64,000 nt of DNA from the NCBI GenBank assembly GCA_913057135.1, contig CAJXNM010000011.1:1-64000 (forward strand). Direction: 5' to 3'. The notes beneath the pieces are model-generated. The model saw only the letters and a list, made by a program, of their open reading frames with translations. It had not been told where the DNA came from and made no database searches. Of this stretch, positions 1 through 64,000 are shown piece after piece. This DNA comes from an uncultured Halieaceae bacterium. GTDB lineage: Bacteria; Pseudomonadota; Gammaproteobacteria; Pseudomonadales; Halieaceae. The first letter of the stretch is position 1. Each line of letters starts with the position of its first letter. A program made the translations under genes and the position numbers.

Positions 1-6
1 GTTCTT

Positions 7-780
7 GTGCCAGCCTTTGCTGCGGCGGCCGTCGCATGGCGCAGGCTTTTTTTCGGTTTGTTGGGCGCTGCGCTGGCTCTTCTGAACTTCAGCATAGGTG
101 GAGAGCGAATCGTCCTCGTCGGATTTCTGTTCGCGACCGTGGTCGCCATTGAGGTGCTAAGGGCGGAGCGCGGCAGTACGTTTCCTCTCTTCGGAGCGAC
201 CCTCAGTGCCCTGATTGCCCTACCAGTCGTAATGAACCAGTTCGGATCCTTTGACGATATCGTCTTTGATCTAACCCGCCGTCTTGGGCTTGTCCCAGCA
301 GCGCACATCGGTCATTACATAGAATTCTATGGTGCTCTCGGGCACACGTATTTTGCTCATGAAGTCCCAGCATTCATCTGGCCTTCAGCCGCGAAAGCCG
401 ACCCTGGATTGTTGGTCGGGGAATCACTTCGACCAGGAACCGAAATGAATGCCAATGCCGGACTCATCGCCAACGCGTATGCCTCTCTGGGCTTGCTAGG
501 AGTGATGGTCGTGGCAGCATTTTGCGCGGTTCTGCTGCGCTTCTTGGACCGTATCGCTTCAGTCCGTAACAGGGCGTTTGCCGTTGGCCTATTGGGCAGT
601 GCGTCAATGGCGTTGATCAATCGGTCATTCTTTACGGCATTACTTTCAGGCGGCATCGCGACAGCCGTCGGCATTGTTGCTGCATCGCCCGGTCCAGATC
701 GCTCGCTCAAGGGAATGAGGCAGACGCGTAATAGAGTCGAAGAGGTTATGCGCTTACCTAAGATTCGAGACGAAGGCTGA
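7..780 (+). CDS. O-antigen/polysaccharide polymerase-like membrane protein (Wzy-like), probably truncated at the window start
   Basis: Multi-TM hydrophobic protein next to a flippase and sugar-nucleotide genes; the open frame reaches the window edge. Confidence 0.55.
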   Translation: MPAFAAAAVAWRRLFFGLLGAALALLNFSIGGERIVLVGFLFATVVAIEVLRAERGSTFPLFGATLSALIALPVVMNQFGSFDDIVFDLTRRLGLVPAAHIGHYIEFYGALGHTYFAHEVPAFIWPSAAKADPGLLVGESLRPGTEMNANAGLIANAYASLGLLGVMVVAAFCAVLLRFLDRIASVRNRAFAVGLLGSASMALINRSFFTALLSGGIATAVGIVAASPGPDRSLKGMRQTRNRVEEVMRLPKIRDEG

Positions 781-862
781 AGTGCATTGGGGGAATCCAG
801 TCCCACCCATAACGTGATGTACTACCCCCTTACGGGCTCGAGGAGACACGGACGGAGTTTCC

Positions 863-2131
863 ATGTTGGGCAATGTCTCTCGACCGAAAAATGGGTTGTT
901 GCGCGGGTTCACTACTCTCTCAGCAGGAATCTTGCTTTCACAACTACTTCTCGTAGTGGCGACCCCGATCATCTCTCGTCTCTACTCAGTCACCCAGATA
1001 GGCGAGTACGCCGCCGTCGTAGCCGCCGCCACGAGCTTGGCACCGTTACTTACACTCGGACTCCCACGCCTGATCGTACCGGCCTCCAGCGATACCGAGG
1101 CAATGTACATTGCCTCGCGCGCGTTCCGACTCTCCATCGGGTTGAGCTCCTCTCTCTTCGTGCTCATGCTAGTGACGACGGTGGCTTCGGAACCTTTGAG
1201 TACTCCTTCATTCGGATCAGTTTGGCTCTGGCTTCCCGGCCTTGTTCTTGCGCAGTGCACCTTCTCTGTGCTTTTTGCCGTTGCCCTCCGGGGAAGGCAA
1301 TATAAATTGGCTGCGTGGAGGCCGCTGCTCCAAAACACCGTGATCGTAGCCACACAGGTGGGCCTGAGTTTGTCGGGACGAGGAGCCCACCTACTTGTTG
1401 TCGGTGAAACATTCGGACGCACCGTAGGCGTTGTTCTCCTTCTCAGGCCGTATTTCTTAGTCCGCAGATCCGTCCAGAAGCAAAAAGTGATCAGGTCCTT
1501 CTGGCGTTCCCATGGAGCCACCATTGCGCGAGTCTGGCCCGCAACAACGTTGGACGTAGTGGCTACGTCAGTGTGGGTGATAGCCGCTGCGTGGTGGTAC
1601 GGCGACCAGATTGCAGGCTACGTTGGCATGACTCAGAGAATTCTGGCAATCCCAGTTGCGCTCATCGGTGCTGCGTTGGGCCAGGCTATCCTGGCTGAGG
1701 TATCGCATTCGAGACGATCAAATGAATCGATCCCTAGCCTTAGGGCCCTCATCATTGGCCTGACGGGACTTGCAGTCGCTGTGACTCTGATCTTGACGTT
1801 TATGGGTCCCTGGCTCTTCGCCACGGTGTTAGGAGCAGATTGGCGGCCCGCCGGTGAGTTTGCCCAACTCATCGCCGTGCCTGCTGCGATTGGCCTGCTT
1901 TGGAACCCTCTCAGCACTCTTCTCCTAGCACTCGAGAAGTGGGGTGCAATGCTCCTGATCGCGGCCCTTCGAGTATCCGTTGGCCTTGGCCTTGGCTCAT
2001 TTGCCTACTTGGCGGGTGCGGACTGGTTCCTATCTCTCGCGCTGTTGGTCGCCGGGGGGGCTACGGCCCAAATCCTTGGTCTATATCTCATTGCGCGATC
2101 TGTCCGTAGCCTCAGGGCTCAAGCCCATTGA
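863..2131 (+). CDS. Polysaccharide flippase/Wzx-like transporter (MOP superfamily)
   Basis: 422 aa with ~12 TM-like segments and N-term LLRGFTTLSAGILLSQLLLVVATPIISRLYS, typical of Wzx/RfbX-like proteins. Confidence 0.8.
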   Translation: MLGNVSRPKNGLLRGFTTLSAGILLSQLLLVVATPIISRLYSVTQIGEYAAVVAAATSLAPLLTLGLPRLIVPASSDTEAMYIASRAFRLSIGLSSSLFVLMLVTTVASEPLSTPSFGSVWLWLPGLVLAQCTFSVLFAVALRGRQYKLAAWRPLLQNTVIVATQVGLSLSGRGAHLLVVGETFGRTVGVVLLLRPYFLVRRSVQKQKVIRSFWRSHGATIARVWPATTLDVVATSVWVIAAAWWYGDQIAGYVGMTQRILAIPVALIGAALGQAILAEVSHSRRSNESIPSLRALIIGLTGLAVAVTLILTFMGPWLFATVLGADWRPAGEFAQLIAVPAAIGLLWNPLSTLLLALEKWGAMLLIAALRVSVGLGLGSFAYLAGADWFLSLALLVAGGATAQILGLYLIARSVRSLRAQAH

Positions 2132-2171
2132 GGCAGGAGAGGACGGGACACTCACCCTTCCGTCCTAAGTA

Positions 2172-3584
2172 TCAACCAGGCCGACCAAGCGCGACAACTC
2201 GGGCTGGAGCCCAAAGTTCGTCCCGTGCAATCCGGCGCCCATCAACAAGCACCTCAATACCCGGAATGTCGACGGCGCCCCAATTTCGGTACTCTTCATG
2301 CGCGGTTTGAATTATGGCCCCGCGAGCTGGTTCACTTTGGCGAAAGGGTTCTAGTCCGAGCGCTCTGATCTCGTCTTCTGTGTACATGGGATCGTGCACC
2401 GCTGCTATGCCCCCCCTTTTGCTCACTTCGTCCACCACAGGAAAGACGCCGGAGAATGCTGTTTCCCGAACACCTCCTCGATATGCAGCACCGAGGATGG
2501 CAACCCTCTTGCCTTGCATGCCATTCAGGGCCGAGTTCAGTACCGAGACGGCGTATGCAGGCATTTCGGAGTTGGCTTCGCGAGCTGTGCGCACGATTGA
2601 GGCCTCCGGATCATTCCAAAGGTAAAGGCGGGGGTAGACCGGGATGCAATGACCACCTACGGCCACTCCCGGTTGGTGAATGTGGCTAAACGGCTGGGAG
2701 TTGCAGGCTTCAATTACGTTGTAGATGTCAAGCCCAACACGGTCCGCATATCGCGCGAACTGATTGGCGAGGCCTATGTTTACATCGCGATAGGTCGTCT
2801 CGGCGAGCTTTGCGAGTTCCGCCGCTTCTGCTGATCCCAAGTCCCATACTCCGTTTTCCCTTTCCAGATCAGCTCGAGGGTCAAAGTCTAGTACGGCCTC
2901 GTAAAACTCTACGGCTCGCTCCGCGCTGGCTGGGTTGGTACCCCCCACCAGTTTGGGGTATCGGCGAAGGTCTTCAAACACCCTTCCCGTAAAGACCCGC
3001 TCTGGACTGAACGCTATGAAGATGTCGCGACCTGCCACGAGACCCGATTCAGTCTCCAACATCGGGGCAAGCCGTTTTCGCGTGGTCCCGACTGGCAGCG
3101 TGGTCTCAAAGCTGATCAGCGCTCCCCTTCTCAATCCTCGGCCGATGGCCGTGGCCGCTGCATCCATGGCACGGAAATCCGGAGCAGCCTCTTCATCGAC
3201 AAAGAGCGGAACGGCGACAACAACGACATCACTGACGCTCACGGCTGCACTGGTTTCGGTGGTGGCAGTTAGAAGCCCTGAAGTGACTACATCGCTCAAG
3301 TACTCTTGAAGCTGGTGCTCGCCTGGAAACGGTTCCGTTCCGCTCTTGACGAGATCAACGGTCGCGGCGTTGACATCTGCCCCGATCACCTCGTGACCCT
3401 TGCGAGCGTATTGAACGGCCAGCGGCAGGCCGATCTTCCCAAGCCCGACCACGGTGATTCTCCCCCGACTCCCTCCACCACCTCGACCGACGTTTTGGTC
3501 GCCGCACTTCGCAAGATCGCCTCTGCGACGACAACGGTTTGCAGTCCATCGCGCATCGTGACGATGTCGGAGGTCAGACCGCAA
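2172..3584 (-). CDS. UDP-N-acetyl-glucosamine/mannosamine 6-dehydrogenase family (WbpA/WecC-like); the 5' end is uncertain
   Basis: GRITVVGLGKIGLPLAVQYARKGHEVIGADVN Rossmann motif, FSPERVFTGRVFEDLRRYPKLVGG, AELAKLAETTYRDVNIGLANQFA. Real homology starts near 3461. Confidence 0.85.
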   Translation of the reverse strand: MRSDLRHRHDARWTANRCRRRGDLAKCGDQNVGRGGGGSRGRITVVGLGKIGLPLAVQYARKGHEVIGADVNAATVDLVKSGTEPFPGEHQLQEYLSDVVTSGLLTATTETSAAVSVSDVVVVAVPLFVDEEAAPDFRAMDAAATAIGRGLRRGALISFETTLPVGTTRKRLAPMLETESGLVAGRDIFIAFSPERVFTGRVFEDLRRYPKLVGGTNPASAERAVEFYEAVLDFDPRADLERENGVWDLGSAEAAELAKLAETTYRDVNIGLANQFARYADRVGLDIYNVIEACNSQPFSHIHQPGVAVGGHCIPVYPRLYLWNDPEASIVRTAREANSEMPAYAVSVLNSALNGMQGKRVAILGAAYRGGVRETAFSGVFPVVDEVSKRGGIAAVHDPMYTEDEIRALGLEPFRQSEPARGAIIQTAHEEYRNWGAVDIPGIEVLVDGRRIARDELWAPARVVALGRPG

Positions 3585-4477
3585 ACGGCGTCTCTCATAT
3601 TCTCGTGCTCTGTCCTGAGTGGCTCTGGCTTAGGAATGGCAAATCTGACGACATCACCTTCACTAACACCACGGAAGCGAGCAACATCGTCCCACTGAGT
3701 CGGGACCACCCCATTCGCATGGAACGTGAGGTCCGCGTGCAGCGTGTCGGCGACAAAGGCTCCCTTCTCTCCGGTAACAACCGTCATCCGCTCCTTGAAG
3801 GGTGAAAGCCAGTTAACTATGTGGTTAGTGATCGTGTCGTCGGAGAGGTGACCGACGACGGAGACGAGGTCCTCATGCTCCCGACCCGATCGATGAGCCA
3901 CTTGCGCGGCCACAGAAACGAAGTCGCTCTGAGCCACCCATGCCGTTAGGTCGATGTCATGCGTCGCAAGGTCCTTGACCACTCCAACGTCAGCGATGCG
4001 GTCAGGGAAGGGCCCCTGGCGACGCGTTGTGATCTGGAGGATGTCACCCAGATCACCGTTTGCCATTCGTGCACGGGCCTGCCGAAGGGCCGGGTTGAAG
4101 CGCTCGATGTGGCCAACGGCTCCGATCAGCGCCGCCTGCTCGAATGCCTCAGCCAGTCTTAGGGCGGAAGCACTGTCTTGAGCCAGTGGCTTTTCAACTA
4201 AGGCGTGCACACCCGCATCAGCCAATCGCAGTCCGATCTCTTCATGCTGAAGAGTGGGGACGGCGATGATGCAGTAATCGATTCCATGGTCGATTAGCGC
4301 ATCAAGGTCATCGAAAACAACTGCGCGGGCTTGCTTGGCATCAGGGTCGACGATGCCAACGAAGTCAACTCCTTCGAGCTCGGATAGAACACGGGCATGA
4401 TTACGACCCATGGCGCCGTGACCCACGAGCCCAGCTCTCAGATTTGGCACATCACGCACCCGCCCGTGCGACGTCAT
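3386..4477 (-). CDS. Gfo/Idh/MocA family oxidoreductase (WbpB-like)
   Basis: From MTSHGRV: LRAGLVGHGAMGRNHARVLSEL, ALVEKPLA, RIADVGVVKDLATHDIDL. The longer ORF to 4717 overlaps the upstream gene and is not needed. Confidence 0.82.
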   Translation of the reverse strand: MTSHGRVRDVPNLRAGLVGHGAMGRNHARVLSELEGVDFVGIVDPDAKQARAVVFDDLDALIDHGIDYCIIAVPTLQHEEIGLRLADAGVHALVEKPLAQDSASALRLAEAFEQAALIGAVGHIERFNPALRQARARMANGDLGDILQITTRRQGPFPDRIADVGVVKDLATHDIDLTAWVAQSDFVSVAAQVAHRSGREHEDLVSVVGHLSDDTITNHIVNWLSPFKERMTVVTGEKGAFVADTLHADLTFHANGVVPTQWDDVARFRGVSEGDVVRFAIPKPEPLRTEHENMRDAVCGLTSDIVTMRDGLQTVVVAEAILRSAATKTSVEVVEGVGGESPWSGLGRSACRWPFNTLARVTR

Positions 4478-5663
4478 TGACAGTGGTGACGATGAAATCA
4501 AGGTCCGCTTCAGTAAGTGATGGGTGAACCGGGAGGGACAGGCACTCGCGAGAAGCCGTCTCGGTGACTGGCAAGTGTTCTGATCGCGCAAAGGCGGGTA
4601 GTCGATGGTTGGGGATCGGGTAGTAGACCCCGGAGCCGACTCCCCTCTTTGCCAGTTCCCCCTGAAACCTGTCGCGGTCGTGCCCCGGCACACGAATCGT
4701 GTACTGGTGGTAAACATGTGAGGCTCCCGGCGCCACCGCGGGGATCACCACGCCCTGCAGATGCGAATCGAGGACCTTTGCATTCGATTGCCTTGCGGCG
4801 GTCCACTCCCCAAGTCGTCGGAGCTGAGCTCTACCTATGGCCGCGTGCAAGTCCGTCATGCGGTTGTTCAGGCCTGCAATCTCGTTCTCATAGCGCCGAT
4901 CCTGCCCCTGGTTACGCAGGAGACGCACACGCCTCGCCAGGTCAGCATCAGCCGTCACGACCATGCCGCCCTCCCCCGACGTCATGTTCTTGGTCGGATA
5001 GAACGAGAAGGAGCCCGCTAGTCCCCACGTGGCAACCGGTCGGTCGCGAAGCGCTGCCGCGTGGGCTTGGGCAGCATCCTCGATAAGGATCAGGCCGTGA
5101 CGTTCGCAGATGGCCTTGAGTCGGTCAACCGCCGCGGGGTGGCCGTACAAGTGCACCGGCATCACCGCCCGGGTTCTCGGGGTTATCGCAGCCTCGACGG
5201 CCTCAGGATCCAGGCAGTAATGATCGGGCTCGATGTCCGCGAATACGGGTGTGGCCCCTGTCATGGCTACAGAGTTTCCCGTGGCCGCGAACGTAAATGA
5301 CGGGACGATCACCTCATCACCCACGCCGATCGATGCGGTAATCGCGCAGAAGATGCCTTCGGTTGCACCCGGCACTACCGTGACTTCAGTGGTGTCATCA
5401 ACAGCAACCCCACGATAGCGCTCTACTTGCGCCGCAATCGCTTCTCTCAGGGATGCCAGTCCAATCATCGGCGGATACTGTTGTGAGCTAGAGTTGGCAG
5501 CGTCCGATAACGCCGCCAACAAGGCCATTGGTGGCGAAAAATCAGGAAACCCCTGCGATAGATTGAGAGCCCCTGTCTCTGCCGCAAGCGCTGACATGGT
5601 GGTGAAAATGGTTGTGCCCACCAGAGGAAGTTTTGATTGCATGGTAATGGCGTGTCTGCTCAA
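4452..5663 (-). CDS. Hybrid aminotransferase: N-term methionine aminotransferase-like (class I/II) and C-term DegT/DnrJ/EryC1/StrS (WbpE/WecE-like)
   Basis: N-term SKLPLVGTTIFTTMSALAAETGALNLSQGFPDF...VPGATEGIF (YbdL-like) followed by GDEVIVPSFTFAATGNSVAMTGATPVFADIEPD...EDAAQAHAA...FYPTKNMTSGEGG (DegT). Confidence 0.85.
   Translation of the reverse strand: MSRHAITMQSKLPLVGTTIFTTMSALAAETGALNLSQGFPDFSPPMALLAALSDAANSSSQQYPPMIGLASLREAIAAQVERYRGVAVDDTTEVTVVPGATEGIFCAITASIGVGDEVIVPSFTFAATGNSVAMTGATPVFADIEPDHYCLDPEAVEAAITPRTRAVMPVHLYGHPAAVDRLKAICERHGLILIEDAAQAHAAALRDRPVATWGLAGSFSFYPTKNMTSGEGGMVVTADADLARRVRLLRNQGQDRRYENEIAGLNNRMTDLHAAIGRAQLRRLGEWTAARQSNAKVLDSHLQGVVIPAVAPGASHVYHQYTIRVPGHDRDRFQGELAKRGVGSGVYYPIPNHRLPAFARSEHLPVTETASRECLSLPVHPSLTEADLDFIVTTVNDVARAGA
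5302..5322. other. Probable recombination or assembly junction (GDEVIVP codons) between two aminotransferase families
   Basis: Family signature changes on either side of this motif, which both families share. Confidence 0.65.
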
Positions 5664-5687
5664 TGGGGTGCCGCTGTACAGAAGTGA

Positions 5688-6761
5688 TTAATGGTCAATC
5701 CACCGACGGGCGGGTCGCGAGCTGATTTGCGTCATCAGGGTATAACCGATGGTATCTGCAGCCTGCGCAAGTCGATCGATGCTGATGTGCTCACCCCACA
5801 GCTCGACGGCGCTGCCGATAGTGGCATTGGGGTGATCGGTAATGTCGACGGTCACCATATCCATTGATACCCGTCCAACCAGCGGACATTCATACCCGTC
5901 GACCCAAACGGGTGCGCCATTAGTCGCATGGCGTGGGTAGCCATCGCCATAACCCACTGGCACTGTGGCAATGTGACTAGGGCGCGGTGCAATCCAACGC
6001 CCCCCGTAGCCCACGCTGTCCCCTTGGGGAATGTGTCTAATCGCCATGATTTCCGAGCTGAGTGTCATAACGGGGCGAAGATCTGTCACGGGATGGGTGC
6101 ACGATTGGCCACCATACAGCATGTAGCCCGGGCGTACCCAATCGCCGCTCATGGGGAGTTCCCCAACAATGGCGGCAGAGTTGAGTGCGCTTGCGGTGGG
6201 CGAGGGCAACGCCTCCAGCGCGGCTCGCCACTGGCTTTTTTGATATTGGGTTAGGGCACTGTCCCCTTGTTCCGCGAATGCAAGGTGTGTCATCAATACG
6301 GTGTCTTGAAACCCCGCTTCAGTGAGCTGTGACCAGACAACAGGTAGCGCCTCTGCCCCGATGCCGAGTCTGTGCATGCCGGTGTCGAGTTTGAGCCACA
6401 CATTGCTTGTTGCTGGCGTCAGATGCTCGACTAGCCAGGGCAACTGATGCTCGCTATGCACAGCTGTCCATAGTGCCAATTCCTCTATCTTTTGGGCATC
6501 GGCTACATCAAAGGGACCTTCGAGCACCAAGATGGGCTGTTCAATACCCGCTTCTCGCAGGTTTTCGGCCTCTTCAACGTGGGCAACCGCGAATGCATCG
6601 ACCCATGGTGACAGGGTTTTGGCACAGGGGATGGCGCCATGGCCGTAGGCGTCGGCCTTGACACAGGCCATCAGGCGCTTGCCCTCGCTCAGACGCCGAG
6701 CGATTTGGGCATTGTGACGAAGGGCGTCAAGGTCGATGGAAACACAAGTTGGTCGGGGCAT
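5688..6761 (-). CDS. alr: Alanine racemase
   Basis: MPRPTCVSIDLDALRHNAQIARRL..MACVKADAYGHGA (PLP lysine motif), GYGDGYPR, VGRVSMDM. Confidence 0.92.
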   Translation of the reverse strand: MPRPTCVSIDLDALRHNAQIARRLSEGKRLMACVKADAYGHGAIPCAKTLSPWVDAFAVAHVEEAENLREAGIEQPILVLEGPFDVADAQKIEELALWTAVHSEHQLPWLVEHLTPATSNVWLKLDTGMHRLGIGAEALPVVWSQLTEAGFQDTVLMTHLAFAEQGDSALTQYQKSQWRAALEALPSPTASALNSAAIVGELPMSGDWVRPGYMLYGGQSCTHPVTDLRPVMTLSSEIMAIRHIPQGDSVGYGGRWIAPRPSHIATVPVGYGDGYPRHATNGAPVWVDGYECPLVGRVSMDMVTVDITDHPNATIGSAVELWGEHISIDRLAQAADTIGYTLMTQISSRPARRWIDH

Positions 6762-6768
6762 AGGAGAA

Positions 6769-7626
6769 TTAGACGCTGAATCGATAGCGATCGAACAAAC
6801 GCTGAGCCTTTTGCCAAAACGGACCGGGTTCGCCATCGCCCACCATGCGGCCATCTAGCTGTGTCACCGGTACAACCTCTTTGGTTGAGCTGGTTAACCA
6901 AATCTCGTCGGCGCTACAAACCTCTTCCCGGGTGACGACTCGCTCGATGAAGGGTATATCGCCGTGGGTTCGCAATATATCGATAAGCATGTTTCGGGTG
7001 ATGCCGGGTAGCTTTTGCTGATCGAGGGGCGGCGTCAGAACCTGTCCATTGATGACCACAAAGACGTTGCAGGCGGCGGCCTCGGTGAGCTCATCGGCAT
7101 CGTTAAAGAGGAGAATTTCGTCGGCGCCCCGATCGGCCCCTTCCATCATGTGCAGCACATTACCCAGTAACGCCACTGACTTTATATGGCAGCGTTGCCA
7201 GCGTTGGTCGGTACCCGTAACGGCGCTGTAGCGGGTCACTGTTGTGGCATCGCCGGGATTTCGTGGACTGATGGCAAAGGGATAGGCAAAGACCGTGGGT
7301 TCACAGTGCTCTGGATAGCGGTGATTGCGCACTGGGGCCGTCCCGCGGGTTACCTGCAAATACACCGCCGCATCAGACCAAGGATTGGCGTGGAGCAGCT
7401 CCCTTAACATGGACTGCCATTGCTCTACGCTAAACGGGTTGTTGATGGCAATGGCAGCAAGGCCTGAAGCCAGTCTTGCCATATGCCGCTCGAAGCCGAC
7501 CATGTTTCGGTCGTAGCTTGGGATGACCTCGTAGATACCGTCACCAAACAGGAAGCCCCGGTCCATGGGGGAGATACGGGCTTCTTCAAGGGGTAGAAAA
7601 CGGCCGTTAAGGTAGGCGGTTGTCAT
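6769..7626 (-). CDS. dat: D-amino acid transaminase (class IV aminotransferase)
   Basis: MTTAYLNGRFLPLEEARISPMDRGFLFGDGIYEVIP, IKSVALLGNVL (Lys), TEAAACNVF, LPGITR. Confidence 0.85.
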   Translation of the reverse strand: MTTAYLNGRFLPLEEARISPMDRGFLFGDGIYEVIPSYDRNMVGFERHMARLASGLAAIAINNPFSVEQWQSMLRELLHANPWSDAAVYLQVTRGTAPVRNHRYPEHCEPTVFAYPFAISPRNPGDATTVTRYSAVTGTDQRWQRCHIKSVALLGNVLHMMEGADRGADEILLFNDADELTEAAACNVFVVINGQVLTPPLDQQKLPGITRNMLIDILRTHGDIPFIERVVTREEVCSADEIWLTSSTKEVVPVTQLDGRMVGDGEPGPFWQKAQRLFDRYRFSV

Positions 7627-7627
7627 G

Positions 7628-8509
7628 TTAGTTTGCGCCCTCTGACGCCGATGCAAAGAGTTGTTGGATGGCCGCAATGAGTTGCTGTCCGGCTTCCGGT
7701 GGTAATCCGTCCTCGGTGGCAATAGCTTCGTGGGTCACACCATCAACCGCGCCCACTTGTACCAATCGCTCAAGGAGGTCCTGGGCGTTCAACCACGCCA
7801 GCACCTCAGGTACGCCCTGGAGATATTCCGTCATCGCAATTAAGCCATAAGCAGCCCAGTTTGAAACATCTGCGACCAGTAATTCGTCACAACTTGAGGC
7901 TGCGGGTCGAATATCCAGGGTGTTTAGAACATCACCGGCCTTGGCCATACCAATTTCATTGCCGCCATCACCGATGGCGATCACCGGACAAGACAGTAAC
8001 TCAACGTAAGGCTCTGCGGGGCGGCAGACATCGGTGATGTCACGCCCACGTATGTTGTAGTAGCGACCATCCGCGGCGGCACCGGGTCGCTCAATCATAA
8101 TTAACAACGTGGGCTTGAGGTCTTCGGTCATTGCCCGAGCGTCTCGGGCTGCCTGATCTCGGTCAAAGGAGCTCAAACTATAGGCTCTGACGCCGGGCCC
8201 TAACGCTCGTAGCAATGGATCACCCGCCAGCAGCCAGGGCGTTAATCCGAGCTGCTCACAGTACGCATAGAGGGCCAAAGCGCCCGCCGGGCCGTCGGTC
8301 TCAAAGGTGTCAGCAACAGGGAAGCCGGTGCAGATGACGACGTTATCGGCGGCGGCCAGCAGTAATTGCGCGCCATTTAAAAAGTTGTCGCTGTCGAGGC
8401 AGCGTTGCACCCCAGCCATGCCCCGGGGATTTAAGGCAACTAATAGCTCTGCCAGGGCGCCGCTGAGTTGAGAAGCCCTCGGCGATGTCGATAAAAAGTC
8501 ACCCATCAA
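7628..8509 (-). CDS. DUF4392 protein (D-glutamate cyclase-like C-terminal domain)
   Basis: ICTGFPVADTFETDGPAGALALY and AIGDGGNEIGMAKAG motifs. Confidence 0.8.
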   Translation of the reverse strand: MMGDFLSTSPRASQLSGALAELLVALNPRGMAGVQRCLDSDNFLNGAQLLLAAADNVVICTGFPVADTFETDGPAGALALYAYCEQLGLTPWLLAGDPLLRALGPGVRAYSLSSFDRDQAARDARAMTEDLKPTLLIMIERPGAAADGRYYNIRGRDITDVCRPAEPYVELLSCPVIAIGDGGNEIGMAKAGDVLNTLDIRPAASSCDELLVADVSNWAAYGLIAMTEYLQGVPEVLAWLNAQDLLERLVQVGAVDGVTHEAIATEDGLPPEAGQQLIAAIQQLFASASEGAN

Positions 8510-9462
8510 ACGGTCTCTAGCGCCAGTTCGCGCTCATAGTTTTGATGCAGCCACAATACGCGATCGGCGTCATGTGGCGATAGGGGTTCCAATCGACAGT
8601 GAGTATAGGGCTCGGCCTGCGCCAGCCGAGCACAGTCGACCGACAGCACAGCCCCTATTTTGGGATAGCCGCCGATGGTTTGACGATCGTTCAATAAAAC
8701 AATGGGGTCGCCATCGGGCGGTACTTGTATTGCACCTAAGCAGGTTGCCTCGGACCATAAGCGGGAGATGCCAGTCATAATCGGATTGCCCTCAAGTCGC
8801 ACCCCCATTCGATTGCGCTGATGGGATACTTGAAACCTGTTACTCACCAGTGCCTCTCGGCTGGACGCGGGTAACAGTGAGTACTGAAATCCTGGAATAA
8901 AGCGCAAGAGCAATTGATCCGACTTGTGTGCCTTGGAACGATTAGCCCGGTAATAGGTAGGTTCTGCCGCCGGTGGCAGCACCGGTAGTTGCGCGCCGTC
9001 ATAGAGTCGGTCGCCATTCAGTCCTCCCAAACCCTCGCGGACCACGGTCGAGCGGCTGCCGAGCACCGGTGGGGTTGCGATACCGCCGCTGATACAGACA
9101 TAGCTATAGCTGCCGCCCTGGGCCCTGCCTATGACCAGGCGCTGGCCCCGCATCAAGCGCAGTGTGGTGTTCATGGGCACGGTTTGGTCATCGATGCTTA
9201 GGCCTACGATGGCGCCCGTTACCGCCAATACCAGGTCGATGTCAGCCGATAGTTCGACGCCACCGAGGGTCAATTCCAGTGCTGCGCTTTCGAAGCTGTT
9301 ACCAACCAAGCGCTGCCCGAGACGAAAGCTGAAACCGTCGATAGCACCACCTGTGGTCAATCCAAGGTGCAGTTGTCCGAATCGCCCTTCGTCCTGGATA
9401 GTGGTGCTTAGACCTGCTCGGTGGATGGTCAGGGTGCCACCGCTGTCGGGGGTCAAATGCAA
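8506..9462 (-). CDS. pxpC: 5-oxoprolinase subunit C / biotin-dependent carboxyltransferase family (KipA-like)
   Basis: LSTTIQDEGRFGQLHLGLTTGGAIDGFSFRLGQRLVGN; QVSHQRNRMGVRLEG. Confidence 0.88.
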   Translation of the reverse strand: MHLTPDSGGTLTIHRAGLSTTIQDEGRFGQLHLGLTTGGAIDGFSFRLGQRLVGNSFESAALELTLGGVELSADIDLVLAVTGAIVGLSIDDQTVPMNTTLRLMRGQRLVIGRAQGGSYSYVCISGGIATPPVLGSRSTVVREGLGGLNGDRLYDGAQLPVLPPAAEPTYYRANRSKAHKSDQLLLRFIPGFQYSLLPASSREALVSNRFQVSHQRNRMGVRLEGNPIMTGISRLWSEATCLGAIQVPPDGDPIVLLNDRQTIGGYPKIGAVLSVDCARLAQAEPYTHCRLEPLSPHDADRVLWLHQNYERELALETV

Positions 9463-10145
9463 CCTCCTAATTCAATAAATCGTTCCCTGTCGATGGCGTC
9501 GAAGATGACGGTATCGCCGACATTGATGCGTGTCGGTGGTTCGGTGTTCAGATCAAATAGAGGGATAGGGCAGCGTCCTATCAGTTGCCACCCCCCCGGT
9601 GACGTCCGTGGATACACTGCGGTTTGGGTGTCGGCGATACCGACACTGCCGGTGGCTACGGCTTGGCGGGGCGTTGCGTGGCGGGGGCACGCTAGTCGCT
9701 CATCGACTTCGCCCAAATAACAGAACCCCGGGGCGAAGCCATTGGCATACGCTCGGTAAGGTCGACCCGCATGCAGTTCGATCAGTTCGGCTATGGTCAG
9801 GCTGTTGCGCCGGGCCAGTGACTCGATATCGGGTCCCGATTCGATGGCGTACCAAACCGGTAGGTGGATGATGTTTCCCCCAGGCGTAGAAGAGGGCGCT
9901 TCGAACCCGTCATAGGTGGATAGCCAGTGCTTTAGAGGTTCGCGCAGTGCTGCGCCGGTTGGCCAAAACACCGTGAGGGACTGATAGGCCAGCACCGTAT
10001 CTTCAATCGCGCTACCAAAGTCCGCTATTAGGGCATCCTTGAGCGCCACTAGTGCTGCTGTGGTAGACGCACTGGGCGCGCGTGCAAGGCTAATACGAAG
10101 TCCTCGCTCGCCGGCCATATCCCAGGTGATAGGGTCAATGGACAC
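9453..10145 (-). CDS. pxpB: 5-oxoprolinase subunit B (KipI-like)
   Basis: YANGFAPGFCYLGEVDERLACPRHATPRQAVATGSVGIADTQTAVYPRTSPGGWQLIGR. Confidence 0.9.
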   Translation of the reverse strand: MSIDPITWDMAGERGLRISLARAPSASTTAALVALKDALIADFGSAIEDTVLAYQSLTVFWPTGAALREPLKHWLSTYDGFEAPSSTPGGNIIHLPVWYAIESGPDIESLARRNSLTIAELIELHAGRPYRAYANGFAPGFCYLGEVDERLACPRHATPRQAVATGSVGIADTQTAVYPRTSPGGWQLIGRCPIPLFDLNTEPPTRINVGDTVIFDAIDRERFIELGGCI

Positions 10146-10154
10146 GGTTTTTAC

Positions 10155-10898
10155 TCAATCGACATGACGTTTAAAGGCCGACCGAATCGCCTGCACCATG
10201 GCCACCGCCTCAGCGCTGTCCCCATGCACGCACAGGGTATCCGCCTGAAGATTCAGCGCCCTACCTTTGGCGCTGGTCAGCTGTCCCCGAGCGATAGCTA
10301 GGGCTTGTGCCACCGCATCATCACGAGTCAGTACAGCACCGGGTTGATCTCTGGGTAGTAGTAAGCCGTTGTTGCCGTAACTTCGATCGGCAAAGGCCTC
10401 AAAGCGCAATTTAAGCCCGTATTGCACCGCAAGTTCCACGGTGTCGGCATCGTTAGGCGTCGCTAGCACCACAAGATCGAGGGGGCGATGCCACGCCGCA
10501 ACCGCACGCATCACATCAGCCCGCAATGCAATATCCTTTGCCATGTCGTTATACAGGGCCCCGTGGGGTTTGACGTAGGTCACTTTGAGTCGTTGGGTGC
10601 GAGCCATGCCCTCGAGGGCTGCCATTTGATAGTGCAGGGTATCGATGAGGGCTTGGCCCCGAAGATGCATCGAGCGCCGTCCAAAACCTTGTAAATCGGG
10701 GTAGGACACATGCGCACCAATCTCAACCCGATGGGTCTTCGCGAGTTGCAGCGTTGCGCGTATCACCGAGGGATCCCCCGCATGAAAACCACAGGCGATG
10801 TTGGCGGCATCGATGAACGGCATGACTGCACTGTCGTCACCCATTCGCCACGCGCCAAAGCTCTCTCCAAGGTCACAGTTGAGGGTCAGTTGGTTCAT
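10155..10898 (-). CDS. pxpA: 5-oxoprolinase subunit A (LamB/YcsF family)
   Basis: LNCDLGESFGAWRMGDD, ANIACGFHAGDP, IGAHVSYPDLQGFGRR. Confidence 0.93.
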   Translation of the reverse strand: MNQLTLNCDLGESFGAWRMGDDSAVMPFIDAANIACGFHAGDPSVIRATLQLAKTHRVEIGAHVSYPDLQGFGRRSMHLRGQALIDTLHYQMAALEGMARTQRLKVTYVKPHGALYNDMAKDIALRADVMRAVAAWHRPLDLVVLATPNDADTVELAVQYGLKLRFEAFADRSYGNNGLLLPRDQPGAVLTRDDAVAQALAIARGQLTSAKGRALNLQADTLCVHGDSAEAVAMVQAIRSAFKRHVD

Positions 10899-10982
10899 GA
10901 GCTGCGCCTCTCGGTAGGTGGGGCCAAGGGATAGCTGGGTCGGAGCTGGTTAAGACCTAATCGTGGGCCCATTCTGGAATCA

Positions 10983-11777
10983 TTAAATAGCAGCAAGGGT
11001 GGCATTGTTAAGGTCTGTAATCAGCATATGTCCAGGCGCATGGGTAATGGCAAAAGGTAATTGTGCTTGCTCCAGGGCTGCCTGCGGGGTGACACCACAG
11101 GCCCAAAATACGGGGACTTCACCGGCCTTGAGGGTTACTGGGTCACCATAGTCGGGCTTAGCCAGATCGAGAATACCCAGAGCGGCAGGGTCACCGAAAT
11201 GAATAGGAGCGCCGTGAACCTGGGGGAATCGACTGCATATTTGGATGGCGCGGATGGCGTCTCTGGGTGTGAACGGTCGCATGCTGACGACCAAATCACC
11301 CTCAAAGACGCCCGCGGGATGGCACGGCTGATGGGTTTTATACATGGGCACATTCACGTTTTCGCTGATGTTGCGAATTTCTAATCCAGCGGATAGCAGC
11401 GCCTCTTCAAAGGAAAAAGAGCAACCCAGGGCAAAGCTCACCAGATCATCGCGCCAGTGGTCACGAATATCCGAGACCTCTGTCGTCAACACACCATCGT
11501 GCCACAGGCGATAACGGGGCAAATCGGTTCTAATGTCTATATCTGCCCCCAAAGTTGTCAGGGTGGGATCCCCCGGTTTGGCGCTCATCGCCAACAGTGG
11601 GCAAGGTTTGGGGTTTAGTTGGCAAAAGCGCAAAAAGTCGTAGGCGTAGGTATCGGGCAACACCACCAAATTGCACTGCACCAAACTGGGCGCAATACCG
11701 CTTGTTGGGCCAGTAAATTCACCGCGGCGACATTGTTGTCGCCAGCGCTGACCTGAAGGCTCATGCTGTTGTCCCAA
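10983..11777 (-). CDS. DUF1445 putative hydro-lyase / D-glutamate cyclase-like N-terminal domain; proposed TTG start
   Basis: [50 protein letters not shown] at 11777 preceded on the minus strand by GGGGAG at SD spacing. Confidence 0.82.
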
Positions 11778-11791
11778 GCTGCTGTCTCCCC

Positions 11792-11827
11792 ATAGAACTC
11801 TCAATAGAACTCTCAATAGAATTCCCA
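11792..11827. repeat. Three tandem copies of a 12-bp unit (ATAGAACTCTCA x2, ATAGAATTCCCA)
   Basis: Direct reading of the sequence. Confidence 0.95.
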
Positions 11828-12313
11828 ACCGAACCGGTGAGGGCTCTGGTGCCCCCCGGTGGCGCTCCCCTGCGGAGCAATTGTGCAGTCGATGTTGATG
11901 CCCTTTGCCATGGCTGACAAGAGGCGCCCAACAGGTACAAGGTTACTGCTGCTGCCAGACGATGGCTTGTCTCGAGCGCTGTCGGTGCTTGCTGGTGATT
12001 TTGATCAATAGCATGTCGCATTCGTTATCGGTTTTCAGCCTTTCGTTAAATGGATGCCATTGCTCATGGTTACCGTAAGTCCAATAATCGCGGTGGGGGC
12101 GCTAGATGCCATAGCAACAGGTATAACCATAATTAACCAGAGCCATCAGCGGGTTGGTCAAGAACGTTTACCACCCGATTGAACACTGGCGAGCGAGGTG
12201 CAGCTCATGGAGTCACCGACATTGACGGCTACTCAACCCGATCACCGATTTGTCGCAGCTGGTGAACTCACGGCATACGAATTCACTGCCTATAAAAAAA
12301 GGGGAGTGCACTG

Positions 12314-13153
12314 ATGCCCGTCCATGCCAGTGATCCACGTCCCATTCGTCGCTTCAGCGATGTACAGCTTGCCACCCCTGCCAGTGCCGAATTCGATCCG
12401 GTTGTGGTCGAGGCGCCATTGGCCATCGCCAACAGCGAGACGGTCCTGGCAACCACCATGCGGACACCGGGGCATGATGAGGAATTGGCGGTGGGTTGGC
12501 TGGTGAGTGAATCTGACATTGTTGACTCAACTGACCTACTCGATGTCAAACGTGTTGGCGCCTCTCAGTTTCGCCAATGGGGTGTCATTGAAGAAGCGGT
12601 TGATACCGTGGTCATTGAACTGGCTAATCACTGCCGAATGCCCAAACCCCGTGCTTACCTCACCTCCAGCTCCTGTGGTGTCTGCAGTGCCGATGTCTTG
12701 GAGTCGGTGCCATCGCCGTCGGCACCGCTCCAGTCACCGGGTTGGACGCTGCGTCCCGACAAAGTGCATTCACTGATCGATGCAATGCGTGAGCAGCAGC
12801 GCATGTTTGATTTGACCGGGGCTCTTCACGCGGCAGCGTTGACCTCCAATACCGGTGAATTATTGGTCGTGCGTGAGGATGTGGGTCGCCACAACGCGGT
12901 CGATAAAGTCATCGGACATGCGTTTATGGCACAGCAATTTCCGTTAACCGATCAACTGTTAGTGGTCAGTGGCCGGGTGTCCTACGAGATTGTGGCTAAA
13001 GCGCTGCGCGCCTGTGTTGCGGGTATTGTCGCCGTGTCTGGCCCGACAACCCTCGCTGTTGATTTGGCACGCCACCACGGACTGTTGCTCATCGGTTTTG
13101 CTCGAGATCAACGCATCAACGTCTACGCCGGAGAAGGAATGCTTCACTCATGA
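12314..13153 (+). CDS. fdhD: Formate dehydrogenase accessory sulfurtransferase
   Basis: TMRTPGHDEELAVGWLVSE, SSSCGVCS, ALHAAALTSNTGELLVVREDVGRHNAVDKVIG; SD GGGGAG upstream. Confidence 0.93.
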   Translation: MPVHASDPRPIRRFSDVQLATPASAEFDPVVVEAPLAIANSETVLATTMRTPGHDEELAVGWLVSESDIVDSTDLLDVKRVGASQFRQWGVIEEAVDTVVIELANHCRMPKPRAYLTSSSCGVCSADVLESVPSPSAPLQSPGWTLRPDKVHSLIDAMREQQRMFDLTGALHAAALTSNTGELLVVREDVGRHNAVDKVIGHAFMAQQFPLTDQLLVVSGRVSYEIVAKALRACVAGIVAVSGPTTLAVDLARHHGLLLIGFARDQRINVYAGEGMLHS

Positions 13154-13650
13154 CGTGCACAAGCCGCTGGCCAGTCTGGGATTCGGTTGTAGCAAGACAG
13201 TTGGTGACTGCCATCGCCGAGCGCCACGCGGGCCCTGTGCTGATGTGTCTACAGGCCATTCAAGGGCATTTTGGTTATGTGCCCGAGGGCGCTACCCCTA
13301 TCGTTGCCGACGTGTGCAATGTGTCCCGGGCGGATGTGCATGGGGTGCTGACGTTCTACGCCGATTTACGAACGTCACCGCCGCCACCTGTGCCGGTGCG
13401 GCTCTGTGCCGCAGAGGCCTGCCAGGCAGTGGGTGCTCGCGCGCTCAAGGGCCAGTGGCAGGCTACCTGTGAGCTCGACGCCGAACTCGCCGCCTTAACC
13501 GGCGTCGACGAACCCATTTTCTGTCTTGGGAACTGCGCGCTGGGGCCCGCCGCTGTGGTCGACGGCGAACTGATGGGGCGAGTGACCGTAGAACGCCTGC
13601 GAGCAGCGGTGTTGGCTCGTGCAGAACAAGACTCGGAGCAGTCAGTATGA
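13150..13650 (+). CDS. fdsG: NAD-dependent formate dehydrogenase gamma subunit (NuoE-like 2Fe-2S)
   Basis: CLQAIQGHFGYVPEGA; VRLCAAEACQAVGA; FCLGNCALGPAAVVDGELMG. Confidence 0.88.
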   Translation: MTCTSRWPVWDSVVARQLVTAIAERHAGPVLMCLQAIQGHFGYVPEGATPIVADVCNVSRADVHGVLTFYADLRTSPPPPVPVRLCAAEACQAVGARALKGQWQATCELDAELAALTGVDEPIFCLGNCALGPAAVVDGELMGRVTVERLRAAVLARAEQDSEQSV

Positions 13651-15215
13651 GCGTCTGGTTTGTGCCAAAAGATGCCGCGGCTAAGTCTGTCGGCGCCGAC
13701 CAAATAGCCGAGCGACTCATCGCCCAGGGCGAGGTGGTTATCCGCACAGGCAGTCGCGGCTTACTCTGGTTGGAGCCGCTGGTGGAGTGGAGTGACGACC
13801 GGTACGGCGACCGCGTCGGCTGGTGCAATGTCACTGCAGAGCAGTGTCTTGATGTCTTGCCTACAAGCAGCGATGGCAATTTTCTGGGGGCAGTTGATGA
13901 CCTCGACTATCTGGCGCGTCAACAGCGTTGGATTTTTGAGCGTGTCGGCATTATTGATCCCCTCGACGGGGACGATTTTTTATATCGAGGTGGGTTGGCG
14001 GGTTTAAAGCGGGCGCTGGCTATGACGCCTAACGATGTGGTCGAGGCTATTGTTGCGTCGGGGCTAAGAGGCCGGGGTGGTGCGGGTTTCCCCGCGGGTA
14101 TCAAATGGCGCACGGTAGCGGCCCAGGAGCCCGTTGCCCACGCTGGTTCAGGCGCCGGTGCGGCCAAGCACAAGTACATTTGTGTCAACGCCGACGAGGG
14201 GGACAGCGGCACCTTCGCCGATCGGATGCTGATGGAAGGTGACCCCTTTTGTCTCATTGAAGGCATGGTGATTGCCGCTTGGGCAGTCGGTGCAGATCTC
14301 GGTATTGTGTATTTACGCTCCGAGTACCCCGATGCCATTGCAACCCTTGAACAGGCCCTTGAACAAGCCCGCGAGCGCGGCTGGTTGGGCGCCAATATTC
14401 TGGGTAGTGGCTTTGGCTTTGATATCGAGATTCGAATAGGTGCAGGCTCTTACGTTTGCGGTGAAGAGACCGCAATGCTCGAGAGCATCGAAGGGCGGCG
14501 GGGTATGGTCCGTGTGAAGCCCCCTTTGCCCGCTATCAAAGGGCTATTTGGAACGCCTACTGTCATCAATAACGTACTGACCATGGCCAGCGTACCGTCC
14601 ATTATGGCGCGAGGCCCCGAGGCTTACGCGGCGCTGGGTCATGGGCGCTCTTGCGGTACACAAGTGTTCCAGCTGGCGGGGAATATTGCCCGGGGCGGTA
14701 TTGTTGAAACTGCCTTTGGGGTCACGGCCCGCGCCCTGGTTCACGATTTCGGGGGCGGTACTCGCTCGGGAAGGCCGGTGCGTGCGGTGCAGACCGGTGG
14801 TCCTCTGGGACCTTACCTGGCTGCGGATGAGCTCGATGTGCCTATGGCCTACGAAGCGCTGGCCGAGGCCGGAGGTATGCTTGGCCACGGTGGTCTGGTG
14901 GTATTCGACGACACGGTCGATATGCTTGAGCAGGCGCGATTCGCCATGGAATTTTGCGCCGAGGAGTCCTGTGGCAAATGCACGCCCTGCCGTATTGGTG
15001 CTGTGCGCGGTGTTGAGGTGCTTGAGCGCATTGCGGCGGGTGATGATGCGATGCAGCAGCAGGTACTGCTGAGAGATCTTTGCGAAGTCATGGAAATGGG
15101 GTCCCTTTGCGCCATGGGCGGGCTCACCCCTAAACCCGTACTCAGCGCGCTTAATACCTTCTCTGAGGATTTTGACCGTGCCGGCAGCAAACTCATTGTG
15201 CGAAGCGGAGGTTAG
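13647..15215 (+). CDS. fdsB: NAD-dependent formate dehydrogenase beta subunit (NuoF-like)
   Basis: GLRGRGGAGFPAGIKW, NADEGDSGTFADRMLMEGDP, GAGSYVCGEETAMLESIEGRRG, ESCGKCTPCRIG. Confidence 0.93.
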   Translation: MSVWFVPKDAAAKSVGADQIAERLIAQGEVVIRTGSRGLLWLEPLVEWSDDRYGDRVGWCNVTAEQCLDVLPTSSDGNFLGAVDDLDYLARQQRWIFERVGIIDPLDGDDFLYRGGLAGLKRALAMTPNDVVEAIVASGLRGRGGAGFPAGIKWRTVAAQEPVAHAGSGAGAAKHKYICVNADEGDSGTFADRMLMEGDPFCLIEGMVIAAWAVGADLGIVYLRSEYPDAIATLEQALEQARERGWLGANILGSGFGFDIEIRIGAGSYVCGEETAMLESIEGRRGMVRVKPPLPAIKGLFGTPTVINNVLTMASVPSIMARGPEAYAALGHGRSCGTQVFQLAGNIARGGIVETAFGVTARALVHDFGGGTRSGRPVRAVQTGGPLGPYLAADELDVPMAYEALAEAGGMLGHGGLVVFDDTVDMLEQARFAMEFCAEESCGKCTPCRIGAVRGVEVLERIAAGDDAMQQQVLLRDLCEVMEMGSLCAMGGLTPKPVLSALNTFSEDFDRAGSKLIVRSGG

Positions 15216-15220
15216 CTGCG

Positions 15221-18007
15221 ATGAATAGCGTCCAGCAATTTGACCCGGCCACCGACCTGGGTACACCCGGGGTGTTGTCCGACGCCGTCGTGAATGTCGT
15301 CATCGATGGTATTGAGATACAAGTGCCCGAGGGCACCTCTGTCATGCGTGCGGCGGCGATCGCGGGAGCGCCTGTGCCGAAGTTATGCGCCACCGAGCAA
15401 CTTGAGGCGTTCGGTTCCTGTCGGCTGTGCTTGGTCGAGATTGAGGGGCGGCGGGGCACTCCTGCCGCATGTACCACCCTGTGTGAACCCGGCATGTCGG
15501 TGCGCACTCAGAGCAGCCAGCTTGATCGTTTACGCAAGGGGGTTATGGAGCTGTACATCTCCGATCACCCCCTCGATTGTTTGACCTGTTCAGCGAACGG
15601 TGATTGTGAACTACAGGATATGGCCGGTGTGGTCGGTCTGCGAACGGTTCGCTACGGTGAAGGTGATAATCATCTGACTGCGCCCACGGATGCCTCGAAT
15701 CCCTATTTTAGCTTTGATGCGAGTAAGTGCATTGTCTGCAGCCGTTGCGTGCGTGCCTGTGACGAGGTGCAGGGCACCTTTGCTCTAACCATCGCCGGAC
15801 GTGGCTTTGACTCCCGAGTATCGCCGAGCGAGGAGCAGGCATTTTTCGACAGTGAGTGTGTGTCCTGTGGTGCCTGCGTACAAGCCTGTCCAACCGCTAC
15901 CTTGCAAGAGAAGCGGGTTATCGATGTCGGCGTCCCCACCAGGCAGGTGAAAACCACCTGCGCTTATTGCGGTGTGGGCTGCTCATTCGTCGCCGAGATG
16001 AAGGGCAATGAAGTGGTGCGGATGGTGCCCGACAAAACAGGCGGCGCCAACGCGGGTCACTCCTGCGTGAAAGGGCGTTTTGCTTGGGGTTACGCCAGCC
16101 ATGCCGATCGCATCACCGAGCCAATGATTCGTGAGCACAGGGAAGATAGTTGGCAGGTCGTGTCATGGGAGCAGGCCATTGCCTTCGCCGCAGAGCGCTT
16201 TCAAACGATTCAGCGGGTCCATGGCACCGATGCGATCGGTGGTATTACTTCTTCCCGCTGCACCAACGAGGAAGTCTACGTGGTGCAAAAAATGGTGCGC
16301 GCGGCCTTTGGCACCAATAATGTCGACACCTGTGCGCGGGTGTGTCATTCACCGACCGGGTATGGGCTTAAGCAGACATTTGGCACCAGTGCAGGTACCC
16401 AGGACTTTGCATCGATCGATGAGGCCGATGCGATCATGGTCATCGGCGCTAATCCCACCGACGCACATCCTGTATTTGGTTCGCGTATGAAGCAGCGCCT
16501 GCGACAGGGTGCTGATTTGATTGTGATTGATCCACGTGCCACCGATTTAGTGCGCTCGCCACACATTGTGGCCAAGCACCACTTGCCCCTGATGCCGGGC
16601 ACCAATGTGGCGGTGTTGAATGCCATGGCTCATGTGGTCGTTACCGAGGACTTGGTGGCCGACGCCTTTGTTGCCGAGCGTTGTGACGCCACCTCATTTG
16701 CCCATTGGAAAGCGTTTGTTGCCCTGCCTGAAAATAGCCCCGAAGCTATCGCCGAGTTGGCCGGCTTGAGTCCAGAGAGCATTCGGCACGCGGCAAGAAC
16801 CTATGCGAGCGCGCACAACGGTGCCATTTATTACGGGCTAGGCGTCACCGAACACTCCCAGGGGTCCACTATGGTGATGGCAATGGCCAACCTTGCGATG
16901 GCCACTGGCAACATTGGTCGACGGGGGGTTGGTGTTAATCCGCTTCGAGGTCAGAACAATGTGCAGGGTGCCTGCGACATGGGTTCATTCCCCCACGAGT
17001 TTGCGGGTTACCGGCACGTATCCGATGACAGTGTTCGACAGCAATTCGCCGATATTTGGGGCGTCTCATTACGTGAAGACCCCGGTATGCGTATTCCGAA
17101 CATGCTTGACGGCGCCATTGCCGGTCATTTTCGGGGGCTCTACGTACAGGGCGAAGACATAGCACAGTCAGATCCCAATACCCATCACGTTACCGCCGCG
17201 TTGCAAGCAATGGATTGCGTGGTGGTTCAAGACCTGTTCCTCAACGAAACAGCAAAGTACGCCCACGTTTTTTTACCGGGCACCTCGTTCCTAGAGAAAG
17301 ACGGTACGTTCACCAATGCGGAGCGGCGCATCAATCGCGTTCGTCCCGTCATGCCGCCTCGCTCGGGTAAAGCCGAGTGGCAGGTAACCTGTGATCTCAG
17401 CGCTGCGATGGGCTATCCCATGGACTACCCCAACAGTGCAGCGATCATGGATGAGATCGCCGCACTGACACCTACCTTCGCAGGGGTTTCATTCAGTTAC
17501 CTAGACAAGGTCGGCAGTGTTCAATGGCCTTGCAACGACAGCGCACCTTTGGGTACCCCAATCATGCACGAGCAGCGGTTTGTTCGAGGCAGCGGTCAGT
17601 TTATGACTACCCCCTATGTACCCACCGATGAGCGAACCACCCGCAAATACCCCTTAGTGCTCACGACCGGCCGTATTTTGAGTCAGTACAACGTGGGCGC
17701 TCAAACCCGCCGTACTGATAATCAGCGTTGGCACGGGGAGGATCTTCTCGACATTCACGAGTCCGATGCGCAGCTTCGAGGTATCGCAAATGGTGACTGG
17801 ATCGAGGTGGCCAGTCGAGCTGGCACAACTCGGTTGCGAGCAAGAATTTCGTCGGCCATCCCCGCCGGGGTGGTTTACACCACCTTCCATCATCCGGTGA
17901 GTGGCACTAACGTGATCACGACCGATAACTCCGATTGGGCGACTAACTGCCCTGAATACAAAGTGACCGCGGTCGAAGTCCGTCCCGCTGGGGGCATGTC
18001 CCCATGA
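15221..18007 (+). CDS. fdsA: Formate dehydrogenase alpha subunit (Mo/W-bisMGD, Cys-containing)
   Basis: 2Fe-2S and 4Fe-4S N-term, TTCAYCGVGCSF, CARVCHSPTGYGLKQTFG, GATPTDAHP-type and RGQNNVQGACDMG motifs. Confidence 0.94.
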   Translation: MNSVQQFDPATDLGTPGVLSDAVVNVVIDGIEIQVPEGTSVMRAAAIAGAPVPKLCATEQLEAFGSCRLCLVEIEGRRGTPAACTTLCEPGMSVRTQSSQLDRLRKGVMELYISDHPLDCLTCSANGDCELQDMAGVVGLRTVRYGEGDNHLTAPTDASNPYFSFDASKCIVCSRCVRACDEVQGTFALTIAGRGFDSRVSPSEEQAFFDSECVSCGACVQACPTATLQEKRVIDVGVPTRQVKTTCAYCGVGCSFVAEMKGNEVVRMVPDKTGGANAGHSCVKGRFAWGYASHADRITEPMIREHREDSWQVVSWEQAIAFAAERFQTIQRVHGTDAIGGITSSRCTNEEVYVVQKMVRAAFGTNNVDTCARVCHSPTGYGLKQTFGTSAGTQDFASIDEADAIMVIGANPTDAHPVFGSRMKQRLRQGADLIVIDPRATDLVRSPHIVAKHHLPLMPGTNVAVLNAMAHVVVTEDLVADAFVAERCDATSFAHWKAFVALPENSPEAIAELAGLSPESIRHAARTYASAHNGAIYYGLGVTEHSQGSTMVMAMANLAMATGNIGRRGVGVNPLRGQNNVQGACDMGSFPHEFAGYRHVSDDSVRQQFADIWGVSLREDPGMRIPNMLDGAIAGHFRGLYVQGEDIAQSDPNTHHVTAALQAMDCVVVQDLFLNETAKYAHVFLPGTSFLEKDGTFTNAERRINRVRPVMPPRSGKAEWQVTCDLSAAMGYPMDYPNSAAIMDEIAALTPTFAGVSFSYLDKVGSVQWPCNDSAPLGTPIMHEQRFVRGSGQFMTTPYVPTDERTTRKYPLVLTTGRILSQYNVGAQTRRTDNQRWHGEDLLDIHESDAQLRGIANGDWIEVASRAGTTRLRARISSAIPAGVVYTTFHHPVSGTNVITTDNSDWATNCPEYKVTAVEVRPAGGMSP

Positions 18008-18225
18008 CGGCTGCGACGGTGATGACCAGCCATCGTCTAGTGGCGATGGCCAATCAAATTGCTAACAACGTGCCGAGTCGTGAGGGGGTTGCTGAGCAGG
18101 TTGCTCACCACATGCAGCAGTTCTGGACGCCACCCATGCGGCGAGAGTTGCAGCTATTAGCCCAGAGCGAGCCCGAGCTATTCGATGCCGCAGTGCTCGA
18201 TGCGGTGGCATTGGCGCCGGTTTAA
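18004..18225 (+). CDS. fdsD: Formate dehydrogenase delta subunit
   Basis: Small ORF right after fdsA: LVAMANQIANNVPSREGVAEQVAHHMQQFWTPPMRREL. Confidence 0.88.
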   Translation: MTAATVMTSHRLVAMANQIANNVPSREGVAEQVAHHMQQFWTPPMRRELQLLAQSEPELFDAAVLDAVALAPV

Positions 18226-18388
18226 GGGGCATAAGCCAGTGTCGCTTTTGGGCAGTTTTCTGGCCGGTGCAGATGGGCAGTCCCAGCCCTAAAGCCCTGA
18301 CAATCAGGCGGCGCATGTGTGCTGTGATGGGTGTACACGCGACAGGTCAGGCACGGAATCACCGAGAACGTTTCAACAGGAGACTACT

Positions 18389-20959
18389 ATGGCCGCGTTA
18401 CCAAAGCACGCACGGGTCGTTATTGTGGGGCAGGGCGGCATTGTCGGTGCCTCGGTTGCCCACCACCTGATTGAAGCTGGCTGGGACAACATTGTCGGAC
18501 TCGAAAAGTCGGCGGTCCCTACCGATATAGGCTCTACCTCCCACGCCTCTGATTTCTGCTACATGACGGCCCACGACAAGCTGACCTGTTACACCACCCT
18601 GTACAGCAAAGCGTTCTACCAAGCCCGTGGTAATTACATTCAGACCGGTGGCCTCGAGGTGGCTCGTAAAGACGATGATGAGCGCATGCAGGAACTGTTG
18701 CGCAAAGTTGCATCGGGTAAAGCGTTCGGTACCCGCGCGCATATGATCTCCCCAGCTGAAGCTAAAGAGCGCTTTCCCCTGCTGGAGGAGGATATGATCC
18801 AAGGGGCGCTTTGGGATCCCGATGCCGGTTTGGTAACGCCACGCTCCCAGAAAGTGGCCGGTGATCTGGTTGACGAGGCGGTGGCCACCGGCAAGCTGCA
18901 GGTCTTTGCCTACACCCCAGCTACGCGCATTATCGTGGAACAGGGCAGAGCGGTGGGCGTAGAAACCGAGAAGGGCACCATTACGGCCGACCATGTGGTG
19001 CTCTGTGTCGGTATTTGGGGCTCACCGGTCGCCGAGACTGCAGGGGTCAAATTGCCGCTTATGCCCCTGGAACATCCGCTCTTGTTCTTTGGACCTTGGG
19101 AGGAACTAAACGGCACGGGTAAGGATATTGTCTACCCGCTGTTTCGTGATCAGGGTAACTCCGGTTACGTGCGCGATACGGGTGATCCCACCACCCCCGA
19201 AGGGGGGCTCATCGAGTGGGGTTATTACGAGCCCGATAACCCGCGGCTGATTGAAGCCACCGATATTGCCGAGCCCGGTGATGCACGCTTGTCGCCATCG
19301 ATGCGGGACTTAACCCTCGATCAGGTGATGGAAGGGTTCGAGAAGGCCCTTGAAATGACACCCATACTGGGTGAGCTGGGTTGGGAAGAGCGACGCTCAT
19401 TCAACGGCTTATTGTCGGTAACCACTGACGGTGGATCGATTATCGGTGAAGCGCCCGATGTCCAGGGACTCTGGCTATGCGAGGCCATTTGGGTGAAGGA
19501 TGGTCCCGGTGCCGGAAAGGTCCTTGCGGATTTGATGACCCACGGTCGCACGGAATATGACATTCACAGCGTGGATCCCGCACGCCACTATCCGGTGCAA
19601 CTGGATAAGGCCTTCATCCGCGATCGCTGTTACGAGATCGCTAAGAAAGTGTATACCCCTGCGGTACACCCCAGAGAGCCTTTCGCGTCATCTCGACAAG
19701 TGCGAACGAGTCCTTTTTATGAGCGTGAAGTGGCTCTGGGCGGCTATTTTATGGAGGTTGCAGGCTGGGAGCGAGCCCACGGTTATGCGGCTAATGAAGC
19801 GACCCTGTTAGAGCGGTATCGAGATCAGGTACCCAAGCGTGAGAACGAATGGGATGCGAGGCATTTTTGGGAAGTCTCAAATGCCGAACAATTGGCCATG
19901 AGTGACAGCGTCGGCATGATCAACTTGGCCCACTTCGCCATCTACGATGTCACCGGGCCCGACGCGGAAGCCCTGATGGAGTACCTGTCGGTCGCTAAAG
20001 TCGGTGGTGATACCCCTGTCGGTAAGGGGGTCTATACCCACTTCCTCGATGCCGCTGGAGGTATTCGAGCAGATTTGACCATTGTGCGTTTGGCGTCAGA
20101 TGCCTTCCGTGTCATCTGTGGCGGCGACACCGGTCACCGGGACTATGTGTGGATGCAGCATATTTGCCGGCAGCAGCAATTGTCGGGTGTTACGTTCCTT
20201 GATCGCAGCGAACAATTGGCCACCTTGGGCCTGTGGGGACCTGAGGCACGCTCGACCCTGCAGCAGCTAATGGACGACCCGGCCGAGGTCAGTCTTGAGC
20301 AGTTCCCCTATGCCAACGCTAAGACCATTACCGTCGCCGGTATCGAGATCTGGGCGTTTCGTATCTCTTATGTGGGGGAGCAGGGCTGGGAATTGTATTT
20401 CAATGTCGCCGACGGCTTGGCCCTGTGGGATGCCTTAGCTGCACTGGGCGTGATCCCGGTAGGTATTGAAACCTACGCCAATAGTCGGCGTTTGGAGAAG
20501 AGCCTGCGTCTGCAGAACGCCGATTTGGAAACCGAATACAACTTGTACGAGGCGGGTCTCGCTCGCCCGAAAGTGAAGGCGGCGGATTTCCACGGTAAAG
20601 CGGCCTATGTAGAGCAGCGGGCGTTGCCAGAGCAGGCCGCTTATTTGTGCACCCTAGTGCTGGAAGACACCACCGATCAGTCGGGGGTTGTGCGCTACCC
20701 GGTGGGGATGTGGCCGTTATTAGATGCCACCTCGGGGGAGGTATTAGTCGATGCAAAGGGACGGCGCTCATACACCACCAGCATCGCGTATGGCCCATCG
20801 CTGGGACTCAATATTGCCATGGGCTATTTGCCGATCTCCCATGCGGTAGAGGGCAACACGGTACTGATGGAACATTTTGGTGAGACGTTTACCGCCAAGG
20901 TGGCCTGCGTCGGTTACCGTCCACTCCTTGACCCGGATAATACGCGGGTGCGCAGCTAG
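18389..20959 (+). CDS. FAD-dependent oxidoreductase/GcvT-domain fusion (sarcosine/dimethylglycine dehydrogenase-like)
   Basis: VVIVGQGGIVGASVAHHLIEAGW DAO fold with C-term GcvT folate-binding region (GPEARSTLQQLM...RISYVGEQGWELYF). Confidence 0.87.
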   Translation: MAALPKHARVVIVGQGGIVGASVAHHLIEAGWDNIVGLEKSAVPTDIGSTSHASDFCYMTAHDKLTCYTTLYSKAFYQARGNYIQTGGLEVARKDDDERMQELLRKVASGKAFGTRAHMISPAEAKERFPLLEEDMIQGALWDPDAGLVTPRSQKVAGDLVDEAVATGKLQVFAYTPATRIIVEQGRAVGVETEKGTITADHVVLCVGIWGSPVAETAGVKLPLMPLEHPLLFFGPWEELNGTGKDIVYPLFRDQGNSGYVRDTGDPTTPEGGLIEWGYYEPDNPRLIEATDIAEPGDARLSPSMRDLTLDQVMEGFEKALEMTPILGELGWEERRSFNGLLSVTTDGGSIIGEAPDVQGLWLCEAIWVKDGPGAGKVLADLMTHGRTEYDIHSVDPARHYPVQLDKAFIRDRCYEIAKKVYTPAVHPREPFASSRQVRTSPFYEREVALGGYFMEVAGWERAHGYAANEATLLERYRDQVPKRENEWDARHFWEVSNAEQLAMSDSVGMINLAHFAIYDVTGPDAEALMEYLSVAKVGGDTPVGKGVYTHFLDAAGGIRADLTIVRLASDAFRVICGGDTGHRDYVWMQHICRQQQLSGVTFLDRSEQLATLGLWGPEARSTLQQLMDDPAEVSLEQFPYANAKTITVAGIEIWAFRISYVGEQGWELYFNVADGLALWDALAALGVIPVGIETYANSRRLEKSLRLQNADLETEYNLYEAGLARPKVKAADFHGKAAYVEQRALPEQAAYLCTLVLEDTTDQSGVVRYPVGMWPLLDATSGEVLVDAKGRRSYTTSIAYGPSLGLNIAMGYLPISHAVEGNTVLMEHFGETFTAKVACVGYRPLLDPDNTRVRS

Positions 20960-20961
20960 AT

Positions 20962-21222
20962 CTACCAGGCAATATGCTGGGGGTGAGCAACCGAGAGTTG
21001 TAGCCAATCGTCGACGGTAGCAATCGGAACCCCAGGGTCCATGGGGTTGCCGGTGATAGCGAGGTCATCGGCGTAGACGTAAATCGGGCAGGGCCACGGA
21101 TTGGCGGCTATGTCAGCCAAGGCCCACACCGCTTCGTCCATGACAATGACGGCGTCCTCGGAACGCGCGCATGTTCGGCAGTCATCGGCTCTTTTTGGCG
21201 TATGTAAGGTGTGCAGAGCCAT
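20962..21222 (-). CDS. tusB: TusB/DsrH-like sulfur relay protein
   Basis: Short ORF ending the tusDCB-like operon; MALHTLHTPKRADDCRTCARSEDAVIVMDEAVWAL. Confidence 0.7.
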   Translation of the reverse strand: MALHTLHTPKRADDCRTCARSEDAVIVMDEAVWALADIAANPWPCPIYVYADDLAITGNPMDPGVPIATVDDWLQLSVAHPQHIAW

Positions 21223-21596
21223 TAGAAGCTCAGTACGTGTTTTGCATTGGCCACCAACTCACCCCAGCGCGCCACATTGATCGTTTCAATGTTAAGGTCT
21301 TCGATGGCTTGAGGTTTGCTACCACAGGGGGACCTGTCATCGTCATCGACCAAAAGGTAAAGGGTTTCTATGTCGTACAGTGGCATGGCAGTGAGTTGCT
21401 TGAAGATGTTCCCTTCACCTTTGGGCGCAAGCTGCTCGGGATTGAGTGCATTGACAGCAAGGTCCTCGAGAACCACTACCACCGACTGTCCGAAAGCCCC
21501 ACAAGCCAGTGCCACATTCAGCCCGTGATTTAGTTGTTCGTTGTAGTAGGGCGCAGCGCTCAAACGAATCAACCAAGTGACTTGCTCAGATGACAT
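21222..21596 (-). CDS. tusC: TusC/DsrF-like sulfur relay protein
   Basis: GLNVALACGAFGQSVVVVLEDLAVNAL; TLYLLVDD. Confidence 0.75.
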   Translation of the reverse strand: MSSEQVTWLIRLSAAPYYNEQLNHGLNVALACGAFGQSVVVVLEDLAVNALNPEQLAPKGEGNIFKQLTAMPLYDIETLYLLVDDDDRSPCGSKPQAIEDLNIETINVARWGELVANAKHVLSF

Positions 21597-21930
21597 GAAT
21601 AACCCGGTCAGTGCTGAAGCCGGCCTCCATGAGCACCCCTAACCCGCCGATTTGCCAGGGCGCTGCACAATGATCGAGTGCATAGCGCTCATAGGAGGCA
21701 CTGCATAGGGTGAGCGACAGCTCGGAGTCAGCTGAGGCTTGCTGCCATTCGGTTGCGAGTTCAGTCGCCCATGGCAACCCAATTTGAACCCCCTGACCAA
21801 AAAAAAAGGCTTGTGCCGGGCAGTGGCCGGCGCGTTTTAACGCCTCAATCAACGCCAGTACCCTGCGGTGTTTAAGCGCCTGTTCAGGGCTGGCGGTGAT
21901 CATGAAGGTGTAGCTAAGGGTTTGTGTCAC
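21586..21930 (-). CDS. tusD: TusD/DsrE-like sulfurtransferase
   Basis: GHCPAQAFFFGQGVQIG, LTLCSASYERYAL (candidate active Cys), GGLGVLMEA. Confidence 0.78.
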   Translation of the reverse strand: MTQTLSYTFMITASPEQALKHRRVLALIEALKRAGHCPAQAFFFGQGVQIGLPWATELATEWQQASADSELSLTLCSASYERYALDHCAAPWQIGGLGVLMEAGFSTDRVIHVI

Positions 21931-22021
21931 TGGATAACTCGTGTTGGGCGCAGCGGCGCTTGTCAGCGTCGCTTTAGGGTGAAATCATACCCTAAAACAC
22001 TGTGGCTATAAGGACAAAAGC

Positions 22022-23557
22022 ATGCCTCATCTCTCGGTTACTGCACAAGAAACCCCATCGAAACCCGCGCTTATCATGGGCGGATCAGGCAGGGTAGTGA
22101 GCTATGGCGAGTTAGATCGGCGTAGTAATCAGGTCGCACATCTACTGCGTTTGTGTGGTGTGCACAGAGGCGATCACATCGCCATGATGCTAGAGAATAG
22201 CCCAGAGTTCATTGAGATCGCCTGCGCCGCCCTGCGCGCTGGTATCATTTTTACACCCATTAGCACCCATCTTAAGAGCGATGAAACCGCCTATATCTTA
22301 GAAAACTGTGGTGCCAAGGTGTTTGTGGTATCAGCGCAGTACGCGGATGTGGCTGAGAAAATGATCCGACAGGCCCCCACGGTTGAGCGCTTTTACATGG
22401 TTGGCGGTGTGCGTGATGGCTTTGAGCCCTGGGAAGAAGCCCTCGATCCCATGCCAACCACCCCCATTGCCGATCAAAGCACCGGTACCTCAATGCTGTA
22501 CTCCTCTGGCACCACGGGCAAGCCAAAAGGTGTCTTGATTCCCCCAAGTGATGCGGCGTTTGATGCGCCCTATCCCCTCAGTGTTTCCATTGGGCCCGCC
22601 TTTGGCTTTGGTCCAGAGACCACCTATTTATCTCCCGCGCCGCTCTATCATGCAGCGCCGATGCACTACAACATGCTGGTGCTCGATACCGGTGGCTGTT
22701 CGGTCATTATGGAGAAATTTGATCCGGAGAAGGCCCTGTCGCTCATAGAAGACTATCGGGTCACCCACAGTCAGTGGGTACCCATCATGTTTGTGCGTAT
22801 GCTCAAACTGCCTAAAGCAGTACGTGAGCGCTACGACGTCAGTTCGATGCAAGTGGCTCTGCATGCCGCTGCACCCTGTCCGATAGAGGTCAAGGAGCAG
22901 ATGATCGATTGGTGGGGACCCATTGTCTGGGAGTATTACTCCTCTAGCGAAGCGGCGGGCTTTACCCTGATCGATGCCAACAGTTGGCTAACCCACAAGG
23001 GGTCGGTGGGGCGACCACTGTTTGGCGTGCCCCACGTCTGTGACGATGAGGGCCGAGAGCTGCCTCCCGGCGAGGTGGGCACCATCTGGTTCTCGGAATT
23101 GCGTGACAAATTTGCCTACCACAACGAGCCCGCCAAAACCGAGTCGGCCTATAACAAAGACGGTTGGGCGACCTGCGGTGACATGGGCTATCTCGACGAC
23201 GAGGGCTTTTTATACCTCACTGACCGGCGCAACTTCATGATCATTACCGGGGGCGTCAACGTGTATCCCGCCGAAGTGGAGAACGTGCTCATTGGGCATC
23301 CGAAAGTTGCCGACGTGGCGGTGTTTGGGGTGCCCAACGAGGAATTCGGCGAAGAGGTGAAGGCCGTCGTGCAGCCTGGTAATTGGGTAGATGCCACCGA
23401 TGAGACCGCTTTTGAGTTGCTCGAGTGGCTACGCGAGCGCTTATCCCATGTGAAGGTTCCCAAGTCCCTGGACTTCATGGAACAGCTGCCGCGCATGGAC
23501 AACGGCAAGCTGTACAAACGCCACCTTATGGAGGCGTATAAGAACCGAGAGGGCTAG
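22022..23557 (+). CDS. AMP-dependent acyl-CoA synthetase
   Basis: LYSSGTTGKPKG, YYSSSEAAGFTLI, TDRRNFMIITGGVNVYPAEVEN, NGKLYKRHL. Confidence 0.93.
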   Translation: MPHLSVTAQETPSKPALIMGGSGRVVSYGELDRRSNQVAHLLRLCGVHRGDHIAMMLENSPEFIEIACAALRAGIIFTPISTHLKSDETAYILENCGAKVFVVSAQYADVAEKMIRQAPTVERFYMVGGVRDGFEPWEEALDPMPTTPIADQSTGTSMLYSSGTTGKPKGVLIPPSDAAFDAPYPLSVSIGPAFGFGPETTYLSPAPLYHAAPMHYNMLVLDTGGCSVIMEKFDPEKALSLIEDYRVTHSQWVPIMFVRMLKLPKAVRERYDVSSMQVALHAAAPCPIEVKEQMIDWWGPIVWEYYSSSEAAGFTLIDANSWLTHKGSVGRPLFGVPHVCDDEGRELPPGEVGTIWFSELRDKFAYHNEPAKTESAYNKDGWATCGDMGYLDDEGFLYLTDRRNFMIITGGVNVYPAEVENVLIGHPKVADVAVFGVPNEEFGEEVKAVVQPGNWVDATDETAFELLEWLRERLSHVKVPKSLDFMEQLPRMDNGKLYKRHLMEAYKNREG

Positions 23558-23560
23558 GGT

Positions 23561-24934
23561 CTAGCGAATACCGAAGCTGGCGGCAATGAGTACGGCGCCG
23601 GTGGCAATGACCGGTATCACCACGGTAATGATGCCCACATCTCGGTATGCCTGGCGGTGAGTTAACTGGGTGATCGTGAGCATAGCCACGACAGCGCCGC
23701 AGTGGGGCAGGGAGTCAAAGCCACCGCTGGCGATGGCAGCGACCCGGTGCAGGACCTCGGGGTCAACGCCCTGGGCAAGATAACTGGGCGCCAGGGCCTG
23801 CATGAATATTTGCAGTCCCCCAGACGCCGAGCCCGTGATCGCCGAGATCGTGCTGATCGAGCCAAACACCGAGAGCAACGGCGGTAAGCCAGAGTCGGTG
23901 GCCAGGCTGAGAAAGTGTTGAAAACCGGTGGTTTGGGTCACAACACCCCCAAAGCCGATGACCGCCGCGGTATTGATCAGCGGCAGAATGGCGTCTTGGG
24001 TGCCATGGCCCATGACCGTGAGCAAGCGTGGCCGCACCGAGCTGAACAAAGCACCCGCAACAACACTACCCAATACCAGAGCAATACTTGGCCACAAAAT
24101 CGGTTGGCTGTTGGCGAAAGCCAATAGTGCTCCCACTTGTCCCCCGGGTGCACCGCCGCCGATGGTGACAAGCCGCGGTAGAAGTATGGTTCCCAGCACC
24201 AGCACTAAGGGAATGATGGCCGTGTGCCAGTTGGGCAGTGTGATCGCATCAAGATCTAATAGTTGGTCCCGCGGTCCGGGCTCGAATCCCTCGCCGGCCA
24301 CCAGCGCGCGGCGACGCTGGTACTCGAGATACCAAATACCCAAGCCCAGCATAATGGCCGACGCCAATAAGCCCAGTAGGGGTGCGGCGAATAAATCGGT
24401 GCCCAGCGCCGATGCGGCGATGACATTGTGTATGGAGGGGGTGCCGGGCATAGCACTGAGGGTGTAGGTACCCGCACCCAATGCTAGCGCAGCGCAAAAG
24501 AGCCGCTTCGGAATGTCCGCTTCACGCAGTAACTGCAGACCGAGGGGATACATGGCAAAAATAACCACGAACACAACGACGCCACCGTAGGTCAGTAACG
24601 AGCAGGCGACGACCGTGATCAGCAGTGCCTGTTGTGCCCCCATACGCCGCACCAGCGCCATAGCGACGGCGGCAGCGGCGCCGGAATCACCCATGACACG
24701 TCCGAACATCGCACCGCTTGCGAAGAGCAGAAAAAACTTTCCGGCGAAGGTAAAGGCGCCCAGTTTACCCAGGGCAAATGACGTCGCGAGCGCGTCGGCC
24801 AGGGGTAGTCCGTTGCTGATGATGACCAGGATCGAGCACAGCAGGGCGGCAAAAATAATATCGACCCCGCGCAAGGCAAGGGTAATGAGCAGGGCAACGC
24901 TTGCCAGCAAGCCGGCGTAGGCGATAAAGGTCAT
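23561..24934 (-). CDS. GntP-type/organic acid permease
   Basis: ~12 TM protein; AMPGTPSIHNVIAASALGTD, IASGGFDSLPHCGAVVAML. Confidence 0.8.
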   Translation of the reverse strand: MTFIAYAGLLASVALLITLALRGVDIIFAALLCSILVIISNGLPLADALATSFALGKLGAFTFAGKFFLLFASGAMFGRVMGDSGAAAAVAMALVRRMGAQQALLITVVACSLLTYGGVVVFVVIFAMYPLGLQLLREADIPKRLFCAALALGAGTYTLSAMPGTPSIHNVIAASALGTDLFAAPLLGLLASAIMLGLGIWYLEYQRRRALVAGEGFEPGPRDQLLDLDAITLPNWHTAIIPLVLVLGTILLPRLVTIGGGAPGGQVGALLAFANSQPILWPSIALVLGSVVAGALFSSVRPRLLTVMGHGTQDAILPLINTAAVIGFGGVVTQTTGFQHFLSLATDSGLPPLLSVFGSISTISAITGSASGGLQIFMQALAPSYLAQGVDPEVLHRVAAIASGGFDSLPHCGAVVAMLTITQLTHRQAYRDVGIITVVIPVIATGAVLIAASFGIR

Positions 24935-24990
24935 TCGCCAGTCTCCTTTGTTATGGTTGTCAGAGTACGCCAAATGATAGCCGATCTCCC

Positions 24991-25026
24991 GAGTGCGATC
25001 TCCCTAGAGAGTGCGATCTCCCTAGA
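24991..25026. repeat. Two tandem copies of an 18-bp unit (GAGTGCGATCTCCCTAGA)
   Basis: Direct reading. Confidence 0.95.
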
Positions 25027-25086
25027 GATAGTGGCAGGGTATGGGATAAGCTAATACCAAAAGGCGATACTAACGAGAGGTAAGGT

Positions 25087-26643
25087 GTGCGCCGAAAGAA
25101 CAAGCTAAAAGCGCTCGATAAGGCCATGGCAACCGCCGCTCACTATGACGAGTGGCGGGCCGCGGCGATTGCCCACGATGAACAATCGGGGATGGCCCGT
25201 TGGCGAGAAACAGAGCAGACCGATCTCTACGACCATTCTCAAATTCGCCTGCGTCTCGACCGTTTGCGCAATCTTCGGGCCCGCGGCGACTTTCAAGGGT
25301 TGCTGTTTGCGCTCAATGAAGGCATCCACGGCAATATGGGGGGGATGGGAAAGAGTGCCCTCTATCGCAAGGCCCGGTTTGGCACCAAACGCCTGATTGA
25401 AGATTACATCGCCGAAATCGACAGCAGTTTGCGTATCCTCGCGGAACTCGACGACGACATTATTCCGACACAGGAAAAGATCGAGTTTTTCTACCGCGCC
25501 AATGTGTGTTTTGGGCGCTCAGCGCTCATGCTAAGCGGCGGTGGTGTGATGGGTTTTCTGCACTTGGGTGTGGTTAATGTGTTGGTACAGCAGGGACTGT
25601 TACCGCGGGTTATCTCGGGCTCCAGTGCGGGATCTCTGATCGCAGGCGTGCTGGCCTGCCACTCCGATGATGAGCTCCAGCGCTTCAGTGATCCGACCAT
25701 TGTGCGCAGTGAGGCTGCCCGGGACGTGGGTTTTATGCGCCGTATGCTACTGGGCATGGGCCCGCAAATTACACTGGAGGACCTCGAGACCCTCGTCGAG
25801 GGCCTCATCCCGAACATGACCTTTGCCGAGGCCTATGCCAAGACAGGGCGTCAGGTCAGTATCACGGTGGCGCCCGCTGAGCCTCATCAGCGCTCGCGCC
25901 TGCTGAATGCGGTCACGTCGCCGAATGTGTATATCCGCTCCGCCATCATGGCGTCCTGCGCGGTGCCGGGGGTCTTTCCGCCGGTCATGCTCATGGCGCG
26001 GAATGTTCACGGTGAGCCCCAGCCCTACCTACCCGGCAGGCGATGGATCGATGGCTCGGTGGCCGATGATTTACCGGCAAAGCGCTTGTCGCGTCTTTAC
26101 AGCACCAACCACTACATCGTCAGTATGGTCAATCCGGTTGCCACCCTGTTTTTAAATCAGGGTGAAGAACACAGCCCGTTGCGACGGGCCGTGGGTACGC
26201 TGGGTGTGGGGGTCGGTCGGGAGATCCTGAATTTTTACCGTGGCCTTGCCCAGCGCCAGGGGGACAATTGGCCCCGCTTTAACATGATGCTGCATGGGCT
26301 GCATGCGCTGATGGATCAGGAGTATTCGGGGGATATCAACATCGTACCGACACTGCGCACGGCAAACCCACTGCGTCTATTGTCCCATCTCGATGAAGAA
26401 GAGTTGGTCAATATCGTCGCAGAGGGTGAGCGGGCCTGCTTTGAAAAAGTGGAAGCCATCCGTCGCTGCACTATGATATCGCGCACCTTGGAAGATATTT
26501 TGTATCGCTTTGAATACGGCGACCTGCGGCCAGACCCCAGTCAATTTCGGCGGCCCCGATCATCGAGGCGCAGGCCGCCCCCAACCGATGCTCAGTTAGC
26601 CCAGTTACAGCAGCCTAGAAGGCGTCGCGCTAGGGCGGGTTAA
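25087..26643 (+). CDS. DUF3336 / patatin-like phospholipase
   Basis: MLSGGGVMGFLHLGVV, SGSSAGSLIAG (GXSXG), DGSVADDLP (catalytic Asp). Confidence 0.92.
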   Translation: MRRKNKLKALDKAMATAAHYDEWRAAAIAHDEQSGMARWRETEQTDLYDHSQIRLRLDRLRNLRARGDFQGLLFALNEGIHGNMGGMGKSALYRKARFGTKRLIEDYIAEIDSSLRILAELDDDIIPTQEKIEFFYRANVCFGRSALMLSGGGVMGFLHLGVVNVLVQQGLLPRVISGSSAGSLIAGVLACHSDDELQRFSDPTIVRSEAARDVGFMRRMLLGMGPQITLEDLETLVEGLIPNMTFAEAYAKTGRQVSITVAPAEPHQRSRLLNAVTSPNVYIRSAIMASCAVPGVFPPVMLMARNVHGEPQPYLPGRRWIDGSVADDLPAKRLSRLYSTNHYIVSMVNPVATLFLNQGEEHSPLRRAVGTLGVGVGREILNFYRGLAQRQGDNWPRFNMMLHGLHALMDQEYSGDINIVPTLRTANPLRLLSHLDEEELVNIVAEGERACFEKVEAIRRCTMISRTLEDILYRFEYGDLRPDPSQFRRPRSSRRRPPPTDAQLAQLQQPRRRRARAG

Positions 26644-27659
26644 TCGCCCATATAAGGCAGTGCCATCGCCGCCAATGGTCCCACCATATCACCTCGGCTA
26701 GCGGCTTCTGCACTCGATGCGTTGCCGTCGATGGCCCGTTTCTTGACCCCCTGTAGAATCGCGGCGAGACGGAAAAAGCAGAACACCATGTAAAACGGCC
26801 AGTGGGCGATGTCATCGCGCCCGGTGCGCTCGCAGTAGCGGGCGATGTACTCCGGGTCACTGGGAATGCCTAGCGGCCCGCGGTCGACACCCATCATGCC
26901 GTTGATACCCCCCTCACGGGGCAGCTGCCAGGCCATCACCTGATAAGCCAGGTCAGCGATAGGATTGCCCAGGGTCGACAGTTCCCAGTCAAGCACCGCG
27001 ATGATGCGAGGTTCGGTGGGGTGGAACATGACGTTGTCGAGCCGATAGTCACCGTGAACTAGTGAGACCCTGCCGTCGTCCGCGGGCAGGTGCGCGGGCA
27101 GCCAGTCAATCATGCGCTCCATCGCCGGCTGGGTCTCTGTTTCAGAGGCGCGATATTGCTTCGTCCAGCGACCAATTTGACGCTCAAAATAGTTACCGGG
27201 CTTGCCGTAGTCAGATAGCCCAACGCGCTCTATATCCACCGAGTGCATGGCCGCGAGTACGCGATTCATCTCATCGTACATCGCCGTGCGCTCGCGTGTA
27301 GAGACTTCTGGAAGCGCAGGGTCCCAGAACACGCGACCCTCCAAGCATTCCATCAGGTAGAACATCGATCCGATGATGCTGTCGTCGTCACACAGGGCAA
27401 ACGCCTGTGGCACAGGCACATCGGTGTCCGCAAGGGCCTTGATGACCCGGTATTCCCGATCAACCGCATGGGCAGATGCGAGCAACTGGCCCGGAGGTTT
27501 TCGGCGTAGTACGTAACGTCGGTCACCGGCGGTCAATTTAAAGGTTGGATTCGACTGGCCACCGGCAAATTTTTCGGCGCTGAGTGGACCCTCAAAGTCA
27601 TGAATGTGCTGCCGCAGCCAAGGCTCAAGGCGCTCAAGATCCAGTGTTTGTGTCGTCAC
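26640..27659 (-). CDS. Phosphotransferase family protein (APH/ACAD10-like)
   Basis: LVHGDYRLDNVMFHPTEPRIIAVLDWELSTLGNPIADLAY. Confidence 0.92.
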   Translation of the reverse strand: MTTQTLDLERLEPWLRQHIHDFEGPLSAEKFAGGQSNPTFKLTAGDRRYVLRRKPPGQLLASAHAVDREYRVIKALADTDVPVPQAFALCDDDSIIGSMFYLMECLEGRVFWDPALPEVSTRERTAMYDEMNRVLAAMHSVDIERVGLSDYGKPGNYFERQIGRWTKQYRASETETQPAMERMIDWLPAHLPADDGRVSLVHGDYRLDNVMFHPTEPRIIAVLDWELSTLGNPIADLAYQVMAWQLPREGGINGMMGVDRGPLGIPSDPEYIARYCERTGRDDIAHWPFYMVFCFFRLAAILQGVKKRAIDGNASSAEAASRGDMVGPLAAMALPYMGD

Positions 27660-27850
27660 CGTGCCGTCTCCTCGTGGATCGCGCGAAACTGTTCATGGGG
27701 AAAACTGTAATCGCGGTTGAAAAATTTGAACCTAGAGTATGCTGTGGTTATGCTCGGGGTCGCAACCGGGATGTACCACCCTGCACGGCAACCGCTCGAC
27801 CCGTTACCCCGTGTCGACGCCGACAACAAGAAGAGACGCCAGGAGCATCG

Positions 27851-29554
27851 ATGAGTATCCTTGACCACTACCAGTCCGCTCGACAATTAACATTGCAACC
27901 GGGAACCCTCTTTGAGGTAGGGCATACCTCGGTTAACGGTGAAGACCTGCTTGCCTATGTTAATGCGCCGCAAAATCTTCGGGATATGTGGCAGCTAGCC
28001 ACCTTACACGGCGAGGCGGAGTATCTCGTTTACGGTGATGAACGCTGGACCTATAACCGTGCTGCGGAGGACGTTGCTGCGGTCGCGACATGGCTGCAGG
28101 AGCAGGGTATTGTCCCGGGTGATCGGGTGGCAATTGCTATGCGCAATTACCCCGAGTGGATGCTGGCCCACTGGGCTATCAATGCTGTCGGCGGTGTTGT
28201 CGTGGGTATGAACGCCTGGTGGGTGGCCGATGAGATGGCCTATGCATTGAATGACTCCCAGCCGAAACTGTTGATCGCCGATGATCGGCGCCTTGAAGCT
28301 TTCGCCGCCATTGCCGGTGATTTCCCCGATATGCAGGTTGTCTCGGTGCGTGAGCCCGAGAGCCCAGTTCCCGCCACTGACTGGCAATCGTTGCTGCAAT
28401 CGGGAGCCTCGTTGCCCACAGTGGCTATCGATCCCGACAGTGAAGCCTGTATCTTCTATACATCGGGCACCACTGGCAGACCCAAGGGAGCGCAGCTGAC
28501 TCACCGAAGCTGCGTCGCCAATATCATGAATGTCGGTGCTATGGGTCGTATCTACGCCACGGCGCAAACCCTCCATCGTGGTATCGAGGTGTCGGAACCG
28601 GTGGCACCCCCAACGGTCACTGCGCTCATTGCCACACCGTTATTTCACGTAACCGCAAACAACTGCATCGTGCAGGCGGGCACGGTTGCGGGTGGCAAAT
28701 TTATTCTGATGTACAAATGGGACCCCATTGAGGCCATGGGCCTTATCCAAAAGGAGCAGGTGACGACGCTAAGTGCGGTGCCAATGATGACCCGTGAGTT
28801 GTTAGCACACCCCGATCGGGAGGATTTTGATCTGTCGAGTCTTACCGCAATGGGTGGCGGTGGCGCGGCGATGCAGCCGGACCTGGTGGGGAAGGTGGCC
28901 GCCGAAACCCAAAAAGCGAAGCCGACCCAGGGGTACGGTATGACCGAAGTCAGCGGCATCATTACCTATATTGCCGGTGACTTGTTTTTGGCATTCCCCG
29001 AGAGCGCAGGTCCTGTGGTGCCTACCCTCGAAGCCCGCTGTGTCGACCATGAGGGCAATGTATTGGGCAGCGGCGAGATCGGCGAAGTGTGTGTTCGGGG
29101 CACGCCGGTTATCAAGGGTTACTTGAATCGTCCCGAGGCGACCCAGGAAACGATTGTGGACGGCTGGTTGCACACGGGTGACATTGGTTACATCGACGAC
29201 CACGGCTTCATCTATCTGGTTGATCGGGCCAAAGACATGATCTTGCGCGGTGGTGAGAACGTCTACGGTGCGGAAGTGGAGAACGCTATCTTTGATCATC
29301 CCGCCGTGTTGGAGTGCGTGGCATTCGCGGTTCCCGATGAGCGTTTAGGGGAAGAGGTGGGCGCTGCCATTCACTTAAAAGAGGGTGCGTTACTCGACGC
29401 TGCAGGCTTGCGCGAACACCTCGCCTCAAAGCTCGCGGCTTTTAAGATACCGCGCTACATCTGGTTCTTGTCGGAGCCTCTGCCACGCAACGCTAACGGT
29501 AAGTTTCTTAAGCGTGAACTCAAAGAGGTGCTTGATCCTGCCAGCGCTGACTGA
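27851..29554 (+). CDS. AMP-dependent acyl-CoA synthetase
   Basis: FYTSGTTGRPKGAQLTHRS, GYGMTEVSG, VDRAKDMILRGGENVYGAEVEN. Confidence 0.93.
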   Translation: MSILDHYQSARQLTLQPGTLFEVGHTSVNGEDLLAYVNAPQNLRDMWQLATLHGEAEYLVYGDERWTYNRAAEDVAAVATWLQEQGIVPGDRVAIAMRNYPEWMLAHWAINAVGGVVVGMNAWWVADEMAYALNDSQPKLLIADDRRLEAFAAIAGDFPDMQVVSVREPESPVPATDWQSLLQSGASLPTVAIDPDSEACIFYTSGTTGRPKGAQLTHRSCVANIMNVGAMGRIYATAQTLHRGIEVSEPVAPPTVTALIATPLFHVTANNCIVQAGTVAGGKFILMYKWDPIEAMGLIQKEQVTTLSAVPMMTRELLAHPDREDFDLSSLTAMGGGGAAMQPDLVGKVAAETQKAKPTQGYGMTEVSGIITYIAGDLFLAFPESAGPVVPTLEARCVDHEGNVLGSGEIGEVCVRGTPVIKGYLNRPEATQETIVDGWLHTGDIGYIDDHGFIYLVDRAKDMILRGGENVYGAEVENAIFDHPAVLECVAFAVPDERLGEEVGAAIHLKEGALLDAAGLREHLASKLAAFKIPRYIWFLSEPLPRNANGKFLKRELKEVLDPASAD

Positions 29555-29615
29555 GCCAGCAGGGCGCTGTTTGACGCTATAACAATGACGCAACCATTAG
29601 ACGTTGGAGACTATT

Positions 29616-30791
29616 ATGCTGCCCCGACACTTTACTGAAGAACAAACCTTATTTCGCAGCGCGTATCGCCGATTTTTGGCCGAGGAAGTGGTGCCCCACA
29701 TGGAGCGATTCCGGGACCAGGGCATTGTCGATCGCGCGATCTTCCAAAAGGCGGGGGAGCAGGGCTTTCTGATGGTTTGGCCCGACGAGGCCTACGGCGG
29801 CATGGGTGATTACGACATTCGTTGGGAGCAGGTGATCATCGAAGAGTTGGCCTATGCCCGGGCATCGGATTGGTTTGGTTCTCTCCACAGTCGCATCGTG
29901 GGCCCCTATATCACCCGTTTTGGCAGTAAAGAACAGCAGGATCGCTATATGCCAGCTGCGGTAAAAGGCGATGTCATATTGGCCATTGCCATGACCGAAC
30001 CCGATGCCGGCAGTAATCTGGCAGGTATGCGAACCACCGCGGTTGAAGAGGGTGATTATTGGCGTATTAACGGCCAGAAGACCTATATTTCAAACGGCAT
30101 CAATTGTGACTTGGTTATCGTGGCTGCCAAAACCGATCCGCAAAACAATCCCCATGCCATGACATTGTTCCTGGTGGAGTCCGGTTTTGAGGGATTTGAG
30201 CGTGGCCGCAATTTGAAGAAGCTCGGCCTTAAAGCACAAGACACGGCAGAGTTATTCTTTAATGACTGTAAAGTCCCCAAAGCCAATGTGCTCGGTGAAG
30301 TCCACAAGGGCTTCTACTACTTAATGGAGGGCCTGGCAGAGGAGCGCTTGCTAGGTGCTATCGGTTACCTTGCGGGCGCCCAGTTGTCCTGGGACTTGAC
30401 GGCCCAGTTTGTCAAAGAGCGCGAGGTGTTCGGTAAGCCCTTGGCACATATGCAGAATACCCAATTCAAAATGGCCGAGCTGCGAACCGAACTTGATATC
30501 TGCCAAACCTTTATCGACCAGTGCACATTGGCCTTTAACCGTGGCGAGTTATCCGCTGCTGATGCGGCGAAAGCAAAATTGAAGACCTCAGAGCTTCAGC
30601 AACAGGTGGCGGATGAGGGACTGCAACTTCATGGGGGCGCGGGCTTCATGGATGAATATCCCATTAGCCGACAGTGTGCCGACGCAAAGATAGCCACCAT
30701 CTACGCGGGCAGTTCTGAGATCATGAAGTTAATCATTGGCCGAGATTGCTTGGGGGATGACTACAGTCCCTTCAACACTCGAAACTTTTGA
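29616..30791 (+). CDS. Acyl-CoA dehydrogenase
   Basis: AIAMTEPDAGSNLAGMRTTA, NGQKTYISNG, REVFGKPLAHMQN, IYAGSSEIMKLIIGR. Confidence 0.95.
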   Translation: MLPRHFTEEQTLFRSAYRRFLAEEVVPHMERFRDQGIVDRAIFQKAGEQGFLMVWPDEAYGGMGDYDIRWEQVIIEELAYARASDWFGSLHSRIVGPYITRFGSKEQQDRYMPAAVKGDVILAIAMTEPDAGSNLAGMRTTAVEEGDYWRINGQKTYISNGINCDLVIVAAKTDPQNNPHAMTLFLVESGFEGFERGRNLKKLGLKAQDTAELFFNDCKVPKANVLGEVHKGFYYLMEGLAEERLLGAIGYLAGAQLSWDLTAQFVKEREVFGKPLAHMQNTQFKMAELRTELDICQTFIDQCTLAFNRGELSAADAAKAKLKTSELQQQVADEGLQLHGGAGFMDEYPISRQCADAKIATIYAGSSEIMKLIIGRDCLGDDYSPFNTRNF

Positions 30792-30842
30792 TGGGCATGC
30801 CTGTCAATAACCATCCCTGCCACACCCGCTTAGGAGCCCCAC

Positions 30843-31634
30843 TTGGAACAGTTCACCAGCCTAGCCCTGACAAAAACCGGCTCAGTGGCCACACTGGCCT
30901 TCGATAGGCCTGAGCATCTCAATAGTTTTGACAGTGTCATGCGCCGCTCTTTCGTAGCGGCGGCCCAGTACCTTGAGCAGCAGGAAGACATCGAGGTGGT
31001 TGTCCTTACGGGTAACGGGCGGGCCTTCGGTGCCGGCGCTGACTTGGCCGAGCAAGAAGAGGGTTTAAATGACGGCGCCAGCGTGCAAGCGATGCTGGAA
31101 TCCGAGTACAAGCCCGGTGTCCTTGCTATCGGTGAGTCCACGAAAACCTGGATTGCCGCGGTCAATGGACCGTGTGCGGGTATCAGCGTTTCCTATGCCA
31201 TGGCCTGCGATCTGTGTGTGATCGCAGATAGCGCATTTCTTTACCAGCCCTTCGCGGCTATCGGCTTAGTGCCCGATGGGGGCGCCACCTGGTTGCTCCC
31301 TCAGCGCATCGGTACCTTGCGCGCCTTTGAACTGATGATTCTCGGCGAGAAGGTGCGTGCCGATAAAGCGCTCGAGTGGGGTTTGGTCAATCGTGTGTTC
31401 ACGACAGACAGTTTTGCCGATGACGTGGCTGAATTCGCCGCCGACGTAGCGGGACGGTCGCCGCTTGCCCGGCGCTACACCAAACAGGCTCTTCGCGCTG
31501 CGACCGGTCTCTCGCTCTCTGACACCATCAGCTACGAGGCGGAGCTTCAAAAGCTGTGTATCGACAGTGAAGATTGTAGCAATGCCATTGCCGCCTTCCT
31601 GAAGAAAGAGACGCCCACCTGGCGTGGCCGTTAG
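30843..31634 (+). CDS. Enoyl-CoA hydratase/isomerase (TTG start)
   Basis: FDRPEHLNSFDSVM, GNGRAFGAGADLAE, AVNGPCAGISVSYAMACDLCV. Confidence 0.93.
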   Translation: MEQFTSLALTKTGSVATLAFDRPEHLNSFDSVMRRSFVAAAQYLEQQEDIEVVVLTGNGRAFGAGADLAEQEEGLNDGASVQAMLESEYKPGVLAIGESTKTWIAAVNGPCAGISVSYAMACDLCVIADSAFLYQPFAAIGLVPDGGATWLLPQRIGTLRAFELMILGEKVRADKALEWGLVNRVFTTDSFADDVAEFAADVAGRSPLARRYTKQALRAATGLSLSDTISYEAELQKLCIDSEDCSNAIAAFLKKETPTWRGR

Positions 31635-31669
31635 GGGCCAGTGCCGTAGGTTGCGCCTTAGGGTGTGGA

Positions 31670-34417
31670 TCAAGTAGCAACGACCACCCTGAGTGCATGG
31701 GCTGCGCTGCGCGCATCGGCAATAGCACGCTGGCTTGCTTCGATACGCGCATCGATGGCTTCAATCTCGCTGGGGCGTACGCTTGGATTGACCGAGCTTA
31801 GGTAAACCAGACGATCCCGCTCTTCCCCAAGGGACTCGACCATAGCGCTCAGGGCCTTGCTGCGCAGTTCATCGAGCTGCGCTTGTGCCAGTTGATCGGC
31901 TTTAGCCAACTGCCGCTCGAGTAGGGGTTTGATCTGACGAATCACCCCGGCCGATGTGGCTGGCGGGATCGATTCAAGCATGCGGTTTAGCGCGTCATGA
32001 GTCACCGTGGCCGCCACATCGCGACCATCTGGGCCAATGACGAGTCGCAGGGGCGTCATCGGCAAGAAACGGCCCAACTCTAGATTGGCGGGGGCTAAAC
32101 AATCGATGCCATAAATGGCTTCAAGCAATACCGTTCCAGGCCGAATTTTCGGATGCTTAAGGGTGCCGATGGCCGCATTGCCTAATTCACTGGCAGCCAC
32201 AATGGACATTGCTTCACGGATGAGGGGATGCTCCCACGTCAAAAACTGCACATCGTCCCTTGCCAGTGCAGTGGCGCGACTGAAGGTAACGGTGGTGCCG
32301 TCCTCGTCTAAGCCCGGCAGGTCCCCGGTGATCATCATCTCGGATGGACGCAGCACGTAGCAGGTATCGGAGTGCAAATCTTGCGTGATACCGATACGAT
32401 CGAAGAGCAGTTCGGCGTATTGCTCAATCTGCTCGGGTGCTTCTTCCCTGCGCACCGCGTCAATCACCGCTTGTCCCTGGGTCGGATCATGGGAGTTGAG
32501 CTCAAGTAATCGATCCCGGCCCTGTTCCATTTCTCGCTCGAGATTTTCTCGTAGCGCTCGGCTGACCGCGATCAACTCATCGTTGTCACCTAGCGGGTCT
32601 TCTAGGGCAAGGGTTAGCGGTGTCAGTACCTGCTCATAGACCGTGTGTCCCACGGCGCAGGCGGTGGTGAAGGCGGTGAGTCCCTCGTTATGCCAGCGGT
32701 AGAGGACCGCTTGCGCGCTGTCCTCGAGATACGGTACATGAATATGGACGTCTTGCTCTTGCCCGATGCGATCGAGGCGCCCGATACGCTGCTCCAGCAA
32801 GTCGGGATTTTCGGGCAAGTCAAAGCAAATAAGGTGATGGGCAAACTGGAAGTTTCGGCCTTCACTGCCGATCTCAGAGCAGATAAGGGCTTGCGCACCA
32901 CCGATATCATCAGCAAAGAAGGCGGCCGCTCGATCGCGCTCGATAAGACTCAGCCCCTCGTGGAAAGCGGCACAACGTATGCCAGCGCGAAGATGTAAAT
33001 GATGCTCTAACGCCAGAGCAGTATTGGCATTGGCCGCAATAATTAAGACCTTTGCGGGCCGCAGAGAGCGCAGGGTTTCCTCGAGCCAGTGCACCCGTGG
33101 ATCCTCGGCGAGCCACAAAGATTCTTCTACGGTTTGCTCTGGGTACAGATACTGACGTACTTCGCTGTAGCAGCTTGGGAACGGTAACGGCGCTGGATGT
33201 AATCGCCGTTTGGGGAAACCAGGCACCGAGCTTCGGGTGTTTCTAAAGAGCACGCGACCCGTTCCGTAGCGGTCGAGTAGTTGCCGTATTTGCTGTTCAG
33301 GCTCAAGGGTTAGGTCAATACCCTCGGGTATTTGCGGGGGCACTTCATCGGCTTGTAAAGCCTCGATGACAGCATTCCACTGCCCATAATGCTGTTGTTC
33401 TTCCTGAAATTGAGCGAAATCTTGGAAACGGTTGGGATCTAGTAAGCGCAGGCGTGCGAAGTGACTCTCGACACCCGCCTGCTCTGGCGTCGCGGTCAGT
33501 AGTAACAAGCCGCTGCACAGTTGAGACAGGTTTTCGACGAACTGATACAGCTCGCCGCGATCGCTCTCTTGCCAATTAAGGTGGTGAGCCTCATCGACGA
33601 CAACGATATCCCAATCCGCATCGAGTGCCATGGCGCGGGCTTCCGCTGACTGTCGGAACAGTGAGTAGGCTGTTAGTACTAGCTGTTCGCTATCGAAGGG
33701 GGACGCCTCGTGACCCTCTTCAAGCCGCGATTGATCAAACAGAGAGAACGACAGATTAAAGCGCCGAAGCATTTCCACCAGCCACTGGTGAATCAGCGCG
33801 TCCGGTACGATGACAAGGACCCGCGCCGCTCGGCCGGTCAGTAACTGTTGTGACAGGATCAGGCCCGCTTCAATGGTTTTACCCAAACCGACCTCGTCGG
33901 CAAGCAAGACACGGGGCGCGAAACGCCGCCCAACCTCATGGGCAATGTACATTTGGTGGGACAGCAGTGATGTTCGGGCACCCAATAGACCGCGGACGGT
34001 GTGCCCTGCAGTGGCTGCGCGATGCATTAATGTGGCGTAGCGCAGCTGGAAATCGATCAGCTTATCGAACTGATTGTTCAGCACGCGATCTTGTGGGGCG
34101 CTCAGTTGGATATGGGGATCGAGCTCTAGCTCCGAGACCCACTCTCGGGCACCACCATTGACGATTTCGTAGCTCAAGACGCCGGCTTGTTCCGATACCG
34201 ACTCGACTGGGTAGTGGTGGCCATTGCTGCGATTAAGCGTATCGCCCGGTTTCAAAGCCAATCGTGTTAAGGGCGCACGGTCGAGGGCATAGGTGCGGTC
34301 CTCGCCTACCGCCGGAAAGTGAAGAGTGACCCTGCGACCCTCTAGTTCAACAACAATCCCCAGTCCAAGTTCTACATCGGCATGGCTGACCCAGCGCTGC
34401 CCTAGTGCATATTCCAT
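31670..34417 (-). CDS. rapA: RNA polymerase-associated SWI/SNF ATPase
   Basis: LADEVGLGKTIEAGLILSQQLL, VVDEAHHL, SEIGSEGRNFQFAHHLICFDLPENPDLLEQRIGRLDRIGQ. Confidence 0.96.
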   Translation of the reverse strand: MEYALGQRWVSHADVELGLGIVVELEGRRVTLHFPAVGEDRTYALDRAPLTRLALKPGDTLNRSNGHHYPVESVSEQAGVLSYEIVNGGAREWVSELELDPHIQLSAPQDRVLNNQFDKLIDFQLRYATLMHRAATAGHTVRGLLGARTSLLSHQMYIAHEVGRRFAPRVLLADEVGLGKTIEAGLILSQQLLTGRAARVLVIVPDALIHQWLVEMLRRFNLSFSLFDQSRLEEGHEASPFDSEQLVLTAYSLFRQSAEARAMALDADWDIVVVDEAHHLNWQESDRGELYQFVENLSQLCSGLLLLTATPEQAGVESHFARLRLLDPNRFQDFAQFQEEQQHYGQWNAVIEALQADEVPPQIPEGIDLTLEPEQQIRQLLDRYGTGRVLFRNTRSSVPGFPKRRLHPAPLPFPSCYSEVRQYLYPEQTVEESLWLAEDPRVHWLEETLRSLRPAKVLIIAANANTALALEHHLHLRAGIRCAAFHEGLSLIERDRAAAFFADDIGGAQALICSEIGSEGRNFQFAHHLICFDLPENPDLLEQRIGRLDRIGQEQDVHIHVPYLEDSAQAVLYRWHNEGLTAFTTACAVGHTVYEQVLTPLTLALEDPLGDNDELIAVSRALRENLEREMEQGRDRLLELNSHDPTQGQAVIDAVRREEAPEQIEQYAELLFDRIGITQDLHSDTCYVLRPSEMMITGDLPGLDEDGTTVTFSRATALARDDVQFLTWEHPLIREAMSIVAASELGNAAIGTLKHPKIRPGTVLLEAIYGIDCLAPANLELGRFLPMTPLRLVIGPDGRDVAATVTHDALNRMLESIPPATSAGVIRQIKPLLERQLAKADQLAQAQLDELRSKALSAMVESLGEERDRLVYLSSVNPSVRPSEIEAIDARIEASQRAIADARSAAHALRVVVAT

Positions 34418-35229
34418 TAAATAGACTCAAAAAATAAGGTGTAGCTGTTACGTCGACAGGTCGCCAGTAACTGCTCAATGGGGCAGTGCTTAATCTCGGC
34501 GATTTTCTCAGCGACGAACGGCAAGTAATAAGGTGTATTAACCCGCCCTCGGTAGGGTACCGGGGTCAGGTAGGGTGAATCGGTTTCTAGCACCAGTTGC
34601 TCAAGGGGACAGGCACTGACGACGGCGCGGACATTGTCAGCATTTTTGAACGTGGTAATGCCGTTAAATCCAAGATAAAAACCTTCAGACAGGCAGTATT
34701 CGGCCAGCTCAAGGCTACTGGTGAAACTGTGGATGACGCCGCCTTTACGCAATTGCCCGGAAATATTGGCCAGTATCGCCCGGGTGTCAGCGTCCGCTTC
34801 GCGGGTGTGGATCACTACCGGTAGGTCCAATTCAATGGCCAGCGCTAATTGCGCCTCAAACGCTCGAGCTTGGGCGTTGCGATCCGCGTGGTCGTAGTAG
34901 TAATCGAGACCAATTTCCCCAATCGCAACGATACGGGGGTGCATGGCACCAGTGCGCACAAGCTCCGCTACCTGTGCATCCCAATGCTCCGCCTCATGGG
35001 GGTGGATGCCCTGGGTGCCCCAAATACGATCGGATGTCTCTGTAAGTGCAATCACAGCACGTTGATTGTCAGGGGAGACCCCAATGGTAATCAGCCGTTC
35101 AACACCGACCTCAAGGCTGCTCGATAACACGCCCTCTAGCGCATCGGCATCAAGATAGTCCAGGTGGCAGTGGGTTTCGACGATGGGCGTTTCAAATCGG
35201 GGTACAGGTCTGGGGTTTTTCTTGGACAT
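34417..35229 (-). CDS. TatD family deoxyribonuclease
   Basis: VETHCHLDYLDAD, IGEIGLDYYYDHAD, VIHTREAD, LETDSPYLTPVPYRGRVNTP. Confidence 0.93.
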   Translation of the reverse strand: MSKKNPRPVPRFETPIVETHCHLDYLDADALEGVLSSSLEVGVERLITIGVSPDNQRAVIALTETSDRIWGTQGIHPHEAEHWDAQVAELVRTGAMHPRIVAIGEIGLDYYYDHADRNAQARAFEAQLALAIELDLPVVIHTREADADTRAILANISGQLRKGGVIHSFTSSLELAEYCLSEGFYLGFNGITTFKNADNVRAVVSACPLEQLVLETDSPYLTPVPYRGRVNTPYYLPFVAEKIAEIKHCPIEQLLATCRRNSYTLFFESI

Positions 35230-35313
35230 CGTTACATTCAGCCGCCGTGAGCGGAAATTATCGCATGGCTGGGTAGGCAATCCCAAGAAGCTCTTGCTAA
35301 AAGGTATTGCTTA

Positions 35314-36255
35314 TCAGCCCCGGTGAACGGTGCGCATTCGCATGCCGCGGACGGTATCGACAATCTCACTCCACAGCCATTGGTGAATAGCCGAGCGCGC
35401 GGTACGTTCATGACTGACCAAGGTGTAATCCACCGTTTGTGCCTCTCCGGGTGGAAGGGGCAGGGCAACAACGTCCCGGGTGACCCCGTCATTACGGGCC
35501 AAATAGGCGGGGCAAATTAGGGTGTAATCGGTCTCCCGCAGGACCTCGAGGGCTGTCAGTAAATGGGAGGTCTCCAACATGCCCGGTGGGCTCTGCACAA
35601 AATCGTCCGCTTCAAAGCTGGGTAAGCTGAGGTCCTCCCGGTCGGATACATAGAGACTGATCATCGGGTACTGGCTCAGGGCGAGTCGGGTCAGAGGCTT
35701 GCCAATCAGCGGATGATTGCGGCGGACAAACACGGCCAGGGGAGAACTACCTAGCGATTGGTGTCGATACTCACGGGGGTAGTTGGGCCGGCTGAGCTGT
35801 ATGGCGAAATCCAGCTCGCCCGTTGCCAGACGCTCGAGCTGCCGCTCGACTCGGGTAATGGTGCGCAGTTTGAGCTTGGGTGCCACGCTCTGCAGTCGAG
35901 CACTCAGCGGCGGTAACAGTGACATACCCACGTATTCAGAGATGGCCAGGGTGATATCGCCCCGGTAGTTCCTGGGTGAAAACTCACCACCATCCAGCAA
36001 CGACTCGATACTCGAGAGTATCTGTTGCAACTCCGCCGCCAGCGCTTCGGCTCTTGGAGTGGGTTGAATACCGCGCTTTGAGCGCACAAACAAGGGGTCA
36101 TCGAAGGTGTCTCGCAGTCTAGCCAAGGTCTTCGACATGGCTGGCTGCGTTATCGAAAGTCTTTTCGCCGCTGAAGATACGCTTCTTTCTTCAAGCAACA
36201 CATGAAGTGAAACCAGAAGATTCAGATCGGTCTTTGCGAGGTTAGCTATATTCAT
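35314..36255 (-). CDS. LysR family transcriptional regulator
   Basis: N-term wHTH: DLNLLVSLHVLLEERSVSSAAKRLSITQPAMSKTLARLRDTFDDPLFVR. Confidence 0.95.
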   Translation of the reverse strand: MNIANLAKTDLNLLVSLHVLLEERSVSSAAKRLSITQPAMSKTLARLRDTFDDPLFVRSKRGIQPTPRAEALAAELQQILSSIESLLDGGEFSPRNYRGDITLAISEYVGMSLLPPLSARLQSVAPKLKLRTITRVERQLERLATGELDFAIQLSRPNYPREYRHQSLGSSPLAVFVRRNHPLIGKPLTRLALSQYPMISLYVSDREDLSLPSFEADDFVQSPPGMLETSHLLTALEVLRETDYTLICPAYLARNDGVTRDVVALPLPPGEAQTVDYTLVSHERTARSAIHQWLWSEIVDTVRGMRMRTVHRG

Positions 36256-36398
36256 GGCCCTAGTATGCCACGAGCGACTACTTGCAATAGATAAAAGTCA
36301 TTTGTTTTGACGCTTGATTTCGTGCAATTTAGTTGACGAACACAAGCGTTGGTCGTTTTGTTTTAACTAACCACCGCGCTTATGGTCCGGAGACATTT

Positions 36399-36423
36399 GC
36401 CCGCCCCATGGCGGGCTTTTTTT
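36399..36423 (+). terminator. Rho-independent terminator (GCCCGCC-CCAT-GGCGGGC-T7)
   Basis: Perfect 7-bp GC stem, 4-nt loop and 7 T; lies upstream of the 36442 CDS. Confidence 0.88.
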
Positions 36424-36441
36424 ATTTGCTATCCTCTTCCC

Positions 36442-37695
36442 ATGATGTCTCTTCACTGTTTAGCGCCACGCACTCAACGCCAACTCCGGTCAGCCCTAGT
36501 GCTGGTCTTGCTGTGGGGCAGTGCATTCGCCCAGGGGAATGATGATCCCTTTGGCATCAGCTTGCGTTTTGTTCCCACGGCGGCCATTGCCACCAATGAC
36601 CCACGTGGGTTCGCGCCGACGGCCCGCGGGGGTTTGGCTGTTCAGATGACAGAGTTAGAGGCCTATCTGCGAAAGGTTGGTGCCTTTGATCCCTCGCTCG
36701 CGCCTAGGCAGCTGGGTTTAGCGAGGTTGTTGGCGGAGTCGGGTGATCGAGAAGCCGCGCTGAAATACTATCGAGCCGCCCTGCACAATTTACGGATTAA
36801 CGGTGGACTCAATGATCTTGAGCAGATACCGGTGCTTGAGGAGCTCATGGCCTTACTGCAATCGCCGGCTGATATTCCCTTGTTGCGTAGCTATTCCGAT
36901 GAGTTGTTCCGGCTAGAGGGGCAGGGAGCGCAACCCTTCAACGAGAAGATTCTGCATGGGCTTGTAGCCTGGCTCGATCGTGAAACAGAACTGCTCCTCA
37001 GCCCCGAGGCGGATTCTCGGTGGTTATTAGACACTTACGAGCGAGCAGAAAACTGGCGCGAGACTATCTGCGCTGACGTGGCCTGGCAGGATCCGTGGTG
37101 CTCTGCGCTGACTGAACGCGTCATTGTCCTGCTTTACGTAATTGATTATTGGATCGAGCCGGTAGTTGTCACTGAGACCCGGTATAGTGCCTTCGAGCGT
37201 GAACCGCGAGCCCTCGGCGATTGGGGCCAGAGCCCCACGGACCAAAAACTCATTACCCTCGACAGGCGAGTGGCGTCACTAGGCAACGCAGCTATCGAGC
37301 AAGCCCTCGCCATTGACGATTCCCTGTCAATGATTCAACTGGCCGCAGACTGGGCCTGGTACCACAATCAGCGGGGTCTCGCCGCCGAGCGATGGGCGCT
37401 CCTTATTGATCGTGGCGTGGTGCTTAACACGCCGGCTCCGGTGCCTGCATTGTTGGGTGAGTTGCGTAACCCCTTGCTGGCAGAGACACGGGCAGAGGTT
37501 CACGTCTCGGCGAACATAACCGCCTCGGGGCGGGTAAGAGACTGCGCTGCAACGCTGCCGTCGGAAACAGAGGGTATTTCACCTTCCTATGTGTGTCGTC
37601 AGCTGCGAACAACGCGATTTCGCCCCGCTGTCGATAACGACGGTAACCGTCTCACGGCGTCCTACGAGGCACAGTTGTTGTTACTGAAAAACTAA
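36442..37695 (+). CDS. Secreted/periplasmic protein with helical-repeat-like N-term and TonB C-terminal-like domain
   Basis: Signal peptide-like N-term; C-term ETRAEVHVSANITASGRVRDC...VCRQLRTTRFRPAVDNDGNRL resembles TonB_C. Confidence 0.65.
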   Translation: MMSLHCLAPRTQRQLRSALVLVLLWGSAFAQGNDDPFGISLRFVPTAAIATNDPRGFAPTARGGLAVQMTELEAYLRKVGAFDPSLAPRQLGLARLLAESGDREAALKYYRAALHNLRINGGLNDLEQIPVLEELMALLQSPADIPLLRSYSDELFRLEGQGAQPFNEKILHGLVAWLDRETELLLSPEADSRWLLDTYERAENWRETICADVAWQDPWCSALTERVIVLLYVIDYWIEPVVVTETRYSAFEREPRALGDWGQSPTDQKLITLDRRVASLGNAAIEQALAIDDSLSMIQLAADWAWYHNQRGLAAERWALLIDRGVVLNTPAPVPALLGELRNPLLAETRAEVHVSANITASGRVRDCAATLPSETEGISPSYVCRQLRTTRFRPAVDNDGNRLTASYEAQLLLLKN

Positions 37696-37703
37696 AGCCC
37701 TTG

Positions 37704-38342
37704 TCAGGCGTTGTTGATAACGAGGAGGGCGCCACTGGCGTCAACTTTACCGCGCACACGCCACTCGAGTAGATCGCCGCCGTGTTTGCGTACGGCACGC
37801 TCGGCCATTTGGTGGAACGTTGGGCGCTCTGGATCAGCGATAACAATTTGTTTGACACCGGCATCGATGGCTCGGTCGATCATTTTACCCACAGGTTTGA
37901 CCAACTCATCCCAAAAGCAAATATCCGCCGCAACCATCAGATCGATACCCGTCAGCTGGGTTTTCTTGAGCTTCTCAAAGCGCGCGGTCATGGGCTCGGT
38001 ACTCACGCCATTAAGATCAGCTACCGCCGATAAAAACGGAAATACCGCCGGATCGGCATCGAGGGAAATAACACTGGACTTGAGTTTTTTTGCGCACCAG
38101 ATACCAGTGATGCCCCAACCACAGCCTGCATCCAACACGGTTTTACAAAACTCAGGGGGATTTTTGTGTAGATAATCGATGACCAAAAAACTCGACTTCC
38201 ACAATTTTGTGCCATGAATAGATGGCTCGTGACCCGCCCGCTTAACCCGGCGGATAGCCTTGTGGGACCCGGTGGGCATAACGACGCCGCGGAAACGGCG
38301 CTCCGTTAAGCGGCTAGCGCTCGTGCCCGTAACACTGGTCAC
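37704..38342 (-). CDS. Class I SAM-dependent methyltransferase
   Basis: KTVLDAGCGWGITGIWCAKKL, VISLDADPAVFP. Confidence 0.82.
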   Translation of the reverse strand: MTSVTGTSASRLTERRFRGVVMPTGSHKAIRRVKRAGHEPSIHGTKLWKSSFLVIDYLHKNPPEFCKTVLDAGCGWGITGIWCAKKLKSSVISLDADPAVFPFLSAVADLNGVSTEPMTARFEKLKKTQLTGIDLMVAADICFWDELVKPVGKMIDRAIDAGVKQIVIADPERPTFHQMAERAVRKHGGDLLEWRVRGKVDASGALLVINNA

Positions 38343-38749
38343 AAGGGTTTGACATCCTCGGCCTGCGGGCCCTTATCGCTGGCTACGACCGAGTAGCTAA
38401 CCCGTTGACCGGGTTTTATAGAGCGCTTACCTAAACCTTCGACATTCCTGAAGTGCACGAACACCTCGTTACCGTCATCGCCAGTAATGAAGCCGAAGCC
38501 CTTGGTGCCGTTAAACCATTTGATACTGCCCTGGTGCAGGCTAGCAGACTTGCCCCCGCTCGGTAGCTTTGGTGCGGCCACCTCGATGCTGGCTGACCAA
38601 GTGGCGAACAGTGCCAGAACTAGCAGCGCGATCAGCTGCTCGTAGGGAAAACTCGGTAAAAATTCGAGAGCGACGTAAATGACGATAGCCGCGAGACTGT
38701 TAACCACAACCCGGCCGGTGGTGGTCAGTTGGTGAGAGGGGGAAGACAT
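38339..38749 (-). CDS. Cold-shock domain protein with N-terminal transmembrane segments
   Basis: Hydrophobic VVVNSLAAIVIYVALEFL and LIALLVLALFATW, then CSD GSIKWFNGTKGFGFITGDDGNEVFVHF. Confidence 0.85.
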   Translation of the reverse strand: MSSPSHQLTTTGRVVVNSLAAIVIYVALEFLPSFPYEQLIALLVLALFATWSASIEVAAPKLPSGGKSASLHQGSIKWFNGTKGFGFITGDDGNEVFVHFRNVEGLGKRSIKPGQRVSYSVVASDKGPQAEDVKPL

Positions 38750-38913
38750 AACAACATCCAAACTGCGTTTTGACGAGTTTACCAGAGATCGCGGTCAGGT
38801 GCCCGAGCGCCATGCCTGCGACGCCCATCTTCTATTGGCGATTCCGCATTGACACCGCACGACTGCTTGCCCTTCAGCTTTCAGCACCGAGGGGGCAACC
38901 GCTAGCTTTAGTT

Positions 38914-39129
38914 TTATTGCACCTTAATGACGTTTTCCGCTTGCAGGCCTTTCGGGCCTTCCACTAAATCGAACTCGACTTCTTGACCCTCGGCCAGGGT
39001 CTTGTAGCCGTCGCCTTCAATAGCGCGGAAGTGTACAAAAACATCGTCAGGTCGATCGGGGAGTGTAATAAACCCGAATCCTTTGGCATTGTTAAACCAT
39101 TTAACATTGCCTTTTTCTCGCCCTGCCAT
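38914..39129 (-). CDS. Cold-shock protein (CspA family)
   Basis: [39 protein letters not shown]. Confidence 0.95.
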
Positions 39130-39184
39130 AAATAAACTCCACAGAGTTACCGTCTTCAGATCACGGTGTAACAGTCTGTGGAGA

Positions 39185-41947
39185 TTAAATCAATGCTGCA
39201 ATACGTTCTCGTTGTGCCTGAACTTTGACAATGGACTGTTTTATCTCATTTAACTTATCGCGCTCAGCATTCACAACGTTTTCCGGGGCGCGCTCAATAA
39301 ACTTGGGGTTCGATAACTTCCCTTCAAGTCTAGTTATTTCTTTCTGTAAACGCTCGAGTTCTTTGTCTAAGCGTGCCAGCTCTGCGGGAATATCAATAAC
39401 CCCAGCCATGGGTACTAATATTTCCATGTGCCGACACAGGGCCGACAGGGCGGGTGGCGCTTCATCGGAATCGGCGAGGGGTTGCAGGGCATTAACCTTC
39501 GCTAAACGTTTTAAAAATAGCGCATTGTTGGCGAGCAACTCACGATCGCGATCGTCGGTATTGCGGATTAATAATTCAAGTTCGATACCGGGCGCCAAAT
39601 TAGCTTCGCTGCGGATGGTTCGAATGGCAACAATGAGCTCTTTTAACCAGCTGATGGTGGTCTCCGCATCGGCATCTTGTTGCGTGGCATCGTAGCTGGG
39701 CCAAGGTTGAAGCATGATACTGGGGCCGGTGCGTCCAGCGATGGGGGCAACGCTCTGCCAGATTTCCTCGGTAATAAACGGCATCATCGGATGCAATAAA
39801 CGCAACGTGGTCTCGAGCACCTCGATCAACGTTTTGCGGGTGCCGGCCTTCAGCGCCGGGTCGGCATCTTCATCCCAGAGCACGGGCTTCGATAACTCGA
39901 GATACCAATCGCAGTATTCGTTCCAGACAAAGTCATAGAGGGTTTGGGAGGCATGGTCGAAGCGGTATTGGTCCAGTGCGCGCCCAGTGGCCTCAATAGC
40001 GGTTTGGAGTCGACTGCGGATCCAGCGATCTGCTTGGCTGTAGTGGGGGGCTGCGTGGCTCAGGTCCTGCCCTTCACAGTTCATCAGCACATAGCGCGCG
40101 GCATTCCAGAGCTTGTTGCAAAAGTTTCGATATCCCTCCATGCGGCCAATATCGAATTTGATATCTCTGCCAGTAGAGGCCAGTGAATAAAAGGTAAATC
40201 GCAGTGCGTCGGTGCCATAGCCGACAATGCCTTCAGGGAACTCTTTACGGGTCGCTTTTTCAATGCGGGCTGCCATCTGTGGCTGCATCATGCCGCTGGT
40301 GCGTTTATCCACCAGTGCATCTAGCTCAATACCGTCGATTAAATCGATGGGGTCAATCACATTGCCCTTCGATTTCGACATTTTATTGCCTTCAGCATCG
40401 CGCACTAAGCCGTGCACATAGACCGTATGGAACGGAACCTCATCGCAGAAGTGCAGGGTCATCATGATCATCCGGGCAACCCAGAAGAAGATGATGTCAA
40501 AGCCGGTGACCAACACCGACGTCGGGTGGAAGCGCTTCATGGCATCGAAGTCATCGGGCCATCCCAGGGTAGAGAAAGTCCACAGCGCTGAACTGAACCA
40601 GGTATCAAGCACGTCCTCATCTTGACGCAGGGTCACCCTGTCATCTAATCCGTGTTGAGCCCGGACCGCCTGTTCGCTGGTGCCTACATAGACCTGACCG
40701 TCCTGGTCATACCAGGCGGGAATACGGTGCCCCCACCACAGTTGTCGGCTGATACACCAGTCCTGGATATCTCGCATCCAGGCGAAGTAGGTGTTCTCCC
40801 ACTGTTTCGGCACGAAGTTAATGGCGCCACTCTCTACCGCTTCGATGGCCGGTCCCGCCAGTGTTTTTGCATCGACATACCATTGGGGTGTTAGGTAGGG
40901 CTCAATGACCACACCTGAGCGGTCACCCCTTGGGACTTTCAAGGTGTGAGGTTCAATCTTTTCCAATAATCCCAGTGCATCGAGGTCGGCAACGACCTGC
41001 TTGCGGGCATCAAAGCGATCGAGTCCCCGGTAGGGCTCGGGGGCGTTGTCATTAATGACCGCATCGTCCGTCAGAATATTAATGAGCGGCAGATCGTGGC
41101 GCTGCCCCATGTCATAGTCGTTGAAATCGTGAGCCGGGGTGATTTTTACACAGCCGGTACCAAAGCTTGGATCGACGTAATCATCGGCAATGATGGGAAT
41201 GGTTCGATCGCACAGGGGCAGGGTAATTGTCTGGCCAATGAGGTGTTGATAGCGCTCATCCTCGGGATGTACCGCCACGGCAGTGTCCCCGAGCATGGTC
41301 TCGGGACGGGTAGTGGCGACAACCAAGTGGCCGTCACCATTACTGAGTGGATAGCGGAAGTGCCACAGGTGTCCCTGCTCCTCTTCCTGTGTCACTTCAA
41401 GGTCTGAAATGGCCGTGTGTAACTTCGGATCCCAGTTGACCAGGCGCTGGCCGCGGTAGATAAGGCCTTGCTCATAGAGCTTTATAAAGACGGTTTGTAC
41501 CGCATGTGATAGGCCCGGATCCATGGTGAATCGCTCACGGCTCCAATCGGCCGAGGCACCAAGCCGGCGCAGCTGGCGGGTGATGGTGCCACCGGACTCG
41601 GCCTTCCACTCCCACACCTTCTCCACAAAGGCATCGCGGCCTAGATCATGGCGAGATACGCCCTCGGACTCGAGCTTTCGCTCAACCAGCATTTGCGTAG
41701 CGATGCCCGCGTGGTCGGTACCGACTTGCCACAGGGTGTCATGCCCAAGCATACGGTGATAGCGGATGAGGGCGTCCATGATAGCTTGCTGGAAGCCATG
41801 CCCCATGTGCAGTGAGCCGGTGACATTGGGTGGGGGTAGCGGTATGCAGAACGTCGATTCTCCCCCTCTAGGTGCGAACCAACCGCTGTTTTCCCAGGTC
41901 TGGTACCAGCGCGTCTCAATATCTGCCGGTGAAAATGTCTTGTCCAT
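39185..41947 (-). CDS. valS: Valyl-tRNA synthetase
   Basis: [17 protein letters not shown] (HIGH), [13 protein letters not shown] (KMSKS), [18 protein letters not shown]-term coiled coil. Confidence 0.98.
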
Positions 41948-42001
41948 GAATGTACTCAGCTATCACTGCCGCGTATGACGACTTGGTTACCGCGGTAAAG
42001 G

Positions 42002-42421
42002 TTAAAGATCGTGTTTTGCCAGGGGGTAACCCCGGTCCTTGTAGAAGCGCCAGGCTTGTCGCTGGGCATCTAGGTGCTGGGGATCTTGCGTGACGATTTC
42101 CGCGACCCTGTGAAATCGTGAAAAAAATGACGGCGCGCTGGTGGCAAGGTTGATTAACACATCATCGTGTCCATCGGGTGCCTGTCCCCAGCCGATGACC
42201 ACCGGATCGTCGCCATGATCATCGGCCAAACTGTGGGGAATAAAACTCGTTGGGGGCCACGCCCACATGAGCTCATCGAGACGCCTTGCCTGCTGCTCAT
42301 CACTGCTATGGATGAACAGCCGATGGCCCTTTCGCCGCGCCTTTTCAACCAGGCGAATGGCCACCGTTAACGCCGCTTCAGACCCCGCGTCGGGAACCAC
42401 ATAGAAATCAACGCGGGTCAC
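42002..42421 (-). CDS. holC: DNA polymerase III chi subunit
   Basis: TRVDFYVVPD...LVEKARRKGHRLFIHSSDEQQARRLDELMW; between valS and pepA. Confidence 0.9.
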   Translation of the reverse strand: MTRVDFYVVPDAGSEAALTVAIRLVEKARRKGHRLFIHSSDEQQARRLDELMWAWPPTSFIPHSLADDHGDDPVVIGWGQAPDGHDDVLINLATSAPSFFSRFHRVAEIVTQDPQHLDAQRQAWRFYKDRGYPLAKHDL

Positions 42422-42426
42422 GGTAG

Positions 42427-43926
42427 TTACTGTCCAGCGCGCTGGCGCAAGTAATCAACCAGCAAAGCCACCGGTCGGCCGGTAGCGCCCTTGGGCGAGC
42501 TGGAAAACGCTGTGCCAGCAATATCCATGTGCGCCCAACGGTACTCCTCGGTGAATCGCGCCAGGAAGCACGCAGCCGTAATCGAGCCGGCGTTACCGCC
42601 GCCTACGCCGATATTGGCGACATCGGCAAAGGGCGAGTCCAGTTGCTTTTGATAGTCCTGCCAAACGGGTAATTGCCACGCGCGATCATCGGCCCGGTTA
42701 CCCGCGGCCACAAGATCCTGGGCCAGCGCGTCGTCATTGGCGAAAATACCAGAGGCATGATTCCCCAACGCCACAATAATGGCACCTGTCAGCGTGGCAA
42801 TATCGACCACTTCACGGGGCTTGTACCGGCCGACATAGGTCAGCGCGTCGCACAGTACCAGTCTGCCCTCGGCGTCGGTATTCAAAATTTCAATGGTTTT
42901 ACCCGACATGCTGGTCACCACATCACCGGGCTTGGTAGCGCGCCCGCTGGGCATATTTTCCGCCGCGGCGACTACACCCACCACATTAATGGGCAGACCC
43001 ATATCGGCCACCGCCTGCAACGTACCGAAAACCGCACCCGCGCCGCCCATATCAAACTTCATCTCGTCCATTTTAGGACCGGGTTTCAGGGAGATACCAC
43101 CCGTGTCAAAGGTGATGCCTTTACCAACCAGCGCGTAGGGCGCCTCTTTGGCTTTACCGCCTTTGTATTCCATAACGATCAGCTTCGAGGGTTCGTCACT
43201 GCCATTACCCACGGACAACAGGGATCCCATGCCCAGCTCTTTCATCTTTTTTTCATCGAGCACTGTTGTGCTCACTTTGCTGTGTCGTTTGGCGAGGGCA
43301 CGGGCCTGGGTTGCCAGATAACTGGGGGTACATACGTTGCCCGGTAAGTTGACCAGTTGGCGCGTGAAATTGGCACCGTTACCGACCGCTTGACCCATGG
43401 CTAAGTGCGTCTTGGCTTTAGCACTGGAGACAAGACTGCCCGGGTTTACGGTCACTTTTTTCAAGGCGGGGAGATCTTTCGGCTTCGACAGGGTTTCGGT
43501 GTAGACATAAGTCGCCAGGCACAGTTGGCGTGCCAGCATTTCCAAAAGATCGGTCGCGTCGGAACCATCGAGTGGAAGGCTAGCTATGGATACCAGAGCA
43601 TCGCTGTATTTACCTGCTGCCATCGCCTTCGCTGCAGTAGCGGCGAATTTACGCTGCGCTTGCTGATCGAAACTGGCGCTGTCACCGCAGCCTACCAGCA
43701 AGATGCGTTTCGCCTGTGCGCTGCCCGTCAGCTCAGCTTTGGTACCCGACTTTCCACTGAAGTCCCCCAGTGCCAAGCTGCGTGTAATCATGCCGTCGCA
43801 GGCATTATCAACGGCGGTGAGTTCGTCATTGAGTACCCGTCCCTCAAACAGGGGTAGCACGAGGCAGGACGTTTTTTGCTCTGCAATTCGCTCGGTTTTG
43901 CGCGCCGTAAAGGTCAGCGTGGTCAT
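42427..43926 (-). CDS. pepA: Leucyl aminopeptidase
   Basis: VGKGITFDTGGISLKPGPKMDEMKFDMGGA; NTDAEGRLVLCDALTY. Confidence 0.97.
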   Translation of the reverse strand: MTTLTFTARKTERIAEQKTSCLVLPLFEGRVLNDELTAVDNACDGMITRSLALGDFSGKSGTKAELTGSAQAKRILLVGCGDSASFDQQAQRKFAATAAKAMAAGKYSDALVSIASLPLDGSDATDLLEMLARQLCLATYVYTETLSKPKDLPALKKVTVNPGSLVSSAKAKTHLAMGQAVGNGANFTRQLVNLPGNVCTPSYLATQARALAKRHSKVSTTVLDEKKMKELGMGSLLSVGNGSDEPSKLIVMEYKGGKAKEAPYALVGKGITFDTGGISLKPGPKMDEMKFDMGGAGAVFGTLQAVADMGLPINVVGVVAAAENMPSGRATKPGDVVTSMSGKTIEILNTDAEGRLVLCDALTYVGRYKPREVVDIATLTGAIIVALGNHASGIFANDDALAQDLVAAGNRADDRAWQLPVWQDYQKQLDSPFADVANIGVGGGNAGSITAACFLARFTEEYRWAHMDIAGTAFSSSPKGATGRPVALLVDYLRQRAGQ

Positions 43927-44040
43927 GGAAGCTCCTGTGATTATTGGCTGTGGCCGCGTAGTGTATGATGCCTAGCGCAACAACAAAACTACCGACACCA
44001 TCAATCCGGTCTAATCCAACGCGGTAATCCGAACAAACCC

Positions 44041-45129
44041 ATGCGAATCCTGCGTTACCTTGCAAGCGATGTGTTAACCCACACCATTGCCGTGGCTGTG
44101 GTGCTATTTCTTGTGGTGTTTAGTGGTCGCTTCATTCGCTATCTGGCCGAGGCGGCGGTAGGGGATATCGCTGCCGATGTGTTGCTGCCGGTCCTTTTAT
44201 TTCGCTTACCCAGCTTTTTTGAGCTGATTCTACCCCTGGCTTTGTTCATTGGTGTTTTGCTTGCGCTTGGTAGACTCTATGCCGACAGTGAAATGGTGAT
44301 CATGAAGGCCTGCGGCTTTAGCCCTTGGCGCCTTGCTGGCTTTTTACAACTGCCGGCTCTATGCGTCTTGATCGCAGTGGCGGGTTTATCCTTGTATTTG
44401 GCTCCCACGGGTGCTTACAACGCCCAACGTTTACTCGATGATTCTCGCTCTAGTGGCAACCTGAGGGTGCTGACCGAGGGGCGGTTCAAACGACAACAAG
44501 ATGGTGAGCTCGTTACCTACGCTGAACGCATTGATGATAATGGCATCATGCATGACGTCTTCCTAGCCCAACGTGACAATCGGGGTAACGCGCTCAGTGT
44601 GACCCGGGCCAAAGAGGCGGAAATCATGGTGCGCGAGGGCGGTGTTCGTTACTTAGAATTGCGCAACGGTACACGCTACCGTGGTGAACCTGGTAGCCCG
44701 GATTATGAGGCGACCCAATTTGTCCGTTATGGCGAACTGATTCCCGAACGCCAAGGCAGTGTCCGTGCCAGAACAAAAACAGAGGCGCTACCTACGCATA
44801 GCCTGTGGCAAAGTCATGATCCTCGCCATCGCGCGGCGTTGTATTGGCGTTTATCCCTGCCAGCCCTTGTCCCAGTTGTCACGTTGATGGCCCTCGCACT
44901 GAGCAGGACCGATGCCCGGCGAGGGCGCTACGCGCGCTTGGGGCCCGCGCTCGCCGTCTTTTTAGTGTACTTCGTGGCCTTGACCCAAGCGCGCAGTGCC
45001 GTTGAGAACGGTGGCTCCGGGGCGCTTATGGTAGGGGTGCACTTGATGTTTTTTGCGATCGCGCTGGTCATGTTGCAGTGGGAGATATGGACTAAGCGAA
45101 TCAAACGAGGGCCGCAGCGTGCGGCTTAA
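44041..45129 (+). CDS. lptF: LPS export permease LptF
   Basis: YjgP/YjgQ fold; divergent from pepA, upstream of lptG. Confidence 0.93.
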   Translation: MRILRYLASDVLTHTIAVAVVLFLVVFSGRFIRYLAEAAVGDIAADVLLPVLLFRLPSFFELILPLALFIGVLLALGRLYADSEMVIMKACGFSPWRLAGFLQLPALCVLIAVAGLSLYLAPTGAYNAQRLLDDSRSSGNLRVLTEGRFKRQQDGELVTYAERIDDNGIMHDVFLAQRDNRGNALSVTRAKEAEIMVREGGVRYLELRNGTRYRGEPGSPDYEATQFVRYGELIPERQGSVRARTKTEALPTHSLWQSHDPRHRAALYWRLSLPALVPVVTLMALALSRTDARRGRYARLGPALAVFLVYFVALTQARSAVENGGSGALMVGVHLMFFAIALVMLQWEIWTKRIKRGPQRAA

Positions 45130-46177
45130 AGGCTACATCGCACGATCGGTATTGTCGGCGACAGCGGCCGTTCTTGCCGTCTTGGTGGGTCTCGATGCTC
45201 TGAGTGCACTCATTGACGAGATGCGCGATATAGACGGTGATTACCAGTTCCCCCAAATTTTGACCTACGTCGGACTCACACTTCCGCGCAGGATTCACGA
45301 GTTCGTTCCCTTCGCTGCCCTGATCGGCGCATTGGTAGGTCTGGGTCGTCTTGCCAGTTCCAGCGAGCTAGTGGTTGTAAGAGCAGCCGGCGTATCACTA
45401 CCGGCGCTGGCTCGTATTGTCTTGAGGCCTGCGCTTTTAGTGGCCTTGTTGGGTTTTCTTGTGGGCGAATTTCTGGCGCCGATTACCGAGCAGGCAGCTA
45501 TCAGTGAACGTGCGCTCGCACAGAGGAGTGCCTCGAGCTTTACGGGGCGCGAAGGGACTTGGAATCGCGAGGGCAACACCTATTTACATGTGGCCGCAGT
45601 GCAGCGTGGCGGCTTGATCTTTGGTGTCACTCTTTTAACGTTCAATGACGAGTATCAGCTTCAGCAAACTCTGCGAGCCGAGCGGGGGACCTTCCTGCAA
45701 GACCACTGGCTACTCGAAGATGTTGTGCGTACGCGCCTCACCCCAGAGCAGACCTTCACCGATAGCGCTACCACCTGGCGATGGGATACACGGGTCACCC
45801 CCGAATTGTTAGCCCTTGAAGCGGTCGATAATGAGAGTTTGCCCCTGCGCCAGCTCTGGCCTTATGCCCAGTACTTAGCGGAGCAGGGCTTGTCATCGGG
45901 TGACGTGGAATTGGCTTTTTGGCGAAAACTGCTGCAGCCGCTGGCGGTGGCAGGGCTTGTGGTGGTGGCCATGTCGTTTATTTTTGGTCCACTCAGGGAC
46001 GGCAACATGGGCGCTCGCATCTTTGCGGGTGTCATCGTTGGCGTGGTGTTTCGAATAGCCCAAGATTTTTTTGGACCGGCGAGCTTGATTTTCGGCTTCC
46101 CGGCGCTTGTCGCAGCTGCTGCACCGATCGCAGTCTGCTGGATTTTGGGATTCTGGTTGCTGACCAGAAAACAGTGA
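45119..46177 (+). CDS. lptG: LPS export permease LptG (GTG start overlapping lptF)
   Basis: YjgQ-like; LPRRIHEFVPFAALIGALVGLGRLASSSELVVVRAAGVS. Confidence 0.93.
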   Translation: MRLKGYIARSVLSATAAVLAVLVGLDALSALIDEMRDIDGDYQFPQILTYVGLTLPRRIHEFVPFAALIGALVGLGRLASSSELVVVRAAGVSLPALARIVLRPALLVALLGFLVGEFLAPITEQAAISERALAQRSASSFTGREGTWNREGNTYLHVAAVQRGGLIFGVTLLTFNDEYQLQQTLRAERGTFLQDHWLLEDVVRTRLTPEQTFTDSATTWRWDTRVTPELLALEAVDNESLPLRQLWPYAQYLAEQGLSSGDVELAFWRKLLQPLAVAGLVVVAMSFIFGPLRDGNMGARIFAGVIVGVVFRIAQDFFGPASLIFGFPALVAAAAPIAVCWILGFWLLTRKQ

Positions 46178-46182
46178 GCGGC

Positions 46183-46659
46183 TTATTTCTGGCGCTTAGG
46201 TAACAACACCAACCGGGTACCCGTGGCTCGGTCGTGCCAACGCAGGCCGCTGGGGTCGACAAGCGACCACCAGAAGCCCAACCCTAATGGGGCAAAAGAA
46301 ATGAGCGCCACGATGCATCGAGCCACACATTGACCAATACTGGGTGGTTGACCATTACTGTCAACCAGCTTGATGCGCCAGGCCTGCATCCCCAGGGTTT
46401 GGCCGCTTTTGCGCCAAAACAAGGTGAAGAACAGCACCACAATAACGAACGACGTGGCTTGCATTAGCCAGCTGGGTACGGTGGCGCGACTGGCATCATC
46501 GGTGGGTCCAAAAAGCGTGACCAATACGAAGGCATTAGCCATGAATAACGGTGCCACAAGAAACATGTCGTAGACCATGGCCAGTATGTGACGCCACAGC
46601 CCCGGACGCTTTGACGACGGCTCAGTTTGAGTCAAGGTCACACAGTTCCAAGTGGTCAA
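46183..46659 (-). CDS. RDD family membrane protein
   Basis: RHILAMVYDMFLVAPLF; GQTLGMQAWRIKLVDSNG. Confidence 0.88.
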   Translation of the reverse strand: MTTWNCVTLTQTEPSSKRPGLWRHILAMVYDMFLVAPLFMANAFVLVTLFGPTDDASRATVPSWLMQATSFVIVVLFFTLFWRKSGQTLGMQAWRIKLVDSNGQPPSIGQCVARCIVALISFAPLGLGFWWSLVDPSGLRWHDRATGTRLVLLPKRQK

Positions 46660-47098
46660 TCAATGGCGTTATCGGCGTTTGGGGTTCGCTTAGGCTGGGT
46701 ATCAGATCGCCCGCAGGGGCAATGGTGTACTCGGGTATCGCAATGACCTGAGACGGTGGCGGCGCCTGATCAGATAATCGGGTGCCGACGGGGGCCAGGC
46801 TGAAGCCCGCCGGTGCATCCCCCGAGTGGTCATCAGCTTCTGCAGGCGCCACCGTCTGTTCCGACGGATCGAGTCGGGTTAGCCGTACCTCCGCACCCAA
46901 CTCATGGAGCGCTGCTCGATAACGCAGAGCGGTGGCTTTGTCACAGTCGCGCTTGACACGTCGCGCTTGACCGTCGAGCAAACCTTCGGCCGCGCTTGGG
47001 TCGAGTTTGAATAGCCGCGCCAAACCGTCTACCACGTCGCCGCGCACCGCTTCGGCAGTGCACTGACCTGTCAAGTAGATATCAAATAGCGGTTCCAT
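46622..47098 (-). CDS. Hypothetical protein with small N-terminal domain of unknown function
   Basis: MEPLFDIYLTGQ...VDGLARLFKLDPSAAEGLLDG..VKRDCDKATALRYRAALHELGAEVRL; overlaps and precedes the RDD gene. Confidence 0.65.
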   Translation of the reverse strand: MEPLFDIYLTGQCTAEAVRGDVVDGLARLFKLDPSAAEGLLDGQARRVKRDCDKATALRYRAALHELGAEVRLTRLDPSEQTVAPAEADDHSGDAPAGFSLAPVGTRLSDQAPPPSQVIAIPEYTIAPAGDLIPSLSEPQTPITPLIDHLELCDLDSN

Positions 47099-47241
47099 AA
47101 CGACGTTCAAGAGCCAAAATCCGATAGTAACGGATACCGCCGCGCCGGGCCACGCCACCGGGTCCTGTTCAAACGGGTATCTATGTGACTTAAAGAAAGT
47201 GGCTTAAAAGAGGTGGCTTAAAAGCGGTATCTAATTGGCGT

Positions 47242-47247
47242 TATAAT
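47242..47247 (+). promoter_or_regulatory. Candidate -10 box (TATAAT) upstream of bolA
   Basis: Perfect TATAAT ~27 bp before the CDS start; no strong -35. Confidence 0.4.
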
Positions 47248-47273
47248 GCCCACACAATGGTTGGGTAATTAGT

Positions 47274-47588
47274 ATGACGGTACAAGCAAGCTTAGACGAG
47301 GTCCTGCAAGCGCGTTTCGCCCCTGCGGTGCTCGAGGTGGTGAATGAAAGCGCAATGCACAACGTGCCGCCCGGATCGGAGTCGCATTTCAAAGTGACTC
47401 TCGTGAGCGATCAGTTCAGTGGTATGCGTAAGGTGGCCCGACATCAGGCCGTGTACGGGGCGGTCAGTGAACTGATGGCCCAGGGCATCCACGCCTTAGC
47501 ATTACACACATACACACCCGATGAATGGCGCGAGCGAGGCGCAGCACCCGATTCCCCCAACTGCCTAGGTGGCAGTAAAGCGCGGTAG
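47274..47588 (+). CDS. BolA family protein
   Basis: VVNESAMHNVPPGSESHFKVTLVSDQFSGMRKVARHQAVY...GIHALALHTYTPDEW. Confidence 0.94.
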   Translation: MTVQASLDEVLQARFAPAVLEVVNESAMHNVPPGSESHFKVTLVSDQFSGMRKVARHQAVYGAVSELMAQGIHALALHTYTPDEWRERGAAPDSPNCLGGSKAR

Positions 47589-47651
47589 TGCCACCATTTC
47601 TCGCGGTCCGCAACAGCGGGCGGCTGTTAACCGATTCCCCAAAAGAGATGA

Positions 47652-48599
47652 TTGATGACAACACACCTAGCGCCAGATGCCGATAAACCTATTGTGGTGG
47701 CGGCCATGTACCGTTTCGTCACCCTTGAAGATTTTCGCGATTTACGTGAGCCATTACTCGATACTGCCCGAGCTCACGGTGTCATGGGTACGCTACTGTT
47801 GGCGGAAGAGGGTATCAATGGCACGGTCGCCGGCACCCGCAAGGCCATCGACGCCCTCATTGACTATTTGCGCTCGGATCCGCGCTTAGCGGCACTTGAC
47901 TGGAAAGAGTCCTATCACGATGACATGCCGTTTCTGCGCATGAAGGTGAAGCTCAAACGTGAGATCGTCACCATGGGTGTGCCCGGCATTGATCCCAACA
48001 AGGCGGTAGGCACTTATGTGGCACCTGCAGATTGGAACCGTGTCGTCGATGATCCTGACGTGATTCTCATCGATACTCGCAATGACTACGAGGTGGAAAT
48101 TGGTACCTTTGCCGGTGCCGTAGACCCCAAGACGGTTACCTTTCGAGAATTTCCCCAATGGGTGCGTACCCACCTCGACCCCAAGAAAAACCCCAAAGTG
48201 GCCATGTTCTGTACTGGGGGTATTCGCTGTGAGAAGGCCTCTTCCTTCATGATCCAAGAGGGTTTCGAGACGGTCTATCACCTTCAGGGGGGCGTGCTGA
48301 AATACCTTGAGGAGGTGCCCGAAAGCGACAGCCGCTGGCAGGGTGAGTGTTTTGTATTCGACAACCGGGTAGCGGTGAATCATCAGCTACTCAAGGGGCA
48401 GTATGAGCAGTGTTACGCCTGCCGACACCCCATTACTGCTGAAGATCAGCAATCGCCCTTGTACGAGAAGGGTGTATCCTGCCCCCGTTGCCACGATCAA
48501 CAAACACCAGAGCAACACGCGCGCTTTGCCGAGCGCCAGAAGCAAGTGGAATTGGCCAAGCAGCGCGGTGAGCGTCATGTGGGCGCGACACTGGGCTGA
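47652..48599 (+). CDS. trhO: tRNA uridine(34) hydroxylase, rhodanese-related
   Basis: [31 protein letters not shown]-type motif, [21 protein letters not shown]. Confidence 0.95.
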
Positions 48600-49289
48600 T
48601 TAGCGATTCAGAAGCCCTTGGGGGATTGGGGTAAACAGGCGCGTGCCCGAGCTCTCTTTCGCTGAGATCACTCCCACGATACGCCAGTCATCACCGACTT
48701 GCTGCAGCACCGGTCCGCCCGAGGCCCCCTTAAAGGCAATGCAGTCACTGCGCACCCAATGGCGATCGGCGGCAATAGCCTGACAGTGCATATCAGCCCT
48801 TAAGAGCCGTTGTTGATCGCCAGTGACATGACTGAAACCGGCCATAACCACAGCAGCATGGGGCATCGACCGAAGTGGTGCCGCCGCGACACTCGGTAGT
48901 GTCGATAGCATGGCATCAATCCGTGAATCGGCGGGGGCAAGCAGCGCCCAATCGGCGAGCATGGAGCCACCAGTGGCAAGGAGTCGCAGAGCCATAGGCC
49001 CTTCAGAGGTTGTCACTAAAGGCGGTTTGGTCAGGTCATTGTAGCCATCGAAGCAGTGCCAAGCCGATAACAAGCGAACGGGCTGTGTGGCTATCACTGT
49101 GGCGCTGCAATCGTCTGTCATCGCGCGCCGGTGCTGCTGCTCGAGGCGCTCCACGGGCACTGTTAGCGGCAAAATGGCTGTTAGCCAGGGTAGCCCTGAA
49201 TCCGGTTCCTCTAACTCAGCGCCTGCCGCGGCAATGTGTGTGGCTAGCAAGGCCCCCAATAGGGCTTTGAGGCTAAGGTCCTTGGTCAC
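48600..49289 (-). CDS. Secreted trypsin-like serine protease
   Basis: Signal-like N-term; SAWHCF (His), ADWALL (Asp), GASGGPV (Ser). Confidence 0.8.
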   Translation of the reverse strand: MTKDLSLKALLGALLATHIAAAGAELEEPDSGLPWLTAILPLTVPVERLEQQHRRAMTDDCSATVIATQPVRLLSAWHCFDGYNDLTKPPLVTTSEGPMALRLLATGGSMLADWALLAPADSRIDAMLSTLPSVAAAPLRSMPHAAVVMAGFSHVTGDQQRLLRADMHCQAIAADRHWVRSDCIAFKGASGGPVLQQVGDDWRIVGVISAKESSGTRLFTPIPQGLLNR

Positions 49290-49340
49290 CCATGCGGTAG
49301 ATGAAATGTTATACCCCGGCAGGTCGCTGCGTTCCGCGGA

Positions 49341-50138
49341 TTATAACAACCCTGGAATGACCGCTTTGCGCTCTTTGGGGTAGTCGTCAAAGTTCTTATG
49401 GAACCAACGGTGGGTGTAGATTGCCCGGGGAATGAGGTTGCCCGCGGTCATGGCCAGTACGAATACCGCGCCCAAGTTCCAGGTCATAATGGCAAAGCCC
49501 AAGAATGACAGGATTTCCCCAAAGTACTGGGGGCAGGTGAGCCAGCGGAAGCCGCCCCCGTAGGGGATTTTATAGCGGGGTTCATCGGGAGACGGGTTCG
49601 GTGAGCGCAGATTACGAAGAATGGAATCTGAGTGGATGTTGAGTGTGAAACCGGCTACATAAATGCAAAGACCGACAATAAAACGTGGATCCGTGAACCA
49701 AGCCTCTGTGTATTGGGTACCGAATTCAGTCAGGTAGGCGGCGTTGAAATACCCGTGTAAGAACAGGGTAATCCAGCCTGCTATGACGACATTCAGCGAG
49801 AAACTGGCGGTAGAGCCCGGCTGGACACGCATGCGCAATGGATTGATCACCGCGCGGTTGCTGTAGTGAATCATCCAGATGACTAAAAAGAACAGCGGTA
49901 CCGTCTGGTCGGCGTTTTTGCCCATAAAAAATACGATTGGGAACACCAGCAGACCTGGCAATTCCATGATGATCCAGCCGGTTTTGGCACCCAACTTGAT
50001 CCCTTTGGCGCGTTTACCCCCAAATCGGCCGCCGTAGGCAGCGGTACCAAAAAAACTGCCGACACAGACCAAGGTAGCGTAGAGAAAACCCACAATGAGA
50101 AGTGTGTCGTAAAGGGTGTTGCCGGTATACCAAGCCAT
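49341..50138 (-). CDS. 3-oxo-5-alpha-steroid 4-dehydrogenase / DUF1295-like membrane reductase
   Basis: Multi-TM; GFTLNIHSDSILRNLRSP..YKIPYGGGFRWLTCPQYFGEILSFLGFAIMTW; C-term RAIYTHRWFHKNFDDYPKERKAVIPGLL. Confidence 0.9.
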   Translation of the reverse strand: MAWYTGNTLYDTLLIVGFLYATLVCVGSFFGTAAYGGRFGGKRAKGIKLGAKTGWIIMELPGLLVFPIVFFMGKNADQTVPLFFLVIWMIHYSNRAVINPLRMRVQPGSTASFSLNVVIAGWITLFLHGYFNAAYLTEFGTQYTEAWFTDPRFIVGLCIYVAGFTLNIHSDSILRNLRSPNPSPDEPRYKIPYGGGFRWLTCPQYFGEILSFLGFAIMTWNLGAVFVLAMTAGNLIPRAIYTHRWFHKNFDDYPKERKAVIPGLL

Positions 50139-50352
50139 GATTCGATCCTTGTTGGCGATAAGACTGAGTGCGCGGGTGCTGTTAGGGTTTTTATTCGTGC
50201 CGCCCATGTCGACAGCCACGACTTTAGGTGACCCGGTGGGCATCGGTAACACACATTTGGACTACGTTGGCAGCCATCGTCCAAACGGGTGCTGAAGCTA
50301 AGTCGTCAAGTGGTTACCGTTGAGTAATAGGTATTAATCGGATCCAGACGGT

Positions 50353-51840
50353 ATGGCGTTTGAACTGCGTTGCGAGCAAGAGATCACCGACTGGTACGCG
50401 GAATGCGATGTGGCCGTTGTCGGATTTGGCGGCGCGGGCGCCTGTGCCGCTTTAGAGGCCGCCTACGCCGGCGCCAAGGTCGCTATCTTTGAAGCGGCAT
50501 CGGCGCCGGGTGGCTCCACGGCACTGTCGTCTGCTGAGCTCTATTTAGGCGGTGGCACCACCATTCAGCGCGCCTGCGGCTACGACGACCATCCCGACGA
50601 CGTTTACGGTTACCTGATGGATGCTAATGGCCCACAGGCCGATGCCGAAAAAGTACGCGCCTATGCAGATGACGGCGCCGAGCATCTCGACTGGTTAATG
50701 GCGCAGGGAGTCCCTTTTAAGGCGTCGGAATACCCTCACCGCGCCATGCTGGCAATGACTGATGACTGCTTGTTGTACACCGGCAGTGAGAAGGCATGGC
50801 CTTATAGCGACCGCTACAAACACGCTCCGCGAGGCCATAACTTGCATATCGAGGGTGACAACGGCGGTCCATTGTTAATGGATATCTTGAGCAAGAAAGT
50901 GCAGGCCTTGGGTGTCGATGTGCACTGCGAGGCCCGCGCGTTACACCTTATTGTTGACCACTTTGGCCCTGCTCAACGGGTGATCGGTATCGTCATTCGA
51001 GAAGACATGGTTGAGCGTGCCTGGCGTGTGCGCCGAGGAGTCGTATTGTGTGCCGGTGGTTTTGTCATGAATAACGCCATGGTTCAGCGGTGGGCACCTG
51101 AATTGCTGCGCGCCACTGTCCCGATTGGTAACGCCAACGATACCGGCGGTGGTATCCAGCTTGGGCTGAGCGCGGGGGCTGCCGCGATCAATATGCATGA
51201 GGGCTTTGTCAGTTTACCCTTCTACCCGCCCGCATCTCTCACCTTCGGTATTTTGGTGAACGGCCAGGGGCAGCGCTTCATCAACGAGGACGCGTACCAC
51301 GGCCGCGTGGGTAGTTATATTTTGCGCCAGCAGGGTCCTGTCTACTTCATATTGAACGTCGAGGACTACGGTGACTACGAGCGGGTGTCATATCTTGGCG
51401 CTCCCGTTGCGGGTACCGGTGAAACCCTGGCCGAGTTAGCGGCGGAGCTGACACTGCCTCCGGGGCAGCTTGAGTCCACGATTGCCCGTTACAACGACGA
51501 TATGTCCGAGGGTGCCGATGCCCTGTTTCACAAGGCTGGCGAGTGGCTAAAGCCCCTCAACGGCCCGCTGGTCGCCATTGATTGCACCCCCGGTAACGGA
51601 GCTTACTTTCCCTATTTCACTTTGGGCGGGCTCGACACTACCGTTGACGGTCAGGTGCGTACCCCAGGACAGACGGTTATTCCCGGTCTCTACGCGGCCG
51701 GCCGGACAGCGTGCGGGATACCGCGTCGCGGCGATGGCTATGCCTCGGGTACATCGATCGGGGATGCAACCTACAGTGGCCGCAGGGCAGGGCGTCATGC
51801 GGCACAGTTGCGCTTTTCCAATGCAGAGAGTTCGTCATGA
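50353..51840 (+). CDS. FAD-dependent oxidoreductase (fumarate reductase/3-ketosteroid dehydrogenase-like flavoprotein)
   Basis: CDVAVVGFGGAGACAALEAAYAGAKVAIFEAASAPGGST; C-term GLYAAGRTACGIPRRGDGYASGTSIGDATYSGRRAG. Confidence 0.9.
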   Translation: MAFELRCEQEITDWYAECDVAVVGFGGAGACAALEAAYAGAKVAIFEAASAPGGSTALSSAELYLGGGTTIQRACGYDDHPDDVYGYLMDANGPQADAEKVRAYADDGAEHLDWLMAQGVPFKASEYPHRAMLAMTDDCLLYTGSEKAWPYSDRYKHAPRGHNLHIEGDNGGPLLMDILSKKVQALGVDVHCEARALHLIVDHFGPAQRVIGIVIREDMVERAWRVRRGVVLCAGGFVMNNAMVQRWAPELLRATVPIGNANDTGGGIQLGLSAGAAAINMHEGFVSLPFYPPASLTFGILVNGQGQRFINEDAYHGRVGSYILRQQGPVYFILNVEDYGDYERVSYLGAPVAGTGETLAELAAELTLPPGQLESTIARYNDDMSEGADALFHKAGEWLKPLNGPLVAIDCTPGNGAYFPYFTLGGLDTTVDGQVRTPGQTVIPGLYAAGRTACGIPRRGDGYASGTSIGDATYSGRRAGRHAAQLRFSNAESSS

Positions 51841-52481
51841 CACAGGATTTAGATTTATTAGCCCGTATCGATCGGTTGGAGTCACTCGATGCTATTCGTC
51901 AGTTAGCGGCTAAATACTCCCTTGCCCTCGACATGCGTGACATGGACGCTATGGTGAATTTATTCCCCGACAATGTACGTGTCGGGAAAGATAAAGTGGG
52001 GCGGGGTCATTTGAAGCGCTGGATGGATGAAACCCTGCGCGTGCAATTTACCGGTACCTCTCATCACATCGGTAACCATATTATCGAGTTTCGCGACCCC
52101 GATAATGCGGTGGGTGTCGTGTATTCAAAGAATGAGCATGAAACCCCCACTGCCGATGGCGGTTGTGAGTGGGTCATCATGCAGATGCTGTACTGGGACG
52201 ATTACACCCGCATCGACGGTCGCTGGTTGTTCAAGCGACGTTTACCCTGCTATTGGTACGCCACCGATCTCAATAAACCCCCGTGTGGCGAGCATAAAAT
52301 GCGCTGGCCCGATCGCGATAACTACGATGGCGCGTTCCATGAATTGTTCCCCACGTGGCAACAGTTTTGGGATAACCCCATCACCGAGGACATGCCCGCG
52401 GTGGCCCCGCCTGCGCCGCTTGAGCAGTTTCTCGACACGATGCGTGGCAATACTGCCATTCCCAGTATCCGAACCCGTTAA
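51837..52481 (+). CDS. NTF2-like/SnoaL-like family protein
   Basis: DRLESLDAIRQLAAKYSLALDMRDMDAMVNLFPDNVRV; ATGA overlap with upstream CDS. Confidence 0.85.
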   Translation: MTQDLDLLARIDRLESLDAIRQLAAKYSLALDMRDMDAMVNLFPDNVRVGKDKVGRGHLKRWMDETLRVQFTGTSHHIGNHIIEFRDPDNAVGVVYSKNEHETPTADGGCEWVIMQMLYWDDYTRIDGRWLFKRRLPCYWYATDLNKPPCGEHKMRWPDRDNYDGAFHELFPTWQQFWDNPITEDMPAVAPPAPLEQFLDTMRGNTAIPSIRTR

Positions 52482-52530
52482 CACTCACGTTTTACTCACA
52501 TGACGTTTGCGTCATTTCACGAGGTGACTT

Positions 52531-53607
52531 TTGAATTATCCAAAGCTGTTTGAACCGCTGCAGGTTGGGGAACTCTCCCTACGAAATCGTATTGTCATGG
52601 CGCCCATGACGCGCAGTCGAGCCACAGACGACGACAGGGTCACCGATCTGCATCGTCTCTATTACCAGCAGCGCGCGAATGCGGGGCTGATCGTGACGGA
52701 GGGCGTTCATCCATCTGCTGATGGCAAAGGCTACAACCGCACGCCCGGTATTTACTCCCCCCAACAGGTCGATGATTGGCGCGCCGTGACCGAAGCGGTT
52801 CATGGGGAAGGCGGGCTTATCGCCTGTCAGTTGATGCACTGCGGCCGAGTGGGCCACGCGGATAATAAAGCGGTAGGCACAGAGTTTCTCGCGCCCTCGG
52901 CGATTGCAGCCCGCGCAGAAATTTTTACCGAGGGGGGCATGAAGCCGATGCCAGTGCCCCGTGCAATGACCCTTAAGGATATTGCGCGCGTTATCGACGA
53001 TTACCGCAAAGCCACAGAGAACTGCATGGCAGCGGGTTTTGATGGCGTCGAGTTACACGCCGCCTCGGGCTACCTACCCGCACAGTTTTTAGCGTCAGAG
53101 AGTAATCTGCGCGATGACGCCTATGGTGGCAGTATCGACAACCGCTTGCGCTTTATTCGAGAAGTGCTGGGCGTCATGATTGATGTGGCGGGTGCCGGTC
53201 GGGTGGGTCTGCGAATTTCCCCCGGAAATCCCTACAACGACCACGTTGATGCCACCCCAGAAGATACCTATGGCGCTCTGCTGGATCTGGCAGAGAGCTT
53301 GGGCTTGGCGTGGGTACACGCCATCCGAATGCCGTCCACTGGCATTGATAGTTTGCAACTAACCCGCGATCACTATCGGGGTGTGCTCATTGGCTCTGAC
53401 AGTTTTGATGCGCAAGAGGCCGACAGTTGCATTGCCAATGGCGATGTGGACGCGGTGTCGTTCGGTCGAGCCTATATTGCCAACCCCGATCTCGCCCAGC
53501 GATTTGCCGCTGATGCGCCCCTGAACAAGATGGATAAGAAAACCATTTATGCGGGGACCGGTGCAGCGGGGTATACCGATTACCCTGCGATGGATACAGG
53601 CGCCTAA
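52531..53607 (+). CDS. Old Yellow Enzyme family alkene reductase (NemA-like), TTG start
   Basis: LFEPLQVGELSLRNRIVMAPMTRSRATDD; GFDGVELHAASGYLPAQFL. Confidence 0.93.
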   Translation: MNYPKLFEPLQVGELSLRNRIVMAPMTRSRATDDDRVTDLHRLYYQQRANAGLIVTEGVHPSADGKGYNRTPGIYSPQQVDDWRAVTEAVHGEGGLIACQLMHCGRVGHADNKAVGTEFLAPSAIAARAEIFTEGGMKPMPVPRAMTLKDIARVIDDYRKATENCMAAGFDGVELHAASGYLPAQFLASESNLRDDAYGGSIDNRLRFIREVLGVMIDVAGAGRVGLRISPGNPYNDHVDATPEDTYGALLDLAESLGLAWVHAIRMPSTGIDSLQLTRDHYRGVLIGSDSFDAQEADSCIANGDVDAVSFGRAYIANPDLAQRFAADAPLNKMDKKTIYAGTGAAGYTDYPAMDTGA

Positions 53608-53643
53608 TTATTAACTGGCCAATGGCCTGAGAGAGTAACTGTT

Positions 53644-54513
53644 ATGCCCATGCCCACAGATGTACCTGTCATCGATTTGATGCTTGCGGTGCCCAATAAC
53701 GACACCTCGAATTACTACGATTTTATTAAACCGCTGTTAATGGATGAGCAGAGCCGGCAGATGTTTCAAATGCCAGCGCAGTACATGTTCAAAGACCTGC
53801 CGAAGGTGGGTCAGCGAGACGACTACATCGCGTACACCCTGGAAAAAATGGACGAATTCAATATTGAAAAGGCCATGATCGGTGTCGACGAAGATCAGTA
53901 TTTCACTCAAAACGAAGCGGTCAAAAAGCACCCGGATCGGTTTATCGCCTGTTACGACGCCAACCCTAATCGAGGCATGGATGAAGTTCGCAAGATTCGT
54001 CGTCTGCACGAAGAATACGACTTGAAGGCGGTTACGGCGTTCCCATCTGGGCTGTGCCCTCAAGTATCCTTAGCCGACAAGAAGTGGTACCCGGTTTTCG
54101 TTACCTGCATCGACCTGGATATTCCGTTCTGCCCCTGTGTGGGTGTACCCGGTCCGCGCATACCGATGGAGCCACAAAAAGTTGAGCATCTCGATGAGAT
54201 CTGCTGGTTCTTCCCCGAGCTGCGGGTTGTGATGCGCCATGGTGGCGAGCCCTGGACCGATCTGGCGTGGAAATTAATGTTGAAGTACCCCAATCTTTAC
54301 TACATGACCAGTGCCTTTGCGCCGAAGCACTACCCGGAAAATATTGTGCATTTCGCCAATACCCGAGGCGCCGACAAGGTCATGTATGCGGGCTACTTCC
54401 CCATGGGCCTGTCACTTGAGCGCATCTTCGGCGACATGCCCAATGTGCCGTTCAAGGACGAGGTGTGGCCAAAATTTCTGCGGGAGAATGCGCAGCGCGT
54501 CTTCAAGCTCTGA
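53644..54513 (+). CDS. Amidohydrolase family protein (amidohydrolase_2)
   Basis: VIDLMLAVPN...HPDRFIACYDANPNRG, PELRVVMRHGGEPW, VMYAGYFPMGLSLERIF. Confidence 0.85.
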   Translation: MPMPTDVPVIDLMLAVPNNDTSNYYDFIKPLLMDEQSRQMFQMPAQYMFKDLPKVGQRDDYIAYTLEKMDEFNIEKAMIGVDEDQYFTQNEAVKKHPDRFIACYDANPNRGMDEVRKIRRLHEEYDLKAVTAFPSGLCPQVSLADKKWYPVFVTCIDLDIPFCPCVGVPGPRIPMEPQKVEHLDEICWFFPELRVVMRHGGEPWTDLAWKLMLKYPNLYYMTSAFAPKHYPENIVHFANTRGADKVMYAGYFPMGLSLERIFGDMPNVPFKDEVWPKFLRENAQRVFKL

Positions 54514-54553
54514 GCGCGCCGCGCACAATCGTGCACAATGATGTTTGCCGCTG

Positions 54554-55012
54554 TTAGGGGTAGAAGATACTAATGGTGTCAACGATACAGGCGGGGCGCT
54601 CGGCGCCTTCCACGCTGATGGTGATGCGAATAACGACTTTTACGCCGCCCTTATTGTCCTCGGCGCTGATGATTTCACCGCTGGCGACAATACTGGCGTC
54701 CACGGGGACTGTTGACGGAAAACGAATTTTTTCGGCGCCGTAGTTCACGCCCATGGATACCTGCTCAACCTGAAGCAGTTCGGGTAGAAAACAGTTAGCG
54801 AGGGATAAGGTTAAGTAACCGTGGGCAATGGTTTTGCCGAAAGGGCCATCGGCGGCTTTTATCGGGTCGACATGGATCCATTGATGGTCACCGGTAGCAT
54901 CGGCAAATTGATCGATGCGTTCTTGGGTGATGGTAAGGGGGGCGCTGGGCCCAAGCTGTGTCCCGACCATCGACAGTAAGTCTGTGGGATGTTTAACGAC
55001 GGTTGTGGTCAT
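54554..55012 (-). CDS. MaoC-like dehydratase / hotdog protein
   Basis: TQERIDQFADATGDHQWIHVDPIKAADGPFGKTIAHGYLTLSL. Confidence 0.94.
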   Translation of the reverse strand: MTTTVVKHPTDLLSMVGTQLGPSAPLTITQERIDQFADATGDHQWIHVDPIKAADGPFGKTIAHGYLTLSLANCFLPELLQVEQVSMGVNYGAEKIRFPSTVPVDASIVASGEIISAEDNKGGVKVVIRITISVEGAERPACIVDTISIFYP

Positions 55013-55144
55013 GGTGGTAACTCCAAATAAATGACGTCAACTGGAAAGTGGTGACACTAAAAGAATTCGGAAATCAAAGCACTGAAACTGAAAGGCACCA
55101 AATGTTAAAGGTACCTATCAATAAGGTACGCAGGGGGATAAAAG

Positions 55145-55906
55145 ATGAGCCAGCAGCACGATCTGAATGAAAAAGTGGCCGTGGTAACCGGCGGTTGTGG
55201 TGGCCTAGGGCAAGCCATTGCCCAGAAGCTTACCGCTTTGGGGGGCCGGGTTGTCATCACCGATTTGGATGAGGAGCGGGGTGCCGCTTTGGCCGCCGCC
55301 ACGGGATGTCAGTTCTTTCAACAAGATGTCAGCCGTGAAAGTGATTGGCTGGCACTGAAGTCATGGCTTGTCGAGCGCTTTGGCGGCTTACAGGTGCTGG
55401 TCAATAACGCGGCTATTTTGCGGGCCTATAACGTGGAAACCGAAACCCTCGAGGACTTTAACCGTGTCATGGCGGTGAATTGTCAGTCGGTGTTTTTAAG
55501 TCACAAACATTTACTGGGGCTTATGGCCGCGTCCGGTGGTTCTATTGTGAATATCTCATCGTCCTCGGCCATGACCGGGCATCCACAATTTTGCGCCTAC
55601 ACGGCATCAAAGGCTGCTGTGCGCAGTTTGACCATGAACACAGCGGTATATGCACGCAAACAGGGTTATGGCGTGCGCTGCAACTCGGTGCATCCCGATG
55701 GCATTATGACGCCCATGGTCATGGATATTCCCGGTGAGCCGCCCGCTATGTCAGATGAGCAGCGTGCCACCGCCGCAGGGTTTACGGCCCACCCCGAAGC
55801 CATTGCCGATGTGGTCGTGTTCTTAGCCAGCGACGATTCACGGCACATCAATGGTGCGGCGATCGCGGTTGATAACACCTCAACCATCACGCCCCCCTAC
55901 GTGTAG
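55145..55906 (+). CDS. Short-chain dehydrogenase/reductase
   Basis: VAVVTGGCGGLGQAIA, NNAAIL, NISSSSAMTGHPQFCAYTASKAA. Confidence 0.95.
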   Translation: MSQQHDLNEKVAVVTGGCGGLGQAIAQKLTALGGRVVITDLDEERGAALAAATGCQFFQQDVSRESDWLALKSWLVERFGGLQVLVNNAAILRAYNVETETLEDFNRVMAVNCQSVFLSHKHLLGLMAASGGSIVNISSSSAMTGHPQFCAYTASKAAVRSLTMNTAVYARKQGYGVRCNSVHPDGIMTPMVMDIPGEPPAMSDEQRATAAGFTAHPEAIADVVVFLASDDSRHINGAAIAVDNTSTITPPYV

Positions 55907-55923
55907 CTCAAGGAGTTCACTCA

Positions 55924-56700
55924 ATGCTGGAATTTGAAGGGCAACGGGTCATCGTGACGGGTGGTGCCGGGCATATTGGTCGCGCCATTTGTGAGGCCTT
56001 CCTCGAGGCTGGTGCACGGGTATTAGCCTGTGGCCGCCGTGCCCCGGAACAAGCAATCGTCGCTGCCGGGCGCGAGGCGCTCTTTGTCAGTGCCGACTTA
56101 CGCAATGCAGAAGCGAGCCAATCGGTGATCGATGAGGCCTTATCCCAATGGGGTGGTATCGATATTTTGGTTAATAACGCGGGTGGTAGTCCGCCGATTG
56201 AAGCGGCCTCTGCATCACCTCGGCTCACCGAAAAAATCCTAGCACTGAATCTGCTGGCGCCTTTGGTGTTATCACAACAGGCATATTCGGCGCTCAGCGC
56301 CAATTCACAGCCCGGGCGTATCGTCAATATTGCCAGCGTCAGCGGTGCGCGGCCCTCGCCCGGTACAACCGCCTATGGGGCCGCCAAGGCGGGTTTGCTC
56401 AGCGCTACACAGTCATTGGCGATGGAGTGGGGGCCAGATATTCGCGTCAATGCGCTCATCGTTGGACTGGTCCATAACGAGGCGGGGGTTGAGCACTACG
56501 GCGGTGACGAGGGCTTTCGACAGGTGGCGGATATGTTGCCACTGAAGCGTATGGCCACCCCTAACGATGTGGCTAATGCCACCCTTATGCTGTGCTCAGA
56601 GCGGGCAAGCTATATTTCCGGGGCATCACTGGCGGTTGATGGCGGCGGCGAGGTGCCGGTGTTTTTGCACTTGGCTAAACAGGCGGCCGACTCGGTCTAG
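55924..56700 (+). CDS. Short-chain dehydrogenase/reductase
   Basis: VIVTGGAGHIGRAICEAF, VNNAGG, NIASVSGARPSPGTTAYGAAKAG. Confidence 0.95.
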   Translation: MLEFEGQRVIVTGGAGHIGRAICEAFLEAGARVLACGRRAPEQAIVAAGREALFVSADLRNAEASQSVIDEALSQWGGIDILVNNAGGSPPIEAASASPRLTEKILALNLLAPLVLSQQAYSALSANSQPGRIVNIASVSGARPSPGTTAYGAAKAGLLSATQSLAMEWGPDIRVNALIVGLVHNEAGVEHYGGDEGFRQVADMLPLKRMATPNDVANATLMLCSERASYISGASLAVDGGGEVPVFLHLAKQAADSV

Positions 56701-56701
56701 A

Positions 56702-56721
56702 GCCCGCCAGAAAGGGCGGGC
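56702..56721. terminator. GC hairpin (GCCCGCC...GGCGGGC) between convergent genes; possible bidirectional terminator without T-tract
   Basis: 7-bp inverted repeat right after the SDR stop codon. Confidence 0.45.
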
Positions 56722-56814
56722 CGTGGCGAAGGAGACTTCCTAGGCTGTGTCTGCCAAGGGTGCTGGGTCGTGGCGAAGGAGACTTCCTAGGCTGTATTTG
56801 CCAAGGGTTCCGGG
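56722..56814. repeat. Two near-identical ~46-bp direct repeats, 47-bp period
   Basis: CGTGGCGAAGGAGACTTCCTAGGCTGT[GTC/ATT]TGCCAAGGGT... at 56722 and 56769. Confidence 0.95.
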
Positions 56815-59000
56815 GTAGGGGCGTGGCTGGCAGCCGCGTCTGCACCTTGTTGCCACTGTGTCATTAACGCTTCGGTGACCTCGCGGGCCGAGTGGATGGC
56901 CCCATCGATATAACCGACACGACCACAATCGCCGACAACGCTCACGGAAAGCCCCGCGTTTGCCAAGCTATCGGCTACCCGAGTATCGCCCATTGCACCC
57001 AAGGCTAGGATGACGCTATCGGCGGCGGCGCTGTGTTGCTCGCCATCATGCTCATAGGTAACCCGATGGCGCTCACAACGCACATTGCTGACATTGGAGT
57101 ACATAGAGCAGCCATGGGCCTCGAGTTCATGGAGTACGCGAGCCCGCCGTACAATACTGAGTTCTGGCGCTAGCTTTTCGTCCGGGTCAAGCACTGTCAC
57201 CAGACGACCTCGCTCAACGAGGAACTCAGCCAGCTCGATACCCACTAAGCCACCGCCAACAATGATCACCCGGTGGCCCACTGGCATCCAAAGGCGGCTA
57301 AACCAGCGCACCAAGCCTATGGAGCGGGTAGCCCCTATGGCCTGGCCAATAACCACCATGGCGCGCTCAAGTACATTCAGTTTTGTGATGGCATCGGTTT
57401 TACCACCCAGTAACAGACTGCGCATCTGCTCACCGTCGAACACGTGGCGCTGGTTTTTGCCGGGTATATCGGGGGCTTCTCGACGTGCTCCTGTGGCCAC
57501 AATGACCTGGTCGGGGACAAGTTCCTTGAGACCCTCTATGGTTGCTTGGGTGTTCAGTTGTACCGCGACATTAAGTCGTTTGAGTTCAGCCGACAGCCAA
57601 TCGACTAGTCGGCCGTTGGGTTCATAAGCCAGTGCGGCGATGCGTGCGGTGCCCCCAAGGTCCGGCGCTTTTTCCATCAGCGTCACCCGATGGCCCCCAA
57701 GCGCCAGCCGTCGCGCAGCTTCCATACCACCAGGGCCGCCGCCTACGACGACAACATGACGTGGACGATCGCCCTTTACAGCGCCGGTGCTATCGCAGGC
57801 GATTAAACCCGTGTGCTCATGCCCCATATCGGCGTTAACCGCACACATCATGGGTTGGTTAATGAAGATTTGGCTCACGCAAATATAGCAGTAGATACAA
57901 GGGCGAATCTGCTCAGGGCGATTACTGGTTACCTTTTGCGGCAGCGCGGGATCGGCCAAGATTTTTCGGCCAAGCCCCACAAAATCGTAATCTCCGTTCG
58001 CGATGGCTGACTCAGCACTATCAAGTTCGATTCGCCCGACCGCCATCACAGGAATTGACAAAACTTTTTTGGCGGCCTGTGCAAATGCTAGGTAACCGTT
58101 GGGCTGATGCACCAGAGGCGCTTCCGTGAAGGCAATACCAATGCTGGTATTGCCATAGGCACTGACATCAATGGCATCGGCCCCGGCATCCTCTGCAAGT
58201 TTCGCAACCGAAATAAAGCTATCTGGTCGAATGCCGCCATCAATGCGGTACTCCATGGCATCCAGACGAACGAGCACCGGGTAATCACTACCGCAGCGCT
58301 GCTTGATAGCAGTGATAACCTCGATGAGGAAGCGGGCGCGATTCTCGAGCGAACCCCCGTAGCGATCCTCCCGTTGGTTGAAGGCGGGCGACAGAAACCC
58401 AGCCAGCAGGTAACCGTGTCCTGCGTGGACTTCCACCGCATCGAAACCAGCGCGCTGGCAGCGCTCGGCGGCGTCAGCGAAACTCTGAACGATACCGGCA
58501 ATGTCTTCTTCGGTGACCACCTGATAGCGTGCACCCTTGCCATCGGGGCCCGCCATTTTAATGAAGTGGCGAATCTCCCCCTGGGTGAGTAATTTGAACA
58601 TGCCACTACCCGCTTTCGGGGGCAGCGATGGCACCATGAGCGGCCGTCCGGCGGCTACGTCTTCCTGTGAGACCTTGCCACTGTGATTGAGCTGGGCAGC
58701 GATACGGCTACCGTGTTTGTGTACGCGGGAGACTAAATCCTGCAAATCGGGTAGAAAATTGTCATGGGACAGGCCCACCATATTCGGCATAGAGCACGCT
58801 GCAGGCCACACAATCGATGAGGTCTCCAAAATGATGAGACCCGCGCCGCCTCGAGCCCGTTCTTCGTAATAGGCTTTTAACCGTTCACCGCAGCGTCCGT
58901 CTTCCTCGGCGTAATTCGAGCCCATGGCTGTCATGATGAATCGGTTTGGCAGCGTTAGCGCACCAATACGGCCTGGGCTGGCGAGATGCGGGTATTTCAT
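56787..59000 (-). CDS. NADH:flavin oxidoreductase / FAD fusion (2,4-dienoyl-CoA reductase / BaiCD-BaiH-like)
   Basis: N-term OYE TIM barrel (ALTLPNRFIMTAMGSNYAEEDG), RPCIYCYICVSQIFINQPMMCAVN Fe-S motif, VVVVGGGPGGMEAARRLALGGHRVTLMEK. Confidence 0.93.
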   Translation of the reverse strand: MKYPHLASPGRIGALTLPNRFIMTAMGSNYAEEDGRCGERLKAYYEERARGGAGLIILETSSIVWPAACSMPNMVGLSHDNFLPDLQDLVSRVHKHGSRIAAQLNHSGKVSQEDVAAGRPLMVPSLPPKAGSGMFKLLTQGEIRHFIKMAGPDGKGARYQVVTEEDIAGIVQSFADAAERCQRAGFDAVEVHAGHGYLLAGFLSPAFNQREDRYGGSLENRARFLIEVITAIKQRCGSDYPVLVRLDAMEYRIDGGIRPDSFISVAKLAEDAGADAIDVSAYGNTSIGIAFTEAPLVHQPNGYLAFAQAAKKVLSIPVMAVGRIELDSAESAIANGDYDFVGLGRKILADPALPQKVTSNRPEQIRPCIYCYICVSQIFINQPMMCAVNADMGHEHTGLIACDSTGAVKGDRPRHVVVVGGGPGGMEAARRLALGGHRVTLMEKAPDLGGTARIAALAYEPNGRLVDWLSAELKRLNVAVQLNTQATIEGLKELVPDQVIVATGARREAPDIPGKNQRHVFDGEQMRSLLLGGKTDAITKLNVLERAMVVIGQAIGATRSIGLVRWFSRLWMPVGHRVIIVGGGLVGIELAEFLVERGRLVTVLDPDEKLAPELSIVRRARVLHELEAHGCSMYSNVSNVRCERHRVTYEHDGEQHSAAADSVILALGAMGDTRVADSLANAGLSVSVVGDCGRVGYIDGAIHSAREVTEALMTQWQQGADAAASHAPTPEPLANTA

Positions 59001-59530
59001 TGGGGAGCGGGCTCCTGTTCAAGTTCATCGACTAGTCGTTCATCGACCAAGGCCAGGGTGATCATGGGACAGACCAATATCGCCGCCAGTAACCCCGCCC
59101 ACAAGCCCTTGAAGATGGCGTACTGCATGGGGGTAAACGCCGTTGTACCCGCAAGGAACAGCGCAAGCAGTGTCGGGGCGGCGATGGCCACAGTTCCAAT
59201 AAGGCCGAAAAGGCTTGCTCGAGCCCATAGGTTTTTTGGCATGCGCAGTACCCAGCTAAGGTAGCTTGGGAGAGCGTTGATGTCCGGGGAGGAGAGCTTT
59301 CCTTTACGGCGTTTGGCGCGCTGCAGCGGGATGACGATGAGTGTGACGATAAAGGGCAAGATCAATGCCGTGGCCAATAGGTCGCCGCCAAAATTGTTGT
59401 GGCCCCACCAAGTAACGTCACCCTTGTGTTTGATGAGAAACCAACAGATAGCGCCGTTGGCGACCGCGTTCGCTAGTCCGTTTGTGGTACCACCGTGGAG
59501 TAAATAATGCTTGAGCTCGGAGGGCGTCAT
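58997..59530 (-). CDS. Hypothetical membrane protein (several TM segments)
   Basis: ATALILPFIVTLIVIPL, ASLFGLIGTVAIAAPTLLALFLAG; overlaps the downstream oxidoreductase start. Confidence 0.75.
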   Translation of the reverse strand: MTPSELKHYLLHGGTTNGLANAVANGAICWFLIKHKGDVTWWGHNNFGGDLLATALILPFIVTLIVIPLQRAKRRKGKLSSPDINALPSYLSWVLRMPKNLWARASLFGLIGTVAIAAPTLLALFLAGTTAFTPMQYAIFKGLWAGLLAAILVCPMITLALVDERLVDELEQEPAPQ

Positions 59531-59676
59531 TTGAATACTCTTATGTTATTGCTTTGGATAAAACGACAATAAAGTCCGGCGACTACACAGTAGCCAAGGG
59601 CGTAAACGCCGGCCAAGACAACATCCGTCTATTTGATAGACAAATTCGTTCATTGGCACAGGCGAGGGGAACGGGA

Positions 59677-60765
59677 ATGACGGCTCCTACACTGGCGTGT
59701 GAGAAGTTCCAGCAGTTAATGCGCTACCTTCAGGCGGTCGGCATCGATGCCGATGAGGTCGCAAGAAGCGCGGGGCTGAGTGTTGCGGATATCGCACTGT
59801 CGGACCCAGTCAGCAGATTGCCAGCGCTGCATTATTCCCGCTTCTACAAAAAGGCGGTATTGGCGCTGCAGGCATTGAACTCTCGTGTCCCCTGGGCTGC
59901 GGGGGTAGGTACCGATGCCTTCGAGATGCTGTGCCGAGCCGTCATTGGCAGTGCCACGCTGAGGGAGGCTCTCGAAAAAGCGCAGCGGTTCTCTTGTGTG
60001 CTAGAGCCTGTCACGGGCAATAAGGTGACACTTGAAGACCGCGGTGAGCACATCCGCTTGCACTTTCATTGGACCGCCAAGGATGTGACGTCGCTGTTCG
60101 CTCCTCAACATTGGTACCGGAGCACTGGCGCGCAGGCAGTGACCCTTACCTCGGGTCTGTTGGTCTGGCATGGGCTCGTCAGCTGGCTTGTGGGTCATCC
60201 CATCAAAGCAGATGCCGCCTGTATTGCGGGCCCATCGGTGAGCGATAGTTATGCCGAGGCAGTTGCATCTGTGATGGGCGTTCGTCCGAGTTTCGACGCC
60301 GTACAAACTTATTTGCATATTGAGTCGTCGGTCCTGGAATATCGCGTCGTTCAAGATTACGAATCGCTACAGGCGTTTCTCGACGAGACAGTATTGCAGT
60401 TAATCCAGATTGAACAGCGTCCTGCCTCGGTCGGTGAGGCGGTTAAACGCTTGCTGGGTAGCGACTTCAGTAAAGGTATGCCCGGCTTCTCGGATATTGC
60501 CGCACGTTTGCATTTATCTGAGTCCAGTCTTCGGCGTCGATTACTTGAGGAAGAAACCAGCTTCCAGGTGTTAAAAGATGAACTTCGCTGCGATATCGCC
60601 AAAGACTACCTGTCAGATTCCCAGGCCAAATTGGGTGATATTGCCGAACGCCTAGGCTTCACGGAGCCCAGTTCTTTCGGTCGATCCTTTAGACAGTGGA
60701 CCGGCATGACACCCTCTGCTTGGCGTGAGCAATTTACGACTAAGTCCACAGCTACGTCGGGGTAG
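59677..60765 (+). CDS. AraC family regulator with arabinose-binding-like N-domain (start could be TTG at 59554)
   Basis: C-term HTH: FSDIAARLHLSESSLRRRLLEEETSFQVLKDELRCDIAKDYL...GDIAERLGFTEPSSFGRSFRQWTGMTPSAWRE. Confidence 0.93.
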   Translation: MTAPTLACEKFQQLMRYLQAVGIDADEVARSAGLSVADIALSDPVSRLPALHYSRFYKKAVLALQALNSRVPWAAGVGTDAFEMLCRAVIGSATLREALEKAQRFSCVLEPVTGNKVTLEDRGEHIRLHFHWTAKDVTSLFAPQHWYRSTGAQAVTLTSGLLVWHGLVSWLVGHPIKADAACIAGPSVSDSYAEAVASVMGVRPSFDAVQTYLHIESSVLEYRVVQDYESLQAFLDETVLQLIQIEQRPASVGEAVKRLLGSDFSKGMPGFSDIAARLHLSESSLRRRLLEEETSFQVLKDELRCDIAKDYLSDSQAKLGDIAERLGFTEPSSFGRSFRQWTGMTPSAWREQFTTKSTATSG

Positions 60766-60885
60766 ATTCTAAATTGTCGATGTATACCCGCACTGTGTTG
60801 TAGTCCTTTTGCCAGTGGTCGAGCAAACCCTCTTGGCGTTACAACATTGAAAACAAAAAACTGTTGATCAGTCATAGGAGATGTT

Positions 60886-62439
60886 GTGACAACCTCTATG
60901 AAGTTACCCCGTTGGCTCGCTTGCACATTCGTCATTTGCCTAAATGGGTTATTCACTCAGCCAGCCTTGAGTCAGGATAAACCCAATATTTTGGTGATCT
61001 GGGGAGACGACATTGGTGTCTACAATATCAGTGCTTACCACCGAGGATTAGTGGGCGGGAGCACGCCAAACATCGATCGAATTGCCAACGAGGGCGCATT
61101 GTTTACCGACGCCTACGGCGAACAAAGCTGCACCGCTGGTCGGTCATCATTCATTACCGGGCAACATCCCTTTCGAACAGGCCTTTTAAAGGTGGGGCGC
61201 CCTGGTTCCCCTATTGGCTTGTCGTCAGAGGACCCCACCATAGCCACTTTTTTGCGTGACCAGGGTTATGCAACCGGTCAATTCGGCAAGAACCACCTGG
61301 GTGATCAAGATCATTTTTTGCCGACAGCCCACGGCTTCGATGAGTTTTTTGGCAACCTCTACCACATGAATGCCGAAGAGGAGCCCGAAACCTACTTCTA
61401 CCCGAAAGATCCTGAGTTCCGAGAGAAATACGGGCCGCGGGGCATCATCAAAGCCTCTGCGGATGGCCAGATTCAAGATATGGGATCCTTGACGCGCAAG
61501 CGCATGGAAACCGTGGACGAGGAGTTTACTGAGGCAGCCATCGACTTCATGAAGCGTGCCCATGCCGAGGGGAAACCCTTCTTCACGTGGTACAACTCGA
61601 CCCGTATGCACGTTTGGACACGTCTTGCGCCCCGTTGGGAGGGAGCGTCTGGATACGGTCTGTATGCTGATGGCATGGTTGAGCACGACTTTTGGGTCGG
61701 TAAGTTGCTCGACACCCTCGATGAGTTGGGTATCGCTGACAACACCATCGTTATTTATTCGACCGATAACGGTTCACAAACATTTACCTACCCCGATGGT
61801 GGGGTCGAGCCGTTCCGCGGTGCCAAGGGCTCTACTTGGGAAGGTGGATTCCGCGTCCCACTGTTAGTTCGTTGGCCCGGTTTAGTTGAGCCCGGCACGA
61901 TCATCAATGACATCTTCCATCATATGGACTGGTTCCCGACCCTCGTACGTGCTGCTGGGAATCCGAACATTGCGGAGCAATTGAAAGAGGGCGCTGTCGC
62001 GGGTGACAAGACTTACAAAGTTCATCTCGATGGCTTTGACATGACTGAGCTCCTCGCCGGCGAGGGCGAGGGGCCTAGAGAAACCGTGTTCTATTTTGAT
62101 GACGACGCAAACTTGAATGCCCTGCGTTGGCGGGATTGGAAGATACATTTTGCTAGTGCGGACGCCTGGGCAAGCACGGAAGCGCGAAGTACGTTCGCCT
62201 TTCCTCGTATGATTCATCTGCGTTCTGACCCGTTCGAAGAATCACTGGACGCGAGCGGCTACGGCCGATTCATGGCAGACCAGCTGTGGATATTTGCGCC
62301 CATGCAAGAGGTCGTTCGGGACTGGTTGATGACCTACCGCGCATTTCCGCCACGGCAGGCCACGCCTACGTTCAACCTCGATCGTATTTTCCAGCAGATG
62401 CAAGCGGTGCTGCAGCCCAAGGAACGCCCAGCCGAGTGA
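60886..62439 (+). CDS. Arylsulfatase (type I, FGly-dependent), secreted; GTG start
   Basis: Signal peptide-like start, NILVIWGDDIGVYNISAYHRG, SCTAGRSSFITGQHPFRTGL, GQFGKNHLGD. Confidence 0.95.
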   Translation: MTTSMKLPRWLACTFVICLNGLFTQPALSQDKPNILVIWGDDIGVYNISAYHRGLVGGSTPNIDRIANEGALFTDAYGEQSCTAGRSSFITGQHPFRTGLLKVGRPGSPIGLSSEDPTIATFLRDQGYATGQFGKNHLGDQDHFLPTAHGFDEFFGNLYHMNAEEEPETYFYPKDPEFREKYGPRGIIKASADGQIQDMGSLTRKRMETVDEEFTEAAIDFMKRAHAEGKPFFTWYNSTRMHVWTRLAPRWEGASGYGLYADGMVEHDFWVGKLLDTLDELGIADNTIVIYSTDNGSQTFTYPDGGVEPFRGAKGSTWEGGFRVPLLVRWPGLVEPGTIINDIFHHMDWFPTLVRAAGNPNIAEQLKEGAVAGDKTYKVHLDGFDMTELLAGEGEGPRETVFYFDDDANLNALRWRDWKIHFASADAWASTEARSTFAFPRMIHLRSDPFEESLDASGYGRFMADQLWIFAPMQEVVRDWLMTYRAFPPRQATPTFNLDRIFQQMQAVLQPKERPAE

Positions 62440-62608
62440 ACGGCCAAAGCATATTCGCCAAAGGTGATCATAGTGCTGTCAGGTGTCTGATGAGCGAGCA
62501 GCTCATGAATTTGATCGTTGTTGTACAGCACTCTGACGGATTTGGTTGTTCACCCGCAGTCTGCTCGATCGTAGGATCGAAGCAATAAATAAAAGTAAGA
62601 GAAGGTCC

Positions 62609-63088
62609 ATGGATCTGTTCCGGCAGGCCGAAAATTTAGTGTACCGCTACGCGGAGTTGATCGACGAGGGAGACTTCGACGGTCTCGGCGCGTTATTTGC
62701 CCGCGGAAACATCCACTTTGTTCCGGGTGGCTTGTCTTTGCGCGGGGCGAGCGAGGTGACGGACTTTTACCAAAAGACGGTGATTGTCGATGCTAGCTCT
62801 GGAACCCCCGGCACAACCCACTGGACATCCAATGTCATTGTGCAAGGTGATGATCAGGGTTTGCTTGCTCGATCCCGTTATCAGGTCACTCTGAATGCAG
62901 GCGACGTGGCGCCGCGGCTCATAGCGACCGGACGCTACTTTGACCATTTCAGTGTGGAAGAGGGGCGAGTTCATTTTTCTCAACGGCGCATCATCTCCGA
63001 GTACATGGGTGATACCACAGGGCATTTGCACCAACGTTTTTCAATAACGGCGGCCAATCGGTCCCACCACGACCTCAGTCAGCTTTGA
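62609..63088 (+). CDS. NTF2-like/SnoaL-like family protein
   Basis: YRYAELIDEGDFDGLGALFARGNIHFVPGGLSLRGASEVTDFYQKTV. Confidence 0.88.
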   Translation: MDLFRQAENLVYRYAELIDEGDFDGLGALFARGNIHFVPGGLSLRGASEVTDFYQKTVIVDASSGTPGTTHWTSNVIVQGDDQGLLARSRYQVTLNAGDVAPRLIATGRYFDHFSVEEGRVHFSQRRIISEYMGDTTGHLHQRFSITAANRSHHDLSQL

Positions 63089-63157
63089 GTGAGGTTGGCA
63101 GAGGCGAACACAACAACACACTCCAAAACCCAAGACCATAAACCATAAGGTGAAGCC

Positions 63158-64000
63158 ATGAAATTGACGACCCGACAATCCCTCTTAACCACAGCGGTGG
63201 TAAGTGCTGTGGCTGCGGCTCAACCCGCGCTCGCGCAACTGGAAGAGGTGGTAGTGACCGCTGAATTCCGAGAGGCCAGCTTGCAGGATACGGCTATTGC
63301 AATGGAAGCGTTCGATGCCGAGGCCATTGAGCGTCGCGGCGTAATGACCCTTACCGATTTGTTCGACACTGCAGCGGGTGTGCAGGGATACGAGGCACCC
63401 GCATCTCGAGGCAACATTAGCCTTAATATCCGTGGTGTGGGTTCGGGTAACTCGAACGCCCTGTGGCAGGATCCCGCCAACGCCCTGTATGTGGACGGCG
63501 TTTTCATTGGTAAGGGCACTGCTAACGGCATTGACGCCATGGACTTGGAGCGCGTTGAGATTCTGCGGGGTCCTCAAGGGACGCTGTATGGCCGTAACTC
63601 CACCGGTGGTGCGGTTAACTTCATCACTAAAAAGCCTACTGATCAATTCGGTATGGATTTGAAGGTGTCCGCCGGTAACTTTAATTACTCATCCTATCAG
63701 GGTCGGGTAAATGTGCCTCTAAGCGACGATTTAAGTGTAGCCGTGTCAGCCTACACCCGCGATCGCGATCCCTTTTACGACAACAGTAACAGCGATGTGA
63801 CTGGCTTTGAGAACATCGACCGTCAGGGGTATCGAGTAGCGGTGCAGTTTGCTCCTTCAGATACCTTTACCGTTAATTACTCCTATGCCAACGATGAGAT
63901 CGATGAGCTAAGCCAAATGCAGAACGTGGTGGGCTTAAACCCTAACGCGGCGGGTATTTTGGGTGCTGAAGGCGTGCCCAGTGCGGTAACCATTCTCAGC
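63158..64000 (+). CDS. TonB-dependent receptor (truncated by window end)
   Basis: MKLTTRQSLLTTAVVSAVAAAQPALAQLEEVVVTAEFREASLQDTAIAM (signal plus TonB box), VEILRGPQGTLYGRNSTGGAVNFITKKP; open to the end. Confidence 0.95.
   Translation, partial: MKLTTRQSLLTTAVVSAVAAAQPALAQLEEVVVTAEFREASLQDTAIAMEAFDAEAIERRGVMTLTDLFDTAAGVQGYEAPASRGNISLNIRGVGSGNSNALWQDPANALYVDGVFIGKGTANGIDAMDLERVEILRGPQGTLYGRNSTGGAVNFITKKPTDQFGMDLKVSAGNFNYSSYQGRVNVPLSDDLSVAVSAYTRDRDPFYDNSNSDVTGFENIDRQGYRVAVQFAPSDTFTVNYSYANDEIDELSQMQNVVGLNPNAAGILGAEGVPSAVTILS

Follow-up and report, generated by a model that had tools for sequence, protein, structure and literature searches.

A hybrid aminotransferase reading frame near a contig end of a Halieaceae genome is very probably an assembly chimera of native and actinobacterial gene parts

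The Locus

The window analysed here, a stretch of 64,000 nucleotides from an uncultured Halieaceae bacterium, comprises bases 1–64,000 of a contig of 68,378 bp (C11) in an assembly of 103 contigs and 2.86 Mb, whose fragmentation suggests a metagenome bin. Close to its left end lies an open reading frame on the minus strand (4452–5663) that encodes 403 residues when counted from an upstream TTG; the starts of its homologs instead favor initiation at the ATG at 5642 (residue 8). The two parts of this frame belong to different aminotransferase families, and the features of the region are as follows.

5319–5663, minus strand: 5' part (about 115 codons) of a native methionine/glutamine-type class I aminotransferase gene, with 50–70% identity to homologs and a genome-typical composition
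5304–5321, minus strand: GDEVIV junction, common to both aminotransferase families and the probable join point, from codon comparison
4452–5318, minus strand: 3' part of an actinobacterial DegT/DnrJ/EryC1/StrS sugar aminotransferase gene without its own N-terminus (PF01041; best relatives in Actinomycetota, 60–72% identity)
3468–4478, bounds approximate, minus strand: Gfo/Idh/MocA-type oxidoreductase (UDP-GlcNAc 3-dehydrogenase-like) of the foreign tail, from Pfam and NCBIfam; adjoins degT downstream in actinobacterial loci
2172–3471, bounds approximate, minus strand: UDP-sugar dehydrogenase (NDP-sugDHase) of the foreign tail, from Pfam and NCBIfam
863–2131, plus strand: polysaccharide flippase-like protein of the foreign tail, from a weak PF01943 match below the cut-off
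7–780, plus strand: membrane-protein-like open reading frame at the contig end that may encode a polysaccharide polymerase, called as an open reading frame and without a family match

Upstream of the hybrid, the minus strand at 5688–10898 carries genes for an alanine racemase, a D-amino-acid transaminase, a D-glutamate-cyclase-like protein and apparent 5-oxoprolinase subunits, the last recognized by eye, and this run suggests a D-amino acid/5-oxoproline degradation cluster. An alanine racemase beside the aminotransferase was not found in the short flanks of relatives, a result that is neutral with respect to the origin of the hybrid. Farther along, 12314–18007 holds a gene for an FdhD-like protein followed by what appears by eye to be an NAD-dependent formate dehydrogenase operon.

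Two Aminotransferase Families in One Reading Frame

In the N-terminal part of the hybrid, the Pfam family Aminotran_1_2 (PF00155, 4.7e-16) matches residues 33–198 and the NCBIfam methionine aminotransferase model PRK09082 (3e-52) matches residues 3–168, where the match to this 386-position model ends, leaving the methionine aminotransferase domains incomplete. DegT_DnrJ_EryC1 (PF01041, 9.9e-105) covers residues 93–395, and several DegT families of NCBIfam match from about residue 94 onward. This DegT domain is also incomplete, as the match begins only at position 41 of the 360-position profile and the N-terminal part is absent. The two Pfam matches overlap at residues 93–198 because fold-type-I enzymes are distantly homologous, and an intact methionine-type homolog likewise receives a weak DegT match at residues 92–200.

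Comparison with individual proteins gives the same division. The N-terminal part is 50–70% identical to full-length methionine-type aminotransferases of relatives and aligns with them as far as residue 112–115, and the C-terminal part is 60–72% identical to actinobacterial DegT proteins in alignments that begin at residue 101–112. A codon-by-codon comparison with actinobacterial degT genes and native-type genes places the switch at about residues 110–121, around GDEVIV. The bases around GGTGATGAGGTGATCGT fit both families in this codon comparison, for which relatives with at most 72% protein identity stood in for the parent of the tail.

As judged from the sequence, the two-family makeup of the frame is confirmed, and chance is far exceeded. 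The original prediction, which had assigned residues ~8–115 to the class I/II methionine aminotransferases (YbdL/MtnE-like) and the rest to the DegT/DnrJ/EryC1/StrS family, with the change at GDEVIV, is borne out by these matches; the motifs that it described, including EDAAQAH and the catalytic-lysine motif, are also correct.

An Actinobacterial Tail at the Contig End

Base 1 of the window is also base 1 of the contig; therefore, the foreign part (1–5318) forms the last 5.3 kb of the contig and is not an internal island. The join lies 5.3 kb from the contig end.

The best 80 loci for the DegT part all come from records whose names point to Actinomycetota or a member of this phylum. In 77 of them, degT is immediately followed by a Gfo/Idh gene, and a UDP-sugar dehydrogenase homolog occurs within the fetched flank in 41; the methionine-type N-terminal part occurs in none of them. 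A scan of genome contigs for the parental actinobacterium did not find it, and nothing exceeded 72% protein identity. Overall, the tail is an ordinary fragment of an actinobacterial polysaccharide cluster and is not novel.

The composition of the two arms was compared with that of stretches from 20 contigs of the same genome. The tetranucleotide distance of 1–5300 from the genome is 5.67, versus a mean of 3.18, and only 1.4% of the genome's own fragments lie as far away; the distance of 5319–10618 is a typical 3.10. The dinucleotide signature of 1–5300 is an outlier as well (2.9% of own fragments as far). Thus, the two arms differ in both taxonomy and composition, the left being actinobacterial and atypical and the right genome-typical, as would be expected of a chimera. 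However, the GC content is nearly equal (0.584 in the tail versus about 0.575 in the genome), which counts against a chimera, and the arms are not separable by GC content alone.

The Missing Remainder of the Native Gene

The genome was searched with an intact homolog of 385 residues from a same-genus genome (G005, the closest relative). Residues 4–214 of this query match C11, with only distant DegT similarity beyond about residue 115, and residues 262–385 match, with 60% identity, positions 49,621–49,992 (minus strand) of a second contig, C21, which is 50,611 bp long and ends about 0.6 kb farther on. The genome yielded two other matches, both to distant paralogs, and the search found no further close copy of either piece in the assembly. 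The piece on C21 represents the C-terminal 124 codons of the native gene, and the approximately 146 codons between the two pieces are absent from the assembly.

Directly downstream of the aminotransferase piece on C21 lies a carbon-nitrogen hydrolase gene (CN_hydrolase), whose product, from its pairing with the aminotransferase, would be an omega-amidase. The closest relative carries the intact 385-residue aminotransferase followed by the same hydrolase, which is 71% identical. Another 31 loci from relatives have the N- and C-terminal pieces in the usual order and at the usual distance, and in 26 of the 31 the hydrolase falls within the short fetched stretch after the aminotransferase. The rest of the interrupted native gene, together with its amidase neighbor, is therefore located near another contig end, as a chimera would imply. 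The native gene itself is an ordinary methionine/glutamine-type (MtnE/YbdL-like) aminotransferase gene paired with an amidase, and is not novel.

The aminotransferase piece on C21 in turn breaks off at about 50,008, and the final 0.6 kb of the contig is unrelated to it and has a GC content of 0.494. This segment (C21:50009–50611, equivalent to L131:12010–12612) is a probable second misjoin and contains an open frame for a basic protein of 148 residues; the searches found no second copy of it in the genome, no significant Pfam family and no polysaccharide gene.

Origin of the Hybrid

Two readings had been offered in the original prediction, namely a natural recombinant enzyme at a boundary of horizontal transfer and a chimeric contig whose parts were linked through sequence common to both. 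The latter is strongly supported by the position of the tail at the contig end, its actinobacterial affiliation and the presence of the gene's remainder near the end of C21 beside its usual neighbor; the former has found no support.

We consider it very probable that the hybrid is an assembly chimera that unites the 5' part of the native aminotransferase gene with the 3' part of an actinobacterial degT. Under this scheme, the assembly would have broken inside the native methionine-type gene, and the N-terminal piece near the end of C11 would have been extended, through the shared stretch encoding GDEVIV, into a 5.3-kb fragment of an actinobacterial polysaccharide cluster. The C-terminal piece and the amidase would have been left near the end of C21 and wrongly extended with roughly 0.6 kb of DNA unrelated to them. 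The breaks in this one gene lie close to the ends of two contigs, each of which continues into DNA unrelated to the gene, and one of these continuations begins at the conserved coding stretch that the two genes have in common; failed assembly across the gene is the simplest reading. We infer that the join used a shared k-mer and arose not in the cell but while the library was prepared or the reads were assembled.

It is unlikely, to a degree that leaves it little weight, that an actinobacterial polysaccharide island was truly inserted into the genome with deletion of about 146 codons, such that the tails of C11 and C21 mark the two ends of the island, with the in-frame hybrid as a by-product. 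Both gene pieces do adjoin non-native DNA, and foreign DNA combined with such a deletion would leave the same two pieces; moreover, contigs may stop inside islands that assemble poorly. However, an insertion of this kind needs an in-frame, same-strand fusion at a structurally equivalent residue, and it was not seen in any same-genus relative searched. The two supposed ends are also unlike each other, as the C21 tail differs from the C11 tail in GC content (0.494 versus 0.584) and lacks both a polysaccharide gene and a significant Pfam family.

Recombination in the cell through short homology at the shared motif, in which an actinobacterial degT and the resident class I aminotransferase gene gave rise in frame to a folded, functional hybrid in this lineage, is extremely improbable. 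The reading frame is indeed open, and the join connects corresponding positions of two homologous fold-type-I enzymes, which could let the product fold. However, the hybrid and the terminal piece of the native gene each sit close to a contig end, on two different contigs, and the same full-length architecture did not appear in any examined hit from relatives, the 80 actinobacterial loci or the listed records of a plasmid collection.

The assembly chimera thus remains the preferred reading, and each of its parts can be placed beside a known system. Residues 1–115 of the hybrid are the ordinary N-terminus of a methionine aminotransferase (PRK09082/NF006569, YbdL/MtnE-like, PF00155) whose C-terminal third is found on C21; unlike members of that family, the gene on C11 is truncated and passes into another family. 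Residues 112–403 resemble the DegT/DnrJ/EryC1/StrS proteins (PF01041) of actinobacterial polysaccharide clusters, with EDAAQAH, the catalytic-lysine region and a Gfo/Idh gene directly downstream, but the N-terminal part proper to DegT is lacking. Metagenomic assembly is well known to produce chimeric contigs, which have been studied in detail (PMC3100316). The present case resembles such contigs in its switch to DNA of a different organism, which occurs here at a short stretch common to both, and differs in that the join happens to stay in frame between distantly related enzymes.

Implications

Caution is warranted because assembly alone can yield an in-frame and structurally plausible enzyme fusion when two genes have a short motif in common at corresponding positions. 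Such chimeras can be tested for simply, and without reads, by looking near other contig ends for the rest of the interrupted gene. For this Halieaceae genome, claims of horizontal transfer or of polysaccharide genes should be made only once the 5.3-kb tail has been excluded.
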